DNA of 37,236 nucleotides from Cyanobacteria bacterium GSL.Bin1. Lineage in GTDB: Bacteria > Cyanobacteriota > Cyanobacteriia > Cyanobacteriales > Rubidibacteraceae. Positions within the stretch are counted from its first letter, which is position 1. Every line of letters begins with the position of its first letter. The DNA is taken from assembly GCA_009909085.1 (NCBI GenBank), contig JAAANX010000156.1, positions 1-37,236 of the forward strand, written 5' to 3'. The position numbers were made by a program, and so were the translations under genes. Shown here one piece after another: positions 1 to 37,236 of this stretch. The notes beneath the pieces are model-generated. The model was not told where the DNA came from. It saw only the letters and a list, made by a program, of their open reading frames with translations, and ran no database searches.

Positions 1-390
1 GCGTTCCACCCAAGCCACTGGCACGGTCTTCGGTAAACTTAAGCCAACCGTAATCCCCCGAGGCGTTGCTCCCATCGCCGCTAAATCAGATAAATTAGCA
101 GCAACGGCGCGCCAACCCACATCTTCGGCGGCTGTGGTATGAACATCCGGTTGCGCCATGCCATCGCTAAAATGAACGCCATCCACAAGCACATCAGTGG
201 TGACAACCAAAGACTGATCGCCACTCCAATCCACCACCGCCGCATCATCCCCCACGATCTGCGGCGGACAAAAGCGATGCAGTTTTGCCAGTAGTCCTTG
301 TTCCCCCAGATCGGCAACGGTCATCCCTCCTTCTGCCTTTGCTTGAGAAGCCTGTGGATGACCGTTGGTGAAATTAGCTTCTCGTGTCAT
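1..390 (-). CDS. thiL: Thiamine-monophosphate kinase ThiL, 5' part (runs off the left edge)
   Basis: Reading the minus strand from an ATG at 390 gives 130 open codons to the window edge. The protein shows the ThiL N-terminal signature: a TVADLGEQGLL start, the metal/ATP-binding VGDDAAVV, then LVVTTDVLVDGVHF and a WRAVAANLSDLAAMGA stretch. ThiL phosphorylates thiamine monophosphate to thiamine diphosphate with ATP, the last step of cofactor synthesis. The first 17 bases overlap the 3' end of the upstream cyclophilin gene, so the two may be co-transcribed. A second in-frame ATG at 324 sits directly after an AGGAGGG run, but the spacer is almost nil; the family core begins at about that residue, so either start is possible. 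The family assignment is secure; the C-terminal half is outside the window. Confidence 0.9.
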   Translation of the reverse strand, partial: MTREANFTNGHPQASQAKAEGGMTVADLGEQGLLAKLHRFCPPQIVGDDAAVVDWSGDQSLVVTTDVLVDGVHFSDGMAQPDVHTTAAEDVGWRAVAANLSDLAAMGATPRGITVGLSLPKTVPVAWVER

Positions 391-1567
391 CGTCGCTTGT
401 CGCAGCGGTTTGAGAAGCATCTTGGGGACGTTGTAAGTTTTCAATACCACTGACAACCCGGGCGGAGATAATTTGATCGCCTTCTTGCATATCTTCTAGA
501 ATTTCATCTCCTTCCACCGTGTAACCAAAGATGGCATACCGTCCATCCATAAAGTTAAATCCGGGTGGGGTTAATTCCGTATCAAACTTGAAGAAGAAGA
601 ACTGGGACGATCCGCCATTAGGATCTCCGCTGGGACGCGCGATCGCGACAGCACCATTGGCAGAGAAGGGCAAGACAGGCTGATCTTGGTAACGACCGAT
701 CTCTTCGAGGGTTGCGCCATAAACTGGCTTTTCATCGCCTCTAACTAAAATTTCTAGAGGAATTGAGCGATATTCTCCCGTTTCCGGATCAACAAACCCT
801 TGTTCCGGTCCTGGGGGATCACCGGTTTGCACGGCAAAGTCATTGACCCGATTCACTTCTAAGCCATCATAAAAGCCGCGATCCACTAAATCAATGAAGT
901 TGCCGGCTGTCACGGGCGCACTATAACCATCCACAACCACCGTTAAATTGCCTTTATTGGTTTCTACTTCCACGGTAGCTCGTCCTTTCAGTTGGGGGAG
1001 ATCCGCATATTCTTCGGGGACAGAAAACGGAAACTCTTCCACAAATAAGGCTTCGAGAGCGTCGAGTTGTTGGAGAACATCACGACGAGTCTGCCAAATT
1101 GCTTCTAATTCACGCTGATCAACGACTTCTCGCAATTCGTTAACGTTTTCCTTAATTTCCGGTAACAAAGCTTGTGCTTTTTCCCGATTTTGCTCAGGAA
1201 TATCGGCTAAGAGCTCATCAGTTTTAGAATTAAGCACCCGGCTGGCATTTTTGAGATCTTTCTTAATCGGACCCCACCGTTTACCGCGGAGTTGTAAGCC
1301 AATATCTTCAATACTATCCTGTAGTTTTCGCGCTGGATAATTATCAAAGGGAAGGGAGTAACGGAGTAAAGCGGTGGGATCAGTAATTGCCTCCCCTTGC
1401 GCCAGGACACTTTCCCGCTTCTGTTGCTGTTGCTCTTGAGAATCTCCTCCCCAGAAGTTCCACCACGCCCCACTGAGTCCAACTGATAAACTCAGCAATA
1501 AAAGAGTAATAATACTGGTTCTAGCTAGAAGGCGTAATTTTTCTAGCCATTTTGACGGTTTTAGCAT
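374..1567 (-). CDS. Thylakoid-lumen-type peptidyl-prolyl cis-trans isomerase (CYP38/TLP40-like cyclophilin)
   Basis: A 397-residue protein with an N-terminal hydrophobic export segment (about residues 16-36), a helical region (about 60-190, including a LRYSLPFDNYPARKLQDSIE stretch typical of this family), and a C-terminal cyclophilin fold (about 197-385) with NGGSSQFFFF and a GRYAIFGYTVEG segment. The architecture matches plant CYP38/TLP40 and the Synechocystis sll0408 type, lumenal proteins linked to photosystem II assembly and repair. The helical part is thought to regulate the isomerase domain; the isomerase activity of this subgroup is weak or uncertain. The start ATG is immediately before the signal region. 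It lies between mgtE upstream and thiL downstream on the same strand, overlapping thiL by 17 bases. Confidence 0.88.
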   Translation of the reverse strand: MLKPSKWLEKLRLLARTSIITLLLLSLSVGLSGAWWNFWGGDSQEQQQQKRESVLAQGEAITDPTALLRYSLPFDNYPARKLQDSIEDIGLQLRGKRWGPIKKDLKNASRVLNSKTDELLADIPEQNREKAQALLPEIKENVNELREVVDQRELEAIWQTRRDVLQQLDALEALFVEEFPFSVPEEYADLPQLKGRATVEVETNKGNLTVVVDGYSAPVTAGNFIDLVDRGFYDGLEVNRVNDFAVQTGDPPGPEQGFVDPETGEYRSIPLEILVRGDEKPVYGATLEEIGRYQDQPVLPFSANGAVAIARPSGDPNGGSSQFFFFKFDTELTPPGFNFMDGRYAIFGYTVEGDEILEDMQEGDQIISARVVSGIENLQRPQDASQTAATSDDDTRS

Positions 1568-1644
1568 ACTTAAATTTTGTTTTTTTTAGGAGACCATCTA
1601 AACCTTAATTTACACGCTTGTCGCACTTCCCATCAAACCGCGCC

Positions 1645-3033
1645 TCATAATCCTAATACAAGTCGCGCGATCGTAAAGTAAATTAAGACCCCAAGGACAT
1701 CTACAGCGGTGGTAATAAAGGGGGCCGACATCAAGGCGGGATCTAATCCCAATCCGCGAAAGAGAAAGGGCAAAGCCGAACCAGCAACCGAAGCTAACAG
1801 CGCGATCGCGATCAAACTACCGCCAACGGCTAGGGAAACCATCAGATTCCCTTGTAACCAAAATGACCACAGAGTTGCTACTGATCCCAAAATTGTTCCT
1901 AATAACACGCCTGCCATCGCTTCTCGAATAATGACATAGCCGGCACCAAGGGAACGAATTTCATCCGTATTTAAGCCGCGAATCACAACCGTTGAAGACT
2001 GGGCGCCGACATTGCCGCCCGTTCCCGTTAACAGGGGAATAAACGCCGCTAAGGTCACCACCTGTTGTAGGATCGCTTCGTGGGATTGAATAATGCTGCC
2101 AGTCACGGTATTCGTCAGGAGTAAGACAAACAACCAAACCACCCGCTTGCGCGCCACGGCTAAGAGGTTCGTTTGGAAGTAGTTATCGCCATCGGATTGC
2201 ACCCCACCCAAGGTATAAATATCCTCAGTCGTCTCCTGTTCCAGAATATCCATCACATCATCAACCGTGACCACCCCCACCAAACGCTGTTCTCGATCTA
2301 CCACCGGAATCGCTAGTAAATCATACCGTTGAATCAATCGCGCCACTTCTTCTTGGTCGGTATCGGTATAAACCGACACCACTTCCCGAGTGACAATTTC
2401 TGCCAGGGAAACGTCTGGATCGGCTAAGACTAAATCCCGCAACGAAACAATGCCAGTCAGGTGACGGGAGGCATCTGTAACGTAGAGATAATAAATAATC
2501 TCTGATGCATTCGCTAACTTCCGGATCCGTTCCAAAGCTTGACCCACCGTGAGATTATCTTTCAGGGAGATATACTCTGGGGTCATAATCCGCCCTGCGG
2601 TATCTTCCTGATAGCCCAGGAGTAACGCCGTACTTTTACGCTCTTTCGGGCTCATTTGCGCCAGTAAGCGACGCACCACTTTCGCGGGCAGTTCATCAAA
2701 GAGGCGCGCGCGATCGTCCGGTGACATTTGATCGACAATTTCAATCACTTCTTGACGCTTAAACTCCTCAATCAGCGCTTGTTGAACGCTGGAGTCGAGA
2801 TGTTCGTAAACGTCAATGGCTTCAGTTTTGGAAAGTAGACGAAACGCGATCGCCTGCATGGATTCTGGCAGGTTCTCGATTGCCTCAGCGATATCCACTG
2901 CTTTCACAGGTACCAGCAGGGATTTGGCTCCTTCTAGGTTGCCATTTTCTAGCAACATTTCCAGTTGATTTTTCACCAACTGCGGAATTTCGCTATGGTG
3001 GGTGTTTTCTAGGGAAGAAAGAGGTTCAGTCAA
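1645..3033 (-). CDS. mgtE: Magnesium transporter MgtE
   Basis: A 462-residue protein with the full MgtE order: an N-terminal superhelical domain (to about 135, with RLFDELPAKVVRRLL), a CBS pair (about 140-265) and a five-helix membrane domain (about 290-460). Membrane hallmarks are TGTGGNVGAQSSTVVIRGL and the near-terminal TTAVDVLG, whose Asp lines the ion path in characterised MgtE. It is a Mg2+-gated channel in the plasma membrane; the cytosolic domains sense Mg2+. The start is TTG at 3033: the frame meets a stop 42 bases upstream, with no ATG or GTG in between. It could be transcribed with the cyclophilin (77-base gap) or alone. No recognisable Mg2+ riboswitch was seen upstream. Confidence 0.93.
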   Translation of the reverse strand: MTEPLSSLENTHHSEIPQLVKNQLEMLLENGNLEGAKSLLVPVKAVDIAEAIENLPESMQAIAFRLLSKTEAIDVYEHLDSSVQQALIEEFKRQEVIEIVDQMSPDDRARLFDELPAKVVRRLLAQMSPKERKSTALLLGYQEDTAGRIMTPEYISLKDNLTVGQALERIRKLANASEIIYYLYVTDASRHLTGIVSLRDLVLADPDVSLAEIVTREVVSVYTDTDQEEVARLIQRYDLLAIPVVDREQRLVGVVTVDDVMDILEQETTEDIYTLGGVQSDGDNYFQTNLLAVARKRVVWLFVLLLTNTVTGSIIQSHEAILQQVVTLAAFIPLLTGTGGNVGAQSSTVVIRGLNTDEIRSLGAGYVIIREAMAGVLLGTILGSVATLWSFWLQGNLMVSLAVGGSLIAIALLASVAGSALPFLFRGLGLDPALMSAPFITTAVDVLGVLIYFTIARLVLGL

Positions 3034-3255
3034 AGCTACTTTCTCATTAGCGATCCGATCATATTCACTATATTAGGTCGGGGCACAAATCGTTTCTCTC
3101 GGTAGATGTCATTTTTTGATTTTTTTGGCAAGTTGTGATTAGTAGGAAATGAAAAGTTTTGACCCTGACCAAGCGATAAAACGATTGAATCAGGTTCACA
3201 TTGATTGTTTTAGCCAAAATTTAATTGTAAATTCAGTACATTCAAGGAGGTAATG

Positions 3256-3723
3256 ATGACCCAATCCAGTGACGCTACTAATCAAACCAATCAAACTAAT
3301 CAAACTAACGTATCTGAAACAAGCTCCATTGAAGTCAGTGATCGCACCAATTCTCTAGTAGACCAAAATTTACCCGATGCCCCAGAATCAGTGAGAAATG
3401 AAACCAAACAGCTCATTGAAGCCATGACGCGCAAAGCGCAGTCTGAAACCCAAAAGGCAGGCGAATATGCGAAAGAAAATTATCTAGAAGCGGTTCGTAA
3501 CGTTCGCACTGAGGTAGAAAAACTCAACTTTGATCCCGAACGAATTGAAGAATCTGTTAAGTTAATGCAGATGGATGCGGAGAAAAATTGGGAGTCTTTA
3601 GTTAAGGAGATTGAGGGGTTTGGCAATCGTCTCAATGAAGCAGCACAAGCGGCATGGTCAATTTTGACTGCGCCTCATCACTCAACGACTGGGGATCAAT
3701 CCGATTCTTCTTCTCAGTCCTAG
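3256..3723 (+). CDS. Small acidic coiled-coil protein, function unknown
   Basis: About 155 residues, not recognised as a named family. The N-terminus is low complexity, with three NQT units encoded by a nine-base tandem repeat (3280-3306). The remainder is strongly helical and charged, with no membrane segment and a serine-rich tail. Two ATGs lie side by side at 3253 and 3256; the ribosome site AGGAGG at 3245-3250 is only 2 bases from the first but 5 from the second, which favours 3256. It is divergent from mgtE and convergent with the processing protease. It could be a stress-type amphipathic helical protein, but nothing in the sequence proves a role. Confidence 0.72.
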   Translation: MTQSSDATNQTNQTNQTNVSETSSIEVSDRTNSLVDQNLPDAPESVRNETKQLIEAMTRKAQSETQKAGEYAKENYLEAVRNVRTEVEKLNFDPERIEESVKLMQMDAEKNWESLVKEIEGFGNRLNEAAQAAWSILTAPHHSTTGDQSDSSSQS

Positions 3724-3761
3724 TTTTTCCTTGCAAGTGCGGCACAATTCAAACTCAATCC

Positions 3762-3777
3762 CCCGCCTTAAGGCGGG
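3762..3777. terminator. Perfect 16-base palindrome between convergent genes
   Basis: CCCGCCTTAAGGCGGG is self-complementary and can fold as a six-pair GC-rich stem with a TTAA loop on either strand. It lies between the 3' ends of the coiled-coil gene and the protease gene, so it may terminate both transcripts. No T-run follows on either side. A similar palindrome accompanies IS200/IS605-type elements in cyanobacteria, so a relic of such an element is an alternative. Confidence 0.45.
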
Positions 3778-3818
3778 TGGAAGATGATTATACCTCGCTA
3801 ATTGAACCATCCTATGGT

Positions 3819-5111
3819 TTACTGATTGACCCCCATTTGTTGCGCCTCTTGCTGAGCAATTTCTTGCTTGAGAACAGAGAGGGCTTGTGTAAATTGCGGA
3901 TCATCAAGAGTACCAATTTTACCGCGATCGCGCTGCAGTTCTTTTTGTTGTGCTTCACTCATTTCTGAAACCACATCCGGTTTAATGCCTTCTTCATTGA
4001 TATCGCGTCCATCTGGGGTTAAATATTTGGCTACCGTAATCGCCACACCTGAACCATCTCCTAACCCTCGCACCGACTGCACCAGCCCTTTGCCAAAGGT
4101 TTGTGTCCCCACAATTACGGCTCGGTTTTGATCTTGCAAAGCGCCTGAAAGAATTTCACTGGCACTGGCTGAACCGCCATCCACCAGTACGACCAAAGGC
4201 TTATCCGTGAGGGCATTGCCTTGCGCTTTTTGGCGTTCTACTTCCCCTTGCCGATCCACCGTGGAAACGATTTTCCCTTCATCGAGCCACATCCGAGTAA
4301 TTTCGATACTGGCATACAACAATCCCCCCGGATTGGACCGCAAATCTAAAACGTAGCCTTCGACATTTTTCGCTTCCATGTCTTTGATGGCGCTACGCAT
4401 TTCTGCGGTGGCATTCGTACTAAACTGATTGAGACGAATATAGCCAATGGGTTCCCCTTGCGGTGTTTCATGTAAGCGCGCTCGCACCGGGTGGACTTCA
4501 ATCCGCGCCCTTGTAATTTGATAATCTACTTCTCGGTCTTGACGTTGAATGGTCAATGTCACTTCAGAACCCGGTTTCCCCCGAATTAAGCCCACTGCTT
4601 CACTCAATTCCATACCTTTTGTACTTTGACCATCAATGGCAATGATCAAATCTCGGGCTAAAATTCCCGCTTCATAAGCAGGTGTATCTTCAATGGGAGA
4701 AATAACGCGAATATACTCCGTTTCCTCATCCAGAGCAATTTGAATCCCTACCCCCGTTAGCTCTCCTGAGGTGTCAATTTGCAAGTTTTTAAACTCTTCC
4801 GGTTCCATGAAACGAGTATAGGGATCGTTGAGCTGGTCAAGCATTTTATGAATTGCATCATAAGCCGCTTCTTTATCTTCATAGGTGCGATTTAAATATT
4901 CCTGTCGCACCCCTCGCCAATCCACTTGATTAAAGGTAGCATCAACATACTGGCGATTCACAATCTGCCACACTTCATCAACCAGTTCTTTCGGACTTTC
5001 TCGGAAAAAAGCTTGACTTTGTGATAAATGAAGCCCCGCACCAGTGACAGCAACGGTGGTCAACATGGCTGCAGTCGCCCCAAGAACTAATCCACGTTTT
5101 CTCATAACCAT
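3819..5111 (-). CDS. ctpC: Carboxyl-terminal processing protease (S41 family, CtpC-like)
   Basis: A 430-residue exported serine protease. It has an N-terminal signal or anchor (about 7-30), a PDZ domain (about 105-190, GELTGVGIQI...GILARDLIIAIDG) and a tail-specific protease core with the nucleophile Ser316 in GGSASASEIL and general base Lys341 in FGKGLVQS, 25 residues apart as in Tsp/D1 protease. Members trim C-termini of lumenal or periplasmic proteins; in cyanobacteria CtpA matures the D1 protein of photosystem II, while CtpB and CtpC have other substrates. The N-terminal wording (KRGLVLGATAAMLTTVAVTGAG) resembles the CtpC subgroup as I remember it; family certain, paralogue letter less so. 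Start ATG at 5111; another Met lies two codons in. It is divergent from ftsQ. Confidence 0.88.
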   Translation of the reverse strand: MVMRKRGLVLGATAAMLTTVAVTGAGLHLSQSQAFFRESPKELVDEVWQIVNRQYVDATFNQVDWRGVRQEYLNRTYEDKEAAYDAIHKMLDQLNDPYTRFMEPEEFKNLQIDTSGELTGVGIQIALDEETEYIRVISPIEDTPAYEAGILARDLIIAIDGQSTKGMELSEAVGLIRGKPGSEVTLTIQRQDREVDYQITRARIEVHPVRARLHETPQGEPIGYIRLNQFSTNATAEMRSAIKDMEAKNVEGYVLDLRSNPGGLLYASIEITRMWLDEGKIVSTVDRQGEVERQKAQGNALTDKPLVVLVDGGSASASEILSGALQDQNRAVIVGTQTFGKGLVQSVRGLGDGSGVAITVAKYLTPDGRDINEEGIKPDVVSEMSEAQQKELQRDRGKIGTLDDPQFTQALSVLKQEIAQQEAQQMGVNQ

Positions 5112-5166
5112 ATGTTTAGGGGAATTGATTGTACCAATAAAAAATATGAAGGGTTACGCCTACCCT

Positions 5167-5188
5167 AGCACAGGTTTTCCTGAGTGCT
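5167..5188. other. Stem-loop in the ctpC/ftsQ divergent spacer
   Basis: AGCACAGG pairs with CCT-(GA bulge)-GTGCT around a TTTT loop. It sits in the 165-base spacer between two divergent genes, so it could lie in a 5' leader or serve as a protein site. Role unknown. Confidence 0.3.
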
Positions 5189-5276
5189 GGTAAAGAAAAA
5201 TATTTCGCAAATTTCATTCCATGCGGTAACTTTAAACTGAATTAAATAAATTCATTACTAACTTGGAGAAAAAATT

Positions 5277-6065
5277 ATGACCTCCACTTATTCTCCTGTT
5301 GATATCAAAAGTCGCAGACTGGCTCTTAAGCAGCAACGACAGCTCAAAATTATTCAAGCTTGCTGGCGTTTTCTCTTTGTTTCCAGTTTAATGGGGGTGC
5401 TGATTTGGGTAACTCTTCTCTCAAAATTGGTTCTTCGCCAACCGCAACAAGTTGAAATTGAAGGCAATCAGTACCTCAGTAGTGAAGCGATTAAAGGGAT
5501 GGTACAAGAAACCACTTCCCAATCCATTCTGACCTTAACCTCGGCTGAAATTAGGGAAATTCTGCAAAATCAAGCGCCCATTGAACAAGTGACAGTGAAT
5601 CGAGAACTCTATCCCCCTCGGGTCAGCATTGCAGTGACTGAACACCAACCGGTTGCCCTCACCGTTCCTAATCCTCGCGGAATTCATCCCCAAGAGAAAG
5701 GATATCTTGCTGCTAACGGAACCTGGATGCCTGCCGAGAGTTATCGTTCTGATGCCTTTACCCCTCCTCCGCTCAAAGTGATTGGTTATCAGCCTCAATA
5801 TCAGTTGCAATGGACAAAAATTTACCCGCAATTCCAAGCGTTACCGATGACAATTCATACTGTCAACTGGCAAGATCCAACGAACCTAATTTTAGAAACC
5901 GAGCTGGGTCAAGTTCATCTCGGGGGAAATATGGAAACGCTTCCCAAACAACTCCAGGTATTAGCAAAACTCAAGAACCTTCCCCAAAAACAGCCCCTGA
6001 ATCAAATGCGCTACATTAATTTAAAAAACCCTGACTTCATCGTGATTGAGCTCGTTTCTGAATGA
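5277..6065 (+). CDS. ftsQ: Cell division protein FtsQ
   Basis: A 262-residue bitopic membrane protein: a basic cytoplasmic N-terminus (residues 11-24 carry several Arg/Lys), one membrane helix (about 29-51), a POTRA domain (about 54-125, with VEIEGNQYLSSEAIKGMV and PPRVSIAVTEHQPVA), and a C-terminal beta domain. FtsQ links early and late divisome proteins and helps recruit septal peptidoglycan synthases. The start ATG follows GGAG at a spacing of about nine bases. It is directly upstream of ftsZ in the same orientation with a 217-base gap, a common cyanobacterial arrangement. Sequence divergence in this family is high, but the topology and neighbour make the call firm. Confidence 0.9.
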   Translation: MTSTYSPVDIKSRRLALKQQRQLKIIQACWRFLFVSSLMGVLIWVTLLSKLVLRQPQQVEIEGNQYLSSEAIKGMVQETTSQSILTLTSAEIREILQNQAPIEQVTVNRELYPPRVSIAVTEHQPVALTVPNPRGIHPQEKGYLAANGTWMPAESYRSDAFTPPPLKVIGYQPQYQLQWTKIYPQFQALPMTIHTVNWQDPTNLILETELGQVHLGGNMETLPKQLQVLAKLKNLPQKQPLNQMRYINLKNPDFIVIELVSE

Positions 6066-6102
6066 AAAAAATCAATAAAAAATAATAAATAATAGAATTT
6101 TC

Positions 6103-6134
6103 TTGACGATCTAAGTGTCGATTAACCTTATAAT
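6103..6134 (+). promoter_or_regulatory. Candidate sigma-70-type promoter of ftsZ
   Basis: TTGACG at 6103-6108 and TATAAT at 6129-6134 are near-perfect -35 and -10 hexamers, but the 20-base spacer is longer than the usual 17. A start near 6141 would give ftsZ a leader of about 140 bases independent of ftsQ. Confidence 0.5.
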
Positions 6135-6282
6135 ATTCCTGAAAATGTTTTGACCGGTAAGATTTAAGCTAAGCTAATAGCAATAATCAATAAAGGCTAA
6201 TCATTCTATTTTTATTCATATAAATAAATTAACTCCAGAAGACCCGTCTGACGAGCCCTCTCAGTAATTTCGCGTTTCAGCA

Positions 6283-7548
6283 ATGACTATTGAAGATCAA
6301 AAAAATCCCACTCAACATTCCTTTTCTATGAACGTGTCCAGTGATGATAATCATTCCTTTGATGACGATTTTAACTTAGATGACCTACTGAACTCATCCT
6401 ACAGCGATGATCCGAAGCCGACTAAAGAACAACTAAGGAGCGACAATATCGTGCCGGGAAATGTGGCAAGAATCAAAGTAATTGGTGTAGGCGGTGCCGG
6501 TTGTAATGCAGTCAACCGCATGATTGCCAGTGATGTCGTTGGGGTGGAATTCTGGGCAATTAATACGGATGCTCAAGCCCTCTCCCGAGCAAGTGCGCCC
6601 AATCGCCTACAAGTTGGAGAAAAGCTGACGCGAGGGTTAGGGGCAGGGGGGAACCCCTCCATTGGTCAAAAAGCCGCAGAAGAATCGCGAGATGAAATTT
6701 CCAGTGCCCTTGAAAATACAGATCTTGCCTTTATTACGGCTGGAATGGGGGGCGGAACGGGCACCGGTGCCGCCCCCATTGTTGCGGAAGTTGCCAAAGA
6801 AATGGGATGTTTAACGGTTGGAGTGGTGACCCGCCCTTTCACCTTTGAAGGACGCCGGCGCACCAGTCAATCGGAAGAAGGGATTTCTGCGCTACAAACC
6901 CGGGTTGATACGCTGATCATCATTCCCAATAATAAGCTCTTGTCGGTAATTGACGAACAAACACCGGTGCAAGATGCGTTTCGGGTAGCTGACGATATCC
7001 TCCGCCAAGGGGTGCAAGGAATTTCCGATATTATTACGATTCCCGGTTTAGTGAATGTAGACTTTGCTGATGTCCGTGCGGTCATGGCCGATGCTGGCTC
7101 AGCGTTGATGGGCATTGGCACAGCCTCTGGCAAATCGCGAGCAGCCGAAGCAGCAACCGGTGCCATTTCTTCTCCCCTCCTGGAATCTTCGATTCAGGGG
7201 GCAAAAGGGGTTGTCTTTAATATCACAGGGGGGAGTGATTTAACCCTGCATGAAGTGAATACTGCTGCGGAAACAATTTACGATAATGTTGACCCCAATG
7301 CCAATATTATATTTGGCGCTGTGATTGACGATGAAAAAATGGAAGGAGAAATCAGGATTACGGTGATTGCCACAGGGTTTTCTGGAGAAGAACCCACTAA
7401 AGCGAAGAAGAAAGAAACAACCAAAGGAACGTCCCCAACTAAAAATCCGACTCCCATGACGTCAAAAACAAAATCAACAGAGAAATCTCAAGGAGAAAGT
7501 AAAGGATTAGATATTCCGGAATTTTTACAACGCCGTCGTCGTCGCTAA
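6283..7548 (+). CDS. ftsZ: Cell division GTPase FtsZ
   Basis: A 421-residue tubulin homologue that forms the cytokinetic ring. Residues 1-60 are an acidic, probably disordered extension typical of cyanobacterial FtsZ. The GTPase core follows with [14 protein letters not shown] (about 67-80), NTDAQAL, and the tubulin signature GGGTGTG (156-162). After the core come a Lys/Thr/Ser-rich linker (about 375-410) and the conserved tail [13 protein letters not shown], the docking peptide for membrane tethers such as SepF and regulators. Start ATG at 6283 without a clear Shine-Dalgarno match. It follows ftsQ and precedes thiD by six bases, so thiD is probably co-transcribed. Confidence 0.97.
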
Positions 7549-7554
7549 GGGGAG

Positions 7555-8361
7555 ATGCAAGTGAAGTGTCCAACTGCTTTAACGATCGCGGGGTCTGATA
7601 GTGGTGGCGGAGCTGGGATTCAAGCGGATTTACGAACCTTTGCTTTTCAGCAAGTTCATGGGACCTGTGCGATTACTTGTGTGACGGCTCAAAATACAAT
7701 TGGCGTGCAACGGGTTGAGCCATTGCCTCCCGAAATGGTAGGCGCCCAGATTAAATCAGTGATGGATGATATTGGCGTGCAAGGAATAAAAACGGGAATG
7801 CTACTCAATGCCGGAATTATCCAAGCCGTGAAACGCATGATTGAAACGTATCAGCTACAATCTTTGCTAATTCTTGATCCAGTGATGGTTTCTCGCAGTG
7901 GCGCCCAGCTTTTAGATGATTCGGCAGTCGAGCAGTTAAAACAGCTCGTCCCGTTGGCAGCCCTGGTCACACCAAACCGTTACGAAGCCCAAATGTTAAG
8001 TGGGCTAGAAATTAACACCGTTGATGAGATGAAATCGGCAGCGGAAATTATTTTGGGTCAAGGGGCAAAAGCAGTTTTGGTCAAGGGAGGGGCGATGTCA
8101 GGGGAAGCCAGAGGGGTAGATGTTTGGTTTGATGGCGAACAATTTGACCTTTTGCAAGCCAAACCGGTCGAGACGAAAAACAATCATGGTACCGGTTGCA
8201 CCCTTTCGGCAGCGATCGCGGCTCAGATCGCTTTAGGCCAAGATCTCAAAACAGCAGTACACCTTGCAAAGCAATATCTGACCACTGCTTTAGAATTTGC
8301 TTTAGACTTAGGAGCAGGGAATGGACCAGTGGGACACTTTTTCCCACTTCAACGTCAATAA
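7555..8361 (+). CDS. thiD: Hydroxymethylpyrimidine/phosphomethylpyrimidine kinase ThiD
   Basis: A 268-residue ribokinase-fold enzyme with the substrate-binding start GSDSGGGAGIQADL, the central ILDPVMVSRSG and the catalytic/anion-hole motif NNHGTGCTLSAAIA near residue 208. It phosphorylates HMP and HMP-phosphate to the pyrophosphate used for thiamine synthesis. The first ATG (7555) abuts a GGGGAG ribosome site with no spacer; GTG at 7561, two codons in, has a six-base spacing and may be the true start (the protein core begins at CPTALTIAGSD). It lies six bases after ftsZ and is probably in the same transcript. Together with thiL at the left edge it is one of two thiamine genes in the window, but the two are not adjacent. 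Confidence 0.94.
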   Translation: MQVKCPTALTIAGSDSGGGAGIQADLRTFAFQQVHGTCAITCVTAQNTIGVQRVEPLPPEMVGAQIKSVMDDIGVQGIKTGMLLNAGIIQAVKRMIETYQLQSLLILDPVMVSRSGAQLLDDSAVEQLKQLVPLAALVTPNRYEAQMLSGLEINTVDEMKSAAEIILGQGAKAVLVKGGAMSGEARGVDVWFDGEQFDLLQAKPVETKNNHGTGCTLSAAIAAQIALGQDLKTAVHLAKQYLTTALEFALDLGAGNGPVGHFFPLQRQ

Positions 8362-8383
8362 GAATTGTCAAGTGGAAAAAATT

Positions 8384-8872
8384 ATGACCTCAAATTCTCG
8401 TTCTCAGGGAATGACTTCCCCCCCTCCCAATCAAAATACCCCCACGGTTCCCATGTCTGTTTATCGGGAACTGGCGGGAGAATTACAAGCCACTCAAAGT
8501 CAATTAGATGGCTTAAGACAAGATAATCAGCATTTACAGCAGGAAAATCAAACGTTACGCTTAGAAATTAAAAAACTGGTGCAGTCGGTCCAAAGATTAG
8601 ACAATACGATCAACAACTGCGATCAAACCTTCTCCTCCCCGCCCGCAGAAATGGCCCTGAAAAGAGGAGAAAATCGCGACGCTTCTCCCTCGCAAGAGCA
8701 TTGGTACACTCATCAAACCCCACGCGATCCGGGGCAGCAGAAAACCCGCCATCAGGAACAAGAAATTAATGGCTGGTTTGTCATTGCCGCCCTCATGATG
8801 ATTATTTTTACCTTTTCCGGTATTGGGTTTATGGTGGCGCGTCCTTTAATGAATCAATCAGGTCAGAATTAA
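8384..8872 (+). CDS. Coiled-coil protein with a C-terminal membrane anchor, function unknown
   Basis: About 162 residues. A Pro/Asn-rich start is followed by SVYRELAGELQATQSQLDGL and a long Gln/Leu heptad-like coiled coil (about 28-75), a polar Pro/Arg/Gln spacer, then one hydrophobic segment near the C-terminus (WFVIAALMMIIFTFSGIGFM), making it a tail-anchored or type-II-like membrane protein. The frame stays open upstream to 8321, inside thiD, but the ATG at 8384 after an A-rich GTGGAAAAAATT is the sensible start, since the upstream residues overlap thiD. No known family recognised. It follows ftsZ-thiD closely; a cell-envelope role would fit but is inference. Confidence 0.7.
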   Translation: MTSNSRSQGMTSPPPNQNTPTVPMSVYRELAGELQATQSQLDGLRQDNQHLQQENQTLRLEIKKLVQSVQRLDNTINNCDQTFSSPPAEMALKRGENRDASPSQEHWYTHQTPRDPGQQKTRHQEQEINGWFVIAALMMIIFTFSGIGFMVARPLMNQSGQN

Positions 8873-8902
8873 TAATTAAGGGAAGACAAGGTAAGACGGT
8901 TA

Positions 8903-8944
8903 CCAGTGACCAATGACCAATGACTAACGACTAATGACCAATAA
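8903..8944 (+). repeat. Six tandem degenerate heptamers (consensus CYARYGA)
   Basis: Units read CCAGTGA, CCAATGA, CCAATGA, CTAACGA, CTAATGA, CCAATAA without interruption. They belong to the short tandemly repeated heptamer class common between cyanobacterial genes. The array ends 10 bases before the likely hisS start and contains an in-frame ATG at 8934 that can mislead start calling. Confidence 0.85.
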
Positions 8945-8954
8945 CAAACCAAGT

Positions 8955-10238
8955 ATGGGAAAAATTCATGCCTTACGAGGAACGAAAGATATCCTGCCAG
9001 AAGAAGTGAGTTACTGGCAAGAAGTAGAAACGGTTGCCAAGGAAATTTTCACAAGAGCCGCTTATCGCGAAATTCGTCCGCCCATTTTTGAACAAACGGC
9101 ATTGTTTGAACGAGGAATCGGAGAAGCCACCGATGTGGTCAGTAAAGAAATGTATACGTTTCGCGATCGCGGCGATCGCAGCTGTACCCTCAGACCCGAA
9201 GGCACTGCGGGTGTGGTGCGAGCCTTTATTGAAAATGGACTCCACAACCAAGGGGTGCAACGGTTATGGTATGCCGGTCCTATGTTTCGTTATGAGCGTC
9301 CCCAAGCCGGGCGACAACGGCAATTTCACCAAATTGGACTCGAATTAATTGGTTCTCCTTCACCCGTTGCGGATGTCGAAGCGATCGCGCTGGCAACGGA
9401 TATTTTAGAGACCCTCGGTCTAAAACACCTCAGTTTGCAACTGAATTCAGTGGGCAATACCGAAGACCGGGAACGCTATCGCACTGCCCTCATCGAGTAT
9501 TTGACTCCCTACCAAGACAAACTGGATGCCGATTCTCAAGATCGCCTGACCCGTAACCCCCTGCGGATTCTCGACAGTAAAGATGAACAAACCCAAGCGA
9601 TTCTCCAAGATGCCCCGCGCCTCATTGATCATTTAGGAGAAGCCTCGCACCAGCACTTTGAACAAGTCCAAGCCCAGTTAAAGGAGTTGGGCATCGATTA
9701 CACCCTGAACTCCAATTTAGTGCGCGGTTTAGATTATTACACCCACACCGCCTTTGAAATTCAATCGGCGGACCTTGGGGCACAAGCAACGGTTTGTGGC
9801 GGTGGCCGGTATGATGGCTTAATTGCTGAACTCGGCGGTAATGAAACCCCCGCGATGGGGTGGGCCATTGGCATGGAGCGCCTGATTTTGCTCTTAAAAC
9901 AACTGAAAGCGGTGCCTGATCCAGAATTAGACTTTTATGTGGTCTCTCGCGGCGATCGCGCCCCCGCACAAGCCTTAACCATTGCTCAACAACTGCGTCA
10001 CCAGGGCTGGCGTGTGGAATTAGATCTCAGCGGCAGTCAAATTAAAAAACAATTTAAACGCGCCGATCGCAATGGCGCGATCGCCTGTTTAATTTTAGGC
10101 GATGCTGAAGTTGAACAAGGTACAGTTAACTTAAAATGGATGGCAACGCAAGAACAAACTGTCATGGAACAGCAGGAACTGCTTGCCAACAATGAGCAAC
10201 TCCGTCAGCAAATTTTGCAAGTTAAGAACCAGAATTAG
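8955..10238 (+). CDS. hisS: Histidyl-tRNA synthetase HisS
   Basis: A class II aminoacyl-tRNA synthetase of about 427 residues that charges tRNA-His. Visible motifs are [12 protein letters not shown] at the N-terminus, motif 2 in [19 protein letters not shown], the His-binding [14 protein letters not shown], the motif 3 region [15 protein letters not shown], and a C-terminal anticodon-binding domain (about 325-420). The frame also has an ATG at 8934, but the extra residues MTNNKPS are encoded by the heptamer repeat and its edge; the family normally starts at the Met-Gly-Lys-Ile at 8955. No strong ribosome site precedes either. Normal length for the family. Confidence 0.95.
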
Positions 10239-10250
10239 CTGGAAATCATC

Positions 10251-11516
10251 ATGATGGAAAATTGGGAATTTTTCCTGCAAAAAGTCGGTGAGGAAAACTG
10301 GGTGAGCATTAACTCTTCTCAACCCGAATTTCCCAACGGGCGATATGTGATTGCCGCCCGTGCTGCCCATCGCCCAAAAGAATGGATTGAAGTCGATATC
10401 AGTACTCGTAATAATCTTCGCACCAGAGAAAGAGTCCACAAGCACCAACACGCTTGTCAGCTCGATGAAACTGGATTTGCAATTTTAGTGGCGGAAATAG
10501 AACTGACTCCCGGCCTGTGGGAAATTCAGTGTCGAGGGGATATTCTTTCTGCTTTGATGGGAGAAAATTGGCAAGTTACTCTTTTATTGCGAGTCACTTT
10601 GGGGTTAGAAAAAGCAGCTGCTCATTTCCAACCCGCAGCTACCCAAACCTTAGCCCTCCCTGCTAAGGTTGCAGAAACTGATCCGGAAGAAGACTTAAAT
10701 CAGCTCCGATCACGCTTAATAAATGATGCCGATCAAATATTCCAGGAAGTGATTGATGATTTGTTTCCTCGGGTTACCCCCTCCCTTCACCTTGATCCTC
10801 TCGCCTCGACCAGCGACTATTCCCTCCATTTAGATGAAGAAATCCTAATTGCCCAAACCACCAAACCGATTATTGTCTCTGGACAAATCACGACCCAACA
10901 GCAACCGCCTCATCCCCAATTACGCCTCAATATTTCTCTGCGCGATCCCAGAACCGGCGATACGGTCGCTGAATTATCCCCTCGCCTTCGCGAGCAAAGT
11001 TTTCCTCTTACCTTCTGCTACTCCCTCAGCGTTCCCCCGGCGTGCAAAAGTTATCTCCTCGAAGGAGAAGTGACCCTTTGCGAAGATATGCCTGGAAAAG
11101 AAGGAAAAATCTTCGCCTCTCAAGGGTTTACGGTGAGTGCCAAATGGGAAAACCTACAACCGTTTCTGATTGGAGCAATTACTACCGCTACAGTTTCCCA
11201 TCCACCCGTCCCATTATCGCCTTTAAATCCTCAGCAACGTCAAGGAACTGCTTCTTATCCTTCTCGCTGGCAAGGCGTCTTTCCCCCCAAATTATCAACG
11301 CAATCGAGAAAGAAGAAGAAAACGCCTCCTGTCCTTCCCAACCTTCCGAATACAATCGGATCGAAGTCCAAACTAACGAAACCGAAGAAACCGAAAGAAT
11401 TTGTTTGGAAAAGACCCGGTCCACAAGACGATACTTCTCCTACTGCACAATGGGAATTGGAACTAACGACTGAGACTGAAATTGTGATTATTCAGAGGGA
11501 CGAGACAGAGCTATGA
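10251..11516 (+). CDS. Conserved-looking protein of unknown function, 421 residues
   Basis: I do not recognise the family. The N-terminal third (MMENWEFFLQKVGEENWVSI, then GRYVIAARAAHRPKEWIEVDI and ELTPGLWEIQCRGDILSALM) looks folded and Trp-rich. The middle contains a helical acidic stretch (IFQEVIDDLFP). About 195-310 is rich in beta-forming residues (IIVSGQI...RLNISLRDPRTGDTVAELSP), suggesting an immunoglobulin-like or beta-sandwich domain. The last 80 residues are a Pro/Lys-rich, probably disordered tail. No signal peptide or membrane helix. Two ATGs in tandem at 10251 and 10254. It follows hisS by 12 bases and overlaps the next gene by four (ATGA), so the pair is translationally coupled and likely works together. 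Confidence 0.75.
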   Translation: MMENWEFFLQKVGEENWVSINSSQPEFPNGRYVIAARAAHRPKEWIEVDISTRNNLRTRERVHKHQHACQLDETGFAILVAEIELTPGLWEIQCRGDILSALMGENWQVTLLLRVTLGLEKAAAHFQPAATQTLALPAKVAETDPEEDLNQLRSRLINDADQIFQEVIDDLFPRVTPSLHLDPLASTSDYSLHLDEEILIAQTTKPIIVSGQITTQQQPPHPQLRLNISLRDPRTGDTVAELSPRLREQSFPLTFCYSLSVPPACKSYLLEGEVTLCEDMPGKEGKIFASQGFTVSAKWENLQPFLIGAITTATVSHPPVPLSPLNPQQRQGTASYPSRWQGVFPPKLSTQSRKKKKTPPVLPNLPNTIGSKSKLTKPKKPKEFVWKRPGPQDDTSPTAQWELELTTETEIVIIQRDETEL

Positions 11517-11920
11517 TTGAGAACTGGACAAAAGAATTTTTTGCTTTCTGTGATGCCATCAACCAAGAAATCGAAGGTTTTTTTGCAGAAATGGAACAAA
11601 TGGCAGCAGAGTTTCCCCAAACACTGGATGAAGCAGTGCAGGAGGTAGAAACCACTCTCAGTGAAGAACTAGAAGTATTTTGGCAGGACTGCGAAGAAAT
11701 TTGGGATTGGTTTGATTCCGATTTTGATAGGTCAGAAGAAGAGGACAATGACAGTGAATTTATGATGACCTCAAAGGTGAATCCCGATCAAAATACTCAT
11801 CCTGCTTGTCAGGGCTGTCGTCATTATCATGGCTATGTTTATGGCGGAAATCTCTTTGTTTGTGGGATGCACCCCTATGGTTGGGAAGATGAAAATTGTC
11901 CAGATTGGGAAAGAGAATGA
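11513..11920 (+). CDS. Small acidic protein with a C-terminal Cys4 cluster, function unknown
   Basis: 135 residues. The first 80 are strongly acidic and helical (many Glu/Asp, repeated Trp/Phe: FWQDCEEIWDWFDSDFD). The C-terminal 40 residues hold Cys99, Cys102, Cys117 and Cys129, with His104, His106 and His120 nearby (ACQGCRHYHG, FVCGMHPYGW, ENCPDWE), which looks like a metal-binding or redox module. Its ATG overlaps the stop of the preceding 421-residue gene in ATGA. No family name comes to mind. An iron-sulfur or zinc site is inference from the cysteine pattern. Confidence 0.75.
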   Translation: MIENWTKEFFAFCDAINQEIEGFFAEMEQMAAEFPQTLDEAVQEVETTLSEELEVFWQDCEEIWDWFDSDFDRSEEEDNDSEFMMTSKVNPDQNTHPACQGCRHYHGYVYGGNLFVCGMHPYGWEDENCPDWERE

Positions 11921-12041
11921 CCGGGAGATTCGGATATAGGGTTTAGAATTTAAATGAGAGGGGTGCCTGGCAGACAGGACCCATTGCTCTTGAGTGTTCC
12001 CTGTTGCCCAAACAACAAATAGCAGAATAAGGAGACAATAT

Positions 12042-12620
12042 TTGCTTGACAATCGAGATGTCGTGATTGAATGGTTAGAAAAAAATGTTCCGAGTGCCCG
12101 CGTTCAACATATTTTGGGAGTTGAGCAAATGGCAAAAGAATTAGCCCAGTTGCATCAAGCGGATGAAGAAAAAGCAAAAATTGCAGGGCTAATGCATGAT
12201 TTAGCGAAATACTTTCCCGCCGATAAACTGTTAACCCTGGCCCGGGAAAAATCAATTCCCATTGATAGGATTTGTGCGGTGCGTCCTCACTTGTTACACG
12301 CCGATGTGAGTGCGATTGTGGCACAAGAAACCTTTGCTGTAAAAGATGAAGAAATTTTAAGCGCGATCGCGCAACATACCTTGGGCAATGCCGAAATGTC
12401 CAAAACCAGTTGCATTGTATTTGTGGCGGATAAATTAGAACCCAACCGCGGCGACACCCCAGAATTGAATGCGATGCGCGAAGCCACCTGCGAAAACCTC
12501 TATCGTGGCGTTTATCAAGTCTGTGACCTTGCGATCAAAAAATTAATGCAAAAGGGACGTCCGATTCATCCGCGAACGGTCGCGACTCGGAACTGGGCAA
12601 TGCAAGCGCAAAAATGTTAA
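12042..12620 (+). CDS. yqeK: YqeK-type HD-domain hydrolase (bis(5'-nucleosyl)-tetraphosphatase, symmetrical)
   Basis: About 192 residues forming a single HD domain: VQHILGVEQMAKELA supplies the first His, GLMHDLAKYFP the HD pair, and HADVSAIVAQE and AIAQHTLGNAEMS later His residues, ending with VFVADKLEPNR. This matches the YqeK family, which hydrolyses diadenosine tetraphosphate to two ADP. The start is decided by a ribosome site: AAGGAG at 12029-12034, seven bases before TTG at 12042. A GTG at 11994 is in frame but lies before that site and adds 16 residues that are unlike the family. It precedes rsfS by 105 bases, the order yqeK-rsfS being common in bacteria. Confidence 0.87.
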   Translation: MLDNRDVVIEWLEKNVPSARVQHILGVEQMAKELAQLHQADEEKAKIAGLMHDLAKYFPADKLLTLAREKSIPIDRICAVRPHLLHADVSAIVAQETFAVKDEEILSAIAQHTLGNAEMSKTSCIVFVADKLEPNRGDTPELNAMREATCENLYRGVYQVCDLAIKKLMQKGRPIHPRTVATRNWAMQAQKC

Positions 12621-12725
12621 CGCCTCTGTATCATTGAATCCCGATCAAAAACAATCCACGCTATCTTGGTGGTAAGTTCAATTTAGTCGCTATTGTAAGA
12701 CTCAGCAAACCTTCAAACGTATTTC

Positions 12726-13145
12726 ATGAATCATCAGGCTAATTCTAATCCTACTTCCCCGAACACTCCAACCTTGGCTGCTGCAGAAAAATTGGCTTGG
12801 ACCATCGCGCACGCTGCGGATAGTCGGAAAGCAGGAGATATTGTGCTTCTAGAAGTTGTGGATGTCTCGTACCTTGCCGATTACTTTGTCATTGGTACAG
12901 GCTATTCCCGGACTCAAGTAAAAGCCATCTCTGATGCCATCCAAGACGCCGTTGAACAGCAATGGCATTCGACGCCAGTACGCATAGAAGGACAAAAGGA
13001 ACGGAACTGGATTTTACTAGATTATGGCGATGTCATTGCTCATATTTTGCTACCTGAAGAACGAGAATTTTACGGTATTGAAGCGTTTTGGGGACACGCT
13101 AAACGGATTGACTTTGAAACGGTCCAACAAGCAGAAGCAGGTTAA
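12726..13145 (+). CDS. rsfS: Ribosomal silencing factor RsfS
   Basis: 139 residues matching the RsfS/Iojap family: KAGDIVLLEVVDVSYLADYFVIGTG, SRTQVKAISDAIQDAVEQ, the Trp-containing EGQKERNWILLDYGDVIAHI, and the tail EREFYGIEAFWGHAKRID. RsfS binds ribosomal protein L14 (uL14) on the 50S subunit and blocks joining with 30S when nutrients are low. An N-terminal 17-residue Asn/Pro/Thr extension is cyanobacterial. It sits behind yqeK and five bases before the CGLD27 gene, suggesting one transcript. Confidence 0.95.
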   Translation: MNHQANSNPTSPNTPTLAAAEKLAWTIAHAADSRKAGDIVLLEVVDVSYLADYFVIGTGYSRTQVKAISDAIQDAVEQQWHSTPVRIEGQKERNWILLDYGDVIAHILLPEEREFYGIEAFWGHAKRIDFETVQQAEAG

Positions 13146-13150
13146 TCCCC

Positions 13151-13666
13151 ATGAGAGATCTATCGACATCTCAACCTTGTCCGGTCCCACCCGAACAACT
13201 CCCTCTCAACGAATATGACCAATTAAAAACGGCTTGGCCCTTTCGTTGGGTGACGTTCACTCGCGCCGCTTATATTCGGAAACTTTTGTGGACATGGGGA
13301 TGGGGCTGGATTCTGGCAGCCCCCCTCACCGCTGGCAGCTTTCCCCTGGAGACGCATCCCTGGGAATTTATGTGTTGTAGTGCTTTCGGGGGCAGTTTAC
13401 TCGTTGTCTTTATGGTGGTGAGACTTTATTTGGGATGGTCTTATGTTCGGACTCGCTTGAACAAAGCCGAGATTCCCTATGAAGAGTCAGGCTGGTACGA
13501 TGGACAAACTTGGGAAAAGCCGGAAGCGGTTTTAGAGCGCGATCGATTAGTCGTGTCTTATCAAATACAGCCTATCTTTCAACGTTTGCAGATGACAGGT
13601 GTGATCTTGATTCTTCTCAGCGCGATCGATATTTCGGCTTGGCGACTTCTCACTCATTTTTTCTAA
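13151..13666 (+). CDS. CGLD27-type membrane protein (DUF1230)
   Basis: 171 residues with three or four hydrophobic segments (about 46-64, 75-100, 148-170). The pattern VPPEQLPLNEYDQLKTAWPF near the start and the SGWYDGQTWEKPEAVLERDRLVVSYQI block after the second helix are the signature of CGLD27, conserved in the green lineage and diatoms. In algae and plants CGLD27 is linked to iron and chloroplast homeostasis, but the biochemical role is unknown. It begins five bases after rsfS and ends 15 bases before the asparaginase gene. Confidence 0.85.
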   Translation: MRDLSTSQPCPVPPEQLPLNEYDQLKTAWPFRWVTFTRAAYIRKLLWTWGWGWILAAPLTAGSFPLETHPWEFMCCSAFGGSLLVVFMVVRLYLGWSYVRTRLNKAEIPYEESGWYDGQTWEKPEAVLERDRLVVSYQIQPIFQRLQMTGVILILLSAIDISAWRLLTHFF

Positions 13667-13681
13667 ATTGATCAATCATTT

Positions 13682-14632
13682 ATGAACAAAAAACGGACGC
13701 AAACCCCAGAAGTGGAAGTTCATCTCCTGCGCGAAGGAATCATCGAATCTCTCCATCAAGTCCATGCCCTCGTCTGTGATGACCGAGGACGTATTTTATC
13801 TTTTGCCGGTCATTGTGAAACGGCTTCGTTTATTCGTTCCGCTTTAAAGCCCTTTCAAGCCCTACCAACGGTAAAGAGTGGCGCCTTTGAACAGTTTCAA
13901 CTCACTGATAAAGACCTCGCCATCATGTGCAGTTCCCATCAAGGAACGGTGCAACAAGCCCGACAAGTGTTTAATATTCTCTGGCGTGCTGATGTTGAAC
14001 CCACTGCTTTACAGTGCCCAATTCCACCCGGAAAACGCAGTCCTCTCGAGCATAACTGTTCTGGGAAACATGCAGGAATGCTTGCCGCTTGCCAACAGCA
14101 TGGTTGGCCCCTCAGCCAGTATTTGCGTCATCGTAGTCCGATCCAAGAATTGATCCTCAAGGGGGTCGGCGAACTGTTACAGATGCCGGGTGCAGAATTT
14201 ATTGGCGTTCAAGATGATTGTGGTGCCCCGACCTATTTTATGCAACTGTCGCAAATGGCAACCCTTTATGCTCATTTATCTTCGGGAGATGATCTTTACT
14301 TAGAACGAATTAGCCGGGCGATGACCCATTATCCAGAAATGGTTGCAGGAGAAGGGTCCTTTGATACGGAGTTAATGAAAGCCACGAATGGGGAAATCGT
14401 TAGTAAATCGGGTGCTGAAGGCGTACAGTGTATTGGTCGCATTGGTGAAGGGATGGGTTTAGCCATCAAAGCCCTCGATGGTTCAAAACGAGCAAAGTAT
14501 GCCACTGCGATTCATCTGTTGATGCAAATGGGTTGGATTAGTCCTAGCATCTCCGAAAATTTGGCGGAAAAGTTTATGAGTTTTGATGAGCATAAGCGCT
14601 TAGAGGTTATTGGTGAGTTGACGTTTGTTTAA
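13682..14632 (+). CDS. L-asparaginase, asparaginase II (Rhizobium-type) family
   Basis: A 316-residue protein with family landmarks VHLLREGIIESLHQ near the start, IRSALKPFQALP, CSSHQGTVQQAR, the Cys-containing EHNCSGKHAGMLA and GVQDDCGAPTYFM, MVAGEGSFDTELM, and SKSGAEGVQCIG. The family (PF06089) is serine-beta-lactamase-like in fold and unrelated to the classical bacterial asparaginases; the SSHQG and CSGKH motifs contribute to the active site. The reaction is asparagine to aspartate plus ammonium. It is last in the rsfS-CGLD27-asparaginase run and convergent with the DUF4168-like gene only nine bases away. Confidence 0.85.
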   Translation: MNKKRTQTPEVEVHLLREGIIESLHQVHALVCDDRGRILSFAGHCETASFIRSALKPFQALPTVKSGAFEQFQLTDKDLAIMCSSHQGTVQQARQVFNILWRADVEPTALQCPIPPGKRSPLEHNCSGKHAGMLAACQQHGWPLSQYLRHRSPIQELILKGVGELLQMPGAEFIGVQDDCGAPTYFMQLSQMATLYAHLSSGDDLYLERISRAMTHYPEMVAGEGSFDTELMKATNGEIVSKSGAEGVQCIGRIGEGMGLAIKALDGSKRAKYATAIHLLMQMGWISPSISENLAEKFMSFDEHKRLEVIGELTFV

Positions 14633-14641
14633 AGGGAGTGA

Positions 14642-15100
14642 TTATTGCAACTCCTGCATTTCTGCTTGTACCTCCTGTTTCAGCTGGGGATTGGATTGAA
14701 CGTCAGTTGTGATATTATTAAATTCCGAGACGGTTAATCCCTGTTGCTGAACGATATTTTGGGAGCGGTTACAATAGTCAACAATGAGGGATTGGGCTTC
14801 TGCGGGGAGGTCTTGATAGCTTTGGGCACGGTTACAAGCAATACTGGGAACCTCTTGTGAATTTAAGACGGTTTGAATATCCTGTAAAGCCCTTTGGCGT
14901 AAGGGCTCAATTTCAAGTAGGGCTTGTGCATAATTCCTTAAAGTATTCTCATCGTAATTTTGTGCTTGTGCAATGAGGCGAATCTGAAATCCAGGATGAT
15001 CAAAGATTTTATTGCTAACAATATCGAGTCCACTGGCTGAGAATAGCCAAGTTCCTGTCAAGAAGGTAACTTTAATTAAGTTTAAGTAAGAGAGTGTCAT
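14642..15100 (-). CDS. Exported small helical protein, DUF4168-like
   Basis: 152 residues with an N-terminal hydrophobic segment (about 5-25) that probably directs export, then helices. The phrases NYDENTLRNYAQALLEIEPLRQ and GLTVSEFNNITTDVQSNPQL agree with DUF4168, a family of small secreted or periplasmic proteins of unknown function. A Cys pair (ACNRAQSY, DYCNRSQ) could form a disulfide outside the cytoplasm. It ends nine bases from the convergent asparaginase gene, with no room for a terminator between them. Confidence 0.7.
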   Translation of the reverse strand: MTLSYLNLIKVTFLTGTWLFSASGLDIVSNKIFDHPGFQIRLIAQAQNYDENTLRNYAQALLEIEPLRQRALQDIQTVLNSQEVPSIACNRAQSYQDLPAEAQSLIVDYCNRSQNIVQQQGLTVSEFNNITTDVQSNPQLKQEVQAEMQELQ

Positions 15101-15410
15101 AGTTGGGTCGTTATTGATCGAAATTAACTTGTTATTAAGCAGAGCGTCATTTTCTGGGTTAAGAGACGATAAGAAAAATTTAAAAGTTTCAGCAGTTTGA
15201 GCAATAGATTAATTGGGGTATAAATATTTACATATAATTTCAAAATCGAAAAAGTCAGACTGAATTCAGAATCTGATTGTCTCAGCAATTTTTAAGTTTA
15301 ACTTCAGTAATTAACGTAATTTTATCATTAGAATTTTTACTGAAAATGTATTTTTTGCTTCAAAAAAAAATAGTAATTGACGACTTAGTTCTTCCTCAGC
15401 AAACTTTCAA
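15101..15410. other. AT-rich spacer upstream of the DUF4168-like gene
   Basis: 310 bases with no convincing ORF, RNA gene or strong hairpin. It must hold the promoter of the minus-strand DUF4168-like gene and the 3' end of the holA transcript. I could not pick a specific -10/-35 pair. Confidence 0.6.
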
Positions 15411-16397
15411 TCATTGCTTTTGAAAAACTTCACAAAGTTGAATAATTTGGGTTTGCAGAGTTATTTCCGGGGGCTTTCCTTTTTTGAGATCAGCTTCTAA
15501 AGTTAACAGCATCGGGAAAGCATCTAAAAATTGCTGTAAAGTAAAGGAATGGACTTCTTGGCGCAGAAAATAAACCCGCTTTGGATTCTTAATTTCTGCC
15601 GCTTGAGCAATGACTTGCTGATCTCTTTCTCCTTGTTCTACTTTAAGCTTGATCCACAACCAAGTGCGAAATTGTCCGACTAAAACGGCAACAATTTTAA
15701 GGGCAGATTCATTCCGGTTTAATAACTCAGCAATTAGCTTCAGGGCCTGGTTTGTATCTCCATTAGCAATTGCTTTTGCTAATTGTAAACTATTGTGGGT
15801 ACTGGCACTGACCAGTTGCGCGATCGCGCTTTCATCAAGGGCAACCTGCTTCCCAGCAGCATAGAGAGACAATTTCTCTAATTCCTGAGATAACAAGCGC
15901 GTATTATTCCCCACTGCCTCTGCTAGACGTTCCTTTGCTGGCATTGTCAATTCTACTCCTTTTTCTTTAGCCATCGTTTCCACTTGCGCCAACAATTGTT
16001 CCGTTTTCCAGGGGGGAATGACCGCAAACTCTCTGATTGTGGCGTAGTTTTTTAAGACTTTTGTGGACTTCAACCGTCCATCTGGTTTTTTGTCGCTGGT
16101 AAATAGTAAATGAGACGTTGCTGGTAATTGGGGTAACGTGCGCTCTAACTCAGATAATAAGGCAGAAGAACAATGTTGACCCAAATTCGTTTGCCTCACC
16201 CAAATCAGACGCCCGCCTCCCCCAAAGGGAGGGGTTAAAGCCTGATCGAGTCCTTCGGTTACTGCCTCTGTTTTTTCTCCAGGAATGAGATCTTCATTGA
16301 ACTCTCCCCAGAGAGGATCAACCACTTTTTCTCGTAAAGCAGTGATCGCTTGATTTAAACGATATTCGTCTTCCCCCCAAAAAAAGTAAACTGGCAT
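15411..16397 (-). CDS. holA: DNA polymerase III subunit delta HolA
   Basis: 328 residues, normal for the family. The start MPVYFFWGEDEYRLNQAITALREKV is the classic HolA N-terminus, where the nucleotide-binding-like loop (GEDEYRL) is degenerate. Later blocks fit too: PFGGGGRLIWVRQ, LLFTSDKKPDGRLKSTKVLKNY, LLAQVETMAKEKG, AVGNNTRLLSQELEKLSLY and the C-terminal collar domain (about 215-328). HolA opens the beta sliding clamp within the clamp loader. It is divergent from the 2H phosphoesterase gene with a 72-base spacer that must contain both starts. Confidence 0.93.
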   Translation of the reverse strand: MPVYFFWGEDEYRLNQAITALREKVVDPLWGEFNEDLIPGEKTEAVTEGLDQALTPPFGGGGRLIWVRQTNLGQHCSSALLSELERTLPQLPATSHLLFTSDKKPDGRLKSTKVLKNYATIREFAVIPPWKTEQLLAQVETMAKEKGVELTMPAKERLAEAVGNNTRLLSQELEKLSLYAAGKQVALDESAIAQLVSASTHNSLQLAKAIANGDTNQALKLIAELLNRNESALKIVAVLVGQFRTWLWIKLKVEQGERDQQVIAQAAEIKNPKRVYFLRQEVHSFTLQQFLDAFPMLLTLEADLKKGKPPEITLQTQIIQLCEVFQKQ

Positions 16398-16469
16398 ATC
16401 TAAGTGATGTTTTTTGTCGGCTTTTCCTTTATTGTGGTTGTATGAAGGTTACTAGGAGATAGATTAGCC

Positions 16470-17267
16470 TTGGACGAAGCGTATCAAAAGTATGTGGAAC
16501 GAGTCGGACGATTATCGCAACCGACTTTATATCCCACCCAATTAAAAAATATCCAAGAATCCCCTAAATTCCAACGGGATGACCAAGGGCGAGTCAAAGC
16601 AAAGGCTTTCCCTGGATACAGTGTCGTTACTCCTCCTTATGAGGAGGATACAGGGAATGAGGGATTTTATCACCATCTTGCTCAAACACAGAAACGTTTA
16701 CTCACTCAACTGCCTCAGGATTTTATTTTACCGGTTCCTGCTTCCAGTTTTCATGTCACATTAGCGGATTTAATCTGGGGTGATGAATTTGAAGCAGCAG
16801 TTGCGAAAAATTCTGAATTTGAAACGCAATTGAGACATCAAATTGCTGTTAGTTTTGAACAATATCAAAAAGAAAATTACGTTTCTAACCCCTTGCAGTG
16901 GCAATTATTAGGGTTAATTATTCGTCCGCGCGCGATCGTCGTTGGGTTATTGCCCAAAGACGAAAATTCTTATCAGCAAGTTATCCAATTACGCCGTGCC
17001 ATCTATCAAAATCAAGGCTTATTATCGTTAGGTTTAGAACAGCATTATCATTTCTTAGCTCATGTTACCCTCGGCTATTTTGGCAACGTGCCTCAAGCCT
17101 CTCAACAAGATGAAATTTGCACGACATTAACCGCAATTAATGACCAATGGTTAGAAGCCGATCCCAAAATCTTAACGGTCTATCGGGCTGAATTACGCAA
17201 GTTTTCTGATATGACAGCCTTTACACGCCAACCTGATTTTCCGGTCACTACCTTTGGTGAGAAATAA
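16470..17267 (+). CDS. 2H phosphoesterase-like protein (DUF1868 type)
   Basis: 265 residues with the two-histidine signature of 2H phosphoesterases: SSFHVTLADLIWGD (about residue 95) and HFLAHVTLGYFG (about residue 195), each an H-x-T motif on a beta strand. AFPGYSVVTPPYEEDTGNEGFYHHL is typical of the DUF1868 branch. 2H enzymes cut or join 2',5'- or cyclic phosphodiesters in RNA or nucleotides; the substrate of this branch is unknown. The start is TTG at 16470, 11 bases after AGGAG (16454-16458); no ATG lies nearby. It is divergent from holA. Confidence 0.75.
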   Translation: MDEAYQKYVERVGRLSQPTLYPTQLKNIQESPKFQRDDQGRVKAKAFPGYSVVTPPYEEDTGNEGFYHHLAQTQKRLLTQLPQDFILPVPASSFHVTLADLIWGDEFEAAVAKNSEFETQLRHQIAVSFEQYQKENYVSNPLQWQLLGLIIRPRAIVVGLLPKDENSYQQVIQLRRAIYQNQGLLSLGLEQHYHFLAHVTLGYFGNVPQASQQDEICTTLTAINDQWLEADPKILTVYRAELRKFSDMTAFTRQPDFPVTTFGEK

Positions 17268-17330
17268 TTCAAGCTGTTATTTGTTATTGGTTATTTGTTC
17301 ACAGCTTACTAGTAACCAGTAACTGCAATT

Positions 17331-17948
17331 ATGAGTAAACGATCCCTAAATCATCCTATTGTCGAAGCAAGCTTTGCCATTATTGATCGCGAAGTTGGCG
17401 CTCATCCCTATTCCCAGAAAGAATATCGGGTTATTCGTCGTGCGATCCACGCAACAGCAGATTTTGATTTTTTAAACTTGTTTTATTTTAGTGAGCAAGT
17501 GATTGCAAAAGCAATTCAAGCTCTTCAAACTAAAACGCCGATTATCGTTGATGTGGGAATGGTAGAAAAAGGAATTCAAGGGATGGTTGATAAAACCTCC
17601 CAAAATCCAATCATTTGTGCCCTGGAAGCGGCGAAAGAGATTCCTGCTGGCAAAACCCGCACTGAAACCGGATTACTCAATTGTCTAGAAATTTATCCCC
17701 AAGGGATTTATGTGATTGGGAATGCCCCCACTGCCCTATTAGCGCTTTGTGACGCGATCGCGCAAGGAAAGGCACAACCGAGTTTAGTCATTGGCGCACC
17801 GGTGGGGTTTGTCTCAGTGGTCGAGTCAAAACAAGCCCTGGCACAAACGCTAGTTCCTCAAATTCGAGTGGAGGGGCGCAAAGGGGGATCGGCAGTAGCT
17901 GGTGCCATTATGAATGCTTTATTGGTGTTAAGTGCAGAGGAAGCATGA
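17331..17948 (+). CDS. cobH: Precorrin-8X methylmutase (CobH/CbiC)
   Basis: 205 residues with the family hallmarks: SFAIIDREVG, the catalytic-His motif RRAIHATADFDF, VDVGMVEKGIQG, ETGLLNCLEIYP, YVIGNAPTALLALCD, VIGAPVGFVSVVESK and a Gly-rich GRKGGSAVAGAIMNALL near the C-terminus. It moves a methyl group from C-11 to C-12 to give hydrogenobyrinate or cobyrinate in corrin-ring synthesis. Its stop overlaps the cbiET start by four bases, so the two are coupled. The 62-base gap upstream contains alternating TTATTTG/TTATTGG-type short repeats. Confidence 0.93.
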   Translation: MSKRSLNHPIVEASFAIIDREVGAHPYSQKEYRVIRRAIHATADFDFLNLFYFSEQVIAKAIQALQTKTPIIVDVGMVEKGIQGMVDKTSQNPIICALEAAKEIPAGKTRTETGLLNCLEIYPQGIYVIGNAPTALLALCDAIAQGKAQPSLVIGAPVGFVSVVESKQALAQTLVPQIRVEGRKGGSAVAGAIMNALLVLSAEEA

Positions 17949-19189
17949 GTCAGCAGTCGCATCTTCATGTCGTGGGAATCGGGCTAGATGGCAAAGCGGG
18001 ATTAACCGAAACGGTTCGGCAAATTGTGGAAGAAGCCACTTTATTAGTGGGCAGCGAACGCCAACTCAGTTATTGTTCTCAGCAGTCTGCTATTCAATTG
18101 AAACTTGGTAACTTTGAAACCACGATCGCGCAAATTAAAACCTATCTTCAGGGTTCCGAAAAGATCGTTGTTCTCACCAGTGGTGACCCGTTATTTTTTG
18201 GTTTTGGTCGCTTGTTATTAGACCATTTTCCGGCAGAACAATTAACCTTTCATCCTCATTTATCATCCCTGCAACTCGCCTTTAATCGTATCAAAGTCCC
18301 TTGGCAAGAAGCGACCTTGATTAGTAGCCATGGACGCAGTACTGAAGCCTTAATCAAAGCAATGCAGCGGGGAGATGAAACAATTGGCATTCTCACGGAT
18401 CAAGAAAATAGTCCCAGCGCGATCGCGCAATTAATAACCGCACTCGATCTCCCCTTTTCCTATCAATTTTGGATTTGTGAGAACCTAGAAGGAAAGGAAG
18501 AAAATTGTCAATGTCTGGAGTTAGAAACCGTTAAACAAACTCAATTTTCTCCGCTTAATGTGGTTATTTTACTGCGAAAAAAATCGCCTTTACCTTCTTT
18601 AGCAGCGTTACCGTCTCTGGGCTTACCCGATGAAACCTTTCTCAGTTTTCCGGATCGTCCCGGCTTAATGACCAAACGCGAAATTAGACCCTTAATCATC
18701 GCTGAACTCGCCCTACAACCGCAGCAAATCATTTGGGATATTGGGGCAGGCACGGGGGCCGTTTCTATCGAGATTGCCCGTTTGTTTCCCACATCGCAGC
18801 TTTATGCCATGGAAAAAACTGCGATGGGCGTTGCCCTCATCCAGCAAAATTGTGAACGTTTAGCAGTTACTAACGTTACCGCCATTGCCGGAAAAGCACC
18901 CGATCAATTACCGGTATCAGACGCCCCCCACCGGATTTTTATCGGTGGCACAGGCGGTAAGATGAAAGAGATTTTAACACTTTGTCAAGAACAATTAGCC
19001 CCTGGCGGTCGCATTGTTTTGGCACTGGCGACCCTAGAACATTTAGCACAAGCAAGGCAATGGTTAAGGGAACATCAGTGGCGCGATCGCGTTTTGCAAG
19101 TTCAAATTTCGCGATCACTCCCCCTTAGCCACCTGACTCGTTTGTCTCCGCTTAACCCAGTAACCCTGCTCACAGCTTGGCGCGATTAG
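17945..19189 (+). CDS. cobL: Fused precorrin-6Y C5,15-methyltransferase/decarboxylase (CbiE-CbiT, CobL)
   Basis: 414 residues in two parts. Residues 1 to about 205 are the CbiE tetrapyrrole methylase domain (LHVVGIGLDGKAGLTETV, VLTSGDPLFFGFGRLL, LISSHGRSTEALIKAM). About 215-410 is the CbiT Rossmann methyltransferase with an SAM-binding IWDIGAGTGAVSIEIARLFP and IFIGGTGGKMKEIL. Together they methylate C-5 and C-15 and decarboxylate the C-12 acetate side chain. The start overlaps the cobH stop (ATGA). It is convergent with the small linker-rich protein 32 bases downstream, and no terminator was seen between them. Confidence 0.93.
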   Translation: MSQQSHLHVVGIGLDGKAGLTETVRQIVEEATLLVGSERQLSYCSQQSAIQLKLGNFETTIAQIKTYLQGSEKIVVLTSGDPLFFGFGRLLLDHFPAEQLTFHPHLSSLQLAFNRIKVPWQEATLISSHGRSTEALIKAMQRGDETIGILTDQENSPSAIAQLITALDLPFSYQFWICENLEGKEENCQCLELETVKQTQFSPLNVVILLRKKSPLPSLAALPSLGLPDETFLSFPDRPGLMTKREIRPLIIAELALQPQQIIWDIGAGTGAVSIEIARLFPTSQLYAMEKTAMGVALIQQNCERLAVTNVTAIAGKAPDQLPVSDAPHRIFIGGTGGKMKEILTLCQEQLAPGGRIVLALATLEHLAQARQWLREHQWRDRVLQVQISRSLPLSHLTRLSPLNPVTLLTAWRD

Positions 19190-19221
19190 GAAGAAAAATC
19201 CTGCCCCATCAGCTGTCACAC

Positions 19222-19602
19222 TTATTGATTGCGAGGAACTTGGACCTCACGTGCCATATCCAGAAATTGACCCATATTCACCCCAGGACGACGTCGTGGC
19301 ATTGTCGATTTAGGAACAAGATAAGTTGGGGCAAATGTCTCTCCCGCAAGAGGATTTTGAGGAGGCTTATTACTATTTTGAACCGGTGCTGGTGCGGGGG
19401 GGGCTGCCGCTGTTGGGGTCGGTTGAGGTTGTGCGGCTGTCTCCTCTTTCTTGTTAGCCTGCTCTTTCACTGGCGAGGCTGCTGTTGAAGCAGCTTGCGG
19501 TTCAGTGTGCTGACTTTCAGCCGTTTTTGATGCCTGCTCTTCATTTAATTCTGCGTAATAGTTATTTTTGCCACCAAAGAGGTTTTTGATGATGCCAACC
19601 AT
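19222..19602 (-). CDS. Small protein with a disordered Ala/Pro/Gln linker, function unknown
   Basis: 126 residues in three zones: a short N-terminus MVGIIKNLFGGKNNYYAELN, a long low-complexity linker rich in Ala, Pro, Gln, Thr and Glu (about 20-85), and a C-terminal ordered-looking block FAPTYLVPKSTMPRRRPG followed by NMGQFLDMARE. The C-terminal block has the look of a conserved binding peptide; I recall similar short proteins in other cyanobacteria but no assigned function. The end zones, joined by a flexible tether, would suit an adaptor. It is convergent with cbiET. Confidence 0.65.
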   Translation of the reverse strand: MVGIIKNLFGGKNNYYAELNEEQASKTAESQHTEPQAASTAASPVKEQANKKEETAAQPQPTPTAAAPPAPAPVQNSNKPPQNPLAGETFAPTYLVPKSTMPRRRPGVNMGQFLDMAREVQVPRNQ

Positions 19603-19773
19603 TTAAGAATGACTCCTAAAAATTTTTTATGATTATCGCCGTTTACTAGCATATCGGAAGACGGGAACACAAGTTGACAACAGAAATGAAGAAACGTTGC
19701 TGATCGATAGTTTCCAAAACCAGAATGGGTGTGTTATAGTCGTAAAGGTCTATAGATAAAGACTGATATCCTT

Positions 19774-19855
19774 GCGGATGTGGTGGAATTGGTAGACACG
19801 CACGCTTGAGGGGCGTGTGGCTCACGCCTTGCGAGTTCGAGTCTCGCCATCCGCA
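19774..19855 (+). tRNA. tRNA-Leu (anticodon GAG)
   Basis: The acceptor arms GCGGATG (19774-19780) and CATCCGC (19848-19854) pair perfectly, with discriminator A at 19855. The D-arm region TGGTGGAATTGGTAGACAC, the anticodon stem CACGC/GCGTG with loop TTGAGGG (anticodon GAG, 19808-19810), a long variable arm (class II tRNA) and the T-arm GCGAG-TTCGAGT-CTCGC are all visible. It decodes CUC and CUU leucine codons. CCA is not encoded. A possible -10 (TATAGT) lies at 19735-19740. Sequence identity and structure leave little doubt. Confidence 0.97.
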
Positions 19856-19866
19856 CTCTTAAACCC

Positions 19867-19902
19867 TGTAGCTTCTCATCGCGATCGCGCTGGGGAGCTA
19901 CA
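19867..19902 (+). terminator. Hairpin after tRNA-Leu with a HIP1 octamer in its loop
   Basis: TGTAGCTTCTC (19867-19877) pairs with GGGGAGCTACA (19892-19902), an 11-pair stem with two G-T wobbles. The 14-base loop holds GCGATCGC, which is itself self-complementary. AATTTTAA follows, a weak T-run. It begins 12 bases after the tRNA and probably ends or trims that transcript. Confidence 0.6.
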
Positions 19903-19966
19903 AATTTTAATGAACCGTTATGATAAAGGTAGGCATTAAGTTTTGTAAATTATCTAAATTGGCATT

Positions 19967-20551
19967 TTGAACTGGCAACCGACCCCTACTCTAGAAACGA
20001 ATTGGTACGCCCTCAATCCCCTGTGGCAAGGGGGCGAAGAAGTTGTTAAAACGGGACTTCCTCACGAACAACTGCCTCCAGCTTGGCAAATTTTACTGTT
20101 AGGAGATGGTTCTCCCACCCGACATTTAAGACTACTGACCCGGGAACCCATTGAGGTGGATGTCATTGATATGTCACCCATTGGAAACGTGCGCGATCGC
20201 GCTCCCGTTGGCATTGAAGCGGTTCCCGCCCCACGACTGCGGCGTCAAGTGTGGTTACGCACTGCCTCTGGACAACGTTTAGCTTATGCCGTTTCTTGGT
20301 GGGATGCCCAAGAAGTAGATGAATACTTACAAAACCGCGCTTTACCGATTTGGGATAATTTATCTCGCCTCCACACAGAACTTTATCGCGATATTCAAGG
20401 GATTTATTACGGGCATTCTCCGGAACTCGAAAAAGCCTTTCAACAAAGCGGTCCCTTTTGGGGACGACATTATCTGTTTTGGCACAATGGTCAACCCTTA
20501 ACCTTAATCTATGAAGTCTTTTCTCCCTATTTGAAGAAATACCTGGATTGA
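19967..20551 (+). CDS. Chorismate lyase (UbiC-like, cyanobacterial type)
   Basis: 194 residues resembling the cyanobacterial chorismate-pyruvate lyase (Synechocystis sll1797 type): WYALNPLWQGGEEVVKTGLP, LLLGDGSPTRHLRLLTREPI, EVDVIDMSPIG, RRQVWLRTASGQRLAYAVSWWDA, and GRHYLFWHNGQPLTLIYEVFSP. It would split chorismate to 4-hydroxybenzoate and pyruvate, the first step to plastoquinone. The start appears to be TTG at 19967: a stop lies four codons upstream and only ATT codons and a Gly codon intervene. No ribosome site is obvious. It stands alone between the tRNA and ftsH. Confidence 0.8.
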   Translation: MNWQPTPTLETNWYALNPLWQGGEEVVKTGLPHEQLPPAWQILLLGDGSPTRHLRLLTREPIEVDVIDMSPIGNVRDRAPVGIEAVPAPRLRRQVWLRTASGQRLAYAVSWWDAQEVDEYLQNRALPIWDNLSRLHTELYRDIQGIYYGHSPELEKAFQQSGPFWGRHYLFWHNGQPLTLIYEVFSPYLKKYLD

Positions 20552-20704
20552 GAAACGAACGAATGCTCTTGATTCTCGAATTAAACAAATGGTGTTTTCT
20601 GAGTAAGTTAAGTGATGTTTTCCCTACTTACGTCCTACTTCAATGTCTGCCCTAGTTTGCTTACAATCAAATTAGAAGGGAAAACTAGACAAGCCCGAGA
20701 GACA

Positions 20705-20752
20705 GGAGTAATCATTCTCTAATCAGTTTCAGGCAAAATATCTGATTACTCC
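20705..20752 (+). promoter_or_regulatory. Competing stems in the ftsH leader
   Basis: GGAGTAATCA (20705-20714) is a perfect complement of TGATTACTCC (20743-20752). TAATCAG (20720-20726) can instead pair with CTGATTA (20742-20748), which overlaps the same 3' arm, so the two stems exclude each other. The ftsH ribosome site GGGAG (20772-20776) lies 20 bases downstream. An RNA switch or a dimeric protein site are both possible. Confidence 0.45.
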
Positions 20753-20781
20753 GCACTGGAACATTTGTCGTGGGAGTTTAA

Positions 20782-22713
20782 ATGATGCCGATAGAAACTG
20801 AAACGCAACGATCGCGCAAAGAAGCGAAGCCCAACCCATTTGGTGATACTCTATTTCTTTTTTTGACCTTCTTTTTTTTAATCAACTTTCTGTTCGCAAC
20901 GGTCTTCAAGTCACAACCACCAGAAGTTGCCTATAGCCAATTTGTCCAGGATGTTCAAGCCGGAAAAGTCGAGCGAGCCACCATCAGTCCAGACCGCATT
21001 GAGTATGTCCTCAAATCGGAGTCAAAGGAGGGAACATCAGTTTTCACCACGACTCCAGTGCCAATGGATTTAGAATTACCTCAGATTTTGCGAGAAAATA
21101 AGGTTGAATTTTCTGCGCCTCCTCCCAGTAATTGGGAATGGCTGGGGAATATTTTGTCTTGGGTGTTCCCTCCGCTGCTATTCTTTGGCATTTGGGTGTG
21201 GCTCTTTAGCCGTGCGCAATCAGAAGGACCCGCAGCACTGACTATCGGTAAAAGTAAAGTTCGCGTCTACTCAGAAGGGGATACAGGAGTAACCTTTGCC
21301 GATGTTGCTGGTGTAGACGAAGCCAAAGCCGAACTGGAAGAAATTGTTGATTTCTTACAACGGGCGGAACGCTACATTCGTTTAGGGGCAAAAATTCCGA
21401 AAGGCGTCTTACTCGTTGGACCCCCCGGAACGGGAAAAACCCTCCTCGCCAGAGCAGTTGCTGGAGAAGCCGGGGTTCCGTTCTTTAGTATTTCTGGATC
21501 AGAATTTAATGAGTTATTTGTGGGGATTGGCGCTTCTCGGGTGCGAGATCTCTTTGAACAAGCCAAACAGCAAGCGCCCTGCATTGTGTTTATTGATGAG
21601 TTGGATGCCCTAGGCAAGTCACGAGCTGCTATTGGTCCCTATAGTGGCGTGAATGATGAGCGTGAGCAAACCCTGAACCAATTGCTCTCAGAAATGGATG
21701 GCTTCGAGGCCAACACGGGTGTCATTATTTTAGCGGCAACCAACCGCCCGGAAGTTCTTGATCCGGCGCTGCAGCGCCCCGGTCGCTTTGATCGCCAAGT
21801 GGTAGTGGATCGTCCCGATAAAAAGGGTCGAGAGGCAATTCTCAAAGTCCATATTCAAGGGGTCAAACTTGCCGATGATGTAGATTTAGAAAAGATTGCC
21901 GCGCGTGCCGTGGGGTTTGCCGGTGCCGATTTAGCGAACTTGGTGAATGAAGCTGCTTTATTGGCTGCACGGAATCAACGAGAAGCGGTAACGTTTGCTG
22001 ATTTTAACAGCGCGATCGAGCGAGTTGTGGCAGGCTTGGAGCGAAAATCCCGAGTGCTCGGTGAAAAAGAAAAACAGATTGTTGCTTATCATGAAGTCGG
22101 TCACGCCATTGTCGGTGGGTTAATGCCCGGAGCTAACCCAGTGGAAAAAATCTCAATTGTGCCACGGGGTAGTGGAGCATTAGGGTACACCTTGCAACTT
22201 CCGGAAGAAGATCGTTTCTTGCTCAGTGAAAGCGAAATTCGCGGGCAACTAACCACATTACTGGGGGGACGATCTGCCGAAGAGTTGGTCTTTGGGGAGG
22301 TTTCAACGGGAGCCGCTGATGATATTCAAAAAGCAACCGATTTAGCAGAGCGAGCCATCACCCTTTATGGAATGAGTGAGGAACTGGGACCCGTTGCTTA
22401 TGAGAGAATCAAAGGACAATTTCTAGACGATTATATGAACCCTCGTCGCCAAGTCAGTCCGAAAGTTGCAGAAATGATTGATAACCAACTGCAAGGGTTG
22501 ATTAATGGAGCGCTTCACGTCGCTAAAGGCACTCTAGAGTATAACCGAGAATTATTAGAAGAAACCGCTCAGGTTCTGTTGCAAAAAGAAACCTTAGAAG
22601 GGGAAGAATTACACGCCTATTTAGCAAGAACTCACTTACCGGAAGAATTCCAAAACTGGCTCAAAACTGGGGAATTAAACAAGGAGTGGGCTTTATTGTC
22701 TGGAATTGATTAA
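20782..22713 (+). CDS. ftsH: ATP-dependent zinc metalloprotease FtsH
   Basis: 643 residues. Two membrane helices (about 22-41 and 120-143) flank a periplasmic or lumenal domain; then an AAA+ domain with Walker A GPPGTGKT (213-220), pore motif FVG (246-248), Walker [15 protein letters not shown], and second region of homology [20 protein letters not shown]; then the protease with zinc motif HEVGH (437-441). It pulls out and degrades membrane proteins, in cyanobacteria including damaged D1. Four paralogues are usual. The segment after Walker B reads [14 protein letters not shown], not the common VGRQRG-type wording, and the extra-membrane loop is short, so it may be the less-studied FtsH4-type paralogue; that is tentative. 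Tandem ATGs at 20782/20785 follow GGGAG by five bases. Confidence 0.96.
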
Positions 22714-22732
22714 GTCGTGCTATACAGCTACT

Positions 22733-22760
22733 GTCATTAGTCATCAGTCATTGGTCATTA
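22733..22760 (+). repeat. Four tandem degenerate heptamers (GTCATTR)
   Basis: Units GTCATTA, GTCATCA, GTCATTG, GTCATTA run without gaps between the convergent ends of ftsH and the DUF1614 gene. Read on the other strand and rotated, this is the same heptamer family as the array before hisS. Confidence 0.8.
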
Positions 22761-22769
22761 GTTGCTCCC

Positions 22770-23459
22770 TCAGGTTAAAAGCAAAGCAAACAAACCGCAC
22801 ATTGCAATCCCATCAAAGACCCCAGCCCCACCAATACTAAGAACACCCGCACTCATCCGTTGAATTTCTCTGAGATGGAGTAAATCAGCCCCAATCAGGG
22901 TCCCTAAAATTCCGCCAGCAAACGCAATGGAAGGGGCGATGGGTTCAGCAATGAGTAGCGCACTAATCGTCGCAGTGAGGGGAGAAATGAGAGCATCCAT
23001 CTGAATGCCAATTCCAGGGACAATTTGAGCAGAAAAGTAGCTAACAACAGTCACAATTAGCGTGACTCCCAAAATAGCCATCGGATTGGAACGGGTCAAT
23101 TCGTAAATCGCTAACAAAACCGGAATTAAACCACCGCCAACATTCAGGGCAACAACGGTGGTTTGGCGAACTTTATGCAAAGGAATTCCCCAGAATTGTT
23201 GTAGCCACAAATCACGAACATCAGGAACAATAGGTCTGACTGATTCAATGCGATAAAGCGGAATATTGATGGTACTCCCCACAAGCATGGCAACAAAAAT
23301 TAAAACTGCCATATTGGGAGAAAACCCCAGTTTGGCAACTGCGATCTCAACAATTTCAAGGGTAATTGCGATCCAGAGAAATGGCAGAAGGAATAACAGC
23401 AATAAAAATAGTAAAAGCGATACCGGGAGATAAATCATCTTGATTGACTCTGATTGCAA
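22770..23459 (-). CDS. DUF1614 family membrane protein
   Basis: 229 residues with about seven hydrophobic segments. The blocks GSTINIPLYRIES, VALNVGGGLIPVLLAIYEL, VSYFSAQIVPGIGIQMDALI, FAGGILGTLIGADLLHL and GAGVFDGIAMCGLFALLL are the DUF1614 pattern, with polar or charged residues (Asp, His, Glu) buried next to helices. The function of the family is unknown; a transport-like role is only a guess. Met at codon 8 (23438) is an alternative start. It is convergent with ftsH and divergent from ycf3. Confidence 0.8.
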   Translation of the reverse strand: MQSESIKMIYLPVSLLLFLLLLFLLPFLWIAITLEIVEIAVAKLGFSPNMAVLIFVAMLVGSTINIPLYRIESVRPIVPDVRDLWLQQFWGIPLHKVRQTTVVALNVGGGLIPVLLAIYELTRSNPMAILGVTLIVTVVSYFSAQIVPGIGIQMDALISPLTATISALLIAEPIAPSIAFAGGILGTLIGADLLHLREIQRMSAGVLSIGGAGVFDGIAMCGLFALLLT

Positions 23460-23656
23460 TTCACAATTGTTGCTGGATCAAGGGGTGCGGTTTTCTGAAC
23501 TGGGAACTCTGGTGGGCAGGCTTGCCAAGCGCAATCACCCTTCTTAATATTTTATTTAGAAATTGTTTATTGAAACAACAATCCCGACCTTACAGAGAAG
23601 AGCCACTAAAATGTAAGATGAAAAAAAAGCTTGTTTAACTCAACTCTTAAAACCCT

Positions 23657-24178
23657 ATGCCACGGACTCAGCGCAACGATAACTTTATCGATAAGTCATT
23701 TACGGTGATGGCAGATTTAATCTTAAAAATGCTGCCCACTGGAAAACAGTCCAAAGAAGCTTTTACCTATTACCGGGATGGGATGTCAGCCCAAGCAGAC
23801 GGAGAATATGCAGAGGCATTGGATAATTATCATGAAGCCTTAAAACTGGAAGAAGATCCCAATGATCGCAGCTATATCTTGTACAATATAGGCTTGATTC
23901 ATACCAGTAATGGTGAGTACGAAAAAGCACTCGAATATTACCAAGAAGCGATTGAAGCCAATGCTCGTCTTCCCCAAGCCCTCAATAATATCGCTGTCAT
24001 TTATCACCATCAGGGAGATTTAGCCAAACAAGAAGGGCGAGAAGAAGAAGCAGAAGCTTTCTTTGATCAGGCAGCAGAATATTGGAAAGATGCGATTCGC
24101 ATGGCGCCGAATAACTATATTGAAGCTCAAAATTGGTTAAAGACGACAGGTCGTTCCGATATAGATGTTTACTTCTAA
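23657..24178 (+). CDS. ycf3: Photosystem I assembly protein Ycf3
   Basis: 173 residues, the usual size, starting [20 protein letters not shown] as in nearly all Ycf3 proteins. Three TPR units are visible: about 35-68 ([20 protein letters not shown]), 72-105 ([20 protein letters not shown]) and 120-153 (after an [20 protein letters not shown] start). Ycf3 is a thylakoid-associated chaperone that holds PsaA/PsaB and other subunits during PSI assembly. It is followed 11 bases later by gatC, so the two may share a transcript. Confidence 0.96.
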
Positions 24179-24189
24179 GCAAATTAACG

Positions 24190-24483
24190 ATGATTGATCT
24201 CGAACAAGTGAAAAAAGTTGCTCATCTTGCCCGGTTAGAACTCACGCCGGAGGAAGAACAACAATTTACAACCCAACTCAGTAGTATTTTGGAGTATGTG
24301 GAACAACTCAACGAGTTGGATACTACGGATGTTGCTCCCACTACTCGCGCGATCGATGTCAGTAATGTGACCCGAGAAGACGAATGTCGTCCCTATTTAG
24401 AGCAAGAAGCCTTACTGGATCAAGCCCCAGAGCGAGAAGATACGTTCTTCAGAGTTCCCCAAATCATGAGTAGTGACGAATAA
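24190..24483 (+). CDS. gatC: Asp-tRNA(Asn)/Glu-tRNA(Gln) amidotransferase subunit GatC
   Basis: 97 residues with the family start MIDLEQVKKVAHLARLELTP, the central ILEYVEQLNELDTTDVAPTT, and the tail DTFFRVPQIM. GatC stabilises the GatA-GatB complex that amidates mischarged Glu-tRNA(Gln) and Asp-tRNA(Asn). The frame stays open upstream to 24133 inside ycf3, but the ATG at 24190 is the natural start and leaves an 11-base gap. gatA and gatB are not in the window, as usual in cyanobacteria. Confidence 0.94.
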   Translation: MIDLEQVKKVAHLARLELTPEEEQQFTTQLSSILEYVEQLNELDTTDVAPTTRAIDVSNVTREDECRPYLEQEALLDQAPEREDTFFRVPQIMSSDE

Positions 24484-24501
24484 ATCCATCTTGACCTTCA
24501 A

Positions 24502-24527
24502 TTCCCTTTCCCACTCAGGAAGGGGAA
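24502..24527 (+). terminator. Stem-loop after gatC
   Basis: TTCCCTTTCC (24502-24511) pairs with GGAAGGGGAA (24518-24527) around a six-base loop, with one T-G wobble. No T-run follows, so it may be an RNA stability element instead of an intrinsic terminator. Confidence 0.45.
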
Positions 24528-24567
24528 ACGAGCAACTCCCCCATCATCGTACAATACCAACAAGCTA

Positions 24568-25380
24568 ATGCTCGATTCTTTTTTGAAAAAACTACCGCAA
24601 TGGTCTTTACTTGCAGCGATCGCGCTCTTCTTCCCTCCTCAGCTCACTCAAGCTGCCCCTGCCAATACAGCACCGAAAAATTTAACCCAATTCCTTAATT
24701 CTCTGGCAACAGCTGCTAATAATGAGGATACGGCAGCGGTTCGCGCTGCTTACAGCTCGAATTTTACCACTGAATCCGGTTTAAATGGTGAGACTTTAGC
24801 GCAAAAGCTAGAAACCCTCTGGGAACAGTATGATCAGCTTGATTATCAAGTCGAACTCCAAAGCTGGGAACAACAAGGAGATACCCTCGTTGCGGAAACA
24901 CTCACTCGCATTCGCGGCTTACGAAACGCCCAAGGGCAAGATGTTGTCTTAGAAGCCACGCTGCGATCGCGCCAAGAAATTCGGGGCGAGCAAATTGTTT
25001 CCCAACAGATGCTCAGTGAACAATCCAAAGTTTACATCGGTGATAATGCCCCGCGAGTCAAAGTAAGCGCCCCCAATCAAGTGGAAGTCGGACAAGACTT
25101 TAACTTTGATGTGATTGTTCAAGAACCCATTGGCAATGATATCTTGATGGGAGCGGCGTTGGAAGAAGAAGTCACTGCCCAGGGCTATTTAAACCCAGAA
25201 AATCTGGATCTAGAAATTTTACCAGCCGGTGGGATTTACCGTTTGGGAGAAGCACCGACAGCACCGGGTAAGCGTTGGCTTTCTGCGATTGTGGTTCGCG
25301 ATAATGGGATGACTCTCGTCTCGCAACGATTGAATATTGTTCCTGCAACTGCTGCGTTGTCGAACTCTAAGGAAGATTGA
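24568..25380 (+). CDS. Exported NTF2-like protein, function unknown
   Basis: 270 residues. An N-terminal signal peptide (about 1-29: QWSLLAAIALFFPPQLTQAA, probable cleavage after AQA/AAP-like residues) precedes a helix-plus-sheet region (about 37-150) with NLTQFLNSLATAANNEDTAA, consistent with an NTF2/SnoaL-like fold. A second beta-rich domain (about 160-260) contains APRVKVSAPNQVEVGQDFNF and PGKRWLSAIVVRDNG. No catalytic motif is evident. It acts outside the plasma membrane or in the thylakoid lumen. Its stop overlaps the SDR gene start in TGATG, so translation is coupled. Confidence 0.7.
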   Translation: MLDSFLKKLPQWSLLAAIALFFPPQLTQAAPANTAPKNLTQFLNSLATAANNEDTAAVRAAYSSNFTTESGLNGETLAQKLETLWEQYDQLDYQVELQSWEQQGDTLVAETLTRIRGLRNAQGQDVVLEATLRSRQEIRGEQIVSQQMLSEQSKVYIGDNAPRVKVSAPNQVEVGQDFNFDVIVQEPIGNDILMGAALEEEVTAQGYLNPENLDLEILPAGGIYRLGEAPTAPGKRWLSAIVVRDNGMTLVSQRLNIVPATAALSNSKED

Positions 25381-26156
25381 TGGATTCGGTTGAAGATAAG
25401 ATTGTTTTAATTACTGGCGCGAGTAGCGGTATCGGTGCTGCTTGTGCCAAACTCTTTGCCCAGGGTAAAGCCAAATTAATTCTCAATGCTCGTCGTCAAG
25501 AAACATTAGAAAAGCTCGCTGCTCAATTAGAGCAAGACTATGGGACGCAATGTCATTTGCTGCCCTTTGATGTGCGCGATCGCGCAACCATCGAACGCTC
25601 AATTAGTTCTCTCCCCGCTGCTTGGTCCAATATCGACATTTTGATTAACAATGCTGGTTTAAGTCGCGGTTTAGATCCCCTGCAAGAAGGAAAAATCCAA
25701 GACTGGGAAGAAATGATTGACACCAATGTCAAAGGTTTACTTTACATGACGCGCTATGTGACTCCCGGGATGGTCGAACGAGGAAGGGGTCATGTCATTA
25801 ATGTCGGCTCGATCGCTGGACATCAAACTTATCCCAAAGGAAATGTTTATTGTGCGACCAAAGCAGCCGTGCGCGCCCTCTCAGAAGGATTAAAGCAAGA
25901 CTTACTAGGAACACCCGTGCGCGTTAGTTGTGTAGATCCGGGTTTAGTGGAAACAGAATTCAGTTTAGTGCGCTTTCGCGGAGAAGCGGAAAAAGCAGCA
26001 AAAACTTACGAAGGGTTAATCCCCCTTTCACCAGAAGATATTGCCGATGTCATCTATTTTTGTGCCACACGCCCTCCCCACGTCAACGTCAGTGAAATGT
26101 TAGTGATCCCGACGGATCAAAGTGGTGCAACGATGGTGCATCGACGGAGTCAATAA
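25380..26156 (+). CDS. Short-chain dehydrogenase/reductase (YdfG-like classical SDR)
   Basis: 258 residues. The NAD(P)-binding TGASSGIGAACAKLFAQG lies at about 14-31, NNAG at about 88, and the catalytic set Ser (GSIAG), Tyr and Lys (YCATKAAVRALSEGL). An Arg pair after the first strand (NARRQETLEKLAAQLEQ) suggests NADP preference. The closest functional relatives reduce 3-hydroxy acids or serine; the actual substrate cannot be read from sequence. The ATG at 25380 forms TGATG with the stop of the preceding exported protein. Confidence 0.87.
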   Translation: MDSVEDKIVLITGASSGIGAACAKLFAQGKAKLILNARRQETLEKLAAQLEQDYGTQCHLLPFDVRDRATIERSISSLPAAWSNIDILINNAGLSRGLDPLQEGKIQDWEEMIDTNVKGLLYMTRYVTPGMVERGRGHVINVGSIAGHQTYPKGNVYCATKAAVRALSEGLKQDLLGTPVRVSCVDPGLVETEFSLVRFRGEAEKAAKTYEGLIPLSPEDIADVIYFCATRPPHVNVSEMLVIPTDQSGATMVHRRSQ

Positions 26157-26185
26157 GATAAAGCGTAACCGATTTTAGTACTTTC

Positions 26186-26232
26186 GGGTGAAGCGGTGAA
26201 GGGGGTGAGGGGGAGACCAGGTGAGAGAGTGG
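26186..26232 (+). repeat. Purine-rich degenerate GGTGA repeat
   Basis: GGTGAAGC, GGTGAAGG, GGGTGAGG, AGGTGAGA and AGAGTGG-like units form a G-rich tract between two genes, followed by an A/C-rich stretch with AACGAATAACGAAAAATAAAG. This is a common style of low-complexity spacer in cyanobacteria. Confidence 0.6.
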
Positions 26233-26274
26233 ACAAAGAACCAATAAAATAACAACGAATAACGAAAAATAAAG

Positions 26275-26769
26275 ATGCAAATTCAATTTTGTGATGACCC
26301 AGAAAAAATAGACCTTGCTGCATTGCAAAATCTCTTCAATCTCTGTGCTTTTTGGGCAGAAGGACGCACGCAAGAAGGATTAGAGCTTGCGATTGCCAAT
26401 AGTAACCCAGTGATTACAGTTTGGGAAGGAGAACGCTTAATCGGCTTTTCTCGGGCGACAACCGATTGTGTCTATCGCGCTACGATTTGGGATGTTGTGG
26501 TACATCCAGAATATCGAGGCATTGGTTTAGGGAGTAAATTAGTGGAAACCATGCTTGCCCATCCCCGTTTAAGTCGGGTTGAACGAGTGTATTTGATGAC
26601 CACCTACCAACAAAACTTCTATAAACAAATTGGCTTTCAGGAAAATCAGACCACAACGATGGTCATCTATAACAGTGACTTTCCTTGCCATAATCTTCCG
26701 TCAGAAAATCAGCAAGAGATTGTTCATGCCGAAAGTGTAATTCAAGTTTCCCATTCTCAACAGTTTTAA
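26275..26769 (+). CDS. GNAT-family N-acetyltransferase (Ycf52/plastid GNAT-like)
   Basis: 164 residues. The central acetyl-CoA-binding region is TIWDVVVHPEYRGIGLGSKL, preceded by TVWEGERLIGFSRATTDCVYRA and followed by RVERVYLMTTYQQNFYKQIGF. This resembles the cyanobacterial/plastid Ycf52 group, which includes plastid acetyltransferases reported to modify proteins or serotonin. The acceptor here is unknown. The gene is monocistronic, between a repeat tract and prfC. Confidence 0.8.
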   Translation: MQIQFCDDPEKIDLAALQNLFNLCAFWAEGRTQEGLELAIANSNPVITVWEGERLIGFSRATTDCVYRATIWDVVVHPEYRGIGLGSKLVETMLAHPRLSRVERVYLMTTYQQNFYKQIGFQENQTTTMVIYNSDFPCHNLPSENQQEIVHAESVIQVSHSQQF

Positions 26770-26898
26770 TTTCTAGGCTAAATTTCAGTGATCCGGATGC
26801 AACTCGCCCTGACTTTACCCGCTTCCAAGGTGAAGCTCATCCCCTAACGTTAAACTAAAATAAGCCCTGGTCATCGTCGAGAACAATTAACGAACCGA

Positions 26899-28527
26899 AT
26901 GTCAACACCTCCCCTCGAACAAGAATTAAAAGCTGCTGTCGAATCCCGACGGAACTTTGCCATTATTTCTCACCCCGACGCCGGTAAAACCACTCTCACC
27001 GAAAAACTCCTCTTGTATGGAGGGGCAATTCATCAAGCGGGTGCTGTCAAGTCGAAACGCGCGCAACGGAAAGCCACTTCCGACTGGATGGAATTAGAAA
27101 AACAACGGGGAATTTCCATTACCTCCACTGTTCTGCAATTTAACTATCAAGACTTTCAGATTAACCTCTTAGATACCCCCGGTCACCAAGATTTTAGTGA
27201 GGATACATATCGCACCCTTGCTGCTGCCGATAACGCAGTGATGTTAATTGATGCAGCAAAAGGGTTAGAACCGCAAACCCGCAAATTGTTTGAAGTGTGT
27301 CGGATGCGATCGCTGCCCATTTTTACCTTTGCCAACAAGATGGATCGTCCGTCACGAGAACCCTTAGAACTCATTGACGAAATCGAACAAGAATTAGGCT
27401 TACAAACCTATGCCGTGAATTGGCCAATCGGCATGGGCGATCGGTTCAAGGGGGTGTATGACCGTCGCAGTCAACAGATTCATTTATTCCAACGAACGGC
27501 CCACGGCAGTACTCAAGCTGCAACAACCGTCATTTCTCTCGGCGATCCGAAAATTGAAGAAATTTTAGACCAAGATCTCTACTTCCAACTGAAAGACGAA
27601 ATCGAAATTATTGAAGAAGTTGCGCCAGACTTCGATCTCAGGAAGATTCATAACGGCGAACTGACGCCCATGTTCTTCGGCAGTGCCATGACCAACTTTG
27701 GCGTACAGTTATTTCTCGATGCCTTTTTGGAATACGCGCAACCCCCAGAAACGCACCAATCCTCACTGGGAGAGATGGCTCCGACTTATCCCGACTTTAC
27801 CGGCTTTGTGTTTAAGCTGCAAGCGAATATGGATCCCAAACATCGCGATCGCGTAGCTTTTGTTCGCGTTTGTACCGGAAAATTTGAAAAGGATATGAAC
27901 GTTAACCACGCTCGTACCGGCAAAACCGTCCGCCTCTCTCGTCCGCAAAAGCTCTTTGCGCAAGATCGCGACTCTATTGATGAGGCCTATCCAGGTGATG
28001 TCATTGGCTTAAATAATCCCGGTATGTTTGCCATTGGCGATACCGTTTATGCGGGAAAGAAAGTCGTTTATGAAGGCATTCCCTGCTTTTCGCCCGAACT
28101 CTTTGCCTATTTGAAAAACCCGAATCCCTCAAAATTTAAGCAATTCCATAAAGGCGTGACTGAACTGCGAGAAGAAGGGGCAATTCAAATCATGTACTCC
28201 AAAGATGAAAGTAAGCGCGATCCCATTCTTGCTGCGGTTGGACAACTGCAATTAGAAGTGGTGCAATATCGCATGGAAAATGAGTATGGCGTAGAAACGA
28301 GCCTAGAAATGCTGCCCTATAAAGTTGCCCGCTGGGTAAGAGGCGGTTGGGAAGCGCTGGAAAAAGCGGGACGACTCTTTAATACTGTCACCGTCAAAGA
28401 CATCTGGGAACGCCCTGTCTTACTTTTCAAGAATCAATGGAACTTAGAGCAAATCAAAGGCGATCATCCTGAACTGGAATTAAGTGCAACCGCACCCGTG
28501 GGAGTCGGCTTAGAACCTGATGCTTAA
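26899..28527 (+). CDS. prfC: Peptide chain release factor 3 (RF3)
   Basis: 542 residues. The translational GTPase motifs are G1 [16 protein letters not shown]3 [17 protein letters not shown]4 [10 protein letters not shown]. The G2 region carries [13 protein letters not shown], and the RF3-specific [13 protein letters not shown]-type insert follows. Domains II and III occupy the C-terminal half. RF3 uses GTP to release RF1/RF2 from the ribosome after termination. The length is slightly above the E. coli protein. It stands alone. Confidence 0.96.
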
Positions 28528-28717
28528 CTCTAGTAATCAGTAAGCTATATTGATCAACTCTTTGTGCGCTTTGTGTCTTTGTGGTTCATTCAAGACTGAT
28601 AAAAAAGGATGAACCAGTCACACGATAAACTGACGTTCCTGCCGCCTAGATGACGAAGCCGAGTGAGATGAAGCCAAGCCTGTCTTTTGTACTCATGGTT
28701 TTACCGGTGTATTGATG

Positions 28718-28768
28718 TTAATGTAATAGTCATTACGTTAATTATTAGTGTAATGGCTGTTACGTTAA
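28718..28768 (+). promoter_or_regulatory. Two tandem palindromic operators before the TetR gene
   Basis: Copy 1 (28718-28741) has arms TTAATGTAAT and ATTACGTTAA around AGTC, matching at 9 of 10 positions. Copy 2 (28745-28768) has arms TTAGTGTAAT and GTTACGTTAA around GGCT, matching at 7 of 10. The centres are 27 bases apart, and the second ends 10 bases before the tetR ATG. This is the usual layout for autorepression by a TetR dimer. Confidence 0.75.
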
Positions 28769-28778
28769 TTGTCAACCT

Positions 28779-29327
28779 ATGAGCCGCCCCACTGAACCAC
28801 AGAAGAAGCAAGAGCTTTTAGAGCAATGTCTAGCTGCTGCAATTGAAGTAGGAGCATTGGACTCCAGTATCAACGCGATCGCTAAGAGAATAGGGACTAG
28901 CGGACGAATGCTCATTTATCACTTTGGCTCTAAACAGGAATTAGAGCGACAACTCATCGGTCTTTTGGAGACTCGCTTGCGCGAAAAACTATGGTCATTT
29001 CAAGGTGTGTCACTTGAAGGGGTAGATTGCCTAGTAGAAAACCTGCTTGAAATGTGGAGGCATTTGACTTCACCAGAGATGCATGGCTTGCTGAAACTGA
29101 CGATGGAGCTAAATCAACGTGCTATACAAGGCGACTCAGAAACACAAGGTTTCTTAGAACAAGAGAGTCAAAAATGGGTAGATTCTCTATCTAATCTCAC
29201 AAATAACAAAACTACTGCATTATCACTATTTCACTTGTTTCAGGGTGCAATCTTGGACTTTTTGACTACGGGAAACGCACAACGTGGACAGCAAACCATT
29301 AAGGCTTTTACGGAAACTCTGCGGTAG
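28779..29327 (+). CDS. TetR-family transcriptional regulator
   Basis: 182 residues. The N-terminal DNA-binding domain has the TetR helix-turn-helix: LEQCLAAAIEVGALDSSINA, IAKRIGTSGRMLIYHFGSKQ, ELERQLIG. The remaining 120 residues are a helical ligand/dimer domain without recognisable ligand residues. Two palindromes immediately upstream strongly suggest autoregulation. TetR members commonly control an adjacent divergent or downstream gene, but the neighbours are prfC (same strand, upstream) and the urt locus, which has its own NtcA promoter; the regulated target may be only itself or lie elsewhere. The ATG start overlaps no ribosome site of note. Confidence 0.88.
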   Translation: MSRPTEPQKKQELLEQCLAAAIEVGALDSSINAIAKRIGTSGRMLIYHFGSKQELERQLIGLLETRLREKLWSFQGVSLEGVDCLVENLLEMWRHLTSPEMHGLLKLTMELNQRAIQGDSETQGFLEQESQKWVDSLSNLTNNKTTALSLFHLFQGAILDFLTTGNAQRGQQTIKAFTETLR

Positions 29328-29833
29328 CTTCGCCTTAAGGATTGTGTCCCTGTAAACCCAAAGGAAGATCGCGCGATCGCGTATCGTAGCAGTTTTTATT
29401 GTGAATGAACAACCTAACGTATGGTTAAACCAAGTGAGAGGAAAGAGTTCCGAAAAACTGCCGATCAATAGTGAACTACTGCCTGTATGCCTACTCGCTT
29501 CAAAAATGTAACATTAAATACAGTTTGATTGTCAATAAAGTCTTAATGTGATCATCAGCTTTTAAAAAATAGGACTGGGAATGAGTCTGCCATTGCCAGA
29601 AGTCTCTCTAGGAGATTATGTGATGGCAATAAATAATTGGATTATTCAAATGCATAGACATATCATCAATGATTCATGTTTTGTATCAGTAAAAACAACA
29701 AAATAACCTCAAAAGCCATACCCTTTTTTTGAAGAGGAATTAAATAGTTCAATTGTATTCCTTCTATGAAGTAAAAAGGAATACGCCTAATTTTTAAATA
29801 TTTCTTCCAGTGTCTAAATTTTAAGGAAATAAT
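29328..29833 (+). other. 506-base spacer between tetR and urtA
   Basis: It holds the NtcA-type promoter described separately and, after it, an expected leader of about 280 bases to urtA. A HIP1 site lies near 29373. No convincing gene, RNA gene or terminator after tetR was seen. Confidence 0.6.
29508..29549 (+). promoter_or_regulatory. NtcA-activated promoter of urtA
   Basis: A perfect NtcA box GTA-N8-TAC occupies 29508-29521 and is followed, after exactly 22 bases, by the -10 element TAATGT (TA-N3-T) at 29544-29549. This is the canonical class II NtcA promoter architecture, which activates nitrogen-assimilation genes when 2-oxoglutarate is high. Transcription should start near 29556. Confidence 0.8.
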
Positions 29834-31210
29834 ATGACTAGAAAACGCTCATATTTTGATTTGGGTCGTACCTCTCGCCGGAAATTTATTAAATATAGTT
29901 CCCTAGCAGTTGGTGCAGGGGTGGTTGCAGCTTGTACGAGAGGAGGAGGAGGGGGTTCTGCTTCCCAAGAAGATTTAGGAGAAAATCCGATTAAAGTCGG
30001 GGTAATGTATTCTACAACCGGAAGCATTGCGATTGTGGAAAAATCTCTACAAGACTCCACATTTCTCGCCATTGATCAAATTAATAACGGAACAGGTCCT
30101 TGGCAAGATAATGGACCGGGAATTGCCGGTCGCAAAATCCAAAGAATTGTTGTTAACCCTGACTCCAATTGGGACTTGTATAACCAGATGTCAAAGCGTC
30201 TGATTGATGAGGATAATGTCAAATGTGTTTTAGGATGTTATACCTCAGCGAGTCGGAAATCGGTGCTACCGGTATTTGAAGAAAAAGATTCACTTTTGTA
30301 CTATCCCGTTTATTACGAAGGCAATGAGTGCAGTTCTAATGTCTTCTATACCGGTGCTGCCCCTAACCAACAGATTACTGATTCAATTCCCTATTGTTAC
30401 GAAAACTTTGGTCCCAAAGGCTTCTTCATTGGTTCCGATTACATTTACCCGAAAGAAAGCAATCGCATTGCCAAAGCAGAACTGGAAAAATTAGGTGGGC
30501 AAGTGGTTGGTGATGAGTACGCCGCACTCGGCACAACTGAATTTATCACCATTATTAATAAAATCAAACAGGCGCAACCTGACTTTGTTTTAAGTAATTT
30601 GGTTGGGGATAGTATTCCTGCTTTTTACCGTCAATATAAAAACGCTGGCATTAGTGCTGAGGATATTCCCATCATGGCCTATCCCACTACAGAAGAAGAA
30701 ATTCAAGCGATGGGCGCCGAATATGCAGCTGGACATTATACCAGTTTTAACTATTTCCAAAGTGTTGATACGCCTGAAAATGAACAGTTTGTTCGTGAAT
30801 TTAAAGAAATGTTTGGGAACAATCGGGTGACGAATGGGGTAATGGAAGCGGCGTATTTACAAACCTTCTTCATGGCACAAGCCATGAAAGATGTCTTGGA
30901 AGCCGGAGAAGAAATCAACACGAAAACCTTGCGAGAAGCTACCCGTGGGCAAGAATTTAACGCCCCACAAGGGAAAGTAAAAATTGACCCGGATAACTAC
31001 CATACCTATCTCTACGCTCGGATCGGGCGCTGGCAAGAAGATGGACAAGCAGACATTGTCTTCTCTAGCCCGTCTGCAATTAAACCGATTCCTTGGAGTC
31101 AAACCTTATATCCAGGGCGGATGTGTGCTCATCCTAGCCCTGATGATCGCAGTGATCCGACTAAAGAAACGGGTCAAGAAAACTTAGAAACGAAGTATTT
31201 AGAAAGCTAA
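29834..31210 (+). CDS. urtA: Urea/short-amide ABC transporter substrate-binding protein UrtA
   Basis: 458 residues. The N-terminus carries a twin-arginine motif SRRKFIK (14-20), a hydrophobic stretch and a lipobox VAAC with Cys34, so it is probably a Tat-exported lipoprotein; a Gly run follows. The binding domain begins NPIKVGVMYSTTGSIAIVEK, then PVYYEGNECSSNVFYTGAAPNQQ and TYLYARIGRWQ, a close match to UrtA/FmdD proteins that bind urea or short amides. It is first of the five urt genes under the NtcA promoter. A hairpin follows in the gap to urtB. Formamidase downstream makes formamide a candidate ligand besides urea. Confidence 0.92.
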   Translation: MTRKRSYFDLGRTSRRKFIKYSSLAVGAGVVAACTRGGGGGSASQEDLGENPIKVGVMYSTTGSIAIVEKSLQDSTFLAIDQINNGTGPWQDNGPGIAGRKIQRIVVNPDSNWDLYNQMSKRLIDEDNVKCVLGCYTSASRKSVLPVFEEKDSLLYYPVYYEGNECSSNVFYTGAAPNQQITDSIPYCYENFGPKGFFIGSDYIYPKESNRIAKAELEKLGGQVVGDEYAALGTTEFITIINKIKQAQPDFVLSNLVGDSIPAFYRQYKNAGISAEDIPIMAYPTTEEEIQAMGAEYAAGHYTSFNYFQSVDTPENEQFVREFKEMFGNNRVTNGVMEAAYLQTFFMAQAMKDVLEAGEEINTKTLREATRGQEFNAPQGKVKIDPDNYHTYLYARIGRWQEDGQADIVFSSPSAIKPIPWSQTLYPGRMCAHPSPDDRSDPTKETGQENLETKYLES

Positions 31211-31223
31211 TTCATTCCCTTTT

Positions 31224-31246
31224 CCCCCGATTTAGAAAATTGGGGG
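31224..31246 (+). terminator. Stem-loop between urtA and urtB
   Basis: CCCCCGATTT (31224-31233) pairs with AAATTGGGGG (31237-31246) around a three-base loop, with a single G-T wobble. A ...TTTCAGGCTTTTCTTTG stretch follows. In ABC operons such hairpins often stabilise or partially terminate after the binding-protein gene so that it is made in excess. Confidence 0.6.
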
Positions 31247-31297
31247 ACTTTCAGGCTTTTCTTTGCTTATAGGGTCGTTCAAAAAGGAGATGAACTA

Positions 31298-32245
31298 TTG
31301 CTAAACCAACTGGCATTGACATATATCTTGGCGCAAGAGAATTCAGGCTTTGAGTTGATTCCTTTACTTAATCAGTTGATTAGCGGGGTGGGAATTGTTG
31401 GGATCTTATTATTGACGGCATTAGGACTTGCCATCACTTTTGGCGTCATGGGAATTATTAATTTGGCCCATGGCGAATTCATTATGCTGGGGGCTTATAC
31501 CACTTTCCTCATGCAAGACTTATTTCAGATGGATTTATTGTTAACCATTCCGTTTGCCTTTGTGGTGACAGCAGCTATTGGCGGATTAATGGAGTTAACG
31601 ATTATTCGTCGTCTTCACGGTCGTCCTTTGGAAACTTTATTGGCAACGTGGGGATTAAGCATTGTCCTCCGTGGCGTGATTAAGCTCATTTTTACCGCCC
31701 AGTTGAAGTATGTGCGAGCCCCCTCCTATATATCTGGCAGCTTAACCGTGCTTACGGATGGTGCAGGGGTACCGACCGTTTCCATCTCCTACTATCGTCT
31801 TTTGATTATTGGCATCGCGATCGCGCTGCTTCTCCTCACGGCTTATCTGCTCTACGGCACGGGTTTAGGACGACAAATGCGCGCGGTGACTCAAAATCGC
31901 GATATGGCAAAATGCCTCGGCATCAACACTAACTTAGTGGATATGGCAACCTTTGCCTATGGCTGTGGCTTAGCCGGAATTGCGGGAACTGTCATTTCTG
32001 CGATTAAAACGGTTTCCCCGCCCATGGGTCAAGATTACTTGGTGGATGCTTGGATGGTAGTTGTTACCGGCGGAGTCGATAAACTGATTGGGACCTTAGC
32101 CGGTGCCTTTGTCATTGGCGAATCCAACGCCGCGATCGCGTTTTTCCTCAATGATCCCGTTGCTCGGGTGATTGTCCTGACTGCCGTCATCATTATTATC
32201 CGCTACCGCCCAGAAGGACTCTTCACTGTACAGAAACGCGGTTAA
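31298..32245 (+). CDS. urtB: Urea ABC transporter permease UrtB
   Basis: 315 residues of LivH type with about eight membrane helices. Landmarks are GLAITFGVMGIINLAHGEFIMLGAY, RGVIKLIFTAQLKYVRAPSY, TGLGRQMRAVTQNRDMAKCLGIN and VDAWMVVVTGGVDKLIGTLAGA; the latter region carries the EAA-like coupling segment. The start is TTG at 31298, eight bases after AAGGAG (31284-31289). An ATG at 31290 opens only four codons (ATG AAC TAT TGC TAA) in another frame. It is the first of two permease subunits. Confidence 0.92.
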   Translation: MLNQLALTYILAQENSGFELIPLLNQLISGVGIVGILLLTALGLAITFGVMGIINLAHGEFIMLGAYTTFLMQDLFQMDLLLTIPFAFVVTAAIGGLMELTIIRRLHGRPLETLLATWGLSIVLRGVIKLIFTAQLKYVRAPSYISGSLTVLTDGAGVPTVSISYYRLLIIGIAIALLLLTAYLLYGTGLGRQMRAVTQNRDMAKCLGINTNLVDMATFAYGCGLAGIAGTVISAIKTVSPPMGQDYLVDAWMVVVTGGVDKLIGTLAGAFVIGESNAAIAFFLNDPVARVIVLTAVIIIIRYRPEGLFTVQKRG

Positions 32246-32281
32246 TTCATCGTCATCAGTCGTTCATCGAGAAATCAGTTA

Positions 32282-33475
32282 ATGACACAAGTACTTCCTG
32301 GCGTTCAACAACCTACATTTCCCCGTAAACTTGCGCTAGTTGTGGGAATCGGTTTTCTTCTCTTTGCTATTTTTCCCTTCCTTGCGGGTAACTTTCAAAC
32401 GTCCTTAATGGCAAAACTTCTGCTGTTTTCGGCTCTTGCCATTTCGCTTGATCTCGTTTGGGGCTTTACCGGTATCCTTAGTTTTGCCCAAGGGGTCTTC
32501 TTTACCCTGGGTGGCTATGCCATGGCGTATTACCTAAAACTCAATCTTTCCGCAGACGCTAATACTTATGGAGTTGCTCTCCCTGACTTTATGGTTTGGA
32601 ATGGCTTAGAACAACTCCCTTGGTTTATTGCCCCCCTGCAATACTTTCCCCTGGCGATGATTGCCATGGTCTTAATCCCGGCTGGCTTTGCTTATATTAT
32701 TGGTTGGTTTATTTTTCATTCTCGGGTCAGTGGGGTTTATATCACCATTATTACCCTTGCCATCTCTTCAGCGCTGACCACTTTCTTTGTCAGTCAACAA
32801 GCCTATACGGGCGGAACCAATGGCATTACCGATGTTGCGCCCTTAAGTTTATTCGGAGCAGAAATTCCTCTCATTGGCTTGTATTGGATGAGTTTAGTCT
32901 TTACCACTGCAGTTCTCATTGGAACTTGGTGGCTAACGCAATCCAACTTTGGTCTCATTCTCCGTTCCATTAAAGAAAATGAGCGTCGTATTGCCTTTTT
33001 GGGCTATGACATTGCCAGCTACAAAATTTTCATCTGGACCTTGTCTGCCGGAATTGCCGGGATTGCAGGCGGGTTATTTGTTGCGCTCAATCAATTTATT
33101 TCTCCGGTTTATCTTGCCGTTGCCTTTGGGACACAAGTTGTCATTTGGGTGGCAATTGGCGGAAGAGGAACACTCATTGGTCCTTTTGCTGCTGCCCTTA
33201 TTCTCGGACAAGTCCAGAACTATGCAGAACAAGTGACCCAAGACTGGCAACTGATCATTGGCGTTTTACTGTTAGTTGTTGTGTTATTTATTCCCAACGG
33301 CTTGATGAGCTTAGTTCCCAAAACGCTTAATTTCAGCCAAGGGACAACCAAAACTGCTTCTCCTGATTCTTCGGCTGGTTATCTCCAAGCCCAACTCATC
33401 GATTGGATAACTCCGTTACAGAACTTAGCAAAAGCAAGCCTGAAAATTTTACGCAAGAACCGTTCCCGTCGTTAA
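32282..33475 (+). CDS. urtC: Urea ABC transporter permease UrtC
   Basis: 397 residues of LivM type with about ten membrane helices. Typical pieces are SLDLVWGFTGILSFAQGVFFTLGGYAMAYYL, YTGGTNGITDVAPLSLFG, RSIKENERRIAFLGYDIASYK (the cytoplasmic coupling loop) and VAIGGRGTLIGPFAAALILG. A basic 40-residue tail extends past the last helix. It pairs with UrtB in the membrane. A 36-base gap from urtB holds two heptamer-like GTCATCA/GTCGTTC units; a 12-base gap leads to urtD. Confidence 0.92.
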   Translation: MTQVLPGVQQPTFPRKLALVVGIGFLLFAIFPFLAGNFQTSLMAKLLLFSALAISLDLVWGFTGILSFAQGVFFTLGGYAMAYYLKLNLSADANTYGVALPDFMVWNGLEQLPWFIAPLQYFPLAMIAMVLIPAGFAYIIGWFIFHSRVSGVYITIITLAISSALTTFFVSQQAYTGGTNGITDVAPLSLFGAEIPLIGLYWMSLVFTTAVLIGTWWLTQSNFGLILRSIKENERRIAFLGYDIASYKIFIWTLSAGIAGIAGGLFVALNQFISPVYLAVAFGTQVVIWVAIGGRGTLIGPFAAALILGQVQNYAEQVTQDWQLIIGVLLLVVVLFIPNGLMSLVPKTLNFSQGTTKTASPDSSAGYLQAQLIDWITPLQNLAKASLKILRKNRSRR

Positions 33476-33487
33476 GGACTCACTCTG

Positions 33488-34243
33488 ATGAATAACATTC
33501 TTTCTGTTAAAGATTTACAAGTTGAATTTTTTGGCTTTAAAGCCCTCAAAGGGGTTAATTTAGAGGTGGCTGACCGCGAGATTGTCACAATTATCGGTCC
33601 CAATGGGGCTGGAAAAAGTACCCTCCTTGATGCCATTGTCGGTAAATCTCCGGTTGCTGGTGGTCAGGTCAGTTACCAAGGAAAAAATATTACCAATCAT
33701 CTTCCTCATGAAATCGCCCGGATGGGAATTGGTCGCAAATTCCAAAATCCCAACGTTTACAATGAATTAACCGTTTTTGAGAATCTTTTATTGGCACTCA
33801 AAGGGTCTCACGGCATTTTTGCGTCTATCACGTCTAAATTAACCCGCATGAAGCGCCATAAAATCACCTCGGTTCTCGAACGAATTGGCCTTATGGAGTA
33901 TGCCGGAACCAAAGTGTCTTCTCTCTCTCATGGACAAAAACAGTGGGTAGAAATTGGCATGGTTCTAGCCCAAGATCCGGCTGTGGTTTTACTCGATGAA
34001 CCCACTGCTGGGATGACCCCAGAAGAAACCCATGCTACTGGAGAAATTATTAAAGCAATGTCTGAATTTCATGCGGTGGTCGTTATTGAGCATGACATGG
34101 AATTTGTGAAACAAATTGCACAGCGCATTGTGGTCCTTCACCAAGGACAAACCTTAGCCGAAGGAAGCGTAGAAGAAGTACAAAATAATCCCAGAGTTGT
34201 GGAGGTTTATCTCGGTCGTGAAAAAATCGATGTCGCTGCTTGA
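33488..34243 (+). CDS. urtD: Urea ABC transporter ATPase UrtD
   Basis: 251 residues of LivG type. Walker A is GPNGAGKST (about 37-45), the signature is SLSHGQKQWVEIGM, Walker B is AVVLLDEPTAGMTPEE and the switch His is in VVVIEHDMEFVK. EAIGRKFQN-type wording (MGIGRKFQNPNVYNEL) is characteristic of UrtD. It hydrolyses ATP with UrtE to drive UrtBC. It overlaps urtE by 14 bases. Confidence 0.94.
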   Translation: MNNILSVKDLQVEFFGFKALKGVNLEVADREIVTIIGPNGAGKSTLLDAIVGKSPVAGGQVSYQGKNITNHLPHEIARMGIGRKFQNPNVYNELTVFENLLLALKGSHGIFASITSKLTRMKRHKITSVLERIGLMEYAGTKVSSLSHGQKQWVEIGMVLAQDPAVVLLDEPTAGMTPEETHATGEIIKAMSEFHAVVVIEHDMEFVKQIAQRIVVLHQGQTLAEGSVEEVQNNPRVVEVYLGREKIDVAA

Positions 34244-34931
34244 ACTGTCTAATGTTACCGCAGGCTATGGACAAACCCCAGTTTTGTTTGATATATCCAT
34301 GACGGTAAACAAAGGGGACTTAGTTTGCTTACTGGGGCGAAATGGCGTAGGAAAAACCACTCTTTTGCGCAGTATTATTGGCTTAAATACTCTTAGCAAA
34401 GGGAGCATGATTTTTGATGCTGATGATATTAGCAAAACGCCCACATATAAGAGAGCGCAATATGGGATTGCTTATATTCCTCAAGGACGGGAAATTATCC
34501 CCTATTTATCGGTTTTAGATAATCTGAAACTGGGTTTTGCTGCCAGTGGTGCGAAAAGCAAAAAAATTCCGGAAGAAATTTTTGAATTCTTCCCGATGTT
34601 AAAAGAACATTTATCCCGTCAGGGTGGCTTACTGAGCGGCGGACAACAACAACAACTGGCGATTGCCAGAGGGTTAATGTGTAATCCGAAACTAATGCTA
34701 TTAGATGAACCAACTGAGGGCATTCAACCTTCAATTGTGCAAGAAATTGAAGAGACACTAAAACGAATCAATAAAGAAAAAGGAATTACTGTTTTAGTGG
34801 TTGAACAAAAAATTGACTTTGCGCGCCAACTGGCAAGAAAGTTTTTTATTATGGATAAAGGGGCAATTGTTGCCCGAGGACAAACAGAAGACTTAACGGA
34901 TTCTGTGGTGCATCAATATTTGGCTGTTTAA
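34230..34931 (+). CDS. urtE: Urea ABC transporter ATPase UrtE
   Basis: 233 residues of LivF type. Walker A is GRNGVGKTT, the Q-loop region GIAYIPQGREIIPYLSV, signature LSGGQQQQLAIARGLM, Walker B LMLLDEPTEGIQPS and VVEQKIDFARQLA. The IPQGREIIP phrase is typical of UrtE. The start ATG at 34230 lies inside the urtD 3' end, giving MSLLELSNVTAGYG; an upstream in-frame ATG at 34197 would add residues foreign to the family. It is the last gene before a terminator-like hairpin. Confidence 0.94.
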   Translation: MSLLELSNVTAGYGQTPVLFDISMTVNKGDLVCLLGRNGVGKTTLLRSIIGLNTLSKGSMIFDADDISKTPTYKRAQYGIAYIPQGREIIPYLSVLDNLKLGFAASGAKSKKIPEEIFEFFPMLKEHLSRQGGLLSGGQQQQLAIARGLMCNPKLMLLDEPTEGIQPSIVQEIEETLKRINKEKGITVLVVEQKIDFARQLARKFFIMDKGAIVARGQTEDLTDSVVHQYLAV

Positions 34932-34962
34932 AGAAGACTAAATTTAACATTAGAGCAAGGAC

Positions 34963-34993
34963 AAAGGTGAACGTTGGTTTGCCTTTATTTTTT
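34963..34993 (+). terminator. Intrinsic-terminator-like hairpin after urtE
   Basis: AAAGGTGAAC (34963-34972) pairs with GTTTGCCTTT (34977-34986) around a GTTG loop with two wobbles, and ATTTTTT follows. It lies 31 bases after urtE and would end the urt transcript before fmdA. Confidence 0.7.
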
Positions 34994-35167
34994 ATGCCGA
35001 AAAATAACTAAGAAAAAATACTATTTTTTGTATATGACATAACATTTTTTCTCCGTTTAAAGATGTCAAGATTTAGTTCAGTAAAAATACAAAATATTTT
35101 CTCATATACTCAATTATTTGAGTCAATTAATGAGATTAAATTGAATCATTTTGTGGAGTAAAAAACA

Positions 35168-36343
35168 GTGCCAGAAACACTTTTTAAGGTAGATTTAACC
35201 AAACCCATGCGTGATCAGGAAATGCCTGGACATAATCGGTGGCATCCTGATATTCCGCCTGTTGCTTCAGTCAAACCTGGGTCGGTTTTTCGCATTGAAT
35301 GTAAAGATTGGACCGATGGACAAATTAAAAATGATGATAACCCCAATGATATTCGCGATGTTGACTTGAGTGTGGTTCATGTTCTCAGTGGACCGATTGA
35401 AGTGGAAGGGGCAAAACCGGGGGATATCTTAGTGGTTGACATTCTGGATATCGGGGCATTACCAGGTGACGAATGGGGATTTACCGGGATTTTTGCCAAA
35501 GAAAATGGTGGGGGCTTTCTAACGGAACATTTTCCCAAAGCCAATAAAGCGATTTGGGATTTTCAAGGCATTTATACGCAATCCCGACATATTCCTGGTG
35601 TCCGCTTTGCTGGGATTACTCACCCCGGTTTAATTGGCTGTGCGCCATCTCATGAGTTATTGGCGAAGTGGAATAAACGGGAACGGGAGTTAGTCTCGAG
35701 TGATCCCAATCGTGTGCCACCGTTAGCGACGTTACCGAATCCAGAAAATGCCGTTTTAGGCACCTTAAAAGGGTCCGCGTTTGAAGAAGCAGCAGCAGAA
35801 GCAGCGCGAACCGTTCCGCCACGGGAACATGGCGGGAACTGCGATATTAAGAACTTATCGCGCGGATCAAAAATTTATTTCCCCGTGTATGTAGATGGGG
35901 CAAAACTTTCTATGGGAGATATTCACTTCTCCCAAGGGGATGGGGAGATTACCTTCTGCGGCGCGATCGAGATGTCAGGTTATATCGACCTCCATGTGGA
36001 TATTATCAAAGGGGGTGTGGATAAATATGGGATGGTGAACCCCATCTTTAAACCGGGTCCCGTTGAACCTCGTTATTCAGAATATCTCGTCTTTGAAGGC
36101 ATTTCCGTCGATGAATTTGAAGGGAAACAATATTATATGGATGCCCACATTGCTTACCGACGCGCTTGTTTAAATGCCATTGAATATCTGAAAAAGTTTG
36201 GCTTCACCGGGGAACAGGCTTATCTCTTACTCAGTTGTGCGCCCGTAGAAGGTCGTGTTAGTGGAATTGTAGATATTCCGAATGTCTGCTGTACCGTTGC
36301 CATTCCCACCGAGATTTTTGATCAAGATATTGTACCAGTATAG
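35168..36343 (+). CDS. fmdA: Formamidase FmdA (acetamidase/formamidase family)
   Basis: 391 residues, typical length. Landmarks are FKVDLTKPMRDQEMPGHNRWHP, the metal/substrate-site VKPGSVFRIECKDWTDGQIKN, VHVLSGPIEVEGAKPGDILV, PGVRFAGITHPGLIGCAPS, PPREHGGNCDIKNLSRGSKI, MGDIHFSQGDGEITFCGAIE and LLLSCAPVEGRVSGIVDIPN. This is the formamidase branch (EC 3.5.1.49), which hydrolyses formamide to formate and ammonium. The start is GTG at 35168, nine bases after GGAG (35155-35158). It follows the urt genes after a 236-base gap with a terminator, so it probably has its own promoter; no perfect NtcA box lies in that gap. Confidence 0.93.
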   Translation: MPETLFKVDLTKPMRDQEMPGHNRWHPDIPPVASVKPGSVFRIECKDWTDGQIKNDDNPNDIRDVDLSVVHVLSGPIEVEGAKPGDILVVDILDIGALPGDEWGFTGIFAKENGGGFLTEHFPKANKAIWDFQGIYTQSRHIPGVRFAGITHPGLIGCAPSHELLAKWNKRERELVSSDPNRVPPLATLPNPENAVLGTLKGSAFEEAAAEAARTVPPREHGGNCDIKNLSRGSKIYFPVYVDGAKLSMGDIHFSQGDGEITFCGAIEMSGYIDLHVDIIKGGVDKYGMVNPIFKPGPVEPRYSEYLVFEGISVDEFEGKQYYMDAHIAYRRACLNAIEYLKKFGFTGEQAYLLLSCAPVEGRVSGIVDIPNVCCTVAIPTEIFDQDIVPV

Positions 36344-36358
36344 AGGAGATGAAACTGA

Positions 36359-36652
36359 ATGCCGTTATATGAGTTTGAATGTGAGACTTGCGGTGTTTTT
36401 GAAGCGTGGCGTACCATTGCGCTTCGAGATTCTGCCCCGAATTGTCCCACTTGTGATGGGAAAAGCCAACGCATTTTTTCGGTTCCCCACTTTAATCTCA
36501 GTTCTGGTGGCGCTTTCTTGAAAGCCAGACAAACCAGTGAACCGAAATTAGAAAAACGAGAGAAAGAACCCTCGCAACCCAGCTACCAAAGCCATAAGCG
36601 CGTAGAGCTTGGCTCGTGTCGAAGACATCGGCCTTGGATGATTGGTCATTAG
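36359..36652 (+). CDS. fmdB: FmdB-family zinc-ribbon protein
   Basis: 97 residues. MPLYEFECETCG and APNCPTCDG supply four cysteines (8, 11, 29, 32), a zinc ribbon typical of FmdB. A polar Lys/Glu/Ser linker follows, ending RRHRPWMIGH. FmdB was first named as a regulator of formamidase in Methylophilus; the family is widespread and may be a regulator or accessory factor. It starts 15 bases after fmdA, so co-transcription is likely. The last codons read into a GTCATTA heptamer-like sequence. Confidence 0.85.
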   Translation: MPLYEFECETCGVFEAWRTIALRDSAPNCPTCDGKSQRIFSVPHFNLSSGGAFLKARQTSEPKLEKREKEPSQPSYQSHKRVELGSCRRHRPWMIGH

Positions 36653-36978
36653 TAGTACGTACGGTTAATGCCCTCAAACGATTAAGGTTGGGGGCTAAAA
36701 TCAATCAAATTAGAAACTGTTTAAGATCTGATCTCAATCATTCAGAATTGAACGTAGAGGGTCAAAACTATAACGAATTAACCCGGTCTGATTTTCCCGC
36801 TGATTGTCACCCCGTGAGCTGACTAATTCAAGGAACCCTATTCGGTGTAAACTTTTTTCCTGAAGCAGAAAACGAATCAATCTTATTCAAGCGCGATCGC
36901 GCCTTTTATTTACTGTTCATATTTTTTTCGATCAATTCGTTATGCTTTAGGAAGGTTAGAATTAAATGTTATTTAAAG
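36653..36978. other. 326-base spacer after fmdB
   Basis: No convincing gene was seen. It includes a GTACGTAC palindrome near 36656 and an extended HIP1 palindrome GCGCGATCGCGC (36892-36903) followed by CTTTTATTT, which could act as a weak terminator. The A/T-rich end presumably carries the promoter of the next small gene. Confidence 0.55.
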
Positions 36979-37149
36979 ATGAGTAACAAGCTAAGCAAGA
37001 AGCTAAGCAAGAAGCAAAAAACTAAAACAATTGGTGAACGTTTAGCAGAGGAAGAGATTATCTTTGGCGAAGGAGATATTAATTTATCAGAACGTGAAAC
37101 GCGCAAAGCAAATGCTCATAAAGCGGAAAAAAAAACGTCATCGATCTGA
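36979..37149 (+). CDS. Small charged protein, probable antitoxin of a PIN-domain pair
   Basis: 56 residues, highly charged: MSNKLSKKLSKKQKTKTIGE at the start (the Lys/Leu/Ser part from a 12-base tandem repeat at 36988-37011), then RLAEEEIIFGEGDINLSERE and a Lys/Ala-rich tail. It matches no antitoxin family I can name. Its ATG is followed nine bases after its stop by a PIN-domain ORF, which is the layout of type II toxin-antitoxin operons. Antitoxin status is inferred from position, size and charge. Confidence 0.6.
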   Translation: MSNKLSKKLSKKQKTKTIGERLAEEEIIFGEGDINLSERETRKANAHKAEKKTSSI

Positions 37150-37158
37150 TTAATGTGA

Positions 37159-37236
37159 ATGGATCAATTAGCATTAATAGACGCTGGTCCGTTAATTTCC
37201 TTTTATAACAAGCGCGAAAAATATCAAAAGCAGATT
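37159..37236 (+). CDS. PIN-domain protein, probable VapC-like toxin, 5' part (runs off the right edge)
   Basis: 26 codons are visible: MDQLALIDAGPLISFYNKRE and KYQKQI. The LALIDAGPLISF strand with its Asp resembles the first acidic active-site strand of PIN nucleases (usually LLDTGPLVAL), followed by the usual Arg/Lys/Tyr loop (RDxYH-like). PIN toxins cleave RNA with Mg2+. The rest, including the other catalytic acids, is outside the window. The ATG at 37159 starts nine bases after the small upstream gene. Confidence 0.65.
   Translation, partial: MDQLALIDAGPLISFYNKREKYQKQI

Follow-up and report, generated by a model that had tools for sequence, protein, structure and literature searches.

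A predicted NtcA-type promoter in front of a Urt-like, formamidase-linked transporter operon of a cyanobacterium

Genes of the locus

The window considered here, the whole 37,236-nucleotide stretch of Cyanobacteria bacterium GSL.Bin1 contig JAAANX010000156.1, encodes on its forward strand a five-part transporter of the Urt type followed by a formamidase. The first gene (29834-31210) encodes a urtA-like substrate-binding protein of an amidase-linked clade and is followed by genes for a urtB-like permease (31298-32245; TIGR03409, 337.7 bits, cut-off 250.3), a urtC-like permease (32282-33475; TIGR03408, 310.5 bits, cut-off 296.2), a urtD-like ATPase (33488-34243; TIGR03411, 325.7 bits, cut-off 304.1) and a urtE-like ATPase (34197-34931; TIGR03410, 319.9 bits, cut-off 285.8). 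Formamidase FmdA (35168-36343; NF045496, 712.1 bits, cut-off 500; PF03069) is encoded 236 bases past urtE, and next to it a zinc-ribbon protein of the FmdB family (36359-36652; TIGR02605, 56.7 bits, cut-off 31.3).

The order and families of the five transporter genes are those of the high-affinity urea permease UrtABCDE (PMC3098086, in the excerpts available). Unlike that system, the locus has amidase neighbours, and its binding protein has five of nine pocket residues replaced and reaches 420.5-421.1 bits with the curated UrtA model TIGR03407, below the cut-off of 492.75. The matches listed for 291 genomes of the class form two groups, one of 40 (the window included) with at least 74% identity and one whose members have no more than 50%. 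In a genome of the same genus, FmdA is found approximately 5 kb downstream of the urtA-like gene on the same strand; this match (L144, G150:C1:1883148-1884326) contains one internal stop codon.

A class II NtcA promoter layout before the urtA-like gene

The 506-base intergenic region that precedes the urtA-like gene (29328-29833) contains, on the forward strand, the NtcA box GTAACATTAAATAC (29508-29521), which matches GTAN8TAC. A 22-base spacer (29522-29543) separates the box from TAATGT (29544-29549, forward strand), a -10 element of the form TAN3T. The canonical spacing between box and TAN3T ranges from 20 to 24 bases. Class II NtcA promoters (urtA, nirA, ntcB, glnA) have the same GTAN8TAC, TAN3T and spacing, likewise serve nitrogen acquisition, and are defined by the TAN3T -10 element and a box centred about 41.5 bases before the start (PMC3898017, excerpts); addition of 41.5 to the box centre at 29514.5 gives a predicted transcription start at 29556 on the forward strand. 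A simple consensus scan of 29328-29833 found no sigma-70-like site on the forward strand. The genome encodes NtcA itself (TIGR03697, 365.2 bits against a curated cut-off of 244.95), together with six weaker CRP-family matches.

Dinucleotide shuffling of the intergenic region (3000 shuffles of 29328-29833, forward strand) produced the box in 6.3% of cases, the full layout with a spacing of 20-24 in 0.77%, and the layout with a spacing of 22 in 0.17%. Across the 4.8-Mb genome (210 contigs), with the same pattern read backwards as control, the exact N22 layout has 26 copies versus 15 and the N23 layout 16 versus 47, so that the layout alone is not specific, and we rejected the genome-wide count as too weak a proof. 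Seventeen of the 26 N22 sites overlap an open frame of at least 120 codons and nine do not, under a rule that uses the longest frame, so that some of the 17 may be genuine upstream sites. The proteins downstream of nine other sites in the genome (ten proteins) were scanned: a NarK-family nitrate/nitrite transporter (397.9 bits, cut-off 311.7) lies behind one of them, cyanase (210.1 bits, cut-off 113.3) and then a formate/nitrite-type transporter behind another, and no clear nitrogen gene follows the other seven. The cyanase site (L035, G000:C194:69781-69822) has the full layout and a predicted leader of 23 bases.

The window contains seven copies of GTAN8TAC by itself, where 2.95 would be expected. 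Two of the seven form a palindrome pair, GTAATAGTCATTAC and GTAATGGCTGTTAC (28723-28763), which are spaced 27 bases from each other and immediately precede a TetR-type gene (28779-29327). The boxes at 28723 and 28750 were rejected as NtcA sites because they are a symmetric pair abutting this gene; they are probably its operators, mimicking the NtcA pattern. The TetR-type gene was in turn rejected as regulator of the operon, since the other 83 loci surveyed, many of which include 1.5 kb or less of upstream sequence, yielded no relative at E 1e-3. A further GTAN8TAC, at 29771-29784, was discarded as a promoter box because no TAN3T follows within 18-26 bases and because it overlaps a hairpin (29755-29784).

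Conservation of the layout

From 84 loci of urtA-like relatives, of which one (L085) was dropped since its start lies outside the fetched DNA, 60 distinct upstreams were obtained by merging loci whose final 200 bases before the gene are the same. GTAN8TAC occurs at most 700 bases from the start in 39 of the 60, some of these boxes lying within, or facing, an adjoining fmdA. The full layout is present in 31 upstreams, the window included, and absent from 29. Leaving out the window, the layout precedes the gene in 30 of 59 loci, with a spacing of exactly 22 in 26; every other single spacing from 8 to 39 was found in 0-4 of the 59, other box widths in 0-5 (five for N5), and seven other palindromes, used as control, in 0-2. 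For the distinct named loci, the density of the N22 layout in these upstreams (23 per 36,778 strand-bases) exceeds that in the remaining sequence (22 per 1,416,266) by a factor of 40. As the loci are related, layout counts are not independent; clustering at 85% protein identity gives 11 clusters, eight with at least one layout, and at 90% identity the layout is present in 17 of 28 clusters.

The position of the layout was also followed relative to fmdA. Eleven loci, six of them named Pseudanabaena, have the order fmdA-fmdB-urtA, and in nine of these the layout precedes neither gene; it precedes fmdA in L068 and urtA in L081. Among the 28 fmdA-bearing loci, five have the layout before fmdA, with the reservations that in L046, one of the five, a single box read on either strand accounts for both the fmdA-side and the urtA-side layout, and that L062 offers only one base upstream of fmdA to scan. 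In seven loci fmdA is encoded upstream in the opposite orientation; GTAN8TAC precedes it in six of these, and in four of the six (L040, L043, L051 and L058) a TAN3T follows at 25 bases, slightly beyond the canonical spacing.

Canonical urtA promoters provided an independent matrix. Two sets of 20 canonical urtA genes, with 15 genomes common to both, were hand-picked and thus non-random among the matches listed; in 20 upstreams the box is present in 17 and the layout in 13. These 13 differ from the window's site in spacing (23 in 10 of the 13, versus 22 here and at most sites of the clade) and in position (box at -80 to -110 in the 13, versus -326 here). In a scan of both strands of the window, a box plus -10 matrix trained on the 13 gives its highest score, 23.7 bits, to the site at 29508; the intergenic region was shuffled 1000 times without reaching this score (best 21.5). 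At a cut-off of 19.5 bits, picked after the scores were known, 28 of the 60 upstreams pass, and the best of 1200 upstream shuffles scores 19.43; a cut-off of 10 bits proved useless, as the best of 20 shuffles reached it in 42 of the 60 loci.

A box matching by chance, or serving another CRP-family regulator, with a different promoter driving the operon, would be in keeping with the modest genome-wide excess of the layout over its control and with the six weaker CRP-family matches. The recurrence of box and spacing across species, the lack of a sigma-70-like forward-strand site in the simple consensus scan of 29328-29833 and the choice of 29508 by the matrix argue against this explanation, which we regard as very improbable. 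The promoter call is convincing because of position and cross-species conservation, and not because of the layout alone. The sequence-only reading had proposed an NtcA promoter composed of GTA-N8-TAC, 22 bases and TAATGT. Its letters and coordinates are exact, and the proposal, which concerns a predicted site, has gained from the conservation of the layout across relatives, the similarity to canonical urtA promoters and the presence of NtcA in the genome. The site at 29508 is most likely a genuine NtcA-type switch that has been conserved in evolution, and a predicted NtcA-activated class II promoter upstream of the urtA-like gene is well supported.

The predicted leader

From the predicted start, the untranslated leader would span 29556-29833 on the forward strand, a length of 278 nt ahead of the ATG at 29834. 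The length of about 280 bases given in the sequence-only reading is right as arithmetic, and it is not a conserved feature: the predicted leaders of the 31 loci with the layout span 35-454 nt (median 160), and that of the same-genus genome 77 nt. Leader length is not conserved. Apart from a 30-base stretch (29677-29706) common to L056 (26/30) and weakly to L087 (21/30), there is little leader conservation. Two short open frames are present in the leader, 29581-29706 (41 codons) and 29676-29732 (18 codons), and the stretch at 29677-29706 overlaps the possible 18-codon frame in otherwise diverged leaders. The leader also contains a 9-bp inverted repeat, GTATTCCTT/AAGGAATAC (29755-29784, forward strand), and its predicted fold is only mildly better than those of shuffled sequences (z -2.22; 2 of 100 fold as well).

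Apart from a tRNA, nothing in the window matches an Rfam family at gathering score. The intergenic region has five sub-threshold Rfam matches (E 0.42-4.6), and the loci of eight relatives a single match, over a urease alpha gene. The leader, in which no Rfam family reaches gathering score, was accordingly rejected as a known RNA such as a riboswitch, and also as a multi-copy element, its sole match in the genome being itself.

The ligand pocket of the binding protein

Nine residues of Prochlorococcus UrtA contact urea: W120, S122, Y141, Q144, E146, Y190, F192, N246 and S274 (PMC10392092, excerpts). According to the same excerpts, the W120 mutant does not bind urea, mutations of S122, Q144, Y190 and N246 significantly lower or abolish binding, the Y141, E146 and S274 mutants are merely weaker, and F192 is of little importance. 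We mapped these positions via an alignment to 7s6f, with a 25-residue offset derived by hand, in 58 of the 60 clade proteins, those of 400 aa or fewer being excluded. Four residues (S138, Y157, E162 and Y203) are unchanged in 58/58 clade members. The other five are replaced in 58/58 (W120 by Y136, Q144 by Y160, F192 by Y205, N246 by V257 and S274 by P284), so that the full urea pocket of UrtA is not found; canonical proteins have W, Q, F, N and S at these positions in 20/20.

The amide sensor AmiC, from the amidase operon of Pseudomonas aeruginosa (PDB 1pea), is related by sequence and carries Y, P, Y, V and T where the five replacements occur. It shares Y, Y and V with the window protein (Y136, Y205 and V257, 3/5) and differs from it in the Pro and Thr at the other two. 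Over the whole length, the window protein is more distant from AmiC (189.3 bits) than from urea-binding proteins (302-304 bits) or 8tg1 (362.6 bits). AmiC is a regulator and not a transporter subunit. The pocket residues of the clade point tentatively to an amide ligand.

Amidase and urease neighbours

The neighbourhood was surveyed in 53 distinct named loci, many shortened by contig ends. They contain fmdA in 28 cases, the aliphatic amidase gene amiE in 17 (one match at only 55% identity) and urease alpha in 14; fmdA or amiE is present in 34, including all 14 with urease alpha. For the 23 loci with approximately 8 kb on both sides, the counts are 17 for fmdA or amiE, nine for urease alpha and six for none of the three. 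Twenty hand-picked canonical urtA loci with similar flanks have fmdA or amiE in 0/20 and urease alpha in 2/20. Family checks passed their cut-offs for amiE in L041 and L062, and for urease alpha in L041 and L079. Seven loci (L037, L041, L045, L053, L055, L059 and L087) carry an aliphatic amidase together with a divergent urease alpha upstream on the opposite strand; this urease alpha shares approximately 59-62% identity with the one encoded in the window's genome, and L037 has two urease alpha matches. In the window's genome, a partial urease alpha match lies in a 155-residue frame (L092, G000:C200:18257-18691) approximately 3 kb past the full ureC.

The Urt affiliation of all five transporter genes, four of them above the family cut-offs, would also fit a true urea transporter behind the NtcA promoter, whose altered pocket binds urea and for which FmdA is a passenger or takes related compounds. 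The genome has urease alpha and no other UrtA over the cut-off, and urease alpha lies near 14 of the 53 named loci. Against this stand the score of the binding protein, below the UrtA cut-off, and the replacement of W120, Q144 and N246, whose mutation abolishes or significantly lowers urea binding in Prochlorococcus UrtA (PMC10392092, excerpts), by Y, Y and V in 58/58 members. The urease-alpha loci all have fmdA or amiE as well (14/14), and both clades coexist in some genomes (e.g. G222, G195, G115 and G214). We consider a dedicated urea transporter unlikely.

Somewhat less doubtful, and overlapping with the explanation that we prefer, is a broad NtcA-controlled transporter of urea and short-chain amides that feeds both urease and amidases. 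The mixture of fmdA, amiE and ureC (28, 17 and 14 of 53) agrees with such breadth, as does the warning in PMC3098086 (excerpts) that signatures of Urt-like permeases may also cover related amides; the five clade-wide pocket changes speak against it, and we hold it as a tentative possibility. Urea is retained as a possible substrate mainly because urease neighbours the clade loci.

The more probable explanation is that the urea-like transporter operon imports small amides, e.g. formamide, for the adjoining formamidase. The sequence-only reading had called the first gene urtA and the system a urea/amide transporter. That hedge was wise, the evidence leaning to amide with urea kept possible by the urease neighbours. 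That the gene is urtA in the sense of urea uptake is not supported: the UrtA cut-off is missed, the urea pocket is altered clade-wide, and FmdA and an FmdB-type protein are encoded downstream. The label urtA is probably wrong for this gene, and the name should be changed to that of a component of an amidase-linked, probably amide-specific Urt-type transporter.

Proposed pathway and implications

Taking the evidence together, we favour, with a probability of about 0.7, an NtcA-activated class II promoter that drives an operon for the uptake and probably the hydrolysis of small amides. By the known mechanism of such promoters, NtcA with 2-oxoglutarate would bind 29508-29521 when nitrogen is short and recruit RNA polymerase to the -10 element at 29544, and transcription would begin near 29556. 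The transcript would encode the Urt-type ABC importer in its five parts; by sequence, the pocket of the binding protein is no longer of the urea type and is similar to one for amides, a likeness from which the ligand is presumed. As its family suggests, FmdA would then hydrolyse the amide taken up, most likely formamide or acetamide, to ammonium and a carboxylate; fmdA and fmdB are possibly, though not necessarily, on the same transcript.

A comparable arrangement is the Bradyrhizobium japonicum cluster blr0968-blr0973, likewise a five-gene Urt-like cluster beside an acetamidase/formamidase, and this formamidase-linked operon was read as an amide transporter (PMC3098086, excerpts). It belongs to another phylum, and the likeness is one of description. 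In Arthrospira PCC 8005, FmdA rises under nitrogen limitation (PMC4509649, excerpts) and fmdA is a nitrogen route (PMC8400943, excerpts). NtcA control of urtA is already known (PMC3898017 and PMC6737895, excerpts), and in the partial, mainly non-subscription literature covered we came across no account of NtcA controlling an amide transporter or fmdA in cyanobacteria. The promoter is of a known kind; the operon behind it is less appreciated. As to regulation in the rhizobial system, Bradyrhizobium japonicum is not known to have NtcA.

For cyanobacteria as a whole, it seems rather likely that a second widespread Urt-type clade, taken by its family for urea transport, is a short-chain amide importer with an AmiC-like pocket and formamidase or aliphatic amidase partners, and a direct, conserved member of the NtcA regulon with a promoter habit of its own (spacing of 22, often a long and variable leader). 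The five invariant pocket changes make the question of the substrate directly testable. If the proposal is true, the master nitrogen regulator would control amide scavenging, and not only urea uptake, in many cyanobacteria, and environmental surveys with urtA as a marker should leave genes of the amidase-linked clade out of their urea transporter counts.
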